IMG/VR virus record: IMGVR_UViG_3300030061_000976
Coordinates: 1-52,788 of that record
Reading direction: 5' to 3' (one strand)
Origin: a virus
DNA: 52,788 bases
The position numbers and the translations under genes are program-made. The notes below the pieces were generated by a model. That model ran no database searches. It was not told where the DNA came from and saw only the letters and a list, made by a program, of their open reading frames with translations. Of this stretch, positions 1-52,788 are shown in pieces (within the stretch, counting starts at the first letter, position 1; each line of letters begins with the position of its first letter).

Positions 1-213
1 TTTGAGAGTGGAATGATATGGGCACCGGATGAACGTTGGGCGGACGAAGTCATCGATGAATGCGCGGCATTTCCGAATGGCGACTACGATGACCTTGTAG
101 ACAGCACGACGCAGGCTTTGATGCGGTATCGTCAGGGCAATTTTGTGCAACTTCCGAGCGACGATTGGGTAGATTCAGAGGAGTCCACCTACATCCGGAG
201 TTATTATGGCTGA
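1..213 (+). CDS. terL: Terminase large subunit, C-terminal end only (phage A)
   Basis: The reading frame is open from base 1, so the 5' part lies outside the window; 70 residues remain. The segment WADEVIDECAAFP followed by DDLVDSTTQALMRYRQG matches the conserved end of the RNase H-like nuclease domain of phage large terminases, where the acidic DDLVD residues follow a WADEV..EC..FP block. The protein would be the DNA-packaging motor's cleavage domain. It overlaps the next gene by 8 bases. It belongs to a different packaging system from the complete terminase at 26559-27890, which has its own C-terminus. An internal ATG at base 13 is not a credible start for a 66-aa gene, because the homology continues upstream of it. 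Confidence 0.8.
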   Translation, partial: FESGMIWAPDERWADEVIDECAAFPNGDYDDLVDSTTQALMRYRQGNFVQLPSDDWVDSEESTYIRSYYG

Positions 214-2038
214 TCCCAAGATCCAGTATGAGTACGGTAGAACACCCGAAAAGACGGCCCCCGGTATATTGGGGTTCTTCAACCTGCTCAGTGGTCCGTT
301 AGTCGATGCCTTTACCCCGAAACGCCGCGAAGTCATTACACCCTCCCAAACAACGTACACCGAAGCGGACGGAATGTACTACCCGAACACCACTCCGGGT
401 GTGTATGGCCCTGTAGAGCGGGGCGTTGAGTACATGCCCGTGGTTCAAGGCGCAAAGTCCGCGTATGAGTTCCTTGGAGAACTGATATCCAGCGGCAAAA
501 AGCGCGGCGAGACGGCGGACGCCCTTGTAAAGGGTATCGGTACGTTGCTCGAAGACCAGAAACGCGCTGGTATAAACGCGGGTTTGGGTGGCGACCTACA
601 GTTTTACGACCCGAAACAGAAGCGCGTCGTAGGATATGATCCGTTGCTGGTGCCAACCCTTGCGGCAGCGGGCGCGATAGCCGCCCCCGTGAGAGGACCC
701 GGCGCAGTGGTCGGCATGTTCGCAGGCCGCAGGGCGTCCAACGCGGATCTGGATGCTCTTGAAACAGCTAAAAAGATGGAGAACAAGGGCCATTCTCGCG
801 ACGAAATCTGGGATCAAACGGGTTGGTTCCGGTTTAATGACCGCGACGGGAAACCCATGGGAGAGTGGAAGTTTGAAATACCTGACGAAGCCTCTTTTGC
901 TGTTACAGATACTGCCGCATTGAAGCCCTACTTGACACCCACCGGTCGGGTTAAAGAAGGTTCCGGAAGGACCGGTTATGGTCCTGAGATAGACAAGCTT
1001 CTTGTACATGACGAGTTGTACAAAAAAGCATACCCCGGTGTTGATCTTGCAGAAAACATTGTTTCTTTGGATGAAATAACTAGAAAAAGGGCGGCTCTTA
1101 TTCCAAAACTAACTGCGTTAAGAGCAAAGAAAAACGAAATGGATCCTTCTGAGTATCAAAAAGCGGTTGATGCTCTTGAAGAGGAAGATGCTGGTCTTTT
1201 ACGTGAACTACTAAAAAACATGCCTACAAGTGAATTTCCCGGTGGGCCTGCTAAAACCGCTCGTGAAAAGTTTCCTTTGATGGACAGACCCATAGGCGAC
1301 ACGCTTGTCGAAAGAACCACTTCAGGGGGAGAACTATCGGGAGGAACTGCTGGTTATTATCAGCCCGGTTTGAACATCATGGCTGTTCGGAGAGACAGGT
1401 ACAAAGATGCCTCGTATCAAATGGATCCAAAGTACTTTGAACTTTATGAAAAAGCTCAGAAAGATTTTGAAGATGCCGGTCTCTCGCTTCGTGCACTTTT
1501 GTTTGGAATGGAAATGCCAGACAGCGGCCTCCGTAGTGGATATAATTTAGAGTACCGTGTGCGTAAACTTGGAGAAACGGGGCCGGAAGGCGCGGTGGAC
1601 CCCAAAACCCTTCCAAAAAACTTAAAGAAGCAATTGGCTCAACTAGAAAAGTATGAACCAGAACAGAAACGCAAAGATCAACTTCGCGAATTTCGTTCAG
1701 TCGCCTTACACGAACTACAACATGCCATACAGCAAAGAGAGGGTTTTGAAAAAGGTGGCAATCCGTCGTATTTCAAAGGGAAAAAACTACCGATCAATCC
1801 AAAAACAGGAAAACGGTACACTCCTTACGAGCTTTATGAAGCTTTGGTTGGGGAGACTGAAGCTCGACTTGTTCAAGAAAGAAGAGACATGACACCGGAA
1901 GAGAGGCGGGCTACACCTCCATACTCTCAGGTTGATGAGTCCATGATGTACACCCGAAAAGACCTTGGCGTGCAGAGCAAAGCCTCCGGAGGCATGGTGG
2001 ATAAACCCTTGTACGGAAACGCAAGAGTGATAGGTTAA
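206..2038 (+). CDS. Large phage protein with zincin-like HELQH motif (polyvalent-protein type)
   Basis: A 610-residue protein that starts inside the end of the terminase. A small hydrophobic Ala/Gly-rich stretch lies near residues 150-170. A block around residues 195-230 (DEIWDQTGWFRF, then EWKFEIPDE) and the late motif HELQHAIQQREGF at residues 502-514 are the pair seen in large polyvalent phage proteins of the LPD type. There, HExxH (here H502, E503, H506) is predicted to bind zinc. It may be an injected or virion-associated peptidase; substrate and processing are unknown. It sits between terminase and portal, a common place for such proteins in uncultured marine phages. The function is inferred from motif and context only. 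Confidence 0.6.
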   Translation: MADPKIQYEYGRTPEKTAPGILGFFNLLSGPLVDAFTPKRREVITPSQTTYTEADGMYYPNTTPGVYGPVERGVEYMPVVQGAKSAYEFLGELISSGKKRGETADALVKGIGTLLEDQKRAGINAGLGGDLQFYDPKQKRVVGYDPLLVPTLAAAGAIAAPVRGPGAVVGMFAGRRASNADLDALETAKKMENKGHSRDEIWDQTGWFRFNDRDGKPMGEWKFEIPDEASFAVTDTAALKPYLTPTGRVKEGSGRTGYGPEIDKLLVHDELYKKAYPGVDLAENIVSLDEITRKRAALIPKLTALRAKKNEMDPSEYQKAVDALEEEDAGLLRELLKNMPTSEFPGGPAKTAREKFPLMDRPIGDTLVERTTSGGELSGGTAGYYQPGLNIMAVRRDRYKDASYQMDPKYFELYEKAQKDFEDAGLSLRALLFGMEMPDSGLRSGYNLEYRVRKLGETGPEGAVDPKTLPKNLKKQLAQLEKYEPEQKRKDQLREFRSVALHELQHAIQQREGFEKGGNPSYFKGKKLPINPKTGKRYTPYELYEALVGETEARLVQERRDMTPEERRATPPYSQVDESMMYTRKDLGVQSKASGGMVDKPLYGNARVIG

Positions 2039-2041
2039 ATT

Positions 2042-2920
2042 ATGGCTGACCAAGGAAAACCTGATCTAACAAAACTTTCGGCGGCAGAATACCTTCTGTT
2101 TACGTCCCGTGCTTACGAGGGCCGTGGTCGCTTAGAGGCTGGTCTTTCAAACGTGGAAGGTGCCGCTGCTCTTGTCCCCAAAGATCCAAACCTTCCTGAA
2201 GTAGCTGTGCAAGCTTCCCGAGAAATTGGACAGCCCGACAGAGCATCCTTGTCTGTTGGTTCAGATCTTCTTCGTTACTCGCGAAGATTTGAGGACGGGG
2301 ACATGGATGCCGGTGGCCCACGGACCACGGACACTGTTGAGGGTGGCGCTGGTCCTTTGAAAGGATACTATCAGCAGTCTACGCAGCCCGGTAATCAGGA
2401 CTCACGGACCACGGCCTATGGCGGTCAGCTAAATTTAGGTCCCGTAAACTTGTATGCAAACCGCAACCGCTCCAGCCAGGATGTAGTAGACCCGCGTTTC
2501 GCGCAGTATTTTCAAAACACTCGCTTCGACAATCAGACGGATAACGTAGGTCTTAATCTTCGTCTGCCCATGGGCAGTGGTGCGTTAACCGGTGGCGTTG
2601 GTCGCGAGTTTCGAACGCAATATCAACCGCAGCATTTGCGTCAGGAAACACGGCCCACGGCCCAATCTCCAAATGTAACGACGTATAGTGCGGGCTATGA
2701 GGGTAAGGTAGGTCCGGGTCGTTTGGGTTTGCAGGGCAACTTGACCGACGTTCGCAACGTCGGCACGAACAAGTCCGTTGAAGGCTCGTATAACGTAGAG
2801 GACCCCCTTGGTTTGGGCGGCAACCTTTCCGCGACGGGTTCTTACAAGAACCCGATTGGCGGAAAGAGCGCGACGGAAGCAATGCTTCGGTATAGATTGA
2901 AGTTTGGCGGCGGTAGATAG
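2042..2920 (+). CDS. Beta-strand-rich protein, possible outer-membrane-barrel-like phage protein
   Basis: 292 residues with no recognisable enzyme motif. The first 70 residues look helical. From about residue 115 there are many short alternating polar/hydrophobic strands separated by Gly/Asn/Thr turns (for example AYGGQLNLGPVNLYANRNR, VGLNLRLPMG, LRYRLKFGG at the end). This resembles a porin-like or tail-spike-like beta architecture. It has no signal peptide, so export through the Sec pathway is unlikely; a virion or injected role is more natural. It lies 3 bases after the HELQH protein, and the pair probably forms a unit. It could equally be a small structural protein; I do not recognise the family with certainty. 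Confidence 0.5.
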   Translation: MADQGKPDLTKLSAAEYLLFTSRAYEGRGRLEAGLSNVEGAAALVPKDPNLPEVAVQASREIGQPDRASLSVGSDLLRYSRRFEDGDMDAGGPRTTDTVEGGAGPLKGYYQQSTQPGNQDSRTTAYGGQLNLGPVNLYANRNRSSQDVVDPRFAQYFQNTRFDNQTDNVGLNLRLPMGSGALTGGVGREFRTQYQPQHLRQETRPTAQSPNVTTYSAGYEGKVGPGRLGLQGNLTDVRNVGTNKSVEGSYNVEDPLGLGGNLSATGSYKNPIGGKSATEAMLRYRLKFGGGR

Positions 2921-2952
2921 TATGATAAGAATTTCATCGAGGAGATTTTAAG

Positions 2953-3393
2953 ATGATGGGTAATATGATGGGCTTTCGTCCCCTTGGGTATGCCGACGGC
3001 GACCTTGTAATGGACGAGCAGGATCGGGTTGTTCTTATTGAGTATCTCATGGACATGACCGGCATGGGTGCGGGTACTTTCGTTGGTTTGTCCAACGCGC
3101 AACTTGAAAATGCTCGCAGGAAGGTTGACGCGGACGCCCTTGCAGCGCAGACGCAGCAAATGCAGCAGATGGCTCCCGTGCAAGGCCCTGCGGGTCTAAT
3201 GGCACCAATGCAGCAGGAGGCACCGTCTGTTGGAGCCGGTGTTGGATTTCTAAACAATCTTAGGGATTTGGACCAAGCAATGCAGCAGCCAAACATTCAG
3301 GGTTTTGTTCCTTCAATGCCGCAGGATAACATTGGCACGGGCATTCCCATGCAGATGGCAAGAGGCGGCATCATGTCCTTGGGGCGTAGATAA
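2953..3393 (+). CDS. Hypothetical protein upstream of portal, Met/Gln-rich
   Basis: 146 residues, starting at an ATG preceded by AGGAGATTTTAAG. The N-terminal half holds an acidic, helical segment (DEQDRVVLIEYLMDMTGMG), the middle is Gln/Met-rich (QTQQMQQMAP), and the end is basic (ARGGIMSLGRR). It sits 2 bases before the portal gene. I do not recognise the family. Its position suggests a small structural or packaging-associated protein, for instance a scaffold or portal partner, but nothing in the sequence proves that. Confidence 0.55.
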   Translation: MMGNMMGFRPLGYADGDLVMDEQDRVVLIEYLMDMTGMGAGTFVGLSNAQLENARRKVDADALAAQTQQMQQMAPVQGPAGLMAPMQQEAPSVGAGVGFLNNLRDLDQAMQQPNIQGFVPSMPQDNIGTGIPMQMARGGIMSLGRR

Positions 3394-3395
3394 CG

Positions 3396-5822
3396 ATGGC
3401 GAGGAACCCACTGCCCCGCAGTAACTTTGGAACGGCCTCCCTTGTAGAGCGCCGCGACGAAATACCCTCTGTCGATCTGGATGTTGAAGAATCTGCGGAA
3501 GTTGACGTAGCAGATTCTACCGTCATTGAGGCTCCCGGCCTTAATATCGAACTGGAGGACGACGGCGGCGTTGTAGTGGATTTCGATCCGCGCATGGAAG
3601 CGCCGGATACGGGCGACTTTTACGACAATCTAGCCGAGACCATCGAAGACCGGGTTTCGTCCATGGTTTCTTCGGAGCTTATGGAGCAGTATGAAGCCAA
3701 CAAGGACGGTCGCAAGGATTGGGAAGACGCCTATCGTACCGGACTAGAGCTTCTTGGTTTCAAATATGAAGAGCGTTCGGAGCCCTTTCGAGGCGCAACC
3801 GGCGTAACGCATCCGCTTCTTGCGGAAGCTGTGACCCAGTTTCAGGCGCAGGCTTTCGGAGAGCTTCTTCCCGCTGGTGGCCCGGTTCGCACAGAGGTTT
3901 TGGGTGAGGTTACACCGGAGGCAGACAGTCAAGCAGATCGCGTTCGCCACTTTATGAATTATCAGATTACGTGCGTGATGAAAGAGTACACGCCGGAATT
4001 TGACCAGATGCTGTTCTACTTACCGTTGTCGGGTTCTACCTTCAAAAAGGTCTACTACGACGAGTTTCTGGAACGCGCAGTCAGCAAGTTTGTGCCTGCG
4101 GAACAGTTGATTGTTCCGTACACCGCGACAGATCTGGAAACCTCCGAGAACGTTACGCACGTTATCCAGATTAGCGAGAACGAACTTCGTAAGAAACAGG
4201 TAGCTGGCTTCTATCGCGATATAGAAGTGTCTGCGTCCCAGTCGGATCCGTCCGATGTCCAAGAAGAGATGGACGATATATCCGGCATTACACCCAATCA
4301 CCTGGACCAAGAAGTCACGCTTCTGGAATGCCACGTTGACCTAGATCTGGAGGGCTACGAAGACATAGGCGATGACGGAGAGCCCACCGGCATAAAGCTT
4401 CCCTATGTTGTTACGGTATCCGAGAACAACGGAAAAATTCTAAGCATCCGTAGAAACTACAGACCGGACGATCCTGCGCGTAAGAAGAACCAGTACTTCG
4501 TGCATTTCAAGTTCCTGCCCGGATTTGGGTTCTACGGCCTTGGTCTGATACACATGATTGGTGGTCTAAGCCGTACAGCAACGGCTGCACTTCGACAGCT
4601 TATTGACGCCGGTACGCTTTCCAACCTTCCTGCGGGTTTCAAAACTCGCGGTTTACGCATACGCAATGACGATGAACCACTGTCTCCGGGCGAGTTCCGG
4701 GATGTGGATTCTCCCGGTGGTGCTATCCGCGAATCCTTGATGCTCCTGCCCTACAAGGGTGCGGATCAAACCCTGTTCCAGTTGATGGGCTTCTGTGTCG
4801 AGGCCGGTCAGCGTTTTGCAGCCGTTTCTAATCTACAAGTAGGAGACGGCAACCAACAGGCTGCGGTTGGAACAACCATAGCTATGCTGGAGCAGGGCGC
4901 AAAAGTAATGTCCGCTATACACAAGCGGCTTCACTATGCTCAAAAAGAAGAGTTTGAGCTTCTGGCTAGCGTTTTTGGAGAGTACCTGCCGCCAGAATAT
5001 CCATACAACGTTGTTGGTGCGGAACGCACTATAAAAGCGGAGGATTTCGATGATAGGGTTGATGTGGTCCCGGTGTCAGACCCAAATATCTTCTCAATGG
5101 CACAAAGAGTTACACTTGCACAAACAGAGCTACAGTTGGCTCAATCTGCGCCGGAGCTTCACAACTTGTATGAAGCGTATCGCAGGATGTATAGGGCGGT
5201 TGGTGTCAAAGACGTAGACGCTATACTCAAACCTGTAGAACAGGGGGAGCCCTCTCCTAAAGACCCGGCGCTGGAAAACTCGGAATCTTTGGAGAACATG
5301 CCACTAACCGTGTTTCAGGGTCAGAACCACGACGCCCATATCATGGCGCATCTTGTGTTCGGTTCGTCTCCGATGGTTTCTCAAATGCCTGTCGTAGCCA
5401 TGGCTTTACAGAAGCATGTCATGGAGCACGTTTCGGTAAAAGCCAAAGAACAGGTTGCGTCTCAGATGCAGCAGCAGCTTCAAGGCCAGCCTCCGAACGA
5501 GCAACAGGCCATGGAAATTGAAGGTATGGTAGCCGAACTGGTCGCTCAAGGTATGCAAGAAGTTAAATCGTTAAGCGCACAGATTAGCGGTGGCGGGGAA
5601 CCAGATCCTCTTATTGCATTGAAGCAGCAGGATCTAGAACTTCGGGCGCAACGAGATGCCGCCGAAAACCAGATAGACCAAGCTCGTCTGTCTCTTGACC
5701 AGCAGAAAGCTCAGAACACGGCTCAGTTGGGCGCAGAGAGAATACAGTCTCAGGAAGATATTGTGGCAGCGCGGATACAAGCTGCTCGCGAACGCGAACT
5801 TATGAAACAACAAAGCCAATAG
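3396..5822 (+). CDS. Portal protein, large podovirus/P22-like type (phage A)
   Basis: 808 residues, close to the length of P22-like portals and far longer than the HK97-type portal at 27890. An acidic N-terminus (about residues 1-70) is followed by the core: ERSEPFRGATGVTHPLLAEA near residues 125-150, then GLGLIHMIGGLSRTATAALR near 385-405 and DGNQQAAVGTTIAMLEQGAK near 485-505. These are blocks typical of portals in uncultured marine phages, where a dodecameric ring forms the DNA entry vertex. The last 130 residues are a Gln/Ala-rich predicted coiled coil, as in the P22 barrel. No capsid gene follows, which is abnormal for a packaging module and supports a junction soon downstream. Confidence 0.8.
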   Translation: MARNPLPRSNFGTASLVERRDEIPSVDLDVEESAEVDVADSTVIEAPGLNIELEDDGGVVVDFDPRMEAPDTGDFYDNLAETIEDRVSSMVSSELMEQYEANKDGRKDWEDAYRTGLELLGFKYEERSEPFRGATGVTHPLLAEAVTQFQAQAFGELLPAGGPVRTEVLGEVTPEADSQADRVRHFMNYQITCVMKEYTPEFDQMLFYLPLSGSTFKKVYYDEFLERAVSKFVPAEQLIVPYTATDLETSENVTHVIQISENELRKKQVAGFYRDIEVSASQSDPSDVQEEMDDISGITPNHLDQEVTLLECHVDLDLEGYEDIGDDGEPTGIKLPYVVTVSENNGKILSIRRNYRPDDPARKKNQYFVHFKFLPGFGFYGLGLIHMIGGLSRTATAALRQLIDAGTLSNLPAGFKTRGLRIRNDDEPLSPGEFRDVDSPGGAIRESLMLLPYKGADQTLFQLMGFCVEAGQRFAAVSNLQVGDGNQQAAVGTTIAMLEQGAKVMSAIHKRLHYAQKEEFELLASVFGEYLPPEYPYNVVGAERTIKAEDFDDRVDVVPVSDPNIFSMAQRVTLAQTELQLAQSAPELHNLYEAYRRMYRAVGVKDVDAILKPVEQGEPSPKDPALENSESLENMPLTVFQGQNHDAHIMAHLVFGSSPMVSQMPVVAMALQKHVMEHVSVKAKEQVASQMQQQLQGQPPNEQQAMEIEGMVAELVAQGMQEVKSLSAQISGGGEPDPLIALKQQDLELRAQRDAAENQIDQARLSLDQQKAQNTAQLGAERIQSQEDIVAARIQAARERELMKQQSQ

Positions 5823-5831
5823 GAGATCGCT

Positions 5832-6011
5832 ATGGCAAAGGAATCTTCAAACGCTACGAAGAAAGGCATTGTAGTTGAGGACCAGGGTTATGTTCCTTAC
5901 AACGATGCAAAGGATGAAAAAACTCCGAATGTTGCAAAAGCTTCCGTGGTTTCGGGTAAGAACCGTGGCATGGGTGAAGCTATTCGGGGCGGCACTTTCA
6001 AAATTTCTTAA
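5832..6011 (+). CDS. Small hypothetical protein after portal
   Basis: A 59-residue frame starting at ATG 5832, 9 bases after the portal stop and preceded by AGGAGATCGCT, a good ribosome-binding site. The product is Lys/Asn-rich with a glycine-rich end (RGMGEAIRGGTFKIS). The ending 'GMGAAxRGG.F' is common in short phage proteins found beside portals of this class, but I cannot assign a function. The good ribosome-binding site and tight spacing argue that it is real. Confidence 0.55.
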   Translation: MAKESSNATKKGIVVEDQGYVPYNDAKDEKTPNVAKASVVSGKNRGMGEAIRGGTFKIS

Positions 6012-6030
6012 TTTTACAGGAGATCTACAG

Positions 6031-6192
6031 ATGAACTGGATTCTTAGTCGAATGAAAGAGCCTTCTAGCTATGCCGCTCTTGGCGGTGGAGTTGTAGGAA
6101 TTGGCGTTCTTATCAGCCAGCCTATTGTCATCATTATTGGCATTGTTGGCGGCGCTGCCGGTTTCCTACTGAAGGAAAAAGGCGTTATCTAG
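6031..6192 (+). CDS. Small membrane protein, holin-like (phage A copy)
   Basis: 53 residues starting at ATG 6031, preceded by CAGGAGATCTACAG. A short basic amphipathic start (ILSRMKEPSSYAA) leads into two hydrophobic stretches, about residues 16-28 and 31-46, and an invariant end LLKEKGVI. A homologue of identical length lies at 50609-50770 and differs at about 15 of 53 positions, so the two are much further apart than the neighbouring 177/186-aa pair. Small size, hydrophobicity and its place beside spanins in the other copy suggest a holin or accessory lysis membrane protein. The function is inferred. Confidence 0.6.
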   Translation: MNWILSRMKEPSSYAALGGGVVGIGVLISQPIVIIIGIVGGAAGFLLKEKGVI

Positions 6193-6194
6193 CT

Positions 6195-6728
6195 ATGCTA
6201 CGGTGGATTGGGCTGGCCGCTTTTGCGGTAGTTCTGTCCACCGGGGCAGCTTATGCGGCAGATACTGTAACGTCTGCTACGGTAAGCAGTTCAACAGTAG
6301 TTGACAAAACACCACCTACAGCATCCAGCCCTTCAATAGTCGTTAACAACAACGATATCTGTCAAGTTGGAACCAGTGGCGCTTTGCAGACTGGTCTTTT
6401 TGGTGTGTCCGGTGGCACCACCACTCGTGATCTAAACTGCGAGAGGATCAAGCTGGCACGGTCTGTGTTTGGTATGGGGCTGAAGGTTGCTGGCATTAGC
6501 ATTCTTTGTCAGGAAGTGCGTGTGTTCGACGGCCTTTGGATGGCCGGAACTCCTTGTCCGTTTATGGGCAAGATCGGGGACGCGGCGAGGCAAGAGTGGA
6601 TCAAGAACCCGGAGAAAGCGCCGGAAGGTTCTATTGTGCGGTTGCAGGTAAAAGCGGAAACTGTATCTTTGCAGCCTCAACAGAGTTCTGATTGGCCTGA
6701 CGAAGAAGAATGGTACGGAGGCGATTGA
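6195..6728 (+). CDS. Exported hypothetical protein of the shared module (copy 1)
   Basis: 177 residues with a Sec-type signal peptide (hydrophobic LAAFAVVLS, cleavage after AYA at about residue 22). The mature part has four cysteines (in NDICQVG, DLNCERI, ILCQEVR and TPCPFMG) that could pair in the periplasm. It ends in an acidic stretch. The mature protein is nearly identical to the one encoded at 51741-52301, but the two signal peptides are unrelated. The family is unknown to me. Its stop overlaps the start of the next gene (TGATG), so the two are probably translationally coupled. It could be a periplasmic or virion protein. Confidence 0.65.
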   Translation: MLRWIGLAAFAVVLSTGAAYAADTVTSATVSSSTVVDKTPPTASSPSIVVNNNDICQVGTSGALQTGLFGVSGGTTTRDLNCERIKLARSVFGMGLKVAGISILCQEVRVFDGLWMAGTPCPFMGKIGDAARQEWIKNPEKAPEGSIVRLQVKAETVSLQPQQSSDWPDEEEWYGGD

Positions 6729-7215
6729 TGCGTTGGCTGATCGCATTCCTGCTTATGTCGTCTTCTGCATTAGCGGAGACAGTAACGACGACTAATGTCC
6801 TTCCAGATCTGTCTGCGTTTACGACAAGTGGATCCACGACATCTGCTGGTTCCGCAAGAGGTTGCAGTGCCGGAGAGTTTTGTACGGGTAACGCTACGGC
6901 GGGCGGCGGAACTTATACGAGCACTTTTGATGTTCCGTTAACCGAGGACGAGGTTCGCAGAGGCTTTACCCTCAACAGCGCGGTTACCGTGGACAGTCAT
7001 CCGAGTAACGCTACGCTCTCTACATGCACGAGCGTTACGCAGGTGGGGGACTGTCGCGATCTTTTTACGTTAGGGATCACACTTTTAGACGGGGGAACCG
7101 TAGCGAAAGAGTTTACTCACGAGGTAGAATTAGACTTTACTGGGGAGAGGTTGTTTTCGTTCTCGGACACGATGGTGGAGAACGACTTTGGAATTTTGAC
7201 GGGAACCTTTTCTCT
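6261..7215 (+). repeat. Diverged long direct repeat, copy 1
   Basis: This stretch aligns without gaps to 51834-52788 at a constant offset of 45,573 bases. Most differences are synonymous third-position changes. The last 77 bases (7139-7215) are identical to the final 77 bases of the window. Similarity begins abruptly at the signal-peptide cleavage region of the exported protein. Confidence 0.9.
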
Positions 7216-8080
7216 ATTTGGAATCGACGCAGGATTTCATTCCGGGTTCTTTGGACCAAAGTTTTCTGATCCCAGCCTGACGTTTACGCATGAACGGGTT
7301 GTAGAGCAGCAGATTCTGGATCAGATCGTGCAGAACGACGTTATAGCGGCTGCGCCGCCGGTTCAGATTAACCTTCCCCCTCCTCCAGTTGACTTGCCGC
7401 CACCGCCAGCAGCGGCCCCCATCGTTGTTGCGGTTGCCCCACAGGCTCCGTCCGAGCCGCCACCGCCGCCGGAAATTGTGCCTATTCAAATTGATTTGCC
7501 TCCGCCTCCAATGGAACAGCGACAACAGGAGTCACAAGCTGAGGCAACCATTGAGGCTCAAATAGAACAGGATATAGCGCCTCCCCCTGTAGAACAGCCT
7601 CGCGCCCGAGAGCCGGAACCTGAGCCGGAACCGGAACCTGAACAACCGCAGCAGTCTTCTGAACGGGAGCCTGAACCAGAAGGACAGCCGGCAGAAGCGC
7701 GGCCAGAGCCTCAACCCTCTGAACCAGAACCGGAGCCGGAGCCTTCCGTGGAACCGCCGGCGGAGACTAGAGAGGCGCAAGCCCCTCCAAAGCCCAAGAG
7801 CCGACAGGAAAAGGTTAAAGCGGCGGCTGAAAAGGCGGTTGCAAAGATAGCTCCGTCCCAGAGATACTCAGCAGCGTCACAAACCACCACTATGGTGGCT
7901 ATGGGTATGATCTCGCCTAAAATTGTAGCCCCTGCGGCCTTAACGGATACACCCGGCTTCTTTACAGGTACAAAAGTTCCTGATGGGCCTTCTATGGTTG
8001 ATCGGATGCAGAACTATACGTTGTTCGGTACATCAAACGGGGCGCACAATGCCCTTGTAGAGCTAGATTGGAAACGTTGA
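6728..8080 (+). CDS. Exported Pro/Glu-rich protein of the shared module (copy 1)
   Basis: 450 residues from ATG 6728, which overlaps the upstream stop as TGATG; this start gives a clean signal peptide (LIAFLLMSSSALA). Residues 20-200 form a Thr/Gly-rich extracytoplasmic domain. They are followed by long low-complexity tracts: poly-Pro with Leu/Asn (residues 215-270), then Glu-Pro repeats (PEPEPEPEPEPEQPQ) to about 360. A short basic helix and a conserved end (MQNYTLFGTSNGAHN) follow. The Pro/Glu tract resembles the periplasm-spanning linkers of TonB-like proteins, so an envelope-spanning role is possible. A partial second copy begins at 52301. The gene probably joins phage A 5' sequence to phage B 3' sequence. 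Confidence 0.65.
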   Translation: MRWLIAFLLMSSSALAETVTTTNVLPDLSAFTTSGSTTSAGSARGCSAGEFCTGNATAGGGTYTSTFDVPLTEDEVRRGFTLNSAVTVDSHPSNATLSTCTSVTQVGDCRDLFTLGITLLDGGTVAKEFTHEVELDFTGERLFSFSDTMVENDFGILTGTFSLFGIDAGFHSGFFGPKFSDPSLTFTHERVVEQQILDQIVQNDVIAAAPPVQINLPPPPVDLPPPPAAAPIVVAVAPQAPSEPPPPPEIVPIQIDLPPPPMEQRQQESQAEATIEAQIEQDIAPPPVEQPRAREPEPEPEPEPEQPQQSSEREPEPEGQPAEARPEPQPSEPEPEPEPSVEPPAETREAQAPPKPKSRQEKVKAAAEKAVAKIAPSQRYSAASQTTTMVAMGMISPKIVAPAALTDTPGFFTGTKVPDGPSMVDRMQNYTLFGTSNGAHNALVELDWKR

Positions 8081-8081
8081 T

Positions 8082-8618
8082 ATGGCTGAAGTAGAATTTG
8101 CGGGGGTCAAGTTTAAGGGCGGCAAGATGGTTGCTGTGGTCATAGGGCTATCTACACTAGTTGGCGGTCTTTACGGAGCCTTTGAGGTCTACAAGGACTA
8201 TGAACAGATGAAAGCAAAGATAGCGAGTTACACAGCGCCAGACCTAAGTGGGATCAGGCAGGAGCAAGCTGTTCAGAATGAGACCGTAAATGCCGTTATG
8301 AAAGAAATGGAGTCTGTCCGTCTGCGGGTCAGCGAGATACAACAGATTGCGCGAGATTTACGAGAGGATCAGCGCAGTGATAGTGGAAAGCTATATAAGT
8401 CAATTGGAGCAGTGGATCGAAGGTCAAGAGAGGCTGATTCTGATACTCGCGCCGCAATGCGCCAAGCAGAAGTAACTCTGCGAGATATCACCTCTAATGC
8501 GAGTTCGCGTTTTGATAGCAAAATCAATTCAGTAGATGAAAAACTTGATGCTCTGGAATCCAGACTCAACAAGACTTTGCAACGTGCGCTTGATAACCCA
8601 CTATTGAAAGGAAAGTAA
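8082..8618 (+). CDS. Membrane-anchored coiled-coil protein
   Basis: 178 residues: a short cytoplasmic start, one transmembrane helix (VVIGLSTLVGGLYGAFEVY, about residues 19-37), then a long heptad-rich helix to the C-terminus (for example INSVDEKLDALESRLNKTL). The topology is like that of inner-membrane spanins or phage membrane adaptors. No lipoprotein partner overlaps it, and a better spanin pair exists at 50771-51494. It starts one base after the previous gene and ends one base before the EF-hand protein, so the three are probably co-transcribed. Function unknown. Confidence 0.6.
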   Translation: MAEVEFAGVKFKGGKMVAVVIGLSTLVGGLYGAFEVYKDYEQMKAKIASYTAPDLSGIRQEQAVQNETVNAVMKEMESVRLRVSEIQQIARDLREDQRSDSGKLYKSIGAVDRRSREADSDTRAAMRQAEVTLRDITSNASSRFDSKINSVDEKLDALESRLNKTLQRALDNPLLKGK

Positions 8619-8619
8619 T

Positions 8620-8919
8620 ATGGCAAAGAAATTAGAAGAGAAATCAACCTTCAACGATCTAGATGTCGATGGGGACGGAGTAGTAAGCGATAGAGAGCTT
8701 GCAATCGTTGAAGCTCACGACAATCACCGGAAGTACAAGGTTCAAGAAAGAATTGTAATATCAACAGCGATATCTATGTTTGCGTTTACGCTTGCTATGT
8801 TCTTTATGGATAACTCTAAGATAAGCGCGATGTCAGGCTTGAGTAATTTATTCTACGTCTCGGGCGGGGGTATTATCGCTGCCTTCTTTGGTTTCCAAGC
8901 CATCAAACCTAAAAAGTAG
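8620..8919 (+). CDS. EF-hand membrane protein
   Basis: 99 residues. Residues 15-26 form a canonical 12-residue calcium loop with D15, D17, D19, Gly20 and E26 (DVDGDGVVSDRE). Two transmembrane helices follow, about residues 47-65 (VISTAISMFAFTLAMFFMD) and 72-92, and a Lys-rich tail. A single EF-hand on a small two-helix membrane protein suggests calcium-modulated membrane activity, perhaps a holin-like or signalling role. Similar small EF-hand membrane proteins are familiar from uncultured marine phages. It is the last gene of this plus-strand block and converges with a minus-strand operon. Confidence 0.65.
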   Translation: MAKKLEEKSTFNDLDVDGDGVVSDRELAIVEAHDNHRKYKVQERIVISTAISMFAFTLAMFFMDNSKISAMSGLSNLFYVSGGGIIAAFFGFQAIKPKK

Positions 8920-9078
8920 TGTCTGTCGGGCCAGCATGCAGTAATATGCCGCCGCTGGCCCTTCAGATATCTCAGCTACAGCTATTAATTCTTCTAAGCC
9001 CTTTTCCAATTGATCAACGCGCTGTTGTAGCTGTCGTATCTGTTCCATTCTGCGGTACGCCATAGAGTCAATCATCAT
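8848..9078 (-). CDS. Small coiled-coil protein, translationally coupled to oxygenase
   Basis: 76 residues starting at an ATG that overlaps the oxygenase stop as ATGA, a strong sign of translational coupling. Residues 5-32 are a predicted coiled coil (AYRRMEQIRQLQQRVDQLEK). The rest has no known motif. The 3' end runs 72 bases antisense into the EF-hand gene and through the hairpin at 8928, which is unusual in a compact phage. The true product could therefore be shorter if transcription stops early. Function unknown. Confidence 0.45.
   Translation of the reverse strand: MMIDSMAYRRMEQIRQLQQRVDQLEKGLEELIAVAEISEGPAAAYYCMLARQTLLFRFDGLETKEGSDNTPARDVE
8928..8961. terminator. Hairpin between convergent gene blocks, possible bidirectional terminator
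   Basis: Perfect 8-bp inverted arms GGGCCAGC and GCTGGCCC separated by 18 bases lie just after the EF-hand gene stop, where plus- and minus-strand transcription converge. There is no U-run on either side, so intrinsic termination is only possible, not shown. It also lies inside the proposed minus-strand gene 8848-9078. Confidence 0.35.
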
Positions 9079-9656
9079 CGGAAACAGGGTCCAGACACCC
9101 AAGCAACTAAAGACCACCGCTCACCTTTGGTAATCGGCGTTATCCGGTGTGGTAGGAATGATGAGAAAGCAATCACATCACCTTTTTGAAAAGATATAGA
9201 TGAAACACCCTCTGAGAACATTTCAAAATCCCCGCCTTCATATTTATCATTTAGATTGATAATTATAGATATTTTTCGAAGTGATTCAGTGCCATTGGCT
9301 ATGTCAACGTGCCAATCATATCCATGAGACGGCGAGGTGTATTTAAGCAAAGCGCAGCTTTCAATCATTCCTGTTAGATTGTAGTTGAAGGTCTCATTGG
9401 CCTCAGCGACAATCTTACTAATGATTTCATTTGATAAAGCAACCGAGGGATGGTTAGTTCCTATAGGGTAGGCCATCACGTCTCTAATAGTTGAAACGAC
9501 TTCATATGCTCCGTTTTGATTGCCGACCTTAGCAGAAATGGGCTTTATGTTTTTTCGCAGATTGTAGAGGGAGTCGCAGATTTCATTTGAGATGCTATCA
9601 AGCTGCAAAACTCCATGAACAGTAGTATCTGTATTCGGTGGGCAGAAAAAAGACAT
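9075..9656 (-). CDS. 2-oxoglutarate/Fe(II)-dependent oxygenase
   Basis: 193 residues from ATG 9656 (a TTG lies one codon upstream). The C-terminal half has the double-stranded beta-helix signature of 2OG-Fe(II) oxygenases: iron ligands H116 and D118 (DWHVD), the strand block ISIIINLNDKYEGGDFEMF, distal ligand H170 (FLPHRITP) and 2OG-binding R180 (GERWSLVAW). It is the prolyl-4-hydroxylase-like type often carried by cyanophages and other marine phages. The substrate could be protein, nucleic acid or a metabolite; nothing here decides. It is the promoter-distal end of the minus-strand early block, and its start codon sits in a strong hairpin. Confidence 0.8.
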   Translation of the reverse strand: MSFFCPPNTDTTVHGVLQLDSISNEICDSLYNLRKNIKPISAKVGNQNGAYEVVSTIRDVMAYPIGTNHPSVALSNEIISKIVAEANETFNYNLTGMIESCALLKYTSPSHGYDWHVDIANGTESLRKISIIINLNDKYEGGDFEMFSEGVSSISFQKGDVIAFSSFLPHRITPITKGERWSLVAWVSGPCFR

Positions 9657-9684
9657 CAAGGCTATCCCTCGTTACCTTGATGTC
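9652..9684 (-). promoter_or_regulatory. Hairpin sequestering the oxygenase start codon
   Basis: Perfect 10-bp inverted arms (GACATCAAGG at 9652-9661 and CCTTGATGTC at 9675-9684) flank a 13-base loop. In the mRNA the AUG lies in the 3' arm and the GAGGG ribosome-binding site lies in the loop, so folding would block initiation. It could be a translational switch or a protein-binding palindrome. Confidence 0.55.
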
Positions 9685-9744
9685 ATCTGTAGCACACAGG
9701 AGCGCCGCAGATGGAAATCCACGGCTAGAGCGCGATTGGAGTCG

Positions 9745-9906
9745 TTATGAGGGCCGCGCTTCATCGGTTGTTTCCTTAGACCACTCTTTGATTCTTTCAA
9801 TAGAGACGTTGTGATCAAGACATAGTTGAGTTAGAAATGATATAGCTTTTTCGTCATTTCGTTTGCAAGCATCAATTAACATATCTTTTATGAGACTTTT
9901 TTGCAT
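9745..9906 (-). CDS. Small hypothetical protein
   Basis: 53 residues from ATG 9906, overlapping the 3' end of the upstream gene by 19 bases, as is usual in this operon. The sequence is helical and charged, with a central segment LTQLCLDHNVSIERIKEW. No family is recognised. Codon use and tight overlap suggest a real early gene. About 60 bases separate it from the oxygenase hairpin. Confidence 0.5.
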   Translation of the reverse strand: MQKSLIKDMLIDACKRNDEKAISFLTQLCLDHNVSIERIKEWSKETTDEARPS

Positions 9907-10226
9907 TCCAGAATTTCTTTCATTCGTGCGTAGATGTCTTTGGCCTCTCGAACGTCTTCTAGGGCTTTGTTAGCAATCTCTTGTATAGCCGAGCGGTAAT
10001 CGTCCACCGTTTGTATGCGCCTAAAAGCGTCCTGTGCCATAAGCGCAGATGTAGAGTCGTTAATGTCATCCTCATCAATAGTACAGAAATTTATAGAATC
10101 GGCTATCTCTATAGCTAAATTGGGCCATCGTGATACTAGATGCGTTGCGAACTCATGTCGCTCATTGTGGCTCATTCTGGCTATATGCTCAACTAAGTCC
10201 TCTTTGCTCATACCGCCCCCCATCAT
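9888..10226 (-). CDS. Hypothetical early protein
   Basis: 112 residues, starting at ATG 10226 because that codon overlaps the stop of the upstream membrane peptide (ATGA). Upstream in-frame starts would bury that peptide. The protein is entirely helical and charged, with MSKEDLVEHIARMSHNERHE near the start and a C-terminal amphipathic helix (EVREAKDIYARMKEILE-like). It has no known domain. It is probably one of the small host-takeover or replication-accessory genes that fill this minus-strand operon. Confidence 0.55.
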   Translation of the reverse strand: MMGGGMSKEDLVEHIARMSHNERHEFATHLVSRWPNLAIEIADSINFCTIDEDDINDSTSALMAQDAFRRIQTVDDYRSAIQEIANKALEDVREAKDIYARMKEILECKKVS

Positions 10227-10339
10227 ACTGGAGCCGGGGCGGTCATAGCTGCCATAAACAGCCATGCAATGTAGATAGTACCAAACAGTCCGATCAGGGC
10301 CGCTAGTTCTAGGGTAAAGGTAAGTGCTTTTTTCATCAT
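10223..10339 (-). CDS. Small membrane peptide
   Basis: 38 residues from ATG 10339, preceded by the operon's typical CACACAGGAGAA leader. A two-Lys start leads into a hydrophobic helix (LELAALIGLFGTIYIAWLFM) and a short Pro/Ala tail. It is a single-pass membrane peptide; the role could be superinfection exclusion, inhibition of a host membrane protein, or lysis control. The strong ribosome-binding site and ATGA overlap with the next gene support it as real despite its size. Confidence 0.6.
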   Translation of the reverse strand: MMKKALTFTLELAALIGLFGTIYIAWLFMAAMTAPAPV

Positions 10340-10461
10340 GTTCTCCTGTGTGCAAATCTTGGTGCGAGGGCTTCTAGTGAGGGCGCCTCGCAAACCCGCT
10401 AACGTCTTAGTTTAGAGCCGTTTGTTAGCCTAACCACGTTTATACTCGTTCGGCTTGAAAA

Positions 10462-10668
10462 TTAAGTTTCAGCGCAATCCTTCTCTTCCCACAGTGCGCC
10501 ATCAGATCGTAATTCTACCCACAAATCTCTGGCTTCCTGTTTAGTAAATCTGCCCTGTAAGCCAAGTTCTCCAGTTCGGGCTGTTGACCAAACCTCAACG
10601 CCATCACTATCAGGCTTGAACATCCAAAGGTTATCAGTTGTTTCAAGGGTGTGCGTTGTTCTTGCCAT
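10462..10668 (-). CDS. Small hypothetical early protein
   Basis: 68 residues directly behind one of the repressible promoters (10703-10731) and a CACACAGGAGAAATAAG leader. The sequence (TTDNLWMFKPDSDGVEVW, then TKQEARDLWVELRSDGA) resembles small phage proteins with a beta-hairpin followed by a helix, but no family is certain. Being first behind a strong early promoter suggests expression soon after infection. Confidence 0.6.
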   Translation of the reverse strand: MARTTHTLETTDNLWMFKPDSDGVEVWSTARTGELGLQGRFTKQEARDLWVELRSDGALWEEKDCAET

Positions 10669-10702
10669 CTTATTTCTCCTGTGTGTTCGTTGCTACACAA
10701 GG

Positions 10703-10731
10703 AATATAGGAGATGCCGGACACTGTGTCAA
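10703..10731 (-). promoter_or_regulatory. Sigma70-type early promoter with GACA-N3-TGTC operator
   Basis: Read on the minus strand: -35 TTGACA at 10731-10726, 17-base spacer, -10 TATATT at 10708-10703. The -35 overlaps the palindrome GACACAGTGTC. It serves the 68-aa gene at 10462-10668 and is one of five promoters sharing this operator. Confidence 0.8.
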
Positions 10732-10734
10732 TGA

Positions 10735-10989
10735 TTATTTCCCTATAAACCAAAGATATTTTTCAACATCAGCGTGACATGATTTGCACTGCAATGTTGA
10801 CCAACCGAAGTGTCGGACTAAAGTTTTTGCTCCACATTCAGGACAAAATATCTCTTTCCCTTTTTTGCCTGCATGACACCATTTCGGCACCCTCTGGAAA
10901 AATCTGAGATCAGGGTTCCATTGCTGCATCTCTGCTATGTATTTTGATTTCTTTCTCGCGCCAAGACGGCTTAACAACCACTCAAGCAT
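10735..10989 (-). CDS. Zinc-ribbon protein
   Basis: 84 residues from ATG 10989, just past the stop of the upstream gene. The C-terminal half has two CxxC knuckles, CPECG and CKSC, about 20 residues apart, forming a zinc ribbon that probably binds nucleic acid or a protein partner. The N-terminal 35 residues are basic and helical. A longer start at 11031 exists but would overlap the upstream gene by 50 bases. Its stop lies 4 bases before the -35 region of the promoter at 10703-10731. Confidence 0.6.
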   Translation of the reverse strand: MLEWLLSRLGARKKSKYIAEMQQWNPDLRFFQRVPKWCHAGKKGKEIFCPECGAKTLVRHFGWSTLQCKSCHADVEKYLWFIGK

Positions 10990-11212
10990 TATCTTCAGCC
11001 CATTCTTTTGAGAGGATGCGTTTGCGGTCATCCCAGATTTGTTTGATGCCTCTAATGAAAATCTCGCTTTTGGTTTTGTTGGCTATGCGCCGTTCAAAGT
11101 ATGGGACAAACAGAACTGGAACGTACATTCCTGCACCATCTTGAGCATAGAACTCGCGTCCCCAGACAGGTTTCTTTCCGTAACTCTCAGATGCTTTTGT
11201 AATGTCATACAT
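10982..11212 (-). CDS. Hypothetical early protein
   Basis: 76 residues from ATG 11212, chosen because GGAGGAAATT sits ideally upstream; an earlier in-frame Met at 11266 lacks such a site. The protein has a beta-like first half (GREFYAQDGAGMYVPVLFVP) and a helical, charged second half (SEIFIRGIKQIWDDRKRIL). No known family. It overlaps the zinc-ribbon gene by 8 bases. Confidence 0.55.
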   Translation of the reverse strand: MYDITKASESYGKKPVWGREFYAQDGAGMYVPVLFVPYFERRIANKTKSEIFIRGIKQIWDDRKRILSKEWAEDNA

Positions 11213-11262
11213 AATTTCCTCCAAAATGACGACGATCCTCATTGACGGTCCCAAGCCAATGC

Positions 11263-11715
11263 TCACTCTTCAAATGAACCGAATCCGTAAGGGTGAAATA
11301 AATCAGGTGTTTTTAACACCCACAAATGATCTTCTTCGCCCCACGGGATAGCTCTGTTTTCATGTGGGTATAGCTCAACTGCTTCATGATCATTGCCGAC
11401 CACTACGTTTTTGATATCTTGCTTATCAACCCATGATATCGGCATTCCATCAAATCGACTTATAGCCAACCATATAAGGGTATCTTTGATTAAATCTAAA
11501 AATAGTGGGTTGTGTCTGTGCGGCATGTCCTTAATAGAGTCTCGCCGGATACATTGATAGTTGGCGTCAGAATAAAAGATCGCATTGCAGCGACTCTTCC
11601 ATTCCGCTTTCATCATATCGTTTGATATCTCAGGCGCTTTCATCATAACCAAGCGAACTTCTAGATCAGCCTTGAAAATATCAAAGTTTGGCGTTGGATT
11701 AGGTATTTTTTTCAT
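11263..11715 (-). CDS. DUF7694-like phage protein
   Basis: 150 residues. The C-terminal 75 residues contain a pattern I recognise from small phage proteins annotated as DUF7694: an ISRFDGMPISWVDKQDIKN-like strand-helix block, then an acidic EAVELYP-like segment, then a DHLWVLK-like ending. Its biochemical role is unknown. The N-terminal half is a Lys/Met-rich helical extension. It overlaps the upstream DnaJ-like zinc gene by 4 bases, consistent with coupled translation in the early operon. Confidence 0.5.
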   Translation of the reverse strand: MKKIPNPTPNFDIFKADLEVRLVMMKAPEISNDMMKAEWKSRCNAIFYSDANYQCIRRDSIKDMPHRHNPLFLDLIKDTLIWLAISRFDGMPISWVDKQDIKNVVVGNDHEAVELYPHENRAIPWGEEDHLWVLKTPDLFHPYGFGSFEE

Positions 11716-11930
11716 ATTGGGATGATGTCCAAGGCTTCAGGATAGTCTGCCCAAGCATCCACCTTTGAGTCATAAAGTTCATAATACTCTGAATGCCCAG
11801 AACCCTCACATTCATCGCAAGTTTTGTCTCTACTAGCGGGATCATTTGGGTGGCGGTCACTGACAACGCCTTGGGTGTCGCAAGCATCGCATGGTGCGAT
11901 AATTTTAAAATTGTGTATTGAATCTAACAT
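11712..11930 (-). CDS. Small protein with DnaJ-type zinc motif
   Basis: 72 residues from ATG 11930, preceded by CAGGAGAAAGCTA. Two motifs of the DnaJ central-domain type, CDACDTQG and CDECEGSG, each CxxCxxxG-like and about 24 residues apart, would bind one zinc. It may act as an adaptor or chaperone-like protein; short phage proteins of this kind are common but uncharacterised. It lies behind the promoter at 11957-11984, which lacks the shared operator. Confidence 0.6.
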   Translation of the reverse strand: MLDSIHNFKIIAPCDACDTQGVVSDRHPNDPASRDKTCDECEGSGHSEYYELYDSKVDAWADYPEALDIIPI

Positions 11931-11956
11931 TAGCTTTCTCCTGTTGTGCAAAAGTT

Positions 11957-11984
11957 ATTATACACACAAATTTGATTGAATCAA
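11957..11984 (-). promoter_or_regulatory. Sigma70-type promoter without the shared operator
   Basis: Read on the minus strand: -35 TTGATT at 11984-11979, 16-base spacer, -10 TATAAT (consensus) at 11962-11957, then a leader with a ribosome-binding site for the gene starting at 11930. The absence of GACA-N3-TGTC suggests constitutive or differently regulated expression. Confidence 0.65.
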
Positions 11985-11987
11985 CCC

Positions 11988-12194
11988 TTATTTGGGGTGT
12001 ATATCAATTTCATATCCTAGCTCATTAAGCCACTTCTCGACTGTTTTGATGCTAGGGGAGCTTTTTCCTTCTTCAAAATTGTGTATTGTATTGGCTGCTG
12101 TCCCGGTAAGACCCGCCAGAGCTTTTTGCGATAGTTTTGATTCTATTCGCAATGCCTTGAACTCAACTTGCATCCAATCTTTTTGCTTGCTCAT
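11988..12194 (-). CDS. XRE-family (Cro/C1-type) helix-turn-helix regulator
   Basis: 68 residues, starting at an ATG that overlaps the preceding stop (ATGA). Residues about 20-60 form a HTH_3 domain: the helix LSQKALAGLTG, then TAANTIHNFEEGKSSPSIKTVEKWL, typical of XRE repressors. There is no oligomerisation or peptidase domain, so it is Cro-like or antitoxin-like. No toxin neighbour is visible. It is one of three candidates in the window for the protein that binds the GACA-N3-TGTC operators. Confidence 0.75.
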   Translation of the reverse strand: MSKQKDWMQVEFKALRIESKLSQKALAGLTGTAANTIHNFEEGKSSPSIKTVEKWLNELGYEIDIHPK

Positions 12195-13090
12195 GCGGCT
12201 TCTAGTTCTTTCCATTTTGTTGAGCTAATCATGGATTTGACCTTTCGTTCCCGCTCTTCTTTCAATTTGAAATTACTTCTATCTTCAATGGAATCACGGC
12301 AATGAGTTGACCATGCGGTCGCGGCTTGGAAGGCGCACCACAAGGAACCCGAAGCTCCTGCGCGTCCGTAGTCACCGGACCCATGCAGTTGCTGAGCCTC
12401 AGATTGGAAGTTTTCTGTGAGATGCGATAATTGCTTGATATTATGCTGACCTTCTCCAGCCATAATCTGCGCTTCAGTTTTGGGATACTTGACCAGAGTT
12501 TTCTTAAACAAATCTAACGCTTGCTCGTCACTGACCGGTGTGTTCCACCATTTCTCAAATAACGGCTTATCAGATAATACAGCTTCAGCGGCTACTCGAA
12601 TTTTTTTAACGGCGGATGCAGAGTCAAATCTTGCTGTATGTCTGTTGGCAGAATAAGACAGTTTTTGACCGCTAACTAGCGTATTGAAGCAGACGCTATT
12701 CATCCAACCAAAAAACGATTGGTATTTCCACACCTGATTGTAACTATTTCTAGCTACATATTTTAGGTATAGATCGTGATCGCCAATCTTCATGTGATGG
12801 CTTTTGAACAACACTTCTATGGATGCCATAGCCCCATCATTGATTGAATCAACTTGCATCTCAACATTATCCATATCAATGCCGGTGCCATCTATAGCTT
12901 CCAGTGATGTCACAAACGCATCTGTGTGCGATATGGGTTTATATCTTGACTTGTGAATAGCAATTGGAGTGGCGGGGGCGCGGTCCGTCCGCACAAGCTG
13001 TCTACCCATGTGTTCGGGTATTCCTGATATATTTCTCATTTCTACAGGGAAGCGAAGCGGCTGCAATTGTTGCAATAGTTCTTGATTCAT
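12191..13090 (-). CDS. DUF932-like phage/plasmid protein
   Basis: 299 residues from ATG 13090 (ribosome-binding site AAGGTGAC). The end of the protein, GSLWCAFQAATAWSTHCRD, matches the ending of DUF932 proteins found in phages and plasmids, where 'Y-G-R..S-L-W-x-A-x-N-A-x-T-x-W' is typical. The middle contains a beta-rich core (MASIEVLFKSHHMKIGD) and a helical region. The family is widespread in replication or early regions but has no defined activity. It is encoded between a lipoprotein and a repressor-like gene in one operon. Confidence 0.65.
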   Translation of the reverse strand: MNQELLQQLQPLRFPVEMRNISGIPEHMGRQLVRTDRAPATPIAIHKSRYKPISHTDAFVTSLEAIDGTGIDMDNVEMQVDSINDGAMASIEVLFKSHHMKIGDHDLYLKYVARNSYNQVWKYQSFFGWMNSVCFNTLVSGQKLSYSANRHTARFDSASAVKKIRVAAEAVLSDKPLFEKWWNTPVSDEQALDLFKKTLVKYPKTEAQIMAGEGQHNIKQLSHLTENFQSEAQQLHGSGDYGRAGASGSLWCAFQAATAWSTHCRDSIEDRSNFKLKEERERKVKSMISSTKWKELEAA

Positions 13091-13100
13091 TTTGTCACCT

Positions 13101-13406
13101 TTACCAGTTGATAATTGAATGTCCACGATTGGACAGGCATTTGGCCATTGGATTGTATCCTTCGGGAACAGACCCCTTACCGCAATCTGTCCAGCATACA
13201 TTTATACCCAGAAAACGAAAATTATTTCTTTCGTATACTGGAGTGCCGCCGTATTCATCAGCTTTGGTTATCAGCCTTTCACACTCCATTTGATCGCGTA
13301 TGATTTCTTTTGGTTCTTTAGAGCCGCGTGGATCAACCACAGGCTCCCATTTTGAAGCGCACCCCGTTAGTGCTACGCATGCTATGATTACTAAGGGTCT
13401 TAGCAT
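13101..13406 (-). CDS. Predicted outer-membrane lipoprotein
   Basis: 101 residues from ATG 13406, which overlaps the previous stop. A short basic start and hydrophobic helix end in the lipobox LTGC, so Cys-17 would be lipidated. The mature part is small, with several further cysteines (ECERL, NVCWTDCGKG, KCLSNRG) that could form disulfides. A lipoprotein among early genes suggests superinfection exclusion or receptor masking, as in some temperate and lytic phages. That role is inferred. Confidence 0.65.
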   Translation of the reverse strand: MLRPLVIIACVALTGCASKWEPVVDPRGSKEPKEIIRDQMECERLITKADEYGGTPVYERNNFRFLGINVCWTDCGKGSVPEGYNPMAKCLSNRGHSIINW

Positions 13407-13741
13407 GGTGGGTCTTCTTTTAGCCGCCACACTTTGATATCCCGAGCATGGGCAGACACTTTTTTAGATTTCACATAGCTACCTGTGAAATTCCAATCAT
13501 TAGCTTTGAATATTGATCCCGCAGCATTTCCTAGATCGCTGTAAGTGTAACCCCTATCAGTCATGACCTTGGCTACATCATCAGCGGTGCAGATTCCGAA
13601 TCCTTGATGCTTCGCGTACCAAATAGCGCAATCACGCGCTACCTTTAGCAACTCATTGCGGCTATTAGCAGCGGTTGCCATGCCTTTTTCTTTTAGGTGT
13701 TTAGCTTCTATGAAATCAAAAATGTTTGGCTGTTCATTCAT
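13400..13741 (-). CDS. Conserved phage hypothetical protein
   Basis: 113 residues starting at ATG 13741, overlapping the previous stop as TAATG. The middle (ARDCAIWYAKHQGFGICTAD, then DVAKVMTDRGYTYSDLGNAAG) looks like a helical DNA-binding or winged-helix fold followed by strands ending KVWRLKEDPP. Similar proteins are frequent in replication regions of tailed phages, but I cannot name a function. It is co-transcribed with the 384-aa protein. Confidence 0.55.
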   Translation of the reverse strand: MNEQPNIFDFIEAKHLKEKGMATAANSRNELLKVARDCAIWYAKHQGFGICTADDVAKVMTDRGYTYSDLGNAAGSIFKANDWNFTGSYVKSKKVSAHARDIKVWRLKEDPPC

Positions 13742-14895
13742 TATCTATTGCTCCTGTGCTGAAGTACAAAGTCCTTGGTTATGGTTCCTAGCTTGGGGTC
13801 TCCTCTTAAATGTGAATTAATCCATACTCTTTCGCCAGTTTTGTAGCGTCTCCAGTGACCTCTAACGCTATGCTGCCGGCGGCTACTTTCATTCATTTCT
13901 CCAAAGCCTTTGGGCGTTATCGTTACGCCCTGCCATTTAGGAAGATCAAGCGCCACTTCGATATGAGAGTGTCCTTTGTTGAACTTCCCGTATTTGTAAA
14001 GTCTGCCGCTTGACTCACGCGGTGTTTTTACAACCCAATCGTAGTTCAAGAGCGCCATAACGGTTATCAGGAAACGAGAGTCACCTCTTGTCATGGCCAT
14101 TCCGGTTTTGCTCAGATTTCTTATTCCATCTTCTGTCCAAGGCATATGGAACTGTGGGTAGAAAACGGCCCCGGCTCCTTGAATTAGCCTAATGTGGTTC
14201 AACAGCTTTTCTAGTGATGGTTTGTCATTATATCCTTCTTTTTTTACCCACCATTCACCAAGACCATCAATTGTGGCTAAGATTTCTTGCGTGCGTGCGC
14301 TCTCTGCTTCTTCATTAGTTGCTTCAGTGCCAGTGTAATCTTTTAAGAATCTCCTGTGATCTTCTAGGGTAAAGCCACTTGTCTCAGATAACACAGCAAA
14401 TTGAATCGAGAGCGGCGATGTCGTTGTGAGATTTTTATATTGTCCGTCAAACCCAATGAACGGGTTGGCTATAATTGATTCTTGTGTGTGCGGAGTATAA
14501 CCCTCGTCATAATGCAAGAGGTATCCGACGTTATCAGCAAGGTTTTCCCAATCAGGCTCTCGCACCTTTACCTCAAAATCACTTCTTCCTCCGATTTCTA
14601 CCATTGCTTTTTGTCTGGCAACTTCATTCCATTCAACCCAAACGAAATCATGCGGCAAGCGGAAAAGCTCATATTGTGATAGCAAGTCTGATGCACTTGC
14701 CCTCATAGATGCTTCCAAAGCAAAGGCGGTGAAATCATCATCCAGAACAAACCGGCTAGATGATCTCATCGTTTTTTTCAAATCTGCACTATGTTTAGAT
14801 AGCTTGGAGTTGTGTTTTAGGCTTTTGGCGCTATGTATCCCCTTAGTTGGATTACCAAGGGCTGCTATTACATCATCTGCAAAATGAAAGGTCAT
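13741..14895 (-). CDS. Conserved phage hypothetical protein, 384 aa
   Basis: 384 residues behind a repressible promoter (14925-14953) and the leader CAGGAGAACACAGTT. The C-terminal 70 residues carry a basic motif I recognise from other phage proteins of unknown function, SRRQHSVRGHWRRY followed by ERVWINSHLRGDP and a final TKDFVLQH. The N-terminal 300 residues are helical with no catalytic signature. The basic end may bind nucleic acid. Its place beside the primase-helicase suggests a role in replication or host takeover, but that is context only. Confidence 0.55.
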   Translation of the reverse strand: MTFHFADDVIAALGNPTKGIHSAKSLKHNSKLSKHSADLKKTMRSSSRFVLDDDFTAFALEASMRASASDLLSQYELFRLPHDFVWVEWNEVARQKAMVEIGGRSDFEVKVREPDWENLADNVGYLLHYDEGYTPHTQESIIANPFIGFDGQYKNLTTTSPLSIQFAVLSETSGFTLEDHRRFLKDYTGTEATNEEAESARTQEILATIDGLGEWWVKKEGYNDKPSLEKLLNHIRLIQGAGAVFYPQFHMPWTEDGIRNLSKTGMAMTRGDSRFLITVMALLNYDWVVKTPRESSGRLYKYGKFNKGHSHIEVALDLPKWQGVTITPKGFGEMNESSRRQHSVRGHWRRYKTGERVWINSHLRGDPKLGTITKDFVLQHRSNR

Positions 14896-14924
14896 AACTG
14901 TGTTCTCCTGCTGTGCAATTGTGC

Positions 14925-14953
14925 TTATAAAACAGAAGAGGACAGGGTGTCAA
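14925..14953 (-). promoter_or_regulatory. Sigma70-type early promoter with GACA-N3-TGTC operator
   Basis: Read on the minus strand: -35 TTGACA at 14953-14948, 17-base spacer, -10 TTATAA at 14930-14925. The palindrome GACACCCTGTC overlaps the -35. It drives the 384-aa gene and probably the genes below it. Confidence 0.75.
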
Positions 14954-14968
14954 CCCCTTTTTGTGGTT

Positions 14969-16711
14969 TTAGTCTGAATATGGCATTGGGGTTCTAACCG
15001 CAGCAGGGTTGTATTCGCGGTAACATTTGCGATTAGTGTCATACTCAAAAACAGCCTCGCCAAGGTTGCCGTAGTATCCTTGCTCTCGCACCTTCTTTGT
15101 GCAAACCACCGTCTTGCCTTCATCAAACAATCGATGAACAACAAGCCCAACATCAGCCATATTGTTCCAATGGGCGGCACCGCTGATGTCATACATACCC
15201 GGCACTGGGTAGCTACCATCGTCCTTTCGCATCATCTTGGCCGGGTGCGCCACAACCCACATAATAATCCCTTGGTTTCTACAGAACGCCTTACACGCTG
15301 AGATCAAATCTCTTATATGCTCGTCTTCGCGTTTTCCGGCGCTTCTGTTGGCGCTTATCTCATTATAGGGGTCTATAACCACCCCATTGATGCCATGCCG
15401 TATACAGGCCGCTCTAGCCTTTTCTAGGAGCCAATCAATCGTAGGCACACGGTCCTTACTCTCTATGAACTTGAAATGCTCATCTATAAAACTAACTGCG
15501 CCTTGCAAATCCTCTGGAGTCATGCGTTCAGATGGCCCCATATCAAAAGGTTTCTCTGTGTAAATCTCTGCCAGCCGCCTAATGTGATAGGTGCTGGAAT
15601 GCTCCGGTGAAAACAGAGCAAACTTCCAATTGTGTAGCTTGGCGGTGTTTATCAAAAGCTGGTCAATAAAATTAGACTTGCCGTGATTTGGTATCCCGGT
15701 CACTACATGGAAGGTAGCGGGTAGAAGGCGGTATATCGTATCAAGTTGCTCAAACCCGGTGCTAAAAGGTTTGACCTGTTTTCCGGCATACAAATCCCAT
15801 ACATCAGTAATGTAATCATTCGCCCTGTACACGCCGTCAATGGGGTAGTGCGTGGCGTTGTCTAAGCACTCGCGCAGCACCACCGCTCCGTGGTCAACTA
15901 AACATTCGTTGGCATCCTTGCACTGCACATCGTTGAGCGAAGGCCATTGAACCTTTAGGCACTTATCTTTGCCAAATCTGTGCGCCAGTTCAGCCGCTAG
16001 GGCTTGCCCTGCCTCATCCATATCTACAGCAATATAAACGCTTTTCATTTTTTCTAGCTTATCGCACTCCGCTAGAGCAGCAAATCGCTTGTCATCTTCA
16101 CGGTACTTCGCTTCCTTGGGAGCGCCGTCAGGTAAGGACACAGCATTTTTTATTCCAGCTTCCCAACAAGCCAGTACATCCATCTCACCCTCTACAAAGA
16201 TAATGCTGTCGCCTTCCACCGCATCAATGTTGAAAAGGGTTCGTTGGGCGTTAGCCTCTTGCTGAAACTGTTTGCTATGGGATCGGTATTTTACGTTTAC
16301 CACTTCGCCATCTAAGTGATACGGAAAGGCTACCGTTTCTTCTGGTCCATTGCCATAATTCTTCATGGCGGTAAAAATTCGGAAGGCTTCGGTGGTATCC
16401 TTGCTTATTTTGCGGTCAGCAAAAAAACTATCCATTTGGCTAGTTACCTTTAGCGCGTCAGGAACCCTTGGTTTTTTATAGGTCACTTTGATCTCCTGTG
16501 TGCGTTGGGAGCTTGGTATATTTCCGGCGTGTTCGCAGTTATGGCATAGCCACACCGCGCCGCCATCATTATCAATGGTAACAGAAAGGGGCTTGTCTAG
16601 CTTGTTTCTGCTCTTGCGAGTATATCGGCAGTTTGGGCAATATGTTTTGTAGTTGCCCGGTGTCGTGGTTCTAAGCTCAATGCCGTTCTCGCGCAGCTTC
16701 TCTGAAATCAT
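14969..16711 (-). CDS. DNA primase-helicase (T7 gp4-like)
   Basis: 580 residues. The N-terminal zinc-binding domain has C25, C28, C56 and C59 (CPNC and CHNC). A Toprim domain follows with IIFVEGEMDVLACWEAG near residues 170-187 and an acidic IAVDMDEAGQA block near 240, which coordinate metal for primer synthesis. A RecA-like DnaB-type helicase domain has Walker A GIPNHGKS with K345 and a VVIDPYNE Walker B region. The length and order match bifunctional phage replicative proteins, so one protein should both prime and unwind at the fork. It overlaps the HTH gene upstream as ATGA, suggesting coupled expression. Confidence 0.92.
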   Translation of the reverse strand: MISEKLRENGIELRTTTPGNYKTYCPNCRYTRKSRNKLDKPLSVTIDNDGGAVWLCHNCEHAGNIPSSQRTQEIKVTYKKPRVPDALKVTSQMDSFFADRKISKDTTEAFRIFTAMKNYGNGPEETVAFPYHLDGEVVNVKYRSHSKQFQQEANAQRTLFNIDAVEGDSIIFVEGEMDVLACWEAGIKNAVSLPDGAPKEAKYREDDKRFAALAECDKLEKMKSVYIAVDMDEAGQALAAELAHRFGKDKCLKVQWPSLNDVQCKDANECLVDHGAVVLRECLDNATHYPIDGVYRANDYITDVWDLYAGKQVKPFSTGFEQLDTIYRLLPATFHVVTGIPNHGKSNFIDQLLINTAKLHNWKFALFSPEHSSTYHIRRLAEIYTEKPFDMGPSERMTPEDLQGAVSFIDEHFKFIESKDRVPTIDWLLEKARAACIRHGINGVVIDPYNEISANRSAGKREDEHIRDLISACKAFCRNQGIIMWVVAHPAKMMRKDDGSYPVPGMYDISGAAHWNNMADVGLVVHRLFDEGKTVVCTKKVREQGYYGNLGEAVFEYDTNRKCYREYNPAAVRTPMPYSD

Positions 16712-17115
16712 CCAGCAAGTTCAGTGAGGCTTTTAGCGGTCGTATAGCTTGTATCAGATTGCGTGACACTATGGCCATGTAAACTAGTATTATTATTAGT
16801 TTCATCGGCCACCCTGTCATTAATGCCAGCAAGTCCTTTAATGTTGGGTAAATCAAGAGAGTACACGTTCTTTTTTTTCCTTCTATCTTGAGTGTCGTGT
16901 TGTTGTGTCCAGCCTAATAGACCCATTTCTTGAAGATCGCAAAGACATCTGTAAACGTGCCGCTTTGAGAGGCCAGTATCCTTGGCTATTGTATCCTGTG
17001 AAGGGAAACAAACGCCTTTATCACTTGCCCTGTTAGCTAATGCAATCAAGGTAATCTTTTGCGCCGAAGAAATCCCCTTAGCCTCAATTGAAGATATAAC
17101 AAATGGAAATGACAT
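16708..17115 (-). CDS. Helix-turn-helix protein, replication-initiator-like (HTH_36 type)
   Basis: 135 residues. Residues about 18-70 form a winged HTH of the kind found at the start of phage and plasmid replication proteins: AQKITLIALANRASDKGVCF, PSQDTIAKDTGLSKRHVYRCL, then the wing. The rest is a Ser/Thr/Asn-rich tail. Directly upstream of a primase-helicase, it probably recognises the replication origin or recruits the helicase; a transcriptional role is also possible. A TTGACT box overlaps the RusA stop codon upstream, but no convincing -10 follows. Confidence 0.7.
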   Translation of the reverse strand: MSFPFVISSIEAKGISSAQKITLIALANRASDKGVCFPSQDTIAKDTGLSKRHVYRCLCDLQEMGLLGWTQQHDTQDRRKKKNVYSLDLPNIKGLAGINDRVADETNNNTSLHGHSVTQSDTSYTTAKSLTELAG

Positions 17116-17166
17116 TTTTTACTCCTTTGTGCCATGTTGTCATGTACCACTACATAAAGGGGAGCG

Positions 17167-17526
17167 CTAAGTCAACGGTTTTATGAAAATCAGAACTTTA
17201 GATTTCAGGTTATAATTCCAAGCGGCGGATAAGCTGTGAACAAGGTTGTCATCTTCTAAGACTGAAGATATCTGCAACAGATCAAGGCACGGTTTAATTC
17301 TATTATCTAAATCCCGTTTGCGTTTGTCTGGAACCCCAATGGAAAGGGTCACATGAACGGGGCAGTCAATAGTAGGGCGTTTCCACTCATAACGTATCTT
17401 AGCGGAGCATTCAGCAAGCCAAATTCTGTAATCATTAGATTTAACCGGGCGGGATTTATAATATCGCCATAACCGATTAGCTGATGGCGGATACGGTATC
17501 TCTATGATGCCGCTTTGTGACTGCAT
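17167..17526 (-). CDS. rusA: RusA-like Holliday junction resolvase
   Basis: 119 residues, the normal RusA size. The N-terminal PYPPSANRLWRYY is the usual RusA opening, and the catalytic block DLDNRIKPCLDLL supplies the metal-binding aspartates D72 and D74 plus a conserved Lys, with EDD at 91-93. The enzyme cleaves four-way junctions and would resolve recombination or replication intermediates before packaging. It fits with the exonuclease and annealing protein encoded just across the divergent promoter. Its start overlaps the upstream regulator by 50 bases, more than usual, but no later start keeps the conserved opening. Confidence 0.9.
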   Translation of the reverse strand: MQSQSGIIEIPYPPSANRLWRYYKSRPVKSNDYRIWLAECSAKIRYEWKRPTIDCPVHVTLSIGVPDKRKRDLDNRIKPCLDLLQISSVLEDDNLVHSLSAAWNYNLKSKVLIFIKPLT

Positions 17527-17707
17527 TGTAATGATCCTCGGCAGTTACCTGATGTTTGGTAGCTGTCTTGATACGTTCAGTGGCGATGTAGCCGGCGTAA
17601 CGCTCACCTCTTGCCCACTTCTCAACTGAGCGCACGGAAAAGCCCACCTCAGACGCAAAATCAGCATAGGTCATTCCGTTTTCATTAAGGTAATCAAACA
17701 AAAGCAT
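17477..17707 (-). CDS. Cro-like helix-turn-helix regulator at the divergent promoter
   Basis: 76 residues from ATG 17707; longer frames to 17830 would extend across the divergent promoter. Residues 5-40 hold a Cro/C1-type HTH (MTYADFASEVGFSVRSVEKW). It is read away from the recombination operon, the classic place for an early switch regulator. No C1-like partner with a peptidase or dimerisation domain is seen nearby. It is another candidate for binding the GACA-N3-TGTC operators, although its own promoter lacks that palindrome. Confidence 0.7.
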   Translation of the reverse strand: MLLFDYLNENGMTYADFASEVGFSVRSVEKWARGERYAGYIATERIKTATKHQVTAEDHYNAVTKRHHRDTVSAIS

Positions 17708-17712
17708 TCCAG

Positions 17713-17740
17713 ACAATACCACAGAATGGGGTTGTAACAA
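17713..17740 (-). promoter_or_regulatory. Leftward promoter of the Cro-like gene
   Basis: Minus strand: -35 TTGTTA at 17740-17735, 16-base spacer, -10 TATTGT at 17718-17713, very close to the start at 17707. Its -35 shares the palindrome TTGTAACAA with the rightward promoter, so the two promoters would compete or be jointly controlled. Confidence 0.5.
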
Positions 17741-17760
17741 ACTGAAACATATATTATAAA
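17732..17760 (+). promoter_or_regulatory. Rightward promoter of the recombination operon
   Basis: Plus strand: -35 TTGTAA at 17732-17737, 17-base spacer, -10 TATAAA at 17755-17760, then AAAGGCGG before ATG 17782. It is in face-to-back overlap with the leftward promoter at 17713-17740. Confidence 0.55.
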
Positions 17761-17781
17761 ACCAGAAGAAAGGCGGAATGT

Positions 17782-18528
17782 ATGACGAATAACGCATTTG
17801 AAACCCACGGAATAACCTATTTAAGCCCATCTTTTATAAATTCTTGGGTATCTACGCCGTGGGCGGCGATTGGCAAACTAGCGGGCCTTGAAAGCTCTAG
17901 CGGACCGGCAGCGTATCGCGGACATTCAACAGAGGCGGGTCTGGAGCTTGCTCTTAAAACAGGCAACCTTGATGCCGGTATATTTAAGGCGCAATCAAAA
18001 TTTGATGAGTTCGTGCATGGTAATCCAGCAGGGGATAAAGAAAGATCAACGCTTCCAGCGTATGTAGAAAATGCTTACACAGTTTATAGAGGGCTAGGAG
18101 AGCCAGAAGAATATCAGCAGAAAATTGTTTTTCAGCATGAGGATTTGCCGATCCCCTTCGTGGGGTACATAGACTTTATTTATAAAGGTCAGATACGAGA
18201 CCTTAAAACTGTGGCCAGAAATATGTATTCAAGAGGGCCATCAATCGCGCATTGCCGACAGTTGGCAGTTTATGGGTTTGCCTACCCAGAGAATGACTTG
18301 TGGTTAGACTATGTTACTCCACGGGAAGCAGTCTCACATAGGGTAGCGAACAAAAAAGCTCATCAAGAAACGGTTATGAAGATCATTTTTGGTCTTGAGA
18401 AATTTCTCTCACTTAGCAGAGACACACAGGAACTCGCGTCAATTCTGACGCCAGATACAGATGATTGGAGATTTAATAATGGAATACGAAACCAAGCAGA
18501 TGACATATGGCCGGATGTCCTTATTTGA
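17782..18528 (+). CDS. PD-(D/E)XK exonuclease (RecB/lambda-exonuclease-like)
   Basis: 248 residues. The nuclease core is clear: an early H48..E51 pair (RGHSTEAGLE), then GYIDFIYKGQIRDLKT with catalytic D131, D140 and K142, then a Gln-containing helix (HCRQLAVYGFAY) as in RecB-family nucleases. It would resect double-stranded ends to produce single strands for the annealing protein encoded next. The ERF gene starts 50 bases before this gene ends, so the two are almost certainly co-translated, as in other phage recombinase pairs. Confidence 0.85.
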   Translation: MTNNAFETHGITYLSPSFINSWVSTPWAAIGKLAGLESSSGPAAYRGHSTEAGLELALKTGNLDAGIFKAQSKFDEFVHGNPAGDKERSTLPAYVENAYTVYRGLGEPEEYQQKIVFQHEDLPIPFVGYIDFIYKGQIRDLKTVARNMYSRGPSIAHCRQLAVYGFAYPENDLWLDYVTPREAVSHRVANKKAHQETVMKIIFGLEKFLSLSRDTQELASILTPDTDDWRFNNGIRNQADDIWPDVLI

Positions 18529-19252
18529 TTTAGTTGAGTCATCATCAGGAGCGAAGCTACATGCTGCAATGATGACCGCCCGTTCAAATTTTGATCCGCT
18601 GGCAAAATCTGGAGTTAACGCATACTTCAAGTCAGGCAACAAAGAGCATAGATTCTCAACTCTTAAAGATATTGAAGATGCAATAATGGGTGCATATACA
18701 GACCTGAACCTTTCAGTAAGGCATCAAGTTTTAGCGGTTCCAGTAAATGGAGAGCTAGCAAATGTATTGCGAACAACTATTGAGCATGCACCATCTGGCG
18801 AGTTTATCAGTAGCATCATAGCAATGGAAAATGCAGGGGGTCCGCAGAACACAGGATCACAGATCACCTATTACCGGCGCTATAATTTGATTTCGCTGCT
18901 AAACCTTGAATCAGATGACGAAGATGATGGAAACGCGGCGCAGGGGAACAAGGGAGATAAAGCAGTACCCAAGACTAAAACGCCGTCGCGAAGCTACGAG
19001 GTGTTTGGGTTGGATGGTAAGGTAGATAAGACCTTTACTGATTGGAACTCATTTACGAAAGCAATACAGCCCATCGACAAGTTTTCTCATAGCGAGGCAT
19101 GGGTTACTGAACAATGCAAGATGCTGAAAGAGGTGTCAGCTTGGGCTAAGAGTCAAACTAAAGGTCAGGACGACAAGGTTGCTGCCTTGCTTGGAAAACT
19201 CTCAGATGCCGCTGGTAAATTGAAAACAGAAATAGAAGGGCAGGATGCATAA
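18479..19252 (+). CDS. erf: ERF-family single-strand annealing protein
   Basis: 257 residues from ATG 18479 (an ATG at 18461 is also possible). The diagnostic block GSQITYYRRYNLISLLNLES, followed by an acidic DDEDDGNA stretch, is the ERF family signature. The C-terminal third is a helical Lys-rich tail. ERF proteins anneal complementary single strands, supporting genome circularisation and recombination. With the upstream exonuclease and RusA it makes a complete RecA-independent recombination system, which could also promote mosaic exchange. Confidence 0.88.
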   Translation: MEYETKQMTYGRMSLFDLVESSSGAKLHAAMMTARSNFDPLAKSGVNAYFKSGNKEHRFSTLKDIEDAIMGAYTDLNLSVRHQVLAVPVNGELANVLRTTIEHAPSGEFISSIIAMENAGGPQNTGSQITYYRRYNLISLLNLESDDEDDGNAAQGNKGDKAVPKTKTPSRSYEVFGLDGKVDKTFTDWNSFTKAIQPIDKFSHSEAWVTEQCKMLKEVSAWAKSQTKGQDDKVAALLGKLSDAAGKLKTEIEGQDA

Positions 19253-19443
19253 TGGCTAAAAGAAATCTTGACGCGGCAATAATTGAAGCCGTGAAAACAC
19301 GAAACGCTGAAGCCGTTGATGTAATAGCCGAGAGCATGATGTTTGTTAATGGCTGGACCTATGAACGTCTTTATCGAAAGGCAAATGAGCTAACAGGGAT
19401 AAGCTCTGGAGATTGGCACGAATTAATTCAAGAAGGGGGTTAG
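19252..19443 (+). CDS. Small hypothetical protein
   Basis: 63 residues, starting on the last base of the ERF stop (TAATGG). The helix-rich sequence (AAIIEAVKTRNAEAVDVIAE, then GWTYERLYRKANELTGIS) has no known motif. Its position in the recombination operon is its only functional clue. Confidence 0.55.
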   Translation: MAKRNLDAAIIEAVKTRNAEAVDVIAESMMFVNGWTYERLYRKANELTGISSGDWHELIQEGG

Positions 19444-19444
19444 T

Positions 19445-19648
19445 GTGACCAAACGACAATCTGAAGCATTGGCTTTTATTAAAGCGTTCTGGAAAGAAAA
19501 CAATCACTCGCCTTCATACGCTGAAATAGCCGCTGATTTAGGAGTAGCGCTCTCTCGAAGTTGGGAGCTTGTACATCAGTTGCATTTGCGAGGTTATGTC
19601 AAAGTTATGCCGGGAAGGCACAGATCAATCACAATTGAGGAAGTATAA
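19445..19648 (+). CDS. LexA-type winged-helix protein without peptidase domain
   Basis: 67 residues with a GTG start right after the previous stop. The whole protein is the LexA DNA-binding domain: TKRQSEALAFIKAFW, SPSYAEIAADLGV, then a recognition helix and wing ending GRHRSITIEE. The C-terminal Ser-Lys autoprotease and dimerisation domain of LexA is absent. It could compete with host LexA for SOS boxes or act as a small phage regulator. Which one cannot be told from the sequence. Confidence 0.75.
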   Translation: MTKRQSEALAFIKAFWKENNHSPSYAEIAADLGVALSRSWELVHQLHLRGYVKVMPGRHRSITIEEV

Positions 19649-20040
19649 TGGCTGAGTACGACAACACTAATAGCGGCGCTCTATACCCTATGAGGGACCA
19701 CTATGAAGTTATCCGACAGGGTGCTGTCAATATGGATGGAACCGATCACCGCATCATAGCGGTTAAACGAAACAATAAAGAAGGACAGCCTATTATTGAG
19801 CTATATCGGGCAATCGGTACGATTAAAAAAAATGACAATAAATCATCTGATAAGCACCCAGATAGCAAGGGTATGGTGGAGGCTATCTCAGTTGATTCTG
19901 TAAAATCAATCGCGGCTTGGAAGAAAACGAGCAAGGCTGGCAATGAATATACGTCACTTGCTGTATCTGATATCCAGCCGAGAACCGATCAACCTCAACC
20001 AGAAAACAATAATTCGCTAGATGACGAGATACCATTTTGA
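19648..20040 (+). CDS. DNA-metabolism protein with SSB-like C-terminal tail
   Basis: 130 residues. The final residues DDEIPF match the acidic tip by which bacterial single-strand binding proteins recruit host repair and replication proteins (consensus D-D-D-I-P-F). The preceding Gln/Pro/Asn-rich linker is also SSB-like. The body has an AAWKKTSKAGNEYTSLAV segment, reminiscent of DUF736-type small OB-like proteins. It is likely the phage's single-strand binding protein, working with ERF and the exonuclease. The OB fold is inferred, not visible. Confidence 0.7.
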   Translation: MAEYDNTNSGALYPMRDHYEVIRQGAVNMDGTDHRIIAVKRNNKEGQPIIELYRAIGTIKKNDNKSSDKHPDSKGMVEAISVDSVKSIAAWKKTSKAGNEYTSLAVSDIQPRTDQPQPENNNSLDDEIPF

Positions 20041-20348
20041 AATCACAAAAGCATCTGGCTCATGTCCGTGAGAAAGATTGCGCTGTGGGCATAAATTCAA
20101 AAACGGATTGCAACGGTGGAGTTCAAGCACATCATTTGATGCGTCCGTGGTCTGGGTTTCGAGGCATGGGGATGAAGGCGGGAGATGAAAACGCAATACC
20201 TTTATGCGCCGCGCATCATTCTGAGCTTCACCATAGAGGTGATGAATTGGCCTTTTTTTCAGAGTCAGGATACAGCCCCAATTATGGCAAGGCTCTGGCA
20301 TGTGGTCTTTGGCTGGCATCTCCACATTATAAGGAGTTAGATAAATGA
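20037..20348 (+). CDS. HNH-like / DUF968-type protein
   Basis: 103 residues with a TTG start overlapping the previous stop. A Cys/His arrangement, QAHHLMRP then PLCAAHHSELHHRGDE, resembles the treble-clef HNH-like domain of DUF968 and Ref-type phage recombination nucleases. Short phage proteins of this type act late in recombination (Ref in P1 is a RecA-dependent nuclease), but activity here is unproven. It is encoded in the middle of the recombination operon. Confidence 0.7.
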   Translation: MKSQKHLAHVREKDCAVGINSKTDCNGGVQAHHLMRPWSGFRGMGMKAGDENAIPLCAAHHSELHHRGDELAFFSESGYSPNYGKALACGLWLASPHYKELDK

Positions 20349-20773
20349 ATGATGAAAGAGTTATCACCGGCACCTATGCAGATTTTAAGATTATAAAAAC
20401 ACGCAAGGTTGCACAGATGGTAGTGGAGTTTCCAATAGAGCAAGCTGAAAGTTTTGTCAGCAAGCTAGGACTTCCTAAGCCGCATGAAGAAATGTGGGTC
20501 GCGGTAGCGATGTTGAAGTCTGTATCAGTTCAGACAAGTGGTAAGGCGACCAGTGCTATTCAGCAAGCCGGTATACTTTGTAAGGATGTCTCTTTCGGAA
20601 CGTGGCTTCGTGATTCCAAAAAAATGGAAATCAATCCGGCTAATGAGGTCGAAGTACAAGATGCCTTAAGGACTATCTTGGGTGTTTCCTCAAGGGCAGA
20701 GATGAGAGATAACGATCAAGCGTTAGCTGTATGGGAGAGGTTGTATGATCAGTATCGTGATTCAAGTCGGTAG
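20345..20773 (+). CDS. Hypothetical protein of the recombination operon
   Basis: 142 residues, starting 4 bases before the previous stop. It opens with a beta-strand block (GTYADFKIIKTRKVAQMVVEFP) followed by EQAESFVSKLGLPKPHEEMW, a pattern seen in several phages next to recombination genes. The last 30 residues are helical. I do not know its function. It converges with the SleB-like gene and their ends overlap by 25 bases. Confidence 0.55.
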   Translation: MNDERVITGTYADFKIIKTRKVAQMVVEFPIEQAESFVSKLGLPKPHEEMWVAVAMLKSVSVQTSGKATSAIQQAGILCKDVSFGTWLRDSKKMEINPANEVEVQDALRTILGVSSRAEMRDNDQALAVWERLYDQYRDSSR

Positions 20774-21171
20774 AAAATGTGATTGCCAATTATGGCAGTC
20801 GGGTTTTTACCCTCGGCCCAAAAAGGCAGAACTTGCAGGGTGTGATAATGCGTGGCCCCATTCGTAATATCACTAACATTAGATTTCATCAGATAGATCG
20901 TGATCTGCATCGCTCTCTCAAAAGCAGCCTTGTCTGTAGGCTTGTCCGATTTGCCATCGCAGTACCACGAAAACTGACACTGATGGCGCTTGGGAAATCC
21001 AGATGAGTATGTCCTCGCATCGTAAACGACCTCACATAGAGTGTCTGGATACCTATTATCTATGGTGCGATTTACCACGACTTGAGCAACAGCAAGCTGT
21101 CCTTCAAGGCTCTGGTTTCTAGCCTCAAAATAAACATTTAGCGCAAGGCACATCAAAGCATCAACTAACAT
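20749..21171 (-). CDS. SleB-like cell-wall hydrolase
   Basis: 140 residues matching the Hydrolase_2 (SleB/CwlJ) domain: the opening ALNVYFEARNQ carries the catalytic glutamate E16. It is followed by AVAQVVVNRT, a CQFSWYCDG block, and the late GATHYHTL motif. These enzymes cleave peptidoglycan glycan strands as lytic transglycosylases. There is no signal peptide, so export would need a holin. It is far from the other lysis genes (49870-51494) and alone on its strand, so the phage encodes two unrelated murein enzymes. An early or alternative role, such as cell-wall remodelling, is possible. Confidence 0.85.
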   Translation of the reverse strand: MLVDALMCLALNVYFEARNQSLEGQLAVAQVVVNRTIDNRYPDTLCEVVYDARTYSSGFPKRHQCQFSWYCDGKSDKPTDKAAFERAMQITIYLMKSNVSDITNGATHYHTLQVLPFWAEGKNPTAIIGNHIFYRLESRY

Positions 21172-21218
21172 GCTGAATTATAAGCACAATTATTTTTTAA
21201 AAAAAAGCAATATAATAG

Positions 21219-21247
21219 TTGACACCATGTCACGCATTTCGTACTCT
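21219..21247 (+). promoter_or_regulatory. Promoter of the amidoligase cassette with GACA-N3-TGTC operator
   Basis: Plus strand: -35 TTGACA at 21219-21224, 17-base spacer, -10 TACTCT at 21242-21247, followed by a leader and GGAGTT before ATG 21285. The palindrome GACACCATGTC overlaps the -35, exactly as in the minus-strand early promoters. Confidence 0.75.
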
Positions 21248-21284
21248 CTTTGTGTAGCAACAAATAAGCACACGGAGTTAAAAA

Positions 21285-22280
21285 ATGTTTTTAGGAACGC
21301 AACGTAGGTTTGGAGTTGAAATTGAGTTCGTAGGTGTTAACCGCGATGAACTCGCACGGGCTATTTCTGCACAGGGCATTGATTGCGTAGTTGAGGGTTA
21401 CAACCACCGGACGCAGAGCCATTGGAAAATTGTTACCGATGCCTCATGTGGCTATGAGATGGTTAGCCCAATCCTTCAGGGCGAAAGCGGTTTCTTCGAT
21501 CTAAAAGTTGTTATGGACACCATGGCCGGGATGGGTTGTGTGGTTAACCGCCAGACTGGGGTTCACGTTCACCTTGAAGCGATTGACCTTACCGCGCTGG
21601 ATGTAAAAAACATTGTGAAGCGTTACAAAGACAATGAGGCGGAAATTGACTCTTGGTTCCCGCGCAGCCGCCGTGCAAACAACAACACATATTGCAGAAG
21701 TGTAGCTAGCTGCATTTCCGAGATACACGGAACAGATGAATACTTGGATGCCCAGCAAGCAAGGGTGACCACTCAGTTTCTTAATACGCGATTTACTAAA
21801 CTGAACCTCGCCAGCTTGAACCGTTATAATACGATTGAGTTTCGCCAGCATGCCGGTTCTACAGATTACGTTAAGGTCTCAAACTGGATTTTGTTTCTTC
21901 AGCATTTCATGGACCAGAGCGCCAAGATGAAAAACGCGGGTGGCCCTAACATGAATGTGCGCCGCTCAAAAAACCGGGTTTACGACGAAGTGAGAACACA
22001 GATTGAAGCGGCGGGTGGCCAGATGCGCCATGCCGGCGCACAGAATTGGAAAGTAACAAGCCCTGATGGTGCTGTTCATATTTTCACTATTGAGCAGTTG
22101 GATGCGCTTTATGTTGGCAATCCATATCGAGGGCGGCGTGTTCTGGATGTGAATACAATGAGGGATTTTTGGAGCGTAGTAATCGGTACGGCAGAAGTAA
22201 TTGACGATTCTCTAAATGCAGAGATACCGAATAGCGTAGTAGAGTTTTTTGAAACCCGCCGCGAAGCACTCGCGGCGTAG
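21285..22280 (+). CDS. Amidoligase_2-family enzyme
   Basis: 331 residues. The opening RRFGVEIEF (E12 and E14) and the later TGVHVHLEA and TIEFRQHAGS motifs are the metal- and ATP-binding signature of the Amidoligase_2 family, which has a glutamine-synthetase-like fold and forms amide or peptide bonds with ATP. Comparative work on amidoligases describes phage and bacterial operons that pair them with gamma-glutamylcyclotransferases, as here. Possible substrates are a host protein, a cell-wall peptide or a gamma-glutamyl metabolite. It is first in a two-gene cassette with its own promoter and terminator. Confidence 0.85.
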   Translation: MFLGTQRRFGVEIEFVGVNRDELARAISAQGIDCVVEGYNHRTQSHWKIVTDASCGYEMVSPILQGESGFFDLKVVMDTMAGMGCVVNRQTGVHVHLEAIDLTALDVKNIVKRYKDNEAEIDSWFPRSRRANNNTYCRSVASCISEIHGTDEYLDAQQARVTTQFLNTRFTKLNLASLNRYNTIEFRQHAGSTDYVKVSNWILFLQHFMDQSAKMKNAGGPNMNVRRSKNRVYDEVRTQIEAAGGQMRHAGAQNWKVTSPDGAVHIFTIEQLDALYVGNPYRGRRVLDVNTMRDFWSVVIGTAEVIDDSLNAEIPNSVVEFFETRREALAA

Positions 22281-22298
22281 CACACAGGAGAAAAGCAG

Positions 22299-22727
22299 AT
22301 GTTATATTTAGCATACGGATCAAACCTTAATCTTGATCAGATGGCTGTAAGATGCCCAGACGCGGAGCCGCTTCACGGGATACAGTTAAACCACTTCAAG
22401 CTGATATTTCGCAATGTGGCGGATATCACAGAAGAAGAAGGGGCGTTAATAAATCTTGGAGTATTTAGCATAACGGATGCGTGCGAAGAGGCGCTTGATA
22501 GATATGAGGGATTCCCAACCCTCTATACCAAAATGTATCTGACTATGGATGGTGAGGAGTACATGACTTACACGATGCATAGAGATGCTATAGCGCCGCC
22601 TTCGTCTGGATATTACGACTGCATAAAACAGGGCTATCAGCATTGGGGGTTTGAAACAGACTTACTTGAAGCCGCGCAAAGAAACAGTTTCGCCATGCGT
22701 TGGGGGCTTGGAGAAATGAGAGCGTAA
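22299..22727 (+). CDS. Gamma-glutamylcyclotransferase (GGCT/AIG2-like)
   Basis: 142 residues preceded by CACACAGGAGAAAAGCAG. The nucleotide-free substrate loop YGSNL at residues 6-10 and the LDRYEG motif (E70) identify a GGCT fold, which releases gamma-glutamyl groups as 5-oxoproline. With the amidoligase it would form an 'attach and remove' pair for gamma-glutamyl linkages. A terminator follows within 60 bases, closing the cassette. Confidence 0.88.
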   Translation: MLYLAYGSNLNLDQMAVRCPDAEPLHGIQLNHFKLIFRNVADITEEEGALINLGVFSITDACEEALDRYEGFPTLYTKMYLTMDGEEYMTYTMHRDAIAPPSSGYYDCIKQGYQHWGFETDLLEAAQRNSFAMRWGLGEMRA

Positions 22728-22739
22728 CCACAAAAAGGG

Positions 22740-22768
22740 GTGACAATAAAAAGCGGGACGGTTATGAT
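22740..22768 (+). promoter_or_regulatory. Promoter for the ParB/methyltransferase operon
   Basis: Plus strand: GTGACA at 22740-22745, 17-base spacer, -10 TATGAT at 22763-22768. It overlaps the terminator hairpin of the preceding cassette. The shared operator is absent. Confidence 0.4.
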
Positions 22769-22786
22769 AAGCCGTTCCGTTTTTTT
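22754..22786 (+). terminator. Intrinsic terminator of the amidoligase/GGCT cassette
   Basis: Arms CGGGACGG (22754-22761) and CCGTTCCG (22772-22779) form an 8-bp stem with one G-U pair and a 10-base loop, followed directly by seven T residues. This is a standard rho-independent terminator. Confidence 0.85.
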
Positions 22787-22808
22787 ATGACTGAGGCTCA
22801 AGATAGCA

Positions 22809-22946
22809 ATGGCTACAAAAGCAAAGGGGTTAAACAAGATTGAGTCAATCAAGAAGAAGACATCAATAGGCCAAAGCGTTCGATCTAGACCTTCAAACAA
22901 ATCTAAAAGACGCAGCTTCAAAAGATATAGAGGCCAAGGAAAATGA
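22809..22946 (+). CDS. Small basic protein
   Basis: 45 residues from ATG 22809. It is strongly basic (for example KSKRRSFKRYRGQGK at the end), and its stop overlaps the ParB-like start as ATGA. The ribosome-binding site is weak (GAGGCTCAAG), so the coupling is the main support. Small basic phage peptides of this kind may bind nucleic acid; no family is recognised. Confidence 0.45.
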   Translation: MATKAKGLNKIESIKKKTSIGQSVRSRPSNKSKRRSFKRYRGQGK

Positions 22947-23518
22947 GCGATCCAGCCAGCAAAGTTGATAGCCGTCCGATTGAGTCGTTGGTTCCGTATG
23001 ACCGCAACCCAAGGATGCACCCTGACTCTCAGATTGAGCAGTTAGCGAATAGCATCAGGCAGTGGGGCTGGACTGTTCCAATCTTAATTGATGACGCTAG
23101 CAACGTGATAGCGGGTCATGGAAGGCTTGAGGCGGCAAAGAGGCTAGGGATGGAAGCAGTCCCTTGTGTCGTTGCTTCTGGGTGGACTGAGGACCAGCGC
23201 AGGGCATATGTCATTGCGGATAACAAGCTAAGTGAGAACTCCGCTTGGGATGACGGGTTGTTCTATAGGGAATTGACGGCGCTAAGTGAGGCAAATTTTG
23301 ATTTGAGTCTTACTGGCGTTGAGGGTTTTGAGGTTGTTGATTTCCAACCAAACGTAGACCCCTCATTTAGTCCATATAATGTTGATGATGTAAGTCTGGA
23401 CCGTGCATCAGATAATATGACTTCTCAGATTAACGGCATACAAAATGGCAAGGCTGAACAAGGAACAGAGGTGATGTGTCCGCATTGCGCTGAAACTTTC
23501 ATATTTACGGGATCATGA
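22943..23518 (+). CDS. ParB/Srx-like N-terminal-domain protein with C-terminal CxxC
   Basis: 191 residues. Residues 10-110 are a ParB-like domain: IESLVPYDRNPRMHPDSQIE, VIAGHGRLEAAKRLGM with the AGHGR box at 57-61, and AYVIADNKLSENSAWDD. This is the exact N-terminal half found fused to DNA methyltransferases in many phages and prophages. Here the methyltransferase half is missing and a short CPHC motif ends the protein. A separate methyltransferase-like gene follows one gene later, so the fusion appears split. It may be a CTP- or ATP-binding DNA-associated protein or nuclease; there is no ParA partner, so segregation is unlikely. Confidence 0.8.
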   Translation: MSDPASKVDSRPIESLVPYDRNPRMHPDSQIEQLANSIRQWGWTVPILIDDASNVIAGHGRLEAAKRLGMEAVPCVVASGWTEDQRRAYVIADNKLSENSAWDDGLFYRELTALSEANFDLSLTGVEGFEVVDFQPNVDPSFSPYNVDDVSLDRASDNMTSQINGIQNGKAEQGTEVMCPHCAETFIFTGS

Positions 23519-23790
23519 CTCCAGATCAATTTCAAGAGTGCGTGTCTGGCAAGAAGTGGCGCTTTGCCAAAAGCATGCCCTCAATACCGCATGAATACAC
23601 ACGGGTATCTGAATGGGCATCAAAATCAGATTTTGAAAATGCCGTGATGTGTATCAGAGAACACGGAATCACTGAGGCATTTTATAAGCGTAAATATATC
23701 TATCTATATGTGGGCGGCTACAAATACTGGACTATGGGCGCTTCAGCTCATGAAACGGAGATCATAAACAGGGCCGCAGTGAATGGATGA
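23515..23790 (+). CDS. Hypothetical protein between ParB-like and methyltransferase-like genes
   Basis: 91 residues, overlapping both neighbours (4 and 8 bases). It is rich in aromatic residues (YKRKYIYLYVGGYKYWTMG). It has no known motif. The tight overlaps suggest it works in the same complex or pathway as its neighbours. Confidence 0.55.
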   Translation: MTPDQFQECVSGKKWRFAKSMPSIPHEYTRVSEWASKSDFENAVMCIREHGITEAFYKRKYIYLYVGGYKYWTMGASAHETEIINRAAVNG

Positions 23791-24364
23791 AATGTATCAC
23801 ACTGCTTTGAAAAGTAAGTTTGATACAAAGGATGTTGCTGTATCAACTAGAGTGAGCGGTGATAGATATCTTTTTCTTCAAAGTGATCTGATGGTTAACG
23901 GCATCCCTGACGAGGTGACTGATTGTGATGTTATCTATGGTGAGCCACCGTGGCCTCATGGGTTTAAGGTTTTCAATGACAGAGCAGAAGTCAGTGACAG
24001 GCGTACATACCAAGAATTTGCTAGTGTTCTAGGTTCTGAGATAAAGCGCATCAGAAAGCCGTTCTATATGACGCTAGGCAAGACCTTAATGAAAATGCTT
24101 CCATCTCACTCTGGGAGTCTTCCTGTGAAGCTAAACGGTGCAGATGCTTTCATGGTCTGGTGGTTTGATAAGTATGATGGCCCACATGATACCAATATAT
24201 CCATCTGTAAGGCGCTAGGGGCGCGGTACAGAAGCATGGGTGATTGGTGCTGCGGTTATGCCACCCCATTGCTGGCCTTTAGTGAGGGGGGCGGAAAACG
24301 CATTGTAGGGTCTGATTATGATGGGAAGTGCATAACTGTTTGCGGTGAAAGGATGAGACGTTGA
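23783..24364 (+). CDS. Permuted DNA methyltransferase-like protein (EPPW motif)
   Basis: 193 residues. Near the N-terminus CDVIYGEPPWPHG carries EPPW (54-57) in place of the catalytic DPPW/DPPY motif IV of amino-methyltransferases. Near the C-terminus a segment with pattern G-D-W-C-C-G-Y-A-T-P, about 18 residues later G-S-D-Y-D, aligns with motif I and the ribose-binding acidic loop. Motif IV before motif I is the order of permuted beta-class enzymes. Both motifs are degenerate, and the protein is shorter than usual. It may be a methyltransferase with unusual specificity, or a catalytically inactive decoy; the operon with two ParB-like proteins points to DNA. Confidence 0.55.
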   Translation: MDEMYHTALKSKFDTKDVAVSTRVSGDRYLFLQSDLMVNGIPDEVTDCDVIYGEPPWPHGFKVFNDRAEVSDRRTYQEFASVLGSEIKRIRKPFYMTLGKTLMKMLPSHSGSLPVKLNGADAFMVWWFDKYDGPHDTNISICKALGARYRSMGDWCCGYATPLLAFSEGGGKRIVGSDYDGKCITVCGERMRR

Positions 24365-25533
24365 AAATATACTTAAAAAACAACGTATGGGACGCCGCGC
24401 TAAGTAGAATGAACAGGGTGTTTGATGAATTTGACAATGTAGTTATCTCAACGTCCGGAGGCAAAGACAGCACTGTGACTATGCAGTTGGCTTTGATGGT
24501 CGCGGAACAGCGCGGGAAGCTTCCCTTGAAAATGCTGTTCTTGGATCAGGAAGCAGAATACGGCATGACCATTGAGTATATGCGTTTGGCTATGGCGGAC
24601 CCTCGCGTTGAGCCATTGTGGATACAGGCACCCATAAAGCTGTTCAACGCAACCTCTATGGATGAGCCGTGGCTAATGTGTTGGGACGAGGATGAAGAGT
24701 GGATGCGTCCTAAAGAAGACATAAGCATTAAAGAGAACGTGTTCGGCACTGATAGGTTTCATGATATTTTCCCTAAAATGCTGGCGCATTGGTTTCCAGA
24801 TCAGAAGGCTTGTTATCTGGCCGGGGTAAGGGCAGAGGAAAGCCCGCAGCGTTTAGCGGGCCTGACCACAGGTCAAACCTATAAAGAGATCACATGGGGA
24901 AAGGTGCTGGATAAAAAGAAAGACCACTATACGTTTTATCCGCTCTACGATTGGTGTCTCAGTGATGTTTGGAAATCTATACATGATGGTGAATGGCCGT
25001 ATTGTCGTATCTATGATGAGTTATACCGTTACGGACAAGCGCCTCACAAAATGAGGGTGTCAAACCTTCACCATGAAACAGCAGTACACAGTCTCTTCTT
25101 TTTGCATGAGGTCGAGCCTGATACATGGGGCGCTCTTACTAAGAGACTTAAAGGCGTCAATCAGGCAAAGCATATGCAGAAGCATGAGATGTTAGCGGTT
25201 AAGAAGCTGCCGCCTATGTTCAAAGATTGGAAGGAATACAGGGATTATCTTACAGATAATTTGATAACTTTAGAGGATCACAAAGCAAGGTTTAAAAAGC
25301 AGTGGTCGCGTATGGACGATCTATATGACGAATTACGCAAGCCGGATGAAATGTACCAGAAGCAAATAGGGTCACTTCTCGTCAATGATTGGGAGTTTGT
25401 AAAAATTGCAGGGTATTTGAATAGTCCATCAATCATAGCTTACAGGGATTGGAAAAAAGGTAATTTGCATGCTCGCAAACGACCCCCTCAAAATTTAGTG
25501 CAGATAAAAGAGAGATACTTAAATGTCGGATAG
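24361..25533 (+). CDS. ibrA: IbrA-like PAPS-reductase-family protein (DUF3440 type)
   Basis: 390 residues with a TTG start overlapping the previous stop. The PP-loop SGGKDST (residues 32-38) binds ATP as in PAPS reductases and N-type ATP pyrophosphatases. The block CYLAGVRAEESPQRLAG and a Trp-rich FYPLYDWCLSDVWKSI segment match the IbrA/DUF3440 branch rather than true PAPS reductase. The following gene is its usual IbrB partner. In the Dnd phosphorothioation system a related PP-loop enzyme activates sulfur for DNA; a DNA-modification or nucleotide-altering role is plausible here but unproven. Confidence 0.8.
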   Translation: MKIYLKNNVWDAALSRMNRVFDEFDNVVISTSGGKDSTVTMQLALMVAEQRGKLPLKMLFLDQEAEYGMTIEYMRLAMADPRVEPLWIQAPIKLFNATSMDEPWLMCWDEDEEWMRPKEDISIKENVFGTDRFHDIFPKMLAHWFPDQKACYLAGVRAEESPQRLAGLTTGQTYKEITWGKVLDKKKDHYTFYPLYDWCLSDVWKSIHDGEWPYCRIYDELYRYGQAPHKMRVSNLHHETAVHSLFFLHEVEPDTWGALTKRLKGVNQAKHMQKHEMLAVKKLPPMFKDWKEYRDYLTDNLITLEDHKARFKKQWSRMDDLYDELRKPDEMYQKQIGSLLVNDWEFVKIAGYLNSPSIIAYRDWKKGNLHARKRPPQNLVQIKERYLNVG

Positions 25534-26089
25534 TCCAGACTTCTCACATCATCCCATCAATGATGTAAAGTGGGTTCCAATTGAGAAGGTTGAGGCCAAT
25601 GATTACAATCCTAATTCCGTGGCGGGTAAGGAGATGGGGTTATTGCATACCTCAATTAAGCATGATGGTTACACCCAGCCAATTGTTACGGTCTATGATC
25701 CGGATAGAGATGTGTACGTTATCGTGGATGGTTTCCATAGATACTTTACCTGTAAAAATAACAAGGACATAAAAGACAGCACCCACGGTCATTTGCCCGT
25801 AGTGGTTCTGGACAAAAGCATAAATGACAGGATGGCATCTACTGTTAGACATAACAGGGCGCGAGGCGCTCATAGCGTTACGGGCATGTCTAATATGGTG
25901 TTCACTATGCTAGAGAATGGATGGGCAGATGCAGATATATGCAACAAGTTGGGCATGGATGCTGATGAACTATTGAGGCTTAAACACATCACGGGATTCA
26001 GCAAGCTATTCAAGGATGCAGAATACAACAAATCGTGGGTATCAAAACATCAGATATTGTTGGCTAAAGAAAATGGTGTTAAAGCATAG
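25523..26089 (+). CDS. ibrB: IbrB-like ParB-domain protein
   Basis: 188 residues, overlapping the IbrA-like gene by 11 bases. The ParB-like core has VEANDYNPN, IVDGFHRYFTC with the DGFHR nucleotide-binding box at 69-73, and the motif ASTVRHNRARGAHSV, the IbrB hallmark. In Escherichia coli IbrA and IbrB are a paired locus affecting gene expression, with no defined chemistry. Its C-terminal HTH-like part (ADICNKLGMDADELLRLKH) could bind DNA. It ends 12 bases before the small terminase. Confidence 0.8.
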   Translation: MSDSPDFSHHPINDVKWVPIEKVEANDYNPNSVAGKEMGLLHTSIKHDGYTQPIVTVYDPDRDVYVIVDGFHRYFTCKNNKDIKDSTHGHLPVVVLDKSINDRMASTVRHNRARGAHSVTGMSNMVFTMLENGWADADICNKLGMDADELLRLKHITGFSKLFKDAEYNKSWVSKHQILLAKENGVKA

Positions 26090-26101
26090 TAGAGGTACAA
26101 A

Positions 26102-26689
26102 ATGGAACAGAGTGATAACGAAGAAACTAAATCCCTTAAGCTGACTGAGGCTATAAAAGAGGATATACGCCGTGAGTTCATACACGGCCATACTGATGAA
26201 AGCGGTGCTTTTGACTACCCAAGCATTGACTCGTTAGTTCAAAAGTACGGCGTTTCTCGTACCACTCTATATCGTTACGCCAGTAAAGAGGATTGGCAGG
26301 GGCAGAGAAACCACGTCCAAACCGAGATTGATGAGAGAATCAGGGCTACGCGGTTGAAGGATTACGTTGAGCATAGCAACCGCCTAGATGATAACGCTCT
26401 AAGGCTGGCGCAGAGCTTGATGGCCAAAGTGGCGCGAAAGATCACACAAGATGAAGAACAGCTTAGAAATGATCCTGATTATGAGGGCATGGCAGCAGGG
26501 GTGCTAGACAGGCTGGCATCTGTTGTGGGTCAGGCGCAGAAAATAGGCAAACTAGCCCTTGGTGAGGCTCAAGAGATATCAAAGGTGTCAACTAATGTTG
26601 CGATCCCCGAGTCGTTCCGAGAAATTGCTGACGAATTGGACGCGATTGCCGCAGCCAAGTCACAGAGCGGCAACCACACTTTACAGTGA
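26102..26689 (+). CDS. terS: Terminase small subunit
   Basis: 195 residues. An N-terminal helix-turn-helix (SIDSLVQKYGVSRTTLYRYA, about residues 40-60) would recognise the packaging start site. A central helical region and an Ala-rich oligomerisation segment follow. It lies directly upstream of, and overlaps, the large terminase, the normal position for the small subunit. Confidence 0.75.
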   Translation: MEQSDNEETKSLKLTEAIKEDIRREFIHGHTDESGAFDYPSIDSLVQKYGVSRTTLYRYASKEDWQGQRNHVQTEIDERIRATRLKDYVEHSNRLDDNALRLAQSLMAKVARKITQDEEQLRNDPDYEGMAAGVLDRLASVVGQAQKIGKLALGEAQEISKVSTNVAIPESFREIADELDAIAAAKSQSGNHTLQ

Positions 26690-27890
26690 TTGGATAAGAA
26701 ATATCTCACGCCCCGAACAGGTTACGCCACCGGGGGATTGGGATGTGTGGCTTATACTTGCCGGCAGAGGGTGGGGTAAGACTCTTACTGGAGCAATGGA
26801 TGCGTTGATATACGCGCTTAAAAATCCAGAATCACAGGTGGCCGTTGTTACTCCTACCTTTGGGGATATACGAAGGGTAGCCTTCGGTGGCGTTTCCGGC
26901 ATGCTCAAGCACCTTCCTCGTGAGTGCCTTAAGTCAGGGCGTGGTCAAGGATACAACGCTTCAGCAAGCGAAATAAGGCTATACAACGGCAGCAAGATCA
27001 TGGGCTTTAGTGCAACCGAGCCGGATAGGCTACGAGGGCCGCAGTTTCATAGAGCGTGGTGTGATGAGTTGGCCGCTTGGCAGTATCCAGATACATTTGA
27101 TCAATTGCAGTTTGGGCTGCGTCTTGGGGATAAGCCTCAGTGCGTTATTACTACCACTCCTAAACCAATCCCAATGATAAGAGATTTAGCAAAACGAGCT
27201 AACATATGTATCACAAGAGGTAGCACTTTTGAGAACGCCGCTAATCTAGCTCCATCAGCGTTGGCCATGCTAGAAGAAAAATACTCCAATACAAGGCTAG
27301 GACGCCAAGAACTGTACGCTGAAATCATAGATGACATTGAAGGCGCGTTGTGGTCTCATTCTATAATAGAGGACCAGAGGGTTACAGAAGCACCGGAAAT
27401 GCAGCGCATTGTGGTTAGTATTGACCCCGCCGTCACATCTGGAGAAAACAGCGACGAAACCGGAATAATTATATCTGGAAGAGGCGTTGATAATCGATAT
27501 TATGTAATTGATGATATCTCTGGTAGGATGTCACCAGATGCGTGGGCGCAGAAAGCAGTAAATGCGTACCATGAGCATGACGCTGATAAAATTGTAGCTG
27601 AAGTTAATAACGGCGGCGATCTTGTAGAGCGTCTGATTAGAACGGTTGAATCGGGAGTGCCGTATAAAGCTATAAGATCATCCCGTGGAAAGTTACTTAG
27701 GGCAGAGCCTATATCTGCTCTATATGAGCAAGGCAAGGTCAGTCACTTGGGCGTATTTAGTGAGTTAGAGCAGCAGATGTGCGGCTACACACCGGAAACA
27801 GCCAAATCACCAGATAGGCTAGATGCCTTGGTTTTCGGTATCACTGAATTAAGCGCCTCAAGCGGGCAAGCGATGTGGAGGGTATCATAA
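26559..27890 (+). CDS. terL: Terminase large subunit (phage B)
   Basis: Up to 443 residues; the true start is uncertain. The frame is open from 26559, but homology to Terminase_6/GTA-type enzymes begins near LYSDWIRNI (about 26680), and a TTG at 26646 is a candidate start. The ATPase has Walker A AGRGWGKT and Walker B AWCDE followed by the ITTTPKP coupling motif. The nuclease starts with VSIDPAVT and has EVNNGGD and a final D-A-L-V-F segment. It pumps DNA into the capsid through the HK97-type portal encoded next. Unlike the fragment at 1-213 it is complete. Confidence 0.9.
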   Translation: MVRLKRYQRCQLMLRSPSRSEKLLTNWTRLPQPSHRAATTLYSDWIRNISRPEQVTPPGDWDVWLILAGRGWGKTLTGAMDALIYALKNPESQVAVVTPTFGDIRRVAFGGVSGMLKHLPRECLKSGRGQGYNASASEIRLYNGSKIMGFSATEPDRLRGPQFHRAWCDELAAWQYPDTFDQLQFGLRLGDKPQCVITTTPKPIPMIRDLAKRANICITRGSTFENAANLAPSALAMLEEKYSNTRLGRQELYAEIIDDIEGALWSHSIIEDQRVTEAPEMQRIVVSIDPAVTSGENSDETGIIISGRGVDNRYYVIDDISGRMSPDAWAQKAVNAYHEHDADKIVAEVNNGGDLVERLIRTVESGVPYKAIRSSRGKLLRAEPISALYEQGKVSHLGVFSELEQQMCGYTPETAKSPDRLDALVFGITELSASSGQAMWRVS

Positions 27891-29815
27891 TGGGCCTTAA
27901 AGAAGCATGGGGTGCGCTATTTAACGCTCCTCAAAATCAACCTAGGCAAATCAAAGAGGGGCCGGTTGTTGCATATGCGAATGTAGGCACAAGGGTGGCC
28001 CCTAAAGAACGGTATGACCAACTTGCTACAGATGGGTATATCCAGAACGCTATTGTCTATCGTTGTGTTAATGAGATAGCGCAGGGTTCGGCGGCTGTTA
28101 AGTTTCAGCTAATGCGTGGAGATCAACCTATTGAAGATAGCGCAATACTGGACTTACTGAACCGGCCTAATCCTATGGCCAACGGGTCAGAGTTCTTTCA
28201 AGAGGTCTATAGCTACCTTCTGTTGTCAGGCAACTCGTTTGTTATGAAGAGCGGTCCAGATCAGGGAAATCCAAGGGAACTTTACACGCTGCGTCCTGAC
28301 AGGGTTCAAGTTGTACCCGGCAAAAGAGAAATACCAGATCGTTACGATTATGTAGTCAACGGTAAGACCGCAGCTACATATCCGGTAGATTCTACAACGG
28401 GTGAATCAGATATAAAGCAAATTAAGCTGTTCAATCCGTTGAATGACTTTTATGGGCTTAGTCCGGTCATGCCCGCCGCCGTGGATATTGACCAGCACAA
28501 TTTGAGCAATCGCCATAACGTGGCTCTGCTGATGAATGGTGCGCGTCCATCAGGTGCAGTGGTTTACAAGCCGAAAGACGAAAGCGGCAGCATGACGATG
28601 CTGACAGAAGCCCAACGTGACCAGCTAAGATCAGACCTTACACAGCGTTTTGAAAAGACGGAAAATGCTGGCCGTACAATGATATTAGAAGGGGATTTTG
28701 ATTATAAAGAGATGGGTATGACACCCAAGGACATGGACTTCAGTTCAATGAAGAATATGTCAGCGCGTGATATCGCCCTGTGCTTTGGTGTTCCGGGTCA
28801 GCTTGTCGGCATACCTGACTCCCAAACATACGCGAACATGGCAGAAGCTAGGCTGGCGCTGTATGAAGAAACAATCATTCCGATGCTGCGTCATATTGAA
28901 AGCGATATGAATGAATGGCTAGTGCCATCATTTGGAGATGATAGCATTAAGTTGACTTATAACATTGACGATATCCCGGCTATCGCAGAACGGCGACGCA
29001 TGGTCTATGATAATGTTATACGGGCGGTTGATACTGGCATTATTACTCGAAATGAAGCTAGGGAGCGTTTGAATCTGGAGCCGTTACAGGGCGGGGATGA
29101 TGCCTATATACCAGCTAATTTATTTCCTTTGGGACAGCCAGAACCCGCACCATCGCAGCCAGCTAATGAAGAAGAAGCAGAGAAACTGGCGGAAGAGGCT
29201 TATGGCTCTCAATCTGATGGTACAGAGAAGAGCATGGAGCTTCATTTCACGCAAGAACAGGCAGAAGCCAGAGCGCAGCAAATTGGATGCGTAGGCAGTC
29301 ACACCCACGATATTAATGGCATGACCTATTATATGCCCTGCGGATCACATGATGCCTATCATGAAGCTATGGGTATAAAAATACCATCCAAGTCAGACAG
29401 CGTTGTACAGCCGCTTTTCAAGGCAATTGACACCAAGCCTACCGCTGGCATGGCTGAAGCCGCTGAGCGGGCGTTAAAATGGCGTGAAGAGTACAATAGG
29501 GGCGGCACAGGGGTCGGAGTGAGGCGGGCAAGGCAGCTTGTGGCCAGAGATAGCCTAAGTGACCGAGATGTGCTGGATATGTTTAGTTTCTTTTCACGGC
29601 ATGAGGTTGATAAGCAAGCGGAAGGGTTTAGTGAGGGAGAAGATGGCTTTCCATCCGCTGGCCGAATTGCTTGGGACTTGTGGGGTGGGGATGGTGGTTT
29701 CCGCTGGTCTAGTCGCAAGCGGGATCAGATTATGAAGGAACGGGAGAAGTCATCTAATGGTGGCCCTGAAAAAGAAAAGAGCGATACGCCTATCCCCGTT
29801 GCGGGAATATCGTGA
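27890..29815 (+). CDS. HK97-type portal protein with C-terminal accessory domains
   Basis: 641 residues from ATG 27890, overlapping the terminase stop as TAATG. Residues 1-420 are a normal HK97-family portal (NRPNPMANGSEFFQEVYSYL, NPLNDFYGLSPVMPA, FGVPGQLVGI). The 220-residue extension is unusual. It has a Cys/His module (C467, H471, H473, C484, H487 in a GCVGSHTHD...MPCGSH arrangement) that recurs in the gene at 37355. A helical domain with SFFSRHEVD and AWDLWGGDGG follows, found attached to various phage structural proteins. The extension might bind a metal or the MuF/protease partners. Confidence 0.9.
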   Translation: MGLKEAWGALFNAPQNQPRQIKEGPVVAYANVGTRVAPKERYDQLATDGYIQNAIVYRCVNEIAQGSAAVKFQLMRGDQPIEDSAILDLLNRPNPMANGSEFFQEVYSYLLLSGNSFVMKSGPDQGNPRELYTLRPDRVQVVPGKREIPDRYDYVVNGKTAATYPVDSTTGESDIKQIKLFNPLNDFYGLSPVMPAAVDIDQHNLSNRHNVALLMNGARPSGAVVYKPKDESGSMTMLTEAQRDQLRSDLTQRFEKTENAGRTMILEGDFDYKEMGMTPKDMDFSSMKNMSARDIALCFGVPGQLVGIPDSQTYANMAEARLALYEETIIPMLRHIESDMNEWLVPSFGDDSIKLTYNIDDIPAIAERRRMVYDNVIRAVDTGIITRNEARERLNLEPLQGGDDAYIPANLFPLGQPEPAPSQPANEEEAEKLAEEAYGSQSDGTEKSMELHFTQEQAEARAQQIGCVGSHTHDINGMTYYMPCGSHDAYHEAMGIKIPSKSDSVVQPLFKAIDTKPTAGMAEAAERALKWREEYNRGGTGVGVRRARQLVARDSLSDRDVLDMFSFFSRHEVDKQAEGFSEGEDGFPSAGRIAWDLWGGDGGFRWSSRKRDQIMKEREKSSNGGPEKEKSDTPIPVAGIS

Positions 29816-31577
29816 GGTAAATCGGTTAAGGTCAGGGCTAGAACGCTCTTACACTTTTCGTTTAATACGGCTGTTCTCTGAAATTGGCAATCAAGCGGCT
29901 GACGCAGTTGAGTCGGGCGGTGTATCGGGGGCTAGAGGTCTCTATCCTGATATATTTAGACGTATGGATTCAACTCTTGGGCAGCTATACGAGGAGACCA
30001 TCAAAGTTTTCTCTGACCGCGCAATTGCGAATAGACGATCTGCAAAAGCGGTTGCATCATTTGAGGACATCTTTGCCGCCTTCATACGAACGCGGGGGGC
30101 GCAGAGGGTTACGGAAATAAGCACCACCACTCAGCGCATCATACAAAGCACCATTGAGAGGAACAGCACGGCGGGGGTTGACGTAATTGCTAGGGCAATA
30201 CGGGATAGGTTTGAGCCAAGGTTTAGCAGGGCAAGAGCAACCACTATAGCCAGAACAGAAATACACAACGCATCATCTTTTGCCACGCATGAGCAACAAA
30301 AATCTTTCGGTGTCCCTGAGATGCAAAAGCAGTGGATGGCTAACACAGATGGCAGGACACGGGGAACACATGCGGCGGCTAGTGGCCAGCAAGTAGGTAT
30401 TGACGAGGATTTCATAGTAGGCGGTCGCAAGATGGCTTACCCCGGCGATCCAAGAGGGGGGCCGGCAGAGGTAATAAATTGTCGTTGTGTCCTGTTATAT
30501 GTTGAGCCGGAAGAAGAGGTAGAAGAAGCCCCGACTGTGGTAGTAGCGGCCAACCCTAAGCGCAAGCCTAAGATGGTAGGCATTGATGAGATACAGATCA
30601 TAGCCAAGGCGTTGGCTGTTGATCGTATGGTTGAGCGCTTTGGGGTGGCGCAGTCTAGGTTTTTAGAGCGCGATCCAGATGGGCTTTCTGGTATAACGAG
30701 CAGATTTAGAGGCCGCGCTGCCACAGATTTTGGCAAAGCTAAAGCGGGAACGCTATCCAAAGAGGCTACATCCATAGTTAATGCCTTGCTGGAGGAGACT
30801 GATCAGTTAGCCGACATCACGGGGGTTTTGCCTTTGCGCGGCTTGAAGGGCATCAGGGGGGATGGTGCTCTAGCGGATATGGGTGATGCAGTCATTGGCA
30901 TCAAAGGCAAGCAGTTCAGTGCGCTGGCAGATAAGGCGGTAAAAGGTAAAGATAAGGATGTTGCACTAGCATCAACTAATCGACGTATTGACGAACTTAC
31001 GAAAGAAAAGACTGATATCGTAATTGATACGGATAAAAGACTAGGCGGTCTTGAGGTAGCTTTTCCCAAGTATGTTAAGACCAGAGACGGTCAGTCCGGC
31101 GGTCTGAACCAAGAAGATTTTGACTTCTTCGTATTCTCAAGACGTAGACATGCAGAGATTGATGATGAACTGTATGAACTTCGCAGACAAAAATCACTTA
31201 CAGAAGGCGTTCCGCCAGACGGATGGAAGTGGGGGGATGAGATATCCGGTAGACCTTGGACATCAGATGCTTATTTTTCTGATCCATTAGATAAGATTCG
31301 AAGCACTATCTACCATGAGTTTGGTCACAATGTTCATCAACAGTATTTGGTGATCAACAGGGGTACTTACTTCGCGCCGGAAGTTGAGAAGTGGATGAAG
31401 TCCAATGCCAAGCGCGGTACTCGCAAGTCAGCGACTCGATACGGTGACAAGAATGAACGGGAATGGTTTGCTGAGAACTTCAGTATGTACTTTATGGATC
31501 GTGAGGATTTAGTAGACCCACTTTTTATACGTCTCATAGAATCTATTATAAACAAGAGGCCATTCCCAGATGTCTAA
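29757..31577 (+). CDS. MuF-family head morphogenesis protein fused to a zinc metalloprotease domain
   Basis: 606 residues, overlapping the portal gene by 59 bases. Residues about 150-250 are the MuF/SPP1 gp7-like domain: TIARTEIHNASS, QWMANTDGRTRGTHAA, and NCRCVLLY at its end. A linker and a helical region follow. The C-terminal 130 residues contain YHEFGHNVH with zinc ligands H520, E521 and H524, and a downstream glutamate E573 (WFAENF), fitting a zincin. MuF proteins enter the virion, and their variable C-termini are known as polymorphic toxins or enzymes delivered to the host. This looks like such a fusion, with a peptidase payload. Confidence 0.85.
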   Translation: MVALKKKRAIRLSPLREYREVNRLRSGLERSYTFRLIRLFSEIGNQAADAVESGGVSGARGLYPDIFRRMDSTLGQLYEETIKVFSDRAIANRRSAKAVASFEDIFAAFIRTRGAQRVTEISTTTQRIIQSTIERNSTAGVDVIARAIRDRFEPRFSRARATTIARTEIHNASSFATHEQQKSFGVPEMQKQWMANTDGRTRGTHAAASGQQVGIDEDFIVGGRKMAYPGDPRGGPAEVINCRCVLLYVEPEEEVEEAPTVVVAANPKRKPKMVGIDEIQIIAKALAVDRMVERFGVAQSRFLERDPDGLSGITSRFRGRAATDFGKAKAGTLSKEATSIVNALLEETDQLADITGVLPLRGLKGIRGDGALADMGDAVIGIKGKQFSALADKAVKGKDKDVALASTNRRIDELTKEKTDIVIDTDKRLGGLEVAFPKYVKTRDGQSGGLNQEDFDFFVFSRRRHAEIDDELYELRRQKSLTEGVPPDGWKWGDEISGRPWTSDAYFSDPLDKIRSTIYHEFGHNVHQQYLVINRGTYFAPEVEKWMKSNAKRGTRKSATRYGDKNEREWFAENFSMYFMDREDLVDPLFIRLIESIINKRPFPDV

Positions 31578-31752
31578 GCAGTCAGAGGCGCAACTGAAAA
31601 TGGAAGGTATCGCGGATACGATACTCAACAAATCTACGCTGTCTGATTTAGATCGTGAAATCTTAGATGAATATAAGCGGTGGAATCCATCTCAAGCTGA
31701 ATGGATTGATGAGGCTCTGTTCCTCTTTGATACAAAAGAACCGCCAGCGTGA
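31570..31752 (+). CDS. Small acidic protein, candidate partner of the MuF metalloprotease
   Basis: 60 residues starting 8 bases before the MuF stop. It is acidic and helical (LSDLDREILDEYKRWNPSQA). Polymorphic MuF toxins are commonly followed by a small immunity or control gene in this position, and the overlap implies coupled translation. No conserved domain is visible, so the immunity role is an inference from position, size and charge. Confidence 0.5.
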   Translation: MSKQSEAQLKMEGIADTILNKSTLSDLDREILDEYKRWNPSQAEWIDEALFLFDTKEPPA

Positions 31753-31783
31753 ACTGACGGCTCTTATTGAACTTTGGATTTTT

Positions 31784-32164
31784 TTAAGAGTGGAGCAACA
31801 TATCATCATCTGTTGCGGTGTAAGGAATATTTTTCCTCACATGAAGGTCCGCTTGATCTCTAGTCATTTGATTACGGCCTTCAAGAGTTTGTGGATAACC
31901 GCGTTTTTTGAGGATTTTGCAAGCGTTGGGGGAAACGTAACCCTTGCTTTCAAGAATCTTCAAAGGTGCGTAAGAACATGAAATAGAATTTTGACTGCCA
32001 AGTAAGTCAAAGTATTCCTCAACGGTGAAGTTCTCACGAAGGAACTTCTTGAAGGCAACCACGCCGCCGTTTTTGAATCGAGCAACGAAGCGGCGGTCAA
32101 TGCCTTCACCGTAATGAAGGTACATTCCACTGTAGTCAAAATTTTTGTTTACGAATTTAGTCAT
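31784..32164 (-). CDS. Conserved phage hypothetical protein (moron)
   Basis: 126 residues on the strand opposite the structural genes, with its own repressible promoter (32198-32226) and leader. The sequence FVARFKNGGVVAFKKFLREN, then FTVEEYFDLLG, and a GYPQT ending form a pattern I have seen in many tailed phages and plasmids, function unknown. It is expressed like an early gene despite its place inside the head operon. Confidence 0.6.
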   Translation of the reverse strand: MTKFVNKNFDYSGMYLHYGEGIDRRFVARFKNGGVVAFKKFLRENFTVEEYFDLLGSQNSISCSYAPLKILESKGYVSPNACKILKKRGYPQTLEGRNQMTRDQADLHVRKNIPYTATDDDMLLHS

Positions 32165-32197
32165 TGGTTTCTCCTGTGTGTGTGTGCTTACTCATCT

Positions 32198-32226
32198 AAT
32201 ATAGGAAATGCTGGACATGGTGTCAA
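32198..32226 (-). promoter_or_regulatory. Sigma70-type promoter with GACA-N3-TGTC operator
   Basis: Minus strand: -35 TTGACA at 32226-32221, 17-base spacer, -10 TATATT at 32203-32198. The palindrome GACACCATGTC overlaps the -35 and equals the one at the amidoligase promoter. It drives the gene ending at 31784. Confidence 0.82.
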
Positions 32227-32247
32227 CTATTTATTATGATTTTAGGC

Positions 32248-32275
32248 AAAAAAAATCGCCACCCGAAAGTGGCGA
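32248..32275 (-). terminator. Intrinsic terminator for the 32310-32627 gene
   Basis: Arms TCGCCAC and GTGGCGA (7 bp) around a 6-base loop, followed on the minus strand by eight T residues. It separates two minus-strand moron genes. The stem also lies in the path of plus-strand structural transcription, where it lacks a U-run. Confidence 0.85.
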
Positions 32276-32309
32276 AGTTTCAACAGGGAGGAGTAGTCAG
32301 AAACGCATT

Positions 32310-32627
32310 TTACGAAACCCTGTTCCAGTTAGCAAGGGCTTGCACCTGTGTAAGGTAATCAGACAGCGCATCACAGCCCTCTAGGTTGTGCGCCCCAACA
32401 TACCAATCATATTGCCCTTTGGGGGTGGAGTCCTGATGGCGGTCATATACGCAGACCGTGTGCAGAGTATCGTAATCATCTTCAATCTCTACACGCCACT
32501 CAACAGTGGAGCCATCAAGCCCTTCGGTTATTGGCTCGCCTAGCGCATCGACTAGGTCATAGTAGGTGGAAGCGATACGCCCCTTTAGGGACGTACCAGC
32601 CACATCATCAATTTGCTCAATATGCAT
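32310..32627 (-). CDS. Conserved phage hypothetical protein (moron)
   Basis: 105 residues. The pattern RIASTYYDLVDALGEP, then TVEWRVEIED, and DWYVGAHNLEGCDALSDYL is a small alpha/beta family frequent in marine phages and bacteria. It is not characterised. Its ribosome-binding site CAGGAGAAGGAGATG is strong, and a clear terminator follows. It is probably transcribed from the promoter at 32900-32928 together with the next gene. Confidence 0.6.
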   Translation of the reverse strand: MHIEQIDDVAGTSLKGRIASTYYDLVDALGEPITEGLDGSTVEWRVEIEDDYDTLHTVCVYDRHQDSTPKGQYDWYVGAHNLEGCDALSDYLTQVQALANWNRVS

Positions 32628-32653
32628 AGGTCACCATCTCCTTCTCCTGTTAA

Positions 32654-32869
32654 TTATTTAGCTGATTTAGCCAATTCATTATATTTAAGATAGGTGTTTA
32701 GCAGCTTCATGTACCGCTTGTATTCTGCGCTGTCGCGACCGGCTCGTTTTGCGCGGCGCTCAAGGCCAATGGCAATCTTTAGATATCCGTTGGCTTTGCC
32801 GCTGTAGTAGTGGACGGGGCGCCGGTTAGCGGGTGCCGGTTCAATCTGATATCCGTTGTATGTGGTCAT
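32654..32869 (-). CDS. Small basic hypothetical protein (moron)
   Basis: 71 residues from ATG 32869, chosen because CACACAGGAGAAACCG sits just upstream; a longer frame exists to 32920 but crosses the promoter. The C-terminal half is a basic helical segment (GLERRAKRAGRDSAEYKRYM). No known family. It is first behind a repressible promoter. Confidence 0.6.
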   Translation of the reverse strand: MTTYNGYQIEPAPANRRPVHYYSGKANGYLKIAIGLERRAKRAGRDSAEYKRYMKLLNTYLKYNELAKSAK

Positions 32870-32899
32870 CGGTTTCTCCTGTGTGTTTGCTACCCATAA

Positions 32900-32928
32900 G
32901 ATATAGCAAATAACGGACACCTTGTCAA
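32900..32928 (-). promoter_or_regulatory. Sigma70-type promoter with GACA-N3-TGTC operator
   Basis: Minus strand: -35 TTGACA at 32928-32923, 17-base spacer, -10 TATATC at 32905-32900. The palindrome GACAAGGTGTC overlaps the -35. It drives the morons at 32654-32869 and probably 32310-32627. Confidence 0.8.
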
Positions 32929-32992
32929 CTATTATTTTTACAGGGTATAAAAAACTTTACACTAAAGATGTACAGCTACATTTTTTAGGCTG

Positions 32993-33020
32993 TTGACAGG
33001 ATATGATCTAATGATAGACT
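32993..33020 (+). promoter_or_regulatory. Late promoter for protease and capsid genes
   Basis: Plus strand: -35 TTGACA at 32993-32998, 16-base spacer, -10 TAGACT at 33015-33020, 25 bases before the prohead protease start. The shared operator is absent. It restarts structural transcription after the moron island. Confidence 0.55.
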
Positions 33021-33044
33021 GTTGACTGTCTAAAGGACTGTTGT

Positions 33045-33911
33045 ATGCCGATTTTGAAGCCATCTCCCGGTGAGGGTGAACAGGATTTTATGAGTCGTTG
33101 TATGGGCGATGATAAAATGGCCTCAGAGTTTCCAAGCAGGAACCAACGAGCGGCAGTGTGTTCTTCCAGCTATCAAGAGGGTTCAAAAATGTCCGATGAG
33201 GTCATTGAGTCAGTGGAAACTGATGAGGTTGTTGGTGAATTTGAAAGCAAGTTCATTCAATTTGATCTGAAGGCGTACAATGATGAAGATGACGAAGAGA
33301 AGGGCGGCTTCTCTGGATACGGATCAATTTTTGGAAATAAAGATTTAGGCAATGATGTTGTAGAGGCGGGAGCCTTTGCTAAGTCATTACGGCGGCGTAA
33401 GCCCAAGGAAGTCAAACTTCTTTGGCAGCACAAGCAGGATATGCCGATAGGCGTATTCGATACAATTTCAGAGGACGGAGATGGACTTGCGGTTAAGGGC
33501 CGCTTGGCTCTCGGTACTCAACAGGGCCGTGAGGCTTATGAGCTAATGAAGATGGGCGCACTTGATGGCCTATCTATCGGTTACAGGGCTGACCCCAACA
33601 AGCAGGAATACGATAGCCGTCGTAGGCGTCGTATGCTTAAAGAGGTTGACCTTATGGAGATTAGTCTAGTCACCTTCCCAATGAACCCTAAAGCTAGGGT
33701 TTCAGCGGTTAAGGGCGAAGATTGGACTATTCGCGAATGGGAGGGTTTCCTTCGGGATGAAGGCAACTTGAGCCGTTCAGATTCTAAGGCTTGTGCGAAA
33801 GCAATCATTACCACAATCACACAACAGCGGGATGCTGGTGGAAGTGACACAGAGATTGTTTCCCTTTTGGGAGGTCTCGCAAGCATCATTCAACCCACAT
33901 CTTCTGATTAA
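33045..33911 (+). CDS. Prohead maturation protease (HK97 gp4-like, U35)
   Basis: 288 residues. The first 50 residues are a separate small module (KPSPGEGEQDFMSRCMGD, then EFPSRNQRAAVCSSSY) often found on phage head proteins. The protease core has KLLWQHKQDMPIG with catalytic H129 and GALDGLSIGYRA with S177, then the LMEISLVTFPMNP motif. It cleaves the N-terminal delta domain of the capsid protein during head maturation. It lies immediately upstream of the major capsid gene, as in HK97 and GTA clusters. Confidence 0.9.
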   Translation: MPILKPSPGEGEQDFMSRCMGDDKMASEFPSRNQRAAVCSSSYQEGSKMSDEVIESVETDEVVGEFESKFIQFDLKAYNDEDDEEKGGFSGYGSIFGNKDLGNDVVEAGAFAKSLRRRKPKEVKLLWQHKQDMPIGVFDTISEDGDGLAVKGRLALGTQQGREAYELMKMGALDGLSIGYRADPNKQEYDSRRRRRMLKEVDLMEISLVTFPMNPKARVSAVKGEDWTIREWEGFLRDEGNLSRSDSKACAKAIITTITQQRDAGGSDTEIVSLLGGLASIIQPTSSD

Positions 33912-33922
33912 AGGAGGACAAA

Positions 33923-35146
33923 ATGTCCGATGCTACAGAAGTCCGGGAGGCTGTTGAGTCAATTGGTAAGGCATTTGAAGAGTTCAAATCCACCAACGAC
34001 GAGCGCCTCGCCGGTATTGAGAAGAAGGGTGCTTCTGATACGCTAGTTGATGAAAAGCTAGATCGTATTGAGAAGTCACTTGATTCGCTGGAAGATATGA
34101 ACCAGCGTCTTACTAAAGCGGCTCTTGCTGCTGACACCGTTTCCGAGCGTGTTGACGAAATGGAAACTGCACTCAAGCGTCCAGAGGTCGGTCTTGAATC
34201 CAAGGCGATTGATCAGCGCATGGCTGCTTATGACACCTATCTCCGTAAGGGCAAAGATGCTCTTGATGAGATGGAAGTCAAAGTGCTTACCGTATCCAAT
34301 GATACGGGCGGCGGCTACCTTGCTCCTCCTGAGTATGTGGCAGAAATCGTTAAGAAGGTTACGGAAATCTCCCCTGTTCGCTCAGCGGCCCGTATTCGTC
34401 AGACTTCTGCTCGTAGTGTCCAAGTTCCTAGTCGCACAGGGCAGTTCGCTGCCCAGTGGGTTGCAGAAGTTGGTACTCGCTCAGAAACCACGGGTCTCAC
34501 CTATGGAATGGAAGAAATCAGCGCACACGAACAGTATGCACTGGTGGATATCTCTGAGCAGGAAGTAGAAGATTCTGCGTTCAACATGGAATCGGAACTT
34601 TCCACGGAGTTTGCCGAGCAGTTTGCTAAAGCTGAAGGCACTGCCTTTGTCAATGGTACCGCTGCAGGTCAGCCTGAAGGCTTCATGGTCAACGCTTCGG
34701 TTGCAGAGACCAATTCTGGAAACGGAACGGCATTACTTGCAAACGGCCTAATTGACCTGTATTCCGGAGTCAAAACAGAATATGCCCGCAACGGCATCTT
34801 TATGTTTAATCGCTCGACTCTTGGCGCAATCCGTAAGCTGGTAGACTCAAATGGTTCCTATGTGTTCCAAGCCGGGTTTAGCTTGCAAGCGGGCGTCCCT
34901 AATACGATCTTGGGACAGCCTTATGTCGAGGCACCGGACATGGCCGACGTTGGTGCGGGCGCTTTTCCCGTAGCTTTCGGTGATTTCAACCGAGCCTACA
35001 TGATTATTGACCGTATTCAGCTTGCAATTCTGCGTGATCCTTTCACTCAGGCTACAAGCGGAACGATTCGCTACATTGCGCGTCGTCGGGTCGGTGGTCA
35101 AGTCGTGCTTGCGGAAGCTATCCGTAAGCAAAAAGTCTCAGCATAA
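33923..35146 (+). CDS. Major capsid protein, HK97 fold
   Basis: 407 residues. The first 100 residues are a charged coiled coil (for example EKLDRIEKSLDSLEDMNQRL), the scaffolding delta domain. The mature part opens near residue 125 with TVSNDTGGGYLAPPEYVAEI and continues with the typical SARSVQVPSRTG and FVNGTAAGQPEGF blocks. It ends with DRIQLAILRDPFTQATSG and a final basic strand. It forms the icosahedral shell after cleavage by the upstream protease. A good GGAGGACAAA site precedes the start. Confidence 0.93.
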   Translation: MSDATEVREAVESIGKAFEEFKSTNDERLAGIEKKGASDTLVDEKLDRIEKSLDSLEDMNQRLTKAALAADTVSERVDEMETALKRPEVGLESKAIDQRMAAYDTYLRKGKDALDEMEVKVLTVSNDTGGGYLAPPEYVAEIVKKVTEISPVRSAARIRQTSARSVQVPSRTGQFAAQWVAEVGTRSETTGLTYGMEEISAHEQYALVDISEQEVEDSAFNMESELSTEFAEQFAKAEGTAFVNGTAAGQPEGFMVNASVAETNSGNGTALLANGLIDLYSGVKTEYARNGIFMFNRSTLGAIRKLVDSNGSYVFQAGFSLQAGVPNTILGQPYVEAPDMADVGAGAFPVAFGDFNRAYMIIDRIQLAILRDPFTQATSGTIRYIARRRVGGQVVLAEAIRKQKVSA

Positions 35147-35160
35147 GGAGGGCTTAGAAA

Positions 35161-35622
35161 ATGACCTATGATCTAGCTAATAGCCTTTCAGCAACTCAGT
35201 TGCTTGATCCGGCTACGAGTACGGCAACAGTGACAAGTGCAACGCTTGATCGAAACTTCACTATTGGGGCAGCAATGTTGATGCTCACGATGGGTGAAAG
35301 TGGAGACACGCTTTCCAGTTCCGTCAAATGGGATATCTCTATTCAGGATTCCCCAGATGACTCAACTTGGACAAACGTGACAAGCTCCTCGCGTGTGTCA
35401 TATGCCGCTGTAGATTCCAGTGGAATTTACGCTACTGTTGATGCTGCCGCTGAAGATGACGCTGTTTACCCGATTGGGTACACGGGGCCAGAGCGGTATG
35501 TTCGTATTGTCTGCACGAAAACAGGCACTCACAGCAACGGAACGCCGATTGGCATTCTTGCGTTGACGAACAACATCCACAAGCCTAGCGGAAGTTCTGA
35601 TAACGGAACATCCACTGGTTAA
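35161..35622 (+). CDS. Probable capsid-associated (decoration-like) protein
   Basis: 153 residues directly after the capsid gene, with an AAGGAGGGCTTAG site. It is beta-rich (SATLDRNFTIGAAMLMLTMG, VKWDISIQDSPDDS, GPERYVRIVCTKTG), with repeated Thr/Ser stretches and a flexible Gly/Ser end. Proteins in this position with such composition are often decoration or fibre-like head proteins. An Ig-like or jelly-roll fold is plausible. A terminator-like hairpin follows, suggesting high, separately tuned expression of capsid plus this gene. Confidence 0.55.
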   Translation: MTYDLANSLSATQLLDPATSTATVTSATLDRNFTIGAAMLMLTMGESGDTLSSSVKWDISIQDSPDDSTWTNVTSSSRVSYAAVDSSGIYATVDAAAEDDAVYPIGYTGPERYVRIVCTKTGTHSNGTPIGILALTNNIHKPSGSSDNGTSTG

Positions 35623-35629
35623 ATAGGTT

Positions 35630-35666
35630 GGGGGCGGGTTAACGCTCGTCCCCTTCTTTATTTATT
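35630..35666 (+). terminator. Hairpin after the capsid gene pair, intrinsic terminator or attenuator
   Basis: GGGGGCGGG and GCTCGTCCCC (35630-35638 with 35644-35653) form a 9-bp stem with two G-U pairs, followed by TTCTTTATTTATT. It would reduce transcription into the connector and tail genes relative to the capsid. Confidence 0.75.
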
Positions 35667-35678
35667 GGGAGATTTAAG

Positions 35679-35888
35679 ATGAAGATTGTAATGAAGCAAT
35701 CGACTAGAGGTTCCTCAAACCTTCACGGCACAGAGACCATGATGTATGAGGCGGCAGTTGAGTATGATATGTCTGCGCCTTGGCAAGCTGAGATCGGTCA
35801 GGTTTTTATTGATAATGATCTAGCGGACTCTGTTTCTGAAAAGAAAAAAGTTGCGCCTAAGAAACGCACCGCTAAGAAGTCAGATTGA
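35679..35888 (+). CDS. Small hypothetical structural protein
   Basis: 69 residues with a GGGAGATTTAAG site. The body is a short beta-rich stretch (ETMMYEAAVEYDMSAPWQAE) and the C-terminal 20 residues are Lys-rich (KKKVAPKKRTAKK). No known family. Small proteins with a Lys-rich end at this position occur in many siphovirus head operons. Confidence 0.55.
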   Translation: MKIVMKQSTRGSSNLHGTETMMYEAAVEYDMSAPWQAEIGQVFIDNDLADSVSEKKKVAPKKRTAKKSD

Positions 35889-35897
35889 TAACGTTCT

Positions 35898-36560
35898 ATG
35901 TCAGGGGTTACTGTCCACACAGCGGAAACGGCTGATCTTATCTCTTTAAATGAGGTAAAGGATCAGCTACGCATCGCAAATAGCGATAGCACCCACAATA
36001 CTATTTTGGGCGTTTGTCAATCAGCGGCCACTGAGATCGCAAAAAACTATTTGCAGCGGTCTCTCGTCAACCGGACGCTTATTCTGTTTCTTGATAATAT
36101 ACCCTATGCTGATGATGTGCTGCCTGATATTGAAGGCATTACAACCGGGCCTTATCTTACTTACCGAAAGAGAGAGGTAAGGCTTCCATTCTCTCCGCTT
36201 GGCAGTGTATCTCACGTTAAGACTTACGATGATGATGATACCGCTTCAACGCTGGCCACATCTAAATACTATGTGGATACAGCGGGAGATATGGGCCGTG
36301 TGGTACTTAGAACAGGCGAGACTTGGCCCGACATGCTTCGAGTGGCCAATGCCCTTGAAATCAAGTATGTGGCCGGTTATGGCAGTGCAGCAAGTTCTGT
36401 TCCTGACCCAATACGTCAAGGCGCACTTGTTATGGCGGCTCACTTGTTTGAAAATCCAGACTTGGTAGTGAAAGGGGAGGGCGTGGCCATTGTGCCATCC
36501 CTTGTTGCAGCTTGCTGGAATCCATATAGGATTTCGCGCTTTGGGGTGGGGTATGGCTGA
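35898..36560 (+). CDS. Head-tail connector protein (gp6-like / phiE125 gp8 family)
   Basis: 220 residues. The helical opening SLNEVKDQLRIANSDSTHN and the following helix are the signature of gp6-like adaptors that bind beneath the portal ring. The middle LPFSPLGSVSHVKTYDDD and the end PIRQGALVMAAHLFENPD also match the family. It is the first of four connector genes in the standard siphovirus order. Its stop (TGATGG) overlaps the start of the next gene. Confidence 0.85.
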   Translation: MSGVTVHTAETADLISLNEVKDQLRIANSDSTHNTILGVCQSAATEIAKNYLQRSLVNRTLILFLDNIPYADDVLPDIEGITTGPYLTYRKREVRLPFSPLGSVSHVKTYDDDDTASTLATSKYYVDTAGDMGRVVLRTGETWPDMLRVANALEIKYVAGYGSAASSVPDPIRQGALVMAAHLFENPDLVVKGEGVAIVPSLVAACWNPYRISRFGVGYG

Positions 36561-36934
36561 TGGCAAAGACACCCTATGCCGGCAACTTACGTCATTCGGT
36601 AAATCTACAGTCGCGAAGTGCTAGTACGGATACGGGCGGCGGGTTCACATCAAGCTGGTCTACAACTAGGTCCGTTTTTGCTGATATTGTTCCTGTTTCC
36701 GGTAATCAGTCTTTTTCTGATGGCGCTACTAGGCACGATATCACTCATGATGTTTATATACGTTATTATGCGAACCTCAACTTCAGCGCTGGCGGCGCTA
36801 AGATGCGCTTGCAGTGGAATGACTCAGGTACAACGCGCACATTTTCCATAAGATCAGTGCTAAACATGGGAACGCGAGACAGGTTCCTACAGTTGCGATG
36901 CACGGAGGGTGGGATCAATGACGCTACGGCTTAA
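36560..36934 (+). CDS. Head closure protein (head-tail adaptor, gp16-like)
   Basis: 124 residues. The sequence NLRHSVNLQSRSASTDTGGG, then SWSTTRSVFADIVPVSGNQS, and a final FSIRSVLNMGTRDRFLQLRC strand fit the Phage_H_T_join family, whose beta-barrel seals the head after packaging. It overlaps the next gene by 17 bases. Confidence 0.8.
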   Translation: MAKTPYAGNLRHSVNLQSRSASTDTGGGFTSSWSTTRSVFADIVPVSGNQSFSDGATRHDITHDVYIRYYANLNFSAGGAKMRLQWNDSGTTRTFSIRSVLNMGTRDRFLQLRCTEGGINDATA

Positions 36935-37358
36935 AGTGGTTAATAAGGCGGATTTTGACGCTTCACTTGAGAGGCAATCAAGGGCAGTTCTAAATAATCT
37001 TAAGGCAGCGGTTCGAGTTGCGGGTAACGAAACGCGCAATGAAGCTATAACAAGCATATTGCAGAATCCTCGTTCTGGTCCGCAATCAACACGATATAAC
37101 CCCAAAAGAACCATCAATGTTTCGGCTCCCGGTGATGCGCCAGCGGGTGATACGGGGTTCTTGGCTAATAACATACACCTAGTCTTTGATGGGGATGCTA
37201 TGGGCGCTGATGTGGAGAGCAGGGCTGATTATTCCGCTGCATTAGAGTTCGGCACTCGTAATATGGCAGCTAGACCTTTCCTACAGCCCGCCCTTGAACA
37301 GGGCAGGGCTAAATATAAACGCTTGTTCTCTAAGGCCGTGAAAGATGGGATCAAATGA
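36918..37358 (+). CDS. HK97 gp10-like tail completion protein
   Basis: 146 residues from ATG 36918 with GGAGG at the ideal distance; a GTG three codons upstream is less likely. The middle (STRYNPKRTINVSAPGDAPA, then DTGFLANNIHL) and the end ALEFGTRNMAARPFLQPALE are the HK97 gp10 signature. It joins the head-tail interface. Confidence 0.85.
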   Translation: MTLRLKVVNKADFDASLERQSRAVLNNLKAAVRVAGNETRNEAITSILQNPRSGPQSTRYNPKRTINVSAPGDAPAGDTGFLANNIHLVFDGDAMGADVESRADYSAALEFGTRNMAARPFLQPALEQGRAKYKRLFSKAVKDGIK

Positions 37359-37852
37359 CTGATAAGCAAGACCCCCGTATGGGTGAGGGGCGCGATGTGT
37401 TCCGTTCCGTCTCTGGTGCATTGCGTAGGGCTGATCAGCTTGGTTGTGACGGCACACATACGCTTAAAACCCCTGACGGCAACTACTATATGCCGTGTTC
37501 AAGCCATTCTATATATCTTAGGGCCACCGGGCAGTCCAAGGCGGTGAGTGCGCGGGTTGAGTCGGCTCTTAAAGAAAAAATGAAAGAGCATAATGATGAA
37601 CACGGAGACAAAACGGGTAAACGTGTCAACATGCGTAGTCTGCGGGCAGTCTTTGAGCGCGGCGTCGGTGCTTACAGGACAAACCCTGAAAGTGTACGCA
37701 GAAATGTAAGCGGGCCTGATCAATGGGCTTATGCGAGGGTAAACGCATTTCTGTACGCCGTGCGAAACAACAGATATCGCAGTGGGCAGTTTGATAGAGA
37801 TTTATTGCCGAAAGATCACCCGCTGTATCGCGCTAAAGGTAAAGAGGATTAA
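37355..37852 (+). CDS. Accessory structural protein sharing the portal's Cys/His module
   Basis: 165 residues. Residues 29-56 repeat the Cys/His module of the portal extension (C31, H35, C48, H51 with the same 17-residue cysteine spacing). The second half has SLRAVFERGVGAY and GPDQWAYARVNAFLYAVRNN, a motif seen as a fused domain on many phage structural proteins and ending in DLLPKDHPL. It is inserted between two conserved tail-completion genes where most siphoviruses have none. The role is unknown. Confidence 0.65.
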   Translation: MTDKQDPRMGEGRDVFRSVSGALRRADQLGCDGTHTLKTPDGNYYMPCSSHSIYLRATGQSKAVSARVESALKEKMKEHNDEHGDKTGKRVNMRSLRAVFERGVGAYRTNPESVRRNVSGPDQWAYARVNAFLYAVRNNRYRSGQFDRDLLPKDHPLYRAKGKED

Positions 37853-38254
37853 ATGGCCCTGCATGGCTTCACCTTACAAGAGGCACTGTATAGCCGCCTA
37901 AATGGTGATAGTGCGCTTGGAGACTTAGTTACGGGCGTTTATGACGCGGTTCCTGACGACACTGCCCTGCCTGTTGTAGTGATAGGGCCGACAACTACAT
38001 CTGACGATGGTTCTAAGACCCTTGATGCAAGGGATTATATATTCAACGTGGATGTATATTCTGATTACAGGGGCATGAAAGAGACTAAAAATATAGCTGC
38101 AAGAATATATACGCTGCTCCACGAACATGGCCTTTCCGTTAGCGGAGCAAACCTGATAGACTTGCGGTGTGAATTTTCCAGCGAGGTGCTGGAGAATGAT
38201 GGCGTAACCCGCCACGGTGTAATGCGCTTTCGGGCGTTTATCACAGACAGCTAG
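37853..38254 (+). CDS. Tail terminator protein (DUF3168)
   Basis: 133 residues. The opening TLQEALYSRLNGDSALGDLV, then VFDAVPDD-like VYDAVPDDTALP and the GPTTTSDD segment match DUF3168, the tail terminator/completion family that caps the tail tube at the head end. It directly precedes the tail tube gene, as expected. Confidence 0.88.
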   Translation: MALHGFTLQEALYSRLNGDSALGDLVTGVYDAVPDDTALPVVVIGPTTTSDDGSKTLDARDYIFNVDVYSDYRGMKETKNIAARIYTLLHEHGLSVSGANLIDLRCEFSSEVLENDGVTRHGVMRFRAFITDS

Positions 38255-38268
38255 AAGGAGATAACATT

Positions 38269-38685
38269 ATGGCTGCTCAAAAGGGTCGCGCATTACTGAT
38301 GAAGATAGGAAATGCTGCCTCGCCAGAGGTATTCACTACTATCGGCGGTATGCGTTCAACCTCAATTACCCTCAATGATGAGGCGGTAGATATCACTAAC
38401 AAGGACTCTACCAATGATGCTCGAAGTTTACTGGCTGCTGCTGGTGTCAAGAGCATGTCGGTATCTGGTAACGGCGTCTTCACGGATTCCGCTTCAGAGA
38501 CGACACTATACGGGAAGTGGCATGCGGCGGCTAACGCCAATTACCAGTTTCTTGTCCCTGACCTAATCACTCTTACCGGCGCGTTTATGCTTGAGACTCT
38601 TGAGTATGCGGGCGAGTACAACGGCGAAGTGACTTACAGCTTCTCGTTCCAGAGTGCTGGCGATATTACGATAGCTACGGTGTAA
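38269..38685 (+). CDS. Major tail tube protein
   Basis: 138 residues. MAAQKGRALLMKIGN at the start, GMRSTSITLNDEAVDITNKD, and the YSFSFQSAGDITI end are typical of the GTA gp9/TP901-1-like tail tube family. It polymerises into the tube of a long non-contractile tail; no sheath gene is present, so the virion should be a siphovirus. Confidence 0.88.
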   Translation: MAAQKGRALLMKIGNAASPEVFTTIGGMRSTSITLNDEAVDITNKDSTNDARSLLAAAGVKSMSVSGNGVFTDSASETTLYGKWHAAANANYQFLVPDLITLTGAFMLETLEYAGEYNGEVTYSFSFQSAGDITIATV

Positions 38686-38686
38686 T

Positions 38687-38941
38687 ATGGCTTGGGTTGA
38701 TAAAGAAATCGCTGTCTCAGACGAGACTGTGCAAGGAAGCATAAACGCTTCCGGCGATGTAACACGGATTGAGGTGCCGTTCGATAAAGGCATTTCAGTG
38801 GGTGATAGCGTTACAGTCGATAGCAGCGAGTATAAAATTACAAATGTCATCAATGTTGGTGGCCGTGATGAAACGCTGCAATTGGAGGTAACAAATGGCA
38901 AATCCGTTTCGCGGAGAGCTTCAAGTAAGTCTGGGGGGTAA
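38687..38941 (+). CDS. Small hypothetical tail-region protein
   Basis: 84 residues, starting one base after the tube gene. It is mostly beta strands (DVTRIEVPFDKGISVGDSVT, VDSSEYKITNVINVGG) ending in a basic Ser-rich tail. It resembles a small OB-like or head-tail-joining fold. The 3' end overlaps the tail chaperone start by 47 bases. Function unknown. Confidence 0.5.
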   Translation: MAWVDKEIAVSDETVQGSINASGDVTRIEVPFDKGISVGDSVTVDSSEYKITNVINVGGRDETLQLEVTNGKSVSRRASSKSGG

Positions 38942-39266
38942 AGCCTACAAGACTAGGATGACTGTAGACGGGTGCATGCAAGCTGAATCGGCTTGCGGGA
39001 CAAGTTTGGTGCGGATAGCTACTAAACTATCAGAAGGTGATCTGACCGTCATGGACATCGCAAATGTTTTGACCCCAGCGTTTAAGGGGGGCGGTAATGA
39101 TGTTGACCAGACTAAAGTAGCTAAAATTATTTATGAGGCGGGCCTCGCGGCGGGTATGCGTGTCTGTGGGGAAATTTTAGCAAATGTTCTTATGGCTGGT
39201 AAATCAGACGATGAGGATAACGACGAAGAAGGTGTGGAAAAAAACGAACTAGAAACGACGGAATAG
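38895..39266 (+). CDS. Tail assembly chaperone (GTA-type), upstream frame
   Basis: 123 residues. The block NPFRGELQVSLGGKAYKTRM matches the GTA-type tail assembly chaperone family, with a helical middle and a very acidic end (SDDEDNDEEG). It sits between the tube and tape-measure genes, the invariant place for these chaperones. Its end contains the heptamer A-AAA-AAC at 39239-39245, at which a -1 shift would extend it through the next frame to 191 residues. Confidence 0.85.
   Translation: MANPFRGELQVSLGGKAYKTRMTVDGCMQAESACGTSLVRIATKLSEGDLTVMDIANVLTPAFKGGGNDVDQTKVAKIIYEAGLAAGMRVCGEILANVLMAGKSDDEDNDEEGVEKNELETTE
39239..39245 (+). promoter_or_regulatory. Canonical -1 ribosomal frameshift site (A AAA AAC)
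   Basis: The heptamer is in phase with the upstream frame (codons AAA and AAC). From here the -1 frame is open without any stop to the stop at 39467-39469, giving a fused product of 117 plus 74 residues. This matches the conserved frameshift of lambda G/GT and other tail chaperones. Confidence 0.82.
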
Positions 39267-39307
39267 AAGAAATCCCGTGGCGTCGTTTCGTAAGTGTAGG
39301 GATAGGA

Positions 39308-39469
39308 ATGATTGGTATACCTCCCTCAGAGTTTTGGGATATGGGTATGCCGGAATTGATGATGGCGATTGATGGTTTCTCTGAGTTCCATGGTGGTGGC
39401 GAAGATAAGAAGGATGGTCCACTAACCAGATCAGAGCTAGACGATATGATGGAAAGGTATCCTGACTGA
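39308..39469 (+). CDS. Tail assembly chaperone, downstream frame (GTA gp10.1-like)
   Basis: If started independently at ATG 39308 (AGGGATAGGA upstream), it is 53 residues; if reached by frameshift, it is the last 74 residues of the fused chaperone. The segment PSEFWDMGMPELMMAIDGF is the conserved part of GTA-type small tail chaperones ('P..FW.M...E...'). It ends with an acidic helix and its stop overlaps the tape-measure start (TGATG). Both modes of translation may be used. Confidence 0.75.
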   Translation: MIGIPPSEFWDMGMPELMMAIDGFSEFHGGGEDKKDGPLTRSELDDMMERYPD

Positions 39470-41775
39470 TGGCTACTGTTGACACACTACTGGTTCGCAT
39501 AGAAGCGGATATGCGTGGGTTGCGCCGTGATTTGGCTAGTGTGCAGCGGCAAACTACTTCCGCTACTAACCGTATGAGTCAAGGATTTAATTCCACAAAA
39601 GCTAGCACAGTAGCTTTAGGATCGTCACTGGGGCGTTTGAAAGGTGTATTAGCGGGCCTTGGGCTTGCTGTGTTCGGAAGGTCTGTAATCAAGGCTAACG
39701 CTGAGATGGAGGACTTACGATCAACGCTTGCCGCTGTGTTCGGCACAGCAGAAAGAGGCGAGGCGGCATTTAAGTTTATCAATAACTTTGCCCAAAGAAC
39801 GCCATTTGATATTCAAACCCTTTCAAGAGCATTTATTCAACTGCGAGGCGCCGGCATTGCCCCAACGGAAAAAATGCTTACGACGCTTGGTAACGCTGCA
39901 TCTACCACCACTGATGTAGTCCGGTCATTTGAGGCAATGGTTCAATTGCTTCAAAGATCAATGAGCGGCGGTCTTGGCATTGAACAACTTGAAATACTTC
40001 AGAATGCAGGATTGCCAGTATTTGCCATCCTTGAAGAAAAGTTGAATATTACCCGCTTACAGGTAAGCGAGTTTGGTAAGACTACTGAAGGGTCTTCCAA
40101 AATGGTTCAGGCACTTATGGATCATTTTGATAACGCCGCGCCTGACGCTATGGCTCAAAGAACAGGTAATTTAAGCACTGGTCTTTCAAACCTTGGGATT
40201 GCCGCAAACAACGCTCTTTTGCAGATAGGAGATTCTGGTCTCAATGATGCGCTCAAAACAATGGTCAATGAGCTTTCATCTGTCATAACAGCATCAAAAC
40301 CAGCCCTTGAAGCGATAGGTAAGGGATTAGGAGTTGCTGTAAAGTTTTTAGCTAACAACCTTAGAACAGCAACTATAGCACTCGCGGCCTTCTTAGCCAC
40401 ACTTGTTGCAACAAAATTTGTAGTCGCCGCCGTGGCTGTAATGAAGCTGGCAAGGTCTTTTATTGCATTGGGCGCAACAATTGGGATCGTTAATAAACTT
40501 TTAAGAAGAACACCTCTTGGTTTATTAGTCGTTGGCGCATTGATTGCAGCCGATAAGTTAGGCGCCCTAGATAAAGTTTTTGAAAAACTGGGGTTTGATG
40601 TTAGCGAGACAACAGATGAATTACTTGCCGCAAACGAAAATTTAAAAAATCTTGAAGCAACAATGAACTCTGGAACTGTTGCTACTAGTAAAAACAAAGC
40701 TGGTCTTTCATCCTTCGCAGAGACCATGAAAAATTTGAAAGAAGAAACTCTTGATGCAAAGTTAGAGTTGCGAGGACTAGGCGCGGAACAAAGGGCGGCT
40801 TTCAAAGAAGGTCTTGGGTCAGGCAAAATAAAATTTATTGATGAAGGTACAGATAGAGAAGTCGTATCAATGGAGCCGGAAACGGCTACCCAAATTGATA
40901 AAATCAACGCACAAATTGAGGCAAGGGATGCGTTAAGGGCGCAGTTAGAAGAGCAAGCTAGGGCAACAGAAAACGTAAAAGGTGCCATCGCTGATCTTGT
41001 AACTGAGGAAGAAAAACTTTTACAGCTACAAGGTGATTTAAAAGCCGCTATACAGTCAGGAACCGGGGATCAAGAAAAGCTGAAAGAAGCGTTAGAAGCA
41101 ACAAGCCAAGAAATGTTTAAGCAATCAGAAGCTGGTCAAGCAGTTATGGGTGCTATAGGAACGGTAAGTGAAAGCGTTTCATCTGGTATTGCTGATGTTA
41201 TCACGAACAGCGGTAAAGGGCTAAAGAGCTTCAAAGAGATGTTCCGTGACATTACAAATCAAATTATCCAACAGCTAATAAAAACCAAGATACAAGCCGC
41301 TTTGACATCAGCGGCTCTTAGCTTAGGTGGTAGTGCGTTTGGAGGCGGCGGCGGCGGCTTTAGCTTGGGCGGCATATTCAGTGGAATTGGTAAGTTCTTT
41401 GGATTTGGCGGCGGTGGAGGAGCGGCTCCCACTAGAGCCGTATCAACTTTTGGGTTTGCAGCTACAGGTTCTTCCGCTGCGGCGGGCCAGAGTTTTCTTG
41501 TTGGTGAACGCGGGCCGGAACTGTTCACTCCACGGTCATCGGGCATGATCTCGCCTAACAACATGATGAACATAGCTATGAGTGGTGGTCAAAGACTTAA
41601 CGGCGGCGGCGGTGGGCCTAACATCACACAGAACTTCAATGTCTCAACGGGTGTTCAGCAGACTGTACGAGCCGAAGTATTAAATTTAATGCCACTAATC
41701 AAACAAGAGTCAATAAGCGCCGTTATTGATGCAAGGCAGCGCGGCGGCTCACTTGCTTCTGGGTTAGGTGCATAA
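39469..41775 (+). CDS. Tape measure protein
   Basis: 768 residues. A coiled-coil start (residues 1-60) is followed by the tape-measure N-terminal domain (DLRSTLAAVFGTAERGEAAF, TPFDIQTLSRAFIQLRGAGI, EILQNAGLPVFAIL). Two hydrophobic helices (about 290-360), a long helical region and a Gly-rich end (GGGGGFSLGG, GGGGGAAP) follow. It sets tail length; at roughly 1.5 angstrom per residue the tail would be about 110 nm. It may form part of the DNA ejection channel. Confidence 0.92.
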   Translation: MATVDTLLVRIEADMRGLRRDLASVQRQTTSATNRMSQGFNSTKASTVALGSSLGRLKGVLAGLGLAVFGRSVIKANAEMEDLRSTLAAVFGTAERGEAAFKFINNFAQRTPFDIQTLSRAFIQLRGAGIAPTEKMLTTLGNAASTTTDVVRSFEAMVQLLQRSMSGGLGIEQLEILQNAGLPVFAILEEKLNITRLQVSEFGKTTEGSSKMVQALMDHFDNAAPDAMAQRTGNLSTGLSNLGIAANNALLQIGDSGLNDALKTMVNELSSVITASKPALEAIGKGLGVAVKFLANNLRTATIALAAFLATLVATKFVVAAVAVMKLARSFIALGATIGIVNKLLRRTPLGLLVVGALIAADKLGALDKVFEKLGFDVSETTDELLAANENLKNLEATMNSGTVATSKNKAGLSSFAETMKNLKEETLDAKLELRGLGAEQRAAFKEGLGSGKIKFIDEGTDREVVSMEPETATQIDKINAQIEARDALRAQLEEQARATENVKGAIADLVTEEEKLLQLQGDLKAAIQSGTGDQEKLKEALEATSQEMFKQSEAGQAVMGAIGTVSESVSSGIADVITNSGKGLKSFKEMFRDITNQIIQQLIKTKIQAALTSAALSLGGSAFGGGGGGFSLGGIFSGIGKFFGFGGGGGAAPTRAVSTFGFAATGSSAAAGQSFLVGERGPELFTPRSSGMISPNNMMNIAMSGGQRLNGGGGGPNITQNFNVSTGVQQTVRAEVLNLMPLIKQESISAVIDARQRGGSLASGLGA

Positions 41776-42410
41776 TGGCCATAACGTATCCAATAACACT
41801 GCCTACTGATTCAACAGCGCAACCCACCTCTACCACCTTCCGGTTAGTGCGTATTGTTGCTCAATCGCAATCCGTTTTTACCGGGGCGCAGCAAGTCTAT
41901 CAGTATCCCGGTGAGTGGTGGGAAGCAGAGATAACGCTTCCGCCAATGAAACACGCCGTAGCAAGGGAGTGGGTGGCCGCTCTGGCATCGTTAAGGGGTC
42001 CAGTGGGCCAGATGTACCTTGGGGACTGGGATGGCCGCACAGCGCGAGGTACAGCCGCTTCAAGCGCGGGTACTCCGTTAGTCAATGGGGCTAGCCAAAC
42101 GGGAAACAGCCTTATCATTGATGGGGCTACAGCCAGCCAAACGGGATATTTAAAAAAGGGAGATTACATTCAGATAGGAAGCGGCATCACGCAACGGCTG
42201 CATATGGTCGTAGAGGACGCAAACACAGATGGCAGCGGCAACGCTACTTTGAGCATTGAACCGGCTATACGGACAAGCCCTGATAACAATACAGCTATAA
42301 CAGTCGCAAACACGAAAGGCATCTTTCGCTTGGTGGGAGATGTGGAGTGGAGCGCGAACGCTATCAGCGTTTATGGCCTTAGTTTCGCGGTGAAGGAATA
42401 CTTGCGTTGA
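41775..42410 (+). CDS. Distal tail protein-like (GTA gp12 position)
   Basis: 211 residues, starting on the tape-measure stop. It is beta-rich: RLVRIVAQSQSVFTGAQQVY, WWEAEITLPPMKHAVAREWV, and a final VYGLSFAVKEYL. A central insertion (about 95-175) is Thr/Gly/Ser-rich with an OB-like pattern. It occupies the place of GTA gp12/DUF2460 and siphovirus Dit. The family match is by position and general pattern, not by a diagnostic motif. Confidence 0.6.
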   Translation: MAITYPITLPTDSTAQPTSTTFRLVRIVAQSQSVFTGAQQVYQYPGEWWEAEITLPPMKHAVAREWVAALASLRGPVGQMYLGDWDGRTARGTAASSAGTPLVNGASQTGNSLIIDGATASQTGYLKKGDYIQIGSGITQRLHMVVEDANTDGSGNATLSIEPAIRTSPDNNTAITVANTKGIFRLVGDVEWSANAISVYGLSFAVKEYLR

Positions 42411-43309
42411 ATAGAGGGTTGGACAGCACTTATCGCGCCCTTGCTAGATCAGATTTAATTGCCCCTGCTGTTCTAGTTGAGGCGCTATTTGATAGCGGCC
42501 AGATTAGGTTTTGGACCGGATTAGGAGATTTGGTAGTTGGGGGCGTTACTTATAACGGCGCAGGGGAGCTTCTATCGATATCACCTACCTCAGAAACTCA
42601 AAATGTTAGAGCCAATGGCGCACAAATTGGTCTGACAGGTATATCTTCGGCATTGGTTTCGATTGCCTTAAATGAGCCATGCCAAGGGAGACCTGTATCC
42701 ATTAAAATGATCTTTTTACCATCAGACGCTATACCGTACATTGATTTGCAAGTGACGGTGGCATCAGGAAAATTTGTAATTGAAAAAGTTTCCCAAGATG
42801 TAATTTATGTCAATGATGGAGAAACTTATAGGTTTGATCAAAGCGATTCTTCGTTTAGTGGCCACAATTTGAGAATTTCAACTACCTCTGATGGAACCTT
42901 CACGGGCGGAAGCCAATACACAAATGGATGGACTGAGGTAGGGACGCCGGGGACAGCGGGCGCATATAATCAGTGGGTTGTTCCGGCGGGAGTGTCAGCT
43001 TCAACTCCTACTATGTATTATTATTGCCAAAACCATAGTGGCATGGGTGGAACTGTCAAAGTTACAGGGGATAGGCCGTACTTAAACCCGTTTATATTGT
43101 TTGATGGTTTTATGGATAAAATGACCATACAGGATTCAGGCGAGAAAGCGGATATCACTATAGCGTGTGAAAGCGCATTGATTGCCCTGCAAAAGGCAAA
43201 AGTTAGAAGATACACGGCTGAAGATCAGAAAATTGATAACCCATTAGATTTAGGGTTTGATTTTGTGCCAGATATACAAGACTTGGTTATCGTGTGGGGG
43301 CGCAGTTGA
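42407..43309 (+). CDS. DUF2163-like baseplate hub protein with inserted cupredoxin-like domain
   Basis: 300 residues with a TTG start overlapping the previous stop. The first 115 residues (ALFDSGQIRFWTGLGDLVVG, TYNGAGELLSISPTSET) and the last 75 match the GTA gp13/DUF2163 tail protein. Between them, about residues 118-220, an inserted beta-rich domain has a plastocyanin-like copper site: H153 (SGHNLR), then C207, H210 and M213 (YYYCQNHSGMGG). It is encoded in the normal baseplate order. Confidence 0.75.
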   Translation: MNRGLDSTYRALARSDLIAPAVLVEALFDSGQIRFWTGLGDLVVGGVTYNGAGELLSISPTSETQNVRANGAQIGLTGISSALVSIALNEPCQGRPVSIKMIFLPSDAIPYIDLQVTVASGKFVIEKVSQDVIYVNDGETYRFDQSDSSFSGHNLRISTTSDGTFTGGSQYTNGWTEVGTPGTAGAYNQWVVPAGVSASTPTMYYYCQNHSGMGGTVKVTGDRPYLNPFILFDGFMDKMTIQDSGEKADITIACESALIALQKAKVRRYTAEDQKIDNPLDLGFDFVPDIQDLVIVWGRS

Positions 43310-43728
43310 TGCCTCTACGAATTGATAACTGGCAGATGACCTTTTCCTTAGAGCTAGAAAAGCCTCGTTATTTTCTGTGGGGTAAGGATGATTGCTGTTT
43401 GTTTGCTTGCGATATAATAAAGGCAATAACCAAGGTTGACCCTGCTTATAGCTTTCGCGGCAAATATAAGTCAGCACTAGGAGCTTACAGAGAGATAAGA
43501 AAACAAGGCTTTACGGGCGTTATGGATGTCGCTGAAAAGCGTTGTGCTGAAAACAATTGGCCGGAAATACCCATTCTAACTGCTCAACGTGGGGATGTGG
43601 TGTGCGCTCTTTTTAATAATCAAGAATCTCTAGGCATAATTACAGGTGATAGCGCCGCGTTTGTTGGCGGTGCGGGATATGTCTATATAGCTCCTGAATC
43701 TGCCCTTAAAGCGTGGAGGATCGGCTAA
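43309..43728 (+). CDS. NlpC/P60-like tail protein (GTA gp14 position, DUF6950-like)
   Basis: 139 residues from ATG 43309 (TGATG overlap). WGKDDCCLFACDII holds the cysteine of NlpC/P60-like proteins, and YSFRGKYKSALGAYREI matches DUF6950. The expected catalytic histidine region reads GIITGDSAAF, without a clear histidine, so it may be a structural relic rather than an active peptidase. GTA gp14 at this position does act on peptidoglycan during entry. Confidence 0.7.
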   Translation: MPLRIDNWQMTFSLELEKPRYFLWGKDDCCLFACDIIKAITKVDPAYSFRGKYKSALGAYREIRKQGFTGVMDVAEKRCAENNWPEIPILTAQRGDVVCALFNNQESLGIITGDSAAFVGGAGYVYIAPESALKAWRIG

Positions 43729-46361
43729 TGCCAGCGGCAGTACCAGTAGTGCTTGCCGGTGTTGCCTCTGGCGTAACTATATCAGGAACGTTAGCGGCAG
43801 GGATCACAATTGGGTTTAGCGTTGGCTCCGCCTTAGTGGGTGCAGCTTTGGCCGCTGTATCTATCGCCCTTACCCCGAAACCAAAGCAACCTTCATTTGA
43901 TGTAAGCGCGTTTCAAACAGCGGCACAAGATAGAGAGCGATCCTTTCGACAGCCTATAACTACAAGAAAACTAGCTTACGGAGAGATTAAAGCCGGTGGT
44001 CCGTTAATAAACGTAGCGGCTACTGAGTCAGACGGCAAAGACAACAATCTATTGCATCTTTTTGTTGTACACGCCGCTCATGAGGTTGATAGCATAATAT
44101 CATGGTTTCTTGATGCTGAAGAGATACCGATAGCCAGTGTGTCCGGTGGGGCGTCTGGAGGTGCTGTAAATGCAGGGGAGTATAGCGGTCTTGTGACCGT
44201 AAATCCGCATTTAGGCACAAATCCCCAATCCGCTGATGCCGATGCCGTTTCATTAATAGATGGATGGACTTCAAACCACACTTTAAACGGAGTTTTCTAT
44301 AATTATTGGCGGTTTACGTTTGATAATGATAAGTTTCATCAAGTGCCAGAAATAGGTTGTTTATTTAAGGGTAAGAAGGTTTATGACCCTAGAACAGGTG
44401 GGACGGCGTACTCAGCCAATGCTGCTTTGGTTTTGTATGACTATTTAAGGGATGATCTTGGGCTTTCAGTAAACGCTGATAAAATAGATGCGGCCTCATT
44501 TATAGCAGCAGCCAATATATGTGACGAAGATGTTTCCCTTGCGGAAGGCGGCACTGAAAAAAGATATGAAGCACACGGGGTAATTGATACCGGGTTGCCG
44601 CCGGGAAGTAATATCGAAGACATACTTACGGCAATGTCAGGTTCATTGGTTTACGTTAATGGTCGGTTTTACGTTTATGCTGGTGCTACCAAAACATCAA
44701 AGTTAAGTTTTGATGAGGGGGATATTACTTCAGAAATCAACATTATTCCCCGCATGTCGCGGCGAGATAACTTTAATGCGGTCAAGGGACAGTTTATATC
44801 CCCATTAAATAATTTCCAATTGAGTGATTATCCAGCAGTAACTAGCTCAGTTTTTGAAGAGGAAGACAATGGGGAGCGCATATTTAATGATTTAGAGCTT
44901 CCGTTCACATCATCCCCTTCCGCCGCGCAGCGTATAGCCAAGATTGCTCTTTATAGGAATAGACAGCCGCTAGCGTTTGAGGCGACTTTTTCATTGGCTG
45001 CTCTAGGGTTGATACCGGGTGATGTGTTTGAGGTTTCGTTTGAAAGATATGGGTGGTCATCAAAGAAATTTGAAGTCATCGAATGGAATTTCGTTATTAA
45101 TAACGGGATTCTACAAGTCAGCATAAAAGCGAAAGAATACTCTGATGATGTTTATTCATTCTCAGTTAGCGAACAGCAGATTGTAACATCAGCGCCTAAC
45201 ACCACAATCCCCAACGTATTGACCCTACAGCCTGTTAACAACTTGGTAGCTTCAGAAGAGCTTGTAGTCACCCGTGATGGCAGAGGCGTTCAATCCGTTC
45301 TTACAGTATCTTACACCCCAGCAACGGATGCTTTCGCTTATTTTTCTGAGATGGAATATAAGGCTACTAGCTCCTCAACTTACATTACGGGTGGAACAAC
45401 TACTGGCGTTTCCTTTGAGATACTAGATTTAGCACCGGGCAGCTATGATATACGAGTGCGGGCTACATCTCTTATAGGAACTCGATCTGAGTATGTTTCT
45501 ATTGTTAAAGATGTCACCGGATTGTTGACTGCGCCTAGCGCGATGACAGGATTGAGTGTGCAACAAGTCGGAGGTATGGCGTTACTGCAATGGGATCAGT
45601 CAACCGATCTTGATGTGCGAGTAGGCGGGAAAGTGGAAATAAGATTCCAAAATGCCACATCTAGCATTGAATGGCCGAAAAGCCTCTTAGTAGATAATTC
45701 AGTACCGGGCGAAGCTACCAGTGCAATGGTGCCGTTGAGATCAGGGACTTATCTTCTTAAATTCGTTGACGGCTCTGGAGTAAAGCAAACAAATCCTACG
45801 GTTGTGACATCAGTAGGCGCTACAATCCTAGCCTTTACTAATCAAACCACAGTCACAGAAAGCACTGCTTTTGCCGGGACTAAGACAAACCTTTTCGTTG
45901 ATTCAAATCAATTGCAATTAAGCGGAGGGGGATTGTTAGATGCAGCATCAGATTTTGATCTCATACCCAATTTTGATTTCTTAGGCGGGATATCTTCAAC
46001 CGGCACATATGATTTCGCTAGTAACATTGACATGACATCAAAAACGAGAGTGCGGCTTACAGCCAATCTCACGGCTCTCACATCTATTGTGTTGGATAAC
46101 ATTGATGCCAGAACAGCAAACATTGACACATGGGAAGATTTTGATGGTACGGCGGGAGCTAACCCAACTAATATAGCTATGTATTACGCATCAACGGATG
46201 ACAATCCTTCATCAGGCAGTCCTACGTTCACGGCGTATAAATTATTCACGCAAGCCGAAGAGCATGCAAGAGCATTTAAATTCAGGGCAATATTCACTTC
46301 ATCCGATCCCGCTTATACGGTAAGGTGCAGTGCTTTGGCCGTAACTGCCGCGACTATTTAG
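43728..46361 (+). CDS. Tail tip / host-specificity protein (lambda J / GTA gp15-like)
   Basis: 877 residues from ATG 43728 (TAATG overlap). A hydrophobic Ala/Gly-rich start (about 1-50) is followed by RSFRQPITTRKLAYGEIKAG and the hub domains with NFNAVKGQFISPLNNFQLSD and FEATFSLAALGLIPGDVFEV, typical of J-like proteins. Residues about 500-680 look like two fibronectin-III-like domains, and the end is beta-rich. It should form the tail tip and contact the receptor. Confidence 0.85.
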   Translation: MPAAVPVVLAGVASGVTISGTLAAGITIGFSVGSALVGAALAAVSIALTPKPKQPSFDVSAFQTAAQDRERSFRQPITTRKLAYGEIKAGGPLINVAATESDGKDNNLLHLFVVHAAHEVDSIISWFLDAEEIPIASVSGGASGGAVNAGEYSGLVTVNPHLGTNPQSADADAVSLIDGWTSNHTLNGVFYNYWRFTFDNDKFHQVPEIGCLFKGKKVYDPRTGGTAYSANAALVLYDYLRDDLGLSVNADKIDAASFIAAANICDEDVSLAEGGTEKRYEAHGVIDTGLPPGSNIEDILTAMSGSLVYVNGRFYVYAGATKTSKLSFDEGDITSEINIIPRMSRRDNFNAVKGQFISPLNNFQLSDYPAVTSSVFEEEDNGERIFNDLELPFTSSPSAAQRIAKIALYRNRQPLAFEATFSLAALGLIPGDVFEVSFERYGWSSKKFEVIEWNFVINNGILQVSIKAKEYSDDVYSFSVSEQQIVTSAPNTTIPNVLTLQPVNNLVASEELVVTRDGRGVQSVLTVSYTPATDAFAYFSEMEYKATSSSTYITGGTTTGVSFEILDLAPGSYDIRVRATSLIGTRSEYVSIVKDVTGLLTAPSAMTGLSVQQVGGMALLQWDQSTDLDVRVGGKVEIRFQNATSSIEWPKSLLVDNSVPGEATSAMVPLRSGTYLLKFVDGSGVKQTNPTVVTSVGATILAFTNQTTVTESTAFAGTKTNLFVDSNQLQLSGGGLLDAASDFDLIPNFDFLGGISSTGTYDFASNIDMTSKTRVRLTANLTALTSIVLDNIDARTANIDTWEDFDGTAGANPTNIAMYYASTDDNPSSGSPTFTAYKLFTQAEEHARAFKFRAIFTSSDPAYTVRCSALAVTAATI

Positions 46362-46372
46362 GAGCATAAAAG

Positions 46373-47008
46373 ATGGCCCAACATGATTATGTAATTGCAA
46401 ATGCTGACGGTGCTACCGTAAGAGCGGATATCAATAGTGTCCTGTCAGCTATAGCGTCAAACAACTCCGGTGGCTCTGATCCAAGCACAAAATACTCTTA
46501 TCAGTTCTACTATGACACTGGAGACAACAAGCTGAAACTGCGGAACGCCGCGAATGATGCTTATATTACTCTTGGTACGTTTACTCACGGGTCTGGGACC
46601 GGCACGACAACAATTGTTCAAAGTGATGTAAACCAAACCTTCAGCAAGGCTCAAAGGGGCAGCATAACCACGACTAATTCGACCACTGGTGGAGCTATCA
46701 CGCTTGATATGGCTAACAACAATTACTTCAAGCTGAGTAATAATGCCGGTGCGGGTACGTTGGGAAGTGATAACAGTGGTGCATACACATTGGCCAACCC
46801 AAGCAATTTAACAGCGGGACAATCAGGATCAATTATAATTACACAAGATGGTACGGGCGGAAGAACTCTCTCATACGGCACCAACTGGGATTTTCCCGGC
46901 GGGACCGCCCCTACCCTAAGCACTGCTGCATCAGCGGTTGATAGAATTGACTACATAGTAGTAAGCGCATCATCCATCCATTCTGTGATTTCGTTGGATG
47001 TAAAATAA
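46373..47008 (+). CDS. Tail fibre/tip-associated protein
   Basis: 211 residues after the J-like gene, with AGGAGCATAAAAG upstream. The start (HDYVIANADGATVRADINSV, LSAIASNNSGGSDPST) is a common pattern at the N-terminus of marine phage tail proteins. The rest is Gly/Thr/Asn-rich beta structure (TLGSDNSGAYTLANPSNLTA). It probably attaches the fibre encoded next to the tail tip. Confidence 0.65.
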   Translation: MAQHDYVIANADGATVRADINSVLSAIASNNSGGSDPSTKYSYQFYYDTGDNKLKLRNAANDAYITLGTFTHGSGTGTTTIVQSDVNQTFSKAQRGSITTTNSTTGGAITLDMANNNYFKLSNNAGAGTLGSDNSGAYTLANPSNLTAGQSGSIIITQDGTGGRTLSYGTNWDFPGGTAPTLSTAASAVDRIDYIVVSASSIHSVISLDVK

Positions 47009-49308
47009 TGTCTGGGCCTCTTAACTCAGATACAATAAGGGCTGGAGCAGCGGGGGCTTCTGGCAGCGCTGGCTACCAAATAGATCAGTCTATTCGTTTC
47101 AACAAAAATGATGACGCCAAACTAACCAGAACATTTGGCACAGCTACAAACCGTAGAAAATTTACTTTGTCCGTGTGGCAAAAAAACGGAAGCAGTGCAG
47201 GCTCAATGCTAGAGTATAATCAATCTGGTGGAAGCACATGGGCTAACATTACCATAGGTGCAAATGGTCGTGTAGATATTTTTGATTATTCTAGCGGAAG
47301 TGCTAGAATTGATTTGCGAACTACGAGACTTTTTCGTGATTTCTCTGCTTGGGTTCATCTAGTTGTTGCTTTTGATACCACACAAGGGACTGCCGCTAAT
47401 CGTATTAAAGTATATATAAATGGAACCCAAGAAACTAGTTTTGGAACGGAGACATATCCTAGTCAAAACTTTGATGGGTTTCTTAACTCCGCTGTAGAGC
47501 ATTTAATTGGTGAAGGTGTTAATGGTCCATTTGATGGGTACATTGCAGAGTATTATTTTATTGATGGTCAACAATTAGGACCAGATAGCTTTGGCGAAAC
47601 TAACGACGATGGCGTTTGGATACCGAAGGATGCGTCAAGCCTGACGTTTGGAAACACCGGCTATTACCTAGACGGCAGCGATAGCTCTGATCTTGGTGAA
47701 GACTTCTCAGGAAACAATAATGATTGGTCCAGCAGTGGCTTGACCGCAGCGGATCAGATGTCGGATACCCCGACTAACAACCACTGCACTTTAAATCCTC
47801 TTAACAAAGATACTGACTGCACTCTAACAGATGGAAATTTGCAAGTTGGTTGGACTAGCGGAACTGATCCAATCATTTGCGGAACAATGGGTGTATCTAG
47901 CGGCAAGTGGTATTATGAAGCTACCTTTACAGGAACTTTTAATTTTCCGGGCGTTGGCATAGCACCAGCAGAATTATCTTTTGGTGGCAGTGCTTTTTCT
48001 TCTGGCACTGGTACGATCTTTTACTACGCACCTTCTGGCAATTACCGAGGAAACGGCGACAACACATCTTACGGTGCGGAATACTTTGTAAGTAGCAAAA
48101 TTGGTGTGGCTCTTAATTTAGATGACAATCAAATAACTTTTTATAAAGATAATTCGTCACAGGGAACCTTGAACTTAGCAAGTATACGTTCTGGATATAG
48201 CACATGGGTGCCACTTGTAACTGGCGGCGGATCTATTGAAAATATCATTGTTAATTTTGGACAGTCAGACTTTCAATACACACCACCGACAGGTTTCAAG
48301 GCATGGAACACTAGCAACCTTCCCGCACTAACAATCGCAGATGGCTCAGAGTATTTTCACACTCAGCCATACACGGGCAACGGTTCCAGTGGACTTGCAA
48401 TTACAAACGACGCAAACGCCGGAGATTTTGAACCGGACCTTCTCATTCTCGCACCCCGATCTAACGGCGATAATAAAGTCTGGTTTGATGATGTACGAGG
48501 CACAACAAAGCGAATAAAGTCAAATAGCGCCGATGCCGGTGATACGGACAGTACCGCGCAGCTTACGTTTGAGAGTGACGGATTTGATCTAGACACGACA
48601 GATGTAAACTTCAACGGCTCAGGCAGAACCTATGTCACGTGGCAATGGAAAAAAGGAGCAACCCCCGGCTTTGATATTGTTGAGTACACGGGCAACAAAA
48701 CCAACCGCACAATTTCGCATTCGTTAGGAGTTGCTCCAGAGTGGATTGTTATTAAAGACTACTCAAACACTGAGAGTTGGGTCGTTGGTCACAATTCGAT
48801 TGGCTGGACAAAAAACCTTTTTCTCAATCTGACTAATGCCCAGCAAACCAGTTCATCAATCTGGCAAGACACTGCGCCAACAAGTTCTGTTTTCTCAATC
48901 GGAACAAGCGACGGTGTAAACAAAGTTGGATCGCACATAGCGTATCTTTGGGCACCGGTTGCTGGATTTTCAAAGTTTGGTTCCTACACAGGAAATGGAA
49001 ATGTAGACGGGCCTTTTGTGGCGACCGAATTTCGTCCCGCCTTTGTGATGCTGAAACGAGCGGATAGTGCCGATAACTGGGTGATTGTTGACAGTGCGCG
49101 GAACCCTTTCAACGTCGCAAATCTTCGTCAGCTCTTGGACACTAATAACGCTGACATAACCTCTACGACCCACGATTTTCTTTCAAATGGATTTAAACTT
49201 CGTGCGAGCGATGGGGGAGTAAATGCGTCGGGCGGTACGTTTGTATACATGGCATTCGCTGAAAACCCATTCGGCGGCGACGGTATAGCGGCAGTCACAG
49301 CAAGATAA
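47008..49308 (+). CDS. Tail fibre with LamG, SPRY-like and triplicated C-terminal domains
   Basis: 766 residues. About 25-200 is a LamG/concanavalin-like domain (FTLSVWQKNG, WVHLVVAFDT, FDGYIAEYYFIDG). About 250-430 is SPRY-like (SGKWYYEATFTG, IGVALNLDDNQITFYKDNSS). The last 310 residues contain three related repeats, each with a strand of the type 'P-x-h-h-h-h-K/R' (EPDLLILAPR, APEWIVIKDY, RPAFVMLKRA) and a later Gly-Phe block. This matches DUF7483-type marine fibre repeats. The lectin-like domains suggest glycan binding on the host. Confidence 0.8.
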   Translation: MSGPLNSDTIRAGAAGASGSAGYQIDQSIRFNKNDDAKLTRTFGTATNRRKFTLSVWQKNGSSAGSMLEYNQSGGSTWANITIGANGRVDIFDYSSGSARIDLRTTRLFRDFSAWVHLVVAFDTTQGTAANRIKVYINGTQETSFGTETYPSQNFDGFLNSAVEHLIGEGVNGPFDGYIAEYYFIDGQQLGPDSFGETNDDGVWIPKDASSLTFGNTGYYLDGSDSSDLGEDFSGNNNDWSSSGLTAADQMSDTPTNNHCTLNPLNKDTDCTLTDGNLQVGWTSGTDPIICGTMGVSSGKWYYEATFTGTFNFPGVGIAPAELSFGGSAFSSGTGTIFYYAPSGNYRGNGDNTSYGAEYFVSSKIGVALNLDDNQITFYKDNSSQGTLNLASIRSGYSTWVPLVTGGGSIENIIVNFGQSDFQYTPPTGFKAWNTSNLPALTIADGSEYFHTQPYTGNGSSGLAITNDANAGDFEPDLLILAPRSNGDNKVWFDDVRGTTKRIKSNSADAGDTDSTAQLTFESDGFDLDTTDVNFNGSGRTYVTWQWKKGATPGFDIVEYTGNKTNRTISHSLGVAPEWIVIKDYSNTESWVVGHNSIGWTKNLFLNLTNAQQTSSSIWQDTAPTSSVFSIGTSDGVNKVGSHIAYLWAPVAGFSKFGSYTGNGNVDGPFVATEFRPAFVMLKRADSADNWVIVDSARNPFNVANLRQLLDTNNADITSTTHDFLSNGFKLRASDGGVNASGGTFVYMAFAENPFGGDGIAAVTAR

Positions 49309-49318
49309 GGATAGTGAA

Positions 49319-49864
49319 ATGTTTGTATTGAATAATGAAAAGATATTAAGGCCGGGTAGACCTTGGACTGCAAGCAATGGAGTTAAGCATCCTAGCAATT
49401 GGGCGTCATGGTCGTCTGATCTTTTGGCAAGTCACGGTATTGTTGAAGTAGCAGAGCAAACCAAGCCAGATAGCAAGTTTTACACAATCTCAAGTCTTAA
49501 TCTTGATGGAACATGGTCTGCGACGGCAAAGCCGGTTGAAGATGTTACTGAGACTATTGACGGCAAAGATTATGTCTCTAGAGGATTAAAATTTGAATGG
49601 ACAGAAAAGACTAATGAGACAGCCAACAGTCTTTTACAGCCCTTTGATTGGCAGATAATAGCAAACGCGGAGAGAGATCGAGCCGTTGACTCTAATGTTG
49701 CCACTTACAGAGCAGCTATTATAAGTAAATGCACCACAATCAAAGCGGCTATTGCAGATTGCTCTAATCTTGACGCTTTCAAGGCTCTATTTGTTACTCC
49801 GGTTGATAGTGATGGGATAGCAACAGGAAATCCGCCTATTCATGATTGGCCGAAGTTAGGGTAA
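49319..49864 (+). CDS. Fibre-associated or tail-fibre-assembly-like protein
   Basis: 181 residues. The N-terminal domain (NGVKHPSNWASWSSDLLASH) is a small beta-rich head found in marine phage fibre accessory proteins. The C-terminal helix pair (DWQIIANAERDRAV, then TYRAAIISKCTTIKAAIADC) resembles the helical end of DUF4376-type proteins. It follows the fibre gene, as chaperones or fibre partners do. Confidence 0.6.
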   Translation: MFVLNNEKILRPGRPWTASNGVKHPSNWASWSSDLLASHGIVEVAEQTKPDSKFYTISSLNLDGTWSATAKPVEDVTETIDGKDYVSRGLKFEWTEKTNETANSLLQPFDWQIIANAERDRAVDSNVATYRAAIISKCTTIKAAIADCSNLDAFKALFVTPVDSDGIATGNPPIHDWPKLG

Positions 49865-49869
49865 TTATA

Positions 49870-50034
49870 ATGACAACGGCTAAGGAAATTGATGCAAAGC
49901 TACAGACTCATGAGGCGGTGTGCGCGGAACGATGGAAAGAGACCATTGAGCGTATAAAGAGGCTTGAGTTGATTTTGATAACATCTGCCGGGGCTGTCAT
50001 AATGCTTATGGCTGGTATGCTGTGGAAGTTCTGA
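49870..50034 (+). CDS. XhlA-like membrane protein, holin candidate
   Basis: 54 residues from ATG 49870. A charged helix with a coiled-coil pattern (DAKLQTHEAVCAERWKETIE) precedes one transmembrane helix (LILITSAGAVIMLMAGMLW) at the C-terminus. This is the layout of XhlA-type lysis proteins, and the M15 endolysin is encoded next. It is therefore the best holin candidate, ahead of the protein at 50609. Confidence 0.65.
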   Translation: MTTAKEIDAKLQTHEAVCAERWKETIERIKRLELILITSAGAVIMLMAGMLWKF

Positions 50035-50035
50035 T

Positions 50036-50506
50036 ATGACTACAAAATTAACAGATCACTTTACACTTCAAGAGATGTGCAGGAGCGATACCGCTACGCG
50101 CCTTGGAATTGATAACATACCTACAGACGATGTAATCATTGCGAATCTGCGGGCGGTGTGTGTCCATGTTCTTGAGCCGGTTCGCACTCATTTTGATACG
50201 CCATTTTCACCTAACAGTGGATACAGGTGTTCTGCTTTAAACAAAGCAATTGGGTCTTCATCAAAGAGCCAGCACACAAAGGGGCAAGCGGCGGATATTG
50301 AAGTACCGGGTGTAGATAATTCTGTTCTTGCTGAATGGATCAAGGAAAATTGCACTTTTGATCAACTAATCTTGGAGTTCTATAAATCAGGTGAACCGGC
50401 ATCGGGGTGGGTACACGCATCATTTATTTTGCCGGATTACGGTGTAAATCGCGCTCAGTGCATAACCTTTGATGGTAATGCGTATATGCAGGGTTTACAG
50501 CCCTAA
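50036..50506 (+). CDS. M15-family peptidase, endolysin
   Basis: 156 residues. The zinc-binding motif SQHTKGQAADIE supplies H80 and D87, and GWVHAS supplies H127, with PFSPNSGYRCSALN upstream: the M15 (D-Ala-D-Ala carboxypeptidase / L-Ala-D-Glu endopeptidase) pattern of phage endolysins such as T5 lysin. There is no signal peptide, so release needs a holin. It cleaves murein cross-links or stems at lysis. Confidence 0.88.
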   Translation: MTTKLTDHFTLQEMCRSDTATRLGIDNIPTDDVIIANLRAVCVHVLEPVRTHFDTPFSPNSGYRCSALNKAIGSSSKSQHTKGQAADIEVPGVDNSVLAEWIKENCTFDQLILEFYKSGEPASGWVHASFILPDYGVNRAQCITFDGNAYMQGLQP

Positions 50507-50608
50507 AGCTCGCCAGCGGCGCTTATAAGGCGTTCTAGAGGGTATTATGATAGGCTTTCTAGGTGAGATGTAGGGTTAAGACGTTAACTGAACCTAACGG
50601 AGGAAGAA
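50507..50608. other. Intergenic gap at the edge of the shared module
   Basis: 102 bases between the endolysin and the small membrane protein. I see an imperfect inverted repeat (GGTTAAG near 50574 and CTGAACC near 50588) and a near-palindrome around CTTATAAG. No credible promoter or U-tailed terminator is present. It marks the place where phage B-specific tail genes give way to the module shared with phage A. Confidence 0.4.
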
Positions 50609-50770
50609 ATGAAATATATTAAAGATCGAATGACTGAGCCATCCAGCTATGCAGCGGCGGGTGCTGCCGTGGTTGGTATCGGGGTATTGATTAATCAACC
50701 GATTGTTATCCTGATTGGTGTTGTCGGTGGTGCGCTTGGCTTTATCCTGAAAGAAAAAGGCGTCATCTAA
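50609..50770 (+). CDS. Small membrane protein, holin-like (phage B copy)
   Basis: 53 residues from ATG 50609 with GGAGGAAGAA upstream. It has the same layout as the copy at 6031: a basic opening (IKDRMTEPSSYAA), two hydrophobic stretches and the end FILKEKGVI. Here it is followed by spanin genes that are absent after the other copy. A holin or pinholin role is plausible. Confidence 0.6.
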   Translation: MKYIKDRMTEPSSYAAAGAAVVGIGVLINQPIVILIGVVGGALGFILKEKGVI

Positions 50771-51169
50771 GTGCTAAAAATCTATCTACTTGTTGTAGTG
50801 GTGGGTCTCGTAGGCGGTTCGGTTTATGGGGCTTACTACTACTACAAGGATAGCCAGCAGCGCATCCAGACACTAACTGAAAACACGGCTAAGTTAGAGA
50901 CTGCTAAGAAGATGCAAGATGACACGATCACCGCTATGATTGAGGATCGAGAAAAGTTTGATGAGTTAAATAAGGAATTGCAGAGCAAACTCAACGCCGC
51001 CAACGAATATAAGGATGTACTTATCGGTAAGCTACGCAAGCATGATCTTGCAAAACTTTCCATGAAGAAACCCGGCCTAGTAGAAAAGAGGATAAACAAT
51101 GGCACGAATAAATTGTTACGTTCGCTCGAAGCTATTTCCGGCGCTGTTGCTCCTGCCCCTGCTAAGTAG
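50771..51169 (+). CDS. Inner-membrane spanin-like protein (Rz-like)
   Basis: 132 residues with a GTG start right after the previous stop. One N-terminal transmembrane helix (IYLLVVVVGLVGGSVYGAY) is followed by a long charged coiled coil (KKMQDDTITAMIEDREKFDE) and an Ala/Pro-rich end. The following lipoprotein gene overlaps it by 71 bases in another frame, the classic Rz/Rz1 arrangement. It would link the inner to the outer membrane at the last step of lysis in a Gram-negative host. Confidence 0.75.
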   Translation: MLKIYLLVVVVGLVGGSVYGAYYYYKDSQQRIQTLTENTAKLETAKKMQDDTITAMIEDREKFDELNKELQSKLNAANEYKDVLIGKLRKHDLAKLSMKKPGLVEKRINNGTNKLLRSLEAISGAVAPAPAK

Positions 51170-51494
51170 TGGTTGCACCAACTTTAAGGAAATCTTGCCG
51201 GTAGAGATTAAGACGGTAGAGGTAGAGCGTAAGATACCAACTCAAAATCGCCCTCGTCCTGTATCGTTGAATAAGTTGCATTTCTATGTAGTTACAGAAG
51301 ACACGTTCGCATCTTTCAAGCAGCGTTTTGAGAAAGAGAACGGCGATCTGTTGTTCTACGCAATAAGCGTCAGAGACTACGAAACGCTTGCTTTGAACAT
51401 GGCTGAAATAAAGCGATTTATTGAGCAGCAAAAGCAGATTATCATCTATTATGAGAACGCGGTTAAGCCCAAGCCTAAGAAGCCAAGCGAATGA
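51099..51494 (+). CDS. Outer-membrane lipoprotein spanin-like protein (Rz1-like)
   Basis: 131 residues. A signal peptide ends in the lipobox LSSGC (Cys-26), so the mature protein is a lipoprotein. It has a short Pro/Arg-rich stretch (PTQNRPRPVSLN), a globular middle and a helical, Lys/Pro-rich end. It starts inside the i-spanin-like gene, as Rz1 does. It is longer than lambda Rz1, as in several marine and T4-like phages. Confidence 0.72.
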   Translation: MARINCYVRSKLFPALLLLPLLSSGCTNFKEILPVEIKTVEVERKIPTQNRPRPVSLNKLHFYVVTEDTFASFKQRFEKENGDLLFYAISVRDYETLALNMAEIKRFIEQQKQIIIYYENAVKPKPKKPSE

Positions 51495-51760
51495 ACTTGA
51501 AAGGAAAAGTTTACAAACTAACAAACTTACAGAGTCGTAGGTTTCTGGCTCTTAGTTTTGTTGGGTTTCATCAGCATCACCATCAAGGGGTTGCCCTGTG
51601 CGCTGACGTTGAGGAAGAATTGTTGAAAACCAAGATGATCCAAAATGCTGGTGATTACGTTGAAATCACTGAGCGGGGTCTTAAAGAGATAGCTCGTCTT
51701 GCTACGCTGGCTGGAATAGTCATGCCGTGGGAAGATAGCAATGAAAAATCAGTTCAATAA
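51491..51760 (+). CDS. Small hypothetical protein with winged-helix-like end
   Basis: 89 residues overlapping the spanin gene by 4 bases. The N-terminal half is rich in His and aromatic residues (FVGFHQHHHQGVALCA). The C-terminal half (EELLKTKMIQNAGDYVEITE, then RGLKEIARL) resembles the end of a winged helix. Function unknown. It ends 20 bases inside the next gene. Confidence 0.5.
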   Translation: MNLKGKVYKLTNLQSRRFLALSFVGFHQHHHQGVALCADVEEELLKTKMIQNAGDYVEITERGLKEIARLATLAGIVMPWEDSNEKSVQ

Positions 51761-52301
51761 TTTAGCTGTATGCCTGCTTCTAGCGTTCTGCTTGTTTCTG
51801 GCGTTTTCTTTTGTTTCTCCATCATATTCTGCTGATACAGTAACATCAGCAACGGTGTCTAGTTCAACCGTAGTTGACAAAACACCACCTACAGCATCTA
51901 GCCCTTCAATAGTCGTTAACAACAACGATATCTGTCAAGTCGGAACCAGTGGCGCTTTGCAAACTGGTCTTTTTGGTGTGTCCGGTGGCACAACCACGCG
52001 AGACTTAAACTGCGAGAGGATCAAGCTGGCACGGTCTGTGTTTGGTATGGGGCTAAAGGTTGCTGGCATTAGCATTCTTTGTCAGGAAGTGCGTGTGTTC
52101 GACGGCCTTTGGATGGCTGGAACGCCCTGCCCGTTTATGGGCAAGATTGGGGACGCGGCGAGACAGGAGTGGGTCAATAATCCTGAGAAATCGCCGGAAG
52201 GTTCTATTGTGCGGTTGCAGCTAAAAGCGGAAACGGTATCTTCGCAGCCTCAACAGAGTTCTGATTGGCCTAACGAAGAAGAATGGTACGGAGGCGACTG
52301 A
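51741..52301 (+). CDS. Exported hypothetical protein of the shared module (copy 2)
   Basis: 186 residues. The signal peptide (LAVCLLLAFCLFLAFSFVS, cleavage near SYSA) is unrelated to that of copy 1. From the cleavage site onward the protein differs from copy 1 at only a handful of positions. The four cysteines of the mature protein are all conserved. The selective conservation of the mature part suggests the exported protein has a constrained partner. The stop overlaps the next start as TGATG, as in copy 1. Confidence 0.65.
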   Translation: MKNQFNNLAVCLLLAFCLFLAFSFVSPSYSADTVTSATVSSSTVVDKTPPTASSPSIVVNNNDICQVGTSGALQTGLFGVSGGTTTRDLNCERIKLARSVFGMGLKVAGISILCQEVRVFDGLWMAGTPCPFMGKIGDAARQEWVNNPEKSPEGSIVRLQLKAETVSSQPQQSSDWPNEEEWYGGD

Positions 52302-52788
52302 TGCGTTGGCTGATCGCATTCCTGCTTATGTCGTCTTCTGCGTTGGCGGAAACTGTAACGACGACCGATGTTCTTCCCAATCTGTCCGCGTTTACGACAA
52401 GTGGGTCAACGACATCTGCTGGTTCTGCGAGAGGCTGTAGCTCCGGCGAGTTTTGCACGGGCAACGCTACGGCGGGTGGCGGAACTTATACAAGCACTTT
52501 TGATGTTCCATTGACCGAGGATGAGGTTCGCAGAGGCTTTACCCTCAACAGCGCGGTTACCGTGGACAGTCATCCGAGTAACGCTACGCTTGCTACATGC
52601 ACGAGCGTTACGCAAGTGGGGGACTGCCGCGATCTTTTTACGTTAGGCATCACGCTTTTGGACGGGGGAACCGTAGCGAAGGCGTTTACTCACGAGGTAG
52701 AATTAGATTTCACTGGGGAGAGGTTGTTTTCGTTCTCGGACACGATGGTGGAGAACGACTTTGGAATTTTGACGGGAACCTTTTCTCT
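51834..52788 (+). repeat. Diverged long direct repeat, copy 2, ending in a 77-base perfect match
   Basis: Gap-free copy of 6261-7215 with scattered, mostly synonymous substitutions, until 52712. From 52712 to the window end the two are identical for 77 bases. The window therefore ends exactly on sequence it already contains. Confidence 0.9.
52301..52788 (+). CDS. Exported Pro/Glu-rich protein of the shared module (copy 2, cut by window end)
   Basis: The first 162 codons of a protein homologous to the one at 6728-8080, with the same signal peptide (LIAFLLMSSSALA). The window stops inside the frame. If the circular model is right, the reading frame continues at base 7216 without interruption, giving a 450-residue protein. 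Confidence 0.65.
   Translation, partial: MRWLIAFLLMSSSALAETVTTTDVLPNLSAFTTSGSTTSAGSARGCSSGEFCTGNATAGGGTYTSTFDVPLTEDEVRRGFTLNSAVTVDSHPSNATLATCTSVTQVGDCRDLFTLGITLLDGGTVAKAFTHEVELDFTGERLFSFSDTMVENDFGILTGTFS

Follow-up and report, generated by a model that had tools for sequence, protein, structure and literature searches.

The described systems closest to the locus reported here each share part of its composition. DNA-base hypermodification kits of the Tet_JBP/ADDT/TAGT type combine a primary base-activating enzyme with exchangeable transferases, their core being an oxygenase and a kinase. In the Dpd 7-deazaguanine system, the ParB-like ATPase DpdB serves base modification, a precedent for a protein of this kind in such a role (PMC12839542); the PP-loop protein QueC supplies the base. 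Dnd/Ssp phosphorothioation (DndB/DndC, SspD) employs a PP-loop protein of the PAPS-reductase superfamily, to which Dnd adds a ParB-fold partner. In phrog_498 fusions, ParB and an N6/N4-methyltransferase form a single polypeptide, and in E. coli the neighbouring IbrA and IbrB genes carry the annotation of transcription co-activators.

We compared these systems with a locus in a 52,788-nucleotide stretch of DNA from a virus of bacteria (the window), where six genes, A to F, lie ahead of the terminase genes (Table 1). In close relatives, Tet_JBP/ADDT/TAGT kits occupy the same position between B and TerS, with B retained, and an MT2-family methyltransferase, a type also found in cassettes related to the window's, is present inside one of them (L295). 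The core differs, as the cassette has a PP-loop ATPase and IbrB in place of oxygenase and kinase. The tested window proteins give no family match to Dpd enzymes. With Dnd/Ssp the locus shares the PAPS-reductase superfamily PP-loop protein, DNA as presumed target and, for Dnd, the ParB-fold partner, but its IbrA lacks the cysteine motif, no partner match was found among the tested window proteins, and carbon-group transferases surround IbrA. The two families of the E. coli pair (PAPS_reduct plus DUF3440; ParB with DGFHR) are likewise adjacent here, whereas slot enzymes are lacking in E. coli.

A modular cassette ahead of the terminase genes

The six genes originally predicted at 22809–26089, each overlapping the next and placed directly before the terminase, are real and lie at exactly these coordinates; E begins with a TTG codon that overlaps the stop of D. 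The locus represents one allele of a modular cassette that is widespread and consists of B, C, a variable slot, E, F and the terminase genes, and in the window the slot holds D only.

Table 1. Genes of the cassette and flanking landmarks in the window
Gene	Position	Strand	Description	Evidence
Amidoligase_2	21285..22280	+	331 aa; optional cassette companion	Pfam PF12224 2.2e-32
GGCT	22299..22727	+	gamma-glutamyl cyclotransferase-like, 142 aa; usually adjoins amidoligase	Pfam PF06094 6.5e-5 and synteny
A	22809..22946	+	basic protein, 45 aa	phrog_516 9.3e-5
B	22943..23518	+	ParB-fold protein, 191 aa	phrog_620 1.6e-51 and PF02195
C	23515..23790	+	cassette-specific domain, 91 aa	no family match
D	23783..24364	+	slot gene, 193 aa	permuted beta-class amino-methyltransferase fold, relaxed catalytic motif; no family match
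E (IbrA)	24361..25533	+	PP-loop ATP-pyrophosphatase with DUF3440, 390 aa	PF01507 and PF11922
F (IbrB)	25523..26089	+	ParB/sulfiredoxin-fold protein with DGFHR motif, 188 aa	phrog_2159 4.2e-70
TerS	26102..26689	+	landmark 3' of the cassette	weak matches to terminase small subunits; in relatives, orthologues precede TerL
TerL	26670..27890	+	landmark for the replacement test	alignment and TerL-seeded search

The six-gene boundary did not hold, for A is dispensable and the amidoligase, the GGCT and the variable slot had been left out. The conserved unit extends past the six genes, and amidoligase and GGCT often travel along; in the 32 loci of the window's TerL clade, the amidoligase is found in 14 of 20 with IbrAB and 0 of 12 without (p=1e-4). 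Two further TerL-seeded loci outside these 32 carry an amidoligase without IbrA. A was rejected as a core part; it was seen only in the nearest relative, L003, and probably lies outside the conserved unit.

The order B–C–slot–E–F–TerS–TerL recurs, with variations, in more than 100 non-redundant contigs and is thus more than chance; co-occurrence in more than 100 loci also rules out the possibility, raised with the original prediction, that the families do not co-occur elsewhere. Because the loci were retrieved through their similarity to proteins of the cassette, the linkage fractions are conditional on their seeds: F accompanies E in 54 of 55 E-seeded loci and a slot enzyme does so in 51 of 55, while E is present in 43/49 C-seeded and 30/31 D-seeded loci. 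The TerL-seeded set is unbiased, though it comprises 32 loci only. Cassette contigs come from several bacterial phyla, and one is an archaeal plasmid. Vertical inheritance in a single phage lineage was rejected in view of this taxonomic spread, the several terminase clusters and the slot changes on the IbrA tree.

Across 135 non-redundant viral loci, the slot contains glycosyltransferases, DPPW/EPPW DNA-methyltransferase-like proteins, GNAT acyltransferases and an oxygenase-like protein (OX2), and occasionally nucleotide-sugar enzymes and other methyltransferases; an epimerase and a UDP-glucose dehydrogenase are among the sugar-type genes, and TylF- and FkbM-type methyltransferases also occur. 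The unrelated Microbacterium phages Hendrix, Rasputia and Dewdrop have glycosyltransferases, an acyltransferase and a methyltransferase ahead of IbrA. Phages that are otherwise nearly identical differ in having slot genes unrelated to each other, and the breakpoints fall at the edges of the slot: L076 (GT-OX2) and L018 (MT2-D) have flanks 89% and 98% identical and no match inside, and four further pairs show exchange with sharp borders. On the IbrA tree, at least 37 changes of slot state are counted. D, OX2 and GNAT never occur together (102 loci), with 0 co-occurrences observed after clustering at 70% against a shuffled mean of 6.2. OX2 conserves an HxD...H pattern; its Cupin_2 and Asp_Arg_Hydrox matches are sub-threshold only, and we rejected it as a confirmed 2OG oxygenase and left it as oxygenase-like.

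Replacement by DNA-base kits and the proposed function

The replacement test was seeded with TerL and covered 32 non-redundant loci of the window's terminase clade, 20 with IbrA and IbrB and 12 without. A Tet_JBP-type protein lies between B and TerS in 8 of the 12 and in 0 of the 20 (Fisher p=4.7e-5), and no Tet_JBP protein of the kit type was found in 156 loci with IbrA. In Pfam, representative kit proteins match Tet_JBP (5e-20), the amino acid:DNA transferase ADDT (2e-24, among other values), the TET-associated glycosyltransferase TAGT (1.7e-19, and 1e-36 in L287), GATase and an FAD oxidoreductase. L292 and L281 resemble each other on either side of the exchanged segment (76–83% in upstream blocks, 77–92% downstream). 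By both the 32-locus comparison and this alignment, the cassette and the kit take, within this clade of phages, the same genomic position between B and TerS, and this positional replacement by DNA-base kits is the strongest clue to function.

The earlier suggestion that the locus marks or protects phage DNA before packaging is well supported, because DNA-hypermodification kits replace the cassette at the same position in one terminase clade and the slot enzymes (DNA amino-methyltransferases, glycosyltransferases, acyltransferases) fit. We consider it rather likely that the locus is a modular, horizontally exchanged cassette that hypermodifies the phage's own DNA bases after replication and before packaging. 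For this we draw on observed gene content, order and linkage, on slot exchange and mutual exclusion, and on the kit replacement; DNA as the target, the order of the steps and protection as the benefit are what we infer. Our conclusion is that the locus probably serves DNA-base hypermodification, with IbrAB as the core of the cassette and a presumed chemistry.

We envision that B, and perhaps IbrB too, would engage DNA and recruit or gate the enzymes. By means of its PP-loop, IbrA would spend ATP on adenylating, and thereby activating, either a base position or the group to be attached, with IbrB as its putative NTP-binding partner. The slot enzymes would then finish the group with a sugar (glycosyltransferase), a methyl (MT2), an acyl (GNAT) or a hydroxyl (OX2), so that a change of slot would give a different final chemical coat, in line with what selection for variety by restriction systems would predict. 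In the window, D, with its diverged amino-methyltransferase fold, would transfer the finishing group, whatever that is, and the building or trimming of an amino-acid part may fall to the amidoligase and GGCT.

The main rival is that the slot enzymes decorate virion proteins by glycosylation, acylation or methylation of capsid or tail, IbrAB and ParB being unrelated neighbours or makers of precursors. The glycosyltransferases, acyltransferases and sugar enzymes of the slot (epimerase, UDP-glucose dehydrogenase) would suit this equally well, TylF- and FkbM-type methyltransferases speak for it, structural genes adjoin the cassette, and actinobacteriophages encoding glycosyltransferases have been suggested to glycosylate their virions (PMC11256854). 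However, MT2 and D, from the same slot, have nucleic-acid amino-methyltransferase folds or motifs, the kits that replace the whole cassette act on DNA bases, and it is hard to see what an ATP-using IbrAB core would contribute to protein glycosylation; we judge virion decoration unlikely. Also counted against modification of DNA were the IbrAB pairs that stand without the accompanying cassette enzymes and the non-canonical motif IV of D.

The ParB protein, gene C and the methyltransferase question

B belongs to phrog_620, an independent family of standalone phage ParB proteins, with a C-terminal CxxC in 117 of 123 sequences. It is kept in 11 of the 12 loci without IbrAB in the window's TerL clade and is common to IbrAB and TET/ADDT cassettes. 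The C-family was found in 266 viral stretches, and in Microbacterium phages C is fused to a methyltransferase-like protein. A C profile built without Microbacterium phages matches Hendrix and Rasputia (8e-6 and 2e-5); matches to Hendrix from a later profile are circular, Hendrix being in its alignment, and were not counted. The predicted structure of C (pLDDT 90) has no fold match in the PDB.

D was described at the outset as a permuted methyltransferase-like protein with EPPW, and both hallmarks are present in permuted order, EPPW and then GDWCCGYA...SDYD. Its AlphaFold model (pLDDT 86) shows a permuted Rossmann fold in which motif IV precedes motif I, and by Foldseek its nearest structures are beta-class DNA amino-methyltransferases, the top PDB matches being M.BceJIV (1.3e-4), M1.HpyAVI and PvuII MTase (TM about 0.5–0.57). 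The window has EPPW in place of the canonical [DNS]PP[FYW] of this class, and in an alignment of 41 family members motif IV reads EPP[FWY], DLPW, EPSW, EIAW and others. D thus shares the permuted fold with beta-class enzymes and the METTL14-type EPPL pseudo-partner, with a glutamate at the catalytic D/N/S position, but is very short, lacks a target-recognition domain and has the family-wide motif [ED]xx[WYF]. No D relatives were found in INPHARED phages or, by single-sequence patterns, in genome contigs. One D was later found in L228, a contig binned as Leptolinea (Chloroflexi).

The label of a split ParB-methyltransferase found no support. B does resemble the ParB half of phrog_498 fusions (7.8e-46), and MT2 matches DNA-methyltransferase profiles including the fusion's methyltransferase half; in the window, however, MT2 is absent, ParB and D are separate genes, and D has no profile match to that half. 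B with D (or MT2) might still be an ordinary site-specific DNA methyltransferase beside an IbrAB module that is a neighbour by chance, as the likeness of B, the permuted fold of D and the frequency of ParB-MTase fusions in phages (PMC12704722) would suggest. We think this quite unlikely: B is retained just as well alongside GT-OX2, GNAT or TET contents, D is an allele of OX2 and GNAT and not of MT2, D lacks both the canonical motif and a family match, and C, E and F remain when the methyltransferase is exchanged.

IbrA, IbrB and the sulfur question

The assignment of E and F as IbrA-like and IbrB-like stands, since an adjacent PP-loop plus DUF3440 protein and ParB-fold protein are borne out by profile matches (for E, PAPS_reduct 1.1e-11, DUF3440 8.9e-9, phrog_2302 4e-82). 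The PP-loop motif SGGKDS is intact in 124 of 130 full-length IbrA sequences and DGFHR in 125 of 125 IbrB sequences. Neither ECGxH, with the catalytic cysteine of the PAPS reductase CysH near the C-terminus, nor the DndC-type CxxC (4Fe-4S cluster plus cysteine dyad) was found in any of the 130; the best-conserved cysteine column is 83% occupied. By sequence, the nearest solved relatives of IbrA are the adenylyltransferases FAD synthase and CysD, then LarE. The intact PP-loop and the missing cysteine motifs are observed; the adenylation chemistry is proposed.

It had also been suggested that the PP-loop and ParB-like partners recall Dnd phosphorothioation logic, though with different families. 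In a Dnd/Ssp-like system IbrA would place sulfur on DNA as a phosphorothioate or thio-base, and the ParB proteins would act as in DndB. IbrA does match DndC profiles weakly (5e-6 in PADLOC, 3e-5 in NCBIfam) and DndB shares the ParB fold, but IbrA is without the PAPS-reductase and DndC cysteine motifs and the cassette is therefore not Dnd-like; on these absent motifs Dnd-like sulfur chemistry was rejected. Moreover, among five window proteins searched against PADLOC, only the PP-loop protein gave Dnd/Ssp-type matches and none matched a partner (DndA, D, E or SspB, C), and the nearest solved relatives point to adenylyl transfer, which leaves the sulfur reading highly improbable. There is hardly any likelihood that IbrAB regulates genes of the prophage or the host and has morons as neighbours, as its annotation as co-activator of prophage gene expression and some pairs close to antirepressor genes might suggest, for an intact PP-loop and close linkage to exchangeable tailoring enzymes would be unusual in a regulator, the TET-kit replacement points to modification, and altered transcription could result from DNA modification. 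Some IbrAB pairs, in Streptococcus, Lactobacillus and Escherichia phages, stand without the accompanying cassette enzymes, near lysis or antirepressor genes.

Returning to DNA-base hypermodification, we tentatively propose that IbrAB defines a chemically new class, with PP-loop adenylation of a base in phage DNA, an amine- or carbon-linked group and rapidly swapped slot enzymes of glycosyl-, acyl-, methyl- and oxygenase-type giving each phage its own coat. IbrA and IbrB occur in hundreds of phages, IbrB in the same genera as IbrA, and are mostly assigned to sulfur metabolism or chromosome partitioning. Such annotations would be mistaken if the cassette modifies DNA; there would then be a new way of making hypermodified DNA, and the exchangeable slot would be a natural variant series for studying the diversification of phage DNA coats under restriction. 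If IbrAB is such a class, hundreds of phage genes now called PAPS-reductase auxiliary metabolic or ParB partition genes would belong to it. We found the cassette described nowhere in the literature searched, which covered few subscription papers, so that an earlier description is possible. A paper found on the gene combination treats the gene as a single one of sulfur metabolism.

Gene content and linkage of the cassette

The six overlapping genes A to F of the original prediction were confirmed, every gene overlapping its successor (table). Neither the 91-residue domain C nor protein D, the only gene in the window's slot (the variable position between C and IbrA), matched anything in Pfam, PHROGs, NCBIfam or PADLOC.

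Features of the 52,788-base virus record and of comparison locus L292
Feature	Position	Assignment or placement
Genes A to F	22809-26089	
Gene B		ParB; phrog_620
Gene E		IbrA; PAPS_reduct + DUF3440, phrog_2302
Gene F		IbrB; phrog_2159
Amidoligase_2 protein		PF12224, 2e-32; immediately upstream of cassette genes
GGCT-like protein		immediately upstream of cassette genes, with the Amidoligase_2 gene
TerS, TerL (terminase subunits)		immediately downstream of genes A to F
Direct repeat, 300 bases, 92% identical	6247-6546; 51820-52119	belongs to the near-duplicate gene pair
Near-duplicate gene pair	6195-8077; 51741-52786	near both record ends
ORF	20749-21171 (-)	opposite strand to neighbours; presumably cell-wall hydrolase-like
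Compact kit of L292	3698-7433 (L292)	between ParB and TerS

Close relatives share the order B-C-[slot]-D-E-F-TerS-TerL-portal, with at least one other gene between C and E. Their slot genes include MT2, a DPPW methyltransferase matching DNA-methyltransferase profiles; GT, a phrog_854-like glycosyltransferase; OX2, an oxygenase-like protein with HxD...H; and a small GNAT. Among the less frequent occupants of the slot are NAD-dependent epimerase, UDP-glucose dehydrogenase, glycosyltransferase family 8, and TylF-, FkbM- and NNMT-type methyltransferases. Proteins of about 250-280 residues immediately ahead of IbrA in L229, L233 and L128 share the motif MTPSNR; that of L128, the one tested, had no Pfam match.

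With E, D and C as seeds, we assembled 135 non-redundant viral loci, all contig fragments with genes called by a simple script. Because loci were gathered by similarity, linkage is conditional on the seed: F occurred in 54/55 E-seeded loci, and E in 43/49 C-seeded and 30/31 D-seeded loci. Slot families fell almost entirely within 4 kb of IbrA (inside to outside: D 39:1, GT 44:1, MT2 36:1, OX2 and GNAT 24:0 each), a zone holding only 61% of the bases. Cassette genes are tightly packed, with a median spacing of -4 bases and 98% within 30.

Exchange of the slot

By sequence comparison, the slot is swapped as a unit. L076 (GT-OX2) and L018 (MT2-D) have flanks 89% and 98% identical and no similarity between C and IbrA, and four further pairs (L087/L108, L063/L090, L197/L033 and L069/L070) show the same pattern. 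Slot state (D, OX2, GNAT or none) requires at least 37 changes on an approximate FastTree tree of 130 IbrA proteins. Among 102 loci, D, OX2 and GNAT never co-occurred, GT and MT2 were together in just 2, and OX2 was accompanied by GT in 21/21. The exclusion of D, OX2 and GNAT persists when each 70%-identity IbrA cluster is represented by a single locus (0 observed versus a shuffled mean of 6.2). From these patterns, the three look like alternative second-step enzymes.

Replacement by hypermodification genes

The cleanest test, though small, was seeded with the window terminase, and hence not with cassette genes, and yielded 32 non-redundant loci that extend 5 kb or more upstream. IbrAB was present in 20; the upstream stretch of the other 12 contained no C, amidoligase or GGCT, while ParB B was retained in 11. 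In 8 of these 12, a Tet_JBP-type protein lies between B and TerS, with varying sets of ADDT (amino acid:DNA transferase), TAGT, GATase, P-loop kinase-like, FAD oxidoreductase and methyltransferase genes. That Tet_JBP-type protein was absent from all 156 IbrA loci, and IbrA was absent from all 10 of its carriers. Both flanks of the exchanged segment match between L292, carrying such a hypermodification (TET) kit, and L281 (IbrAB, GT-OX2), and one methyltransferase family is common to the IbrAB cassette and the kit of L295. Given one site, the same ParB and this common family, cassette and kit most likely share one purpose, the chemical modification of bases in phage DNA.

Compact ParB-TerS kits, combining a Tet_JBP-type protein with varying ADDT, class II amidotransferase, P-loop kinase-like and FAD oxidoreductase genes, occur in L292, L272, L275, L278, L291, L295 and L305.

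Likely chemistry and wider distribution

Of 130 full-length IbrA proteins, 124 contain the PP-loop motif SGGKDS and none contains ECGxH or CxxC. By sequence, the closest solved proteins are two adenylyltransferases, FAD synthase and CysD, together with LarE. These motifs and sequence relationships favour adenylation: unlike DndC, which moves sulfur, IbrA would more likely adenylate a target than reduce PAPS or move sulfur, and we infer the target, the reaction order and the chemistry alike. IbrB has DGFHR in 125/125 members and at most a faint resemblance to free serine kinase (E 0.8). ParB-like ATPases aid another DNA-base modification, as for DpdB (PMC12839542). The predicted model of D has the fold of a beta-class DNA amino-methyltransferase; its SAM-motif region is conserved (GDFCCGYG...SDY) and its catalytic motif relaxed ([ED]xx[WYF]), and D may act on an unusual substrate. 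The predicted model of C is confident and has no match in the PDB.

INPHARED records matched IbrA in 215 cases and IbrB in 218, with identical leading genus counts, so the two are nearly inseparable. Among unrelated phages, the genome of Microbacterium phage Hendrix ends with a GT relative, a glucosyltransferase, a methyltransferase with a C domain at its N-terminus, an N-acyltransferase and IbrA, and starts with IbrB, two more ParB proteins and TerL. Rasputia and Dewdrop carry three annotated glycosyltransferases, an acetyltransferase and a methyltransferase ahead of IbrA. Mycobacterium phage Athena has ParB, IbrA, IbrB and TerL; in Arthrobacter phage Salgado and Bacillus phage 031MP004 a methyltransferase is present as well. 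Cassette parts are present in contigs binned to many bacterial phyla. A haloarchaeal plasmid (CP071309.1, Actinarchaeum halophilum, L233) carries IbrA, an MT2-type methyltransferase and IbrB, and slot-free IbrAB pairs lie near lysis or antirepressor genes in Streptococcus, Lactobacillus and Escherichia phages (L027, L241 and L242).
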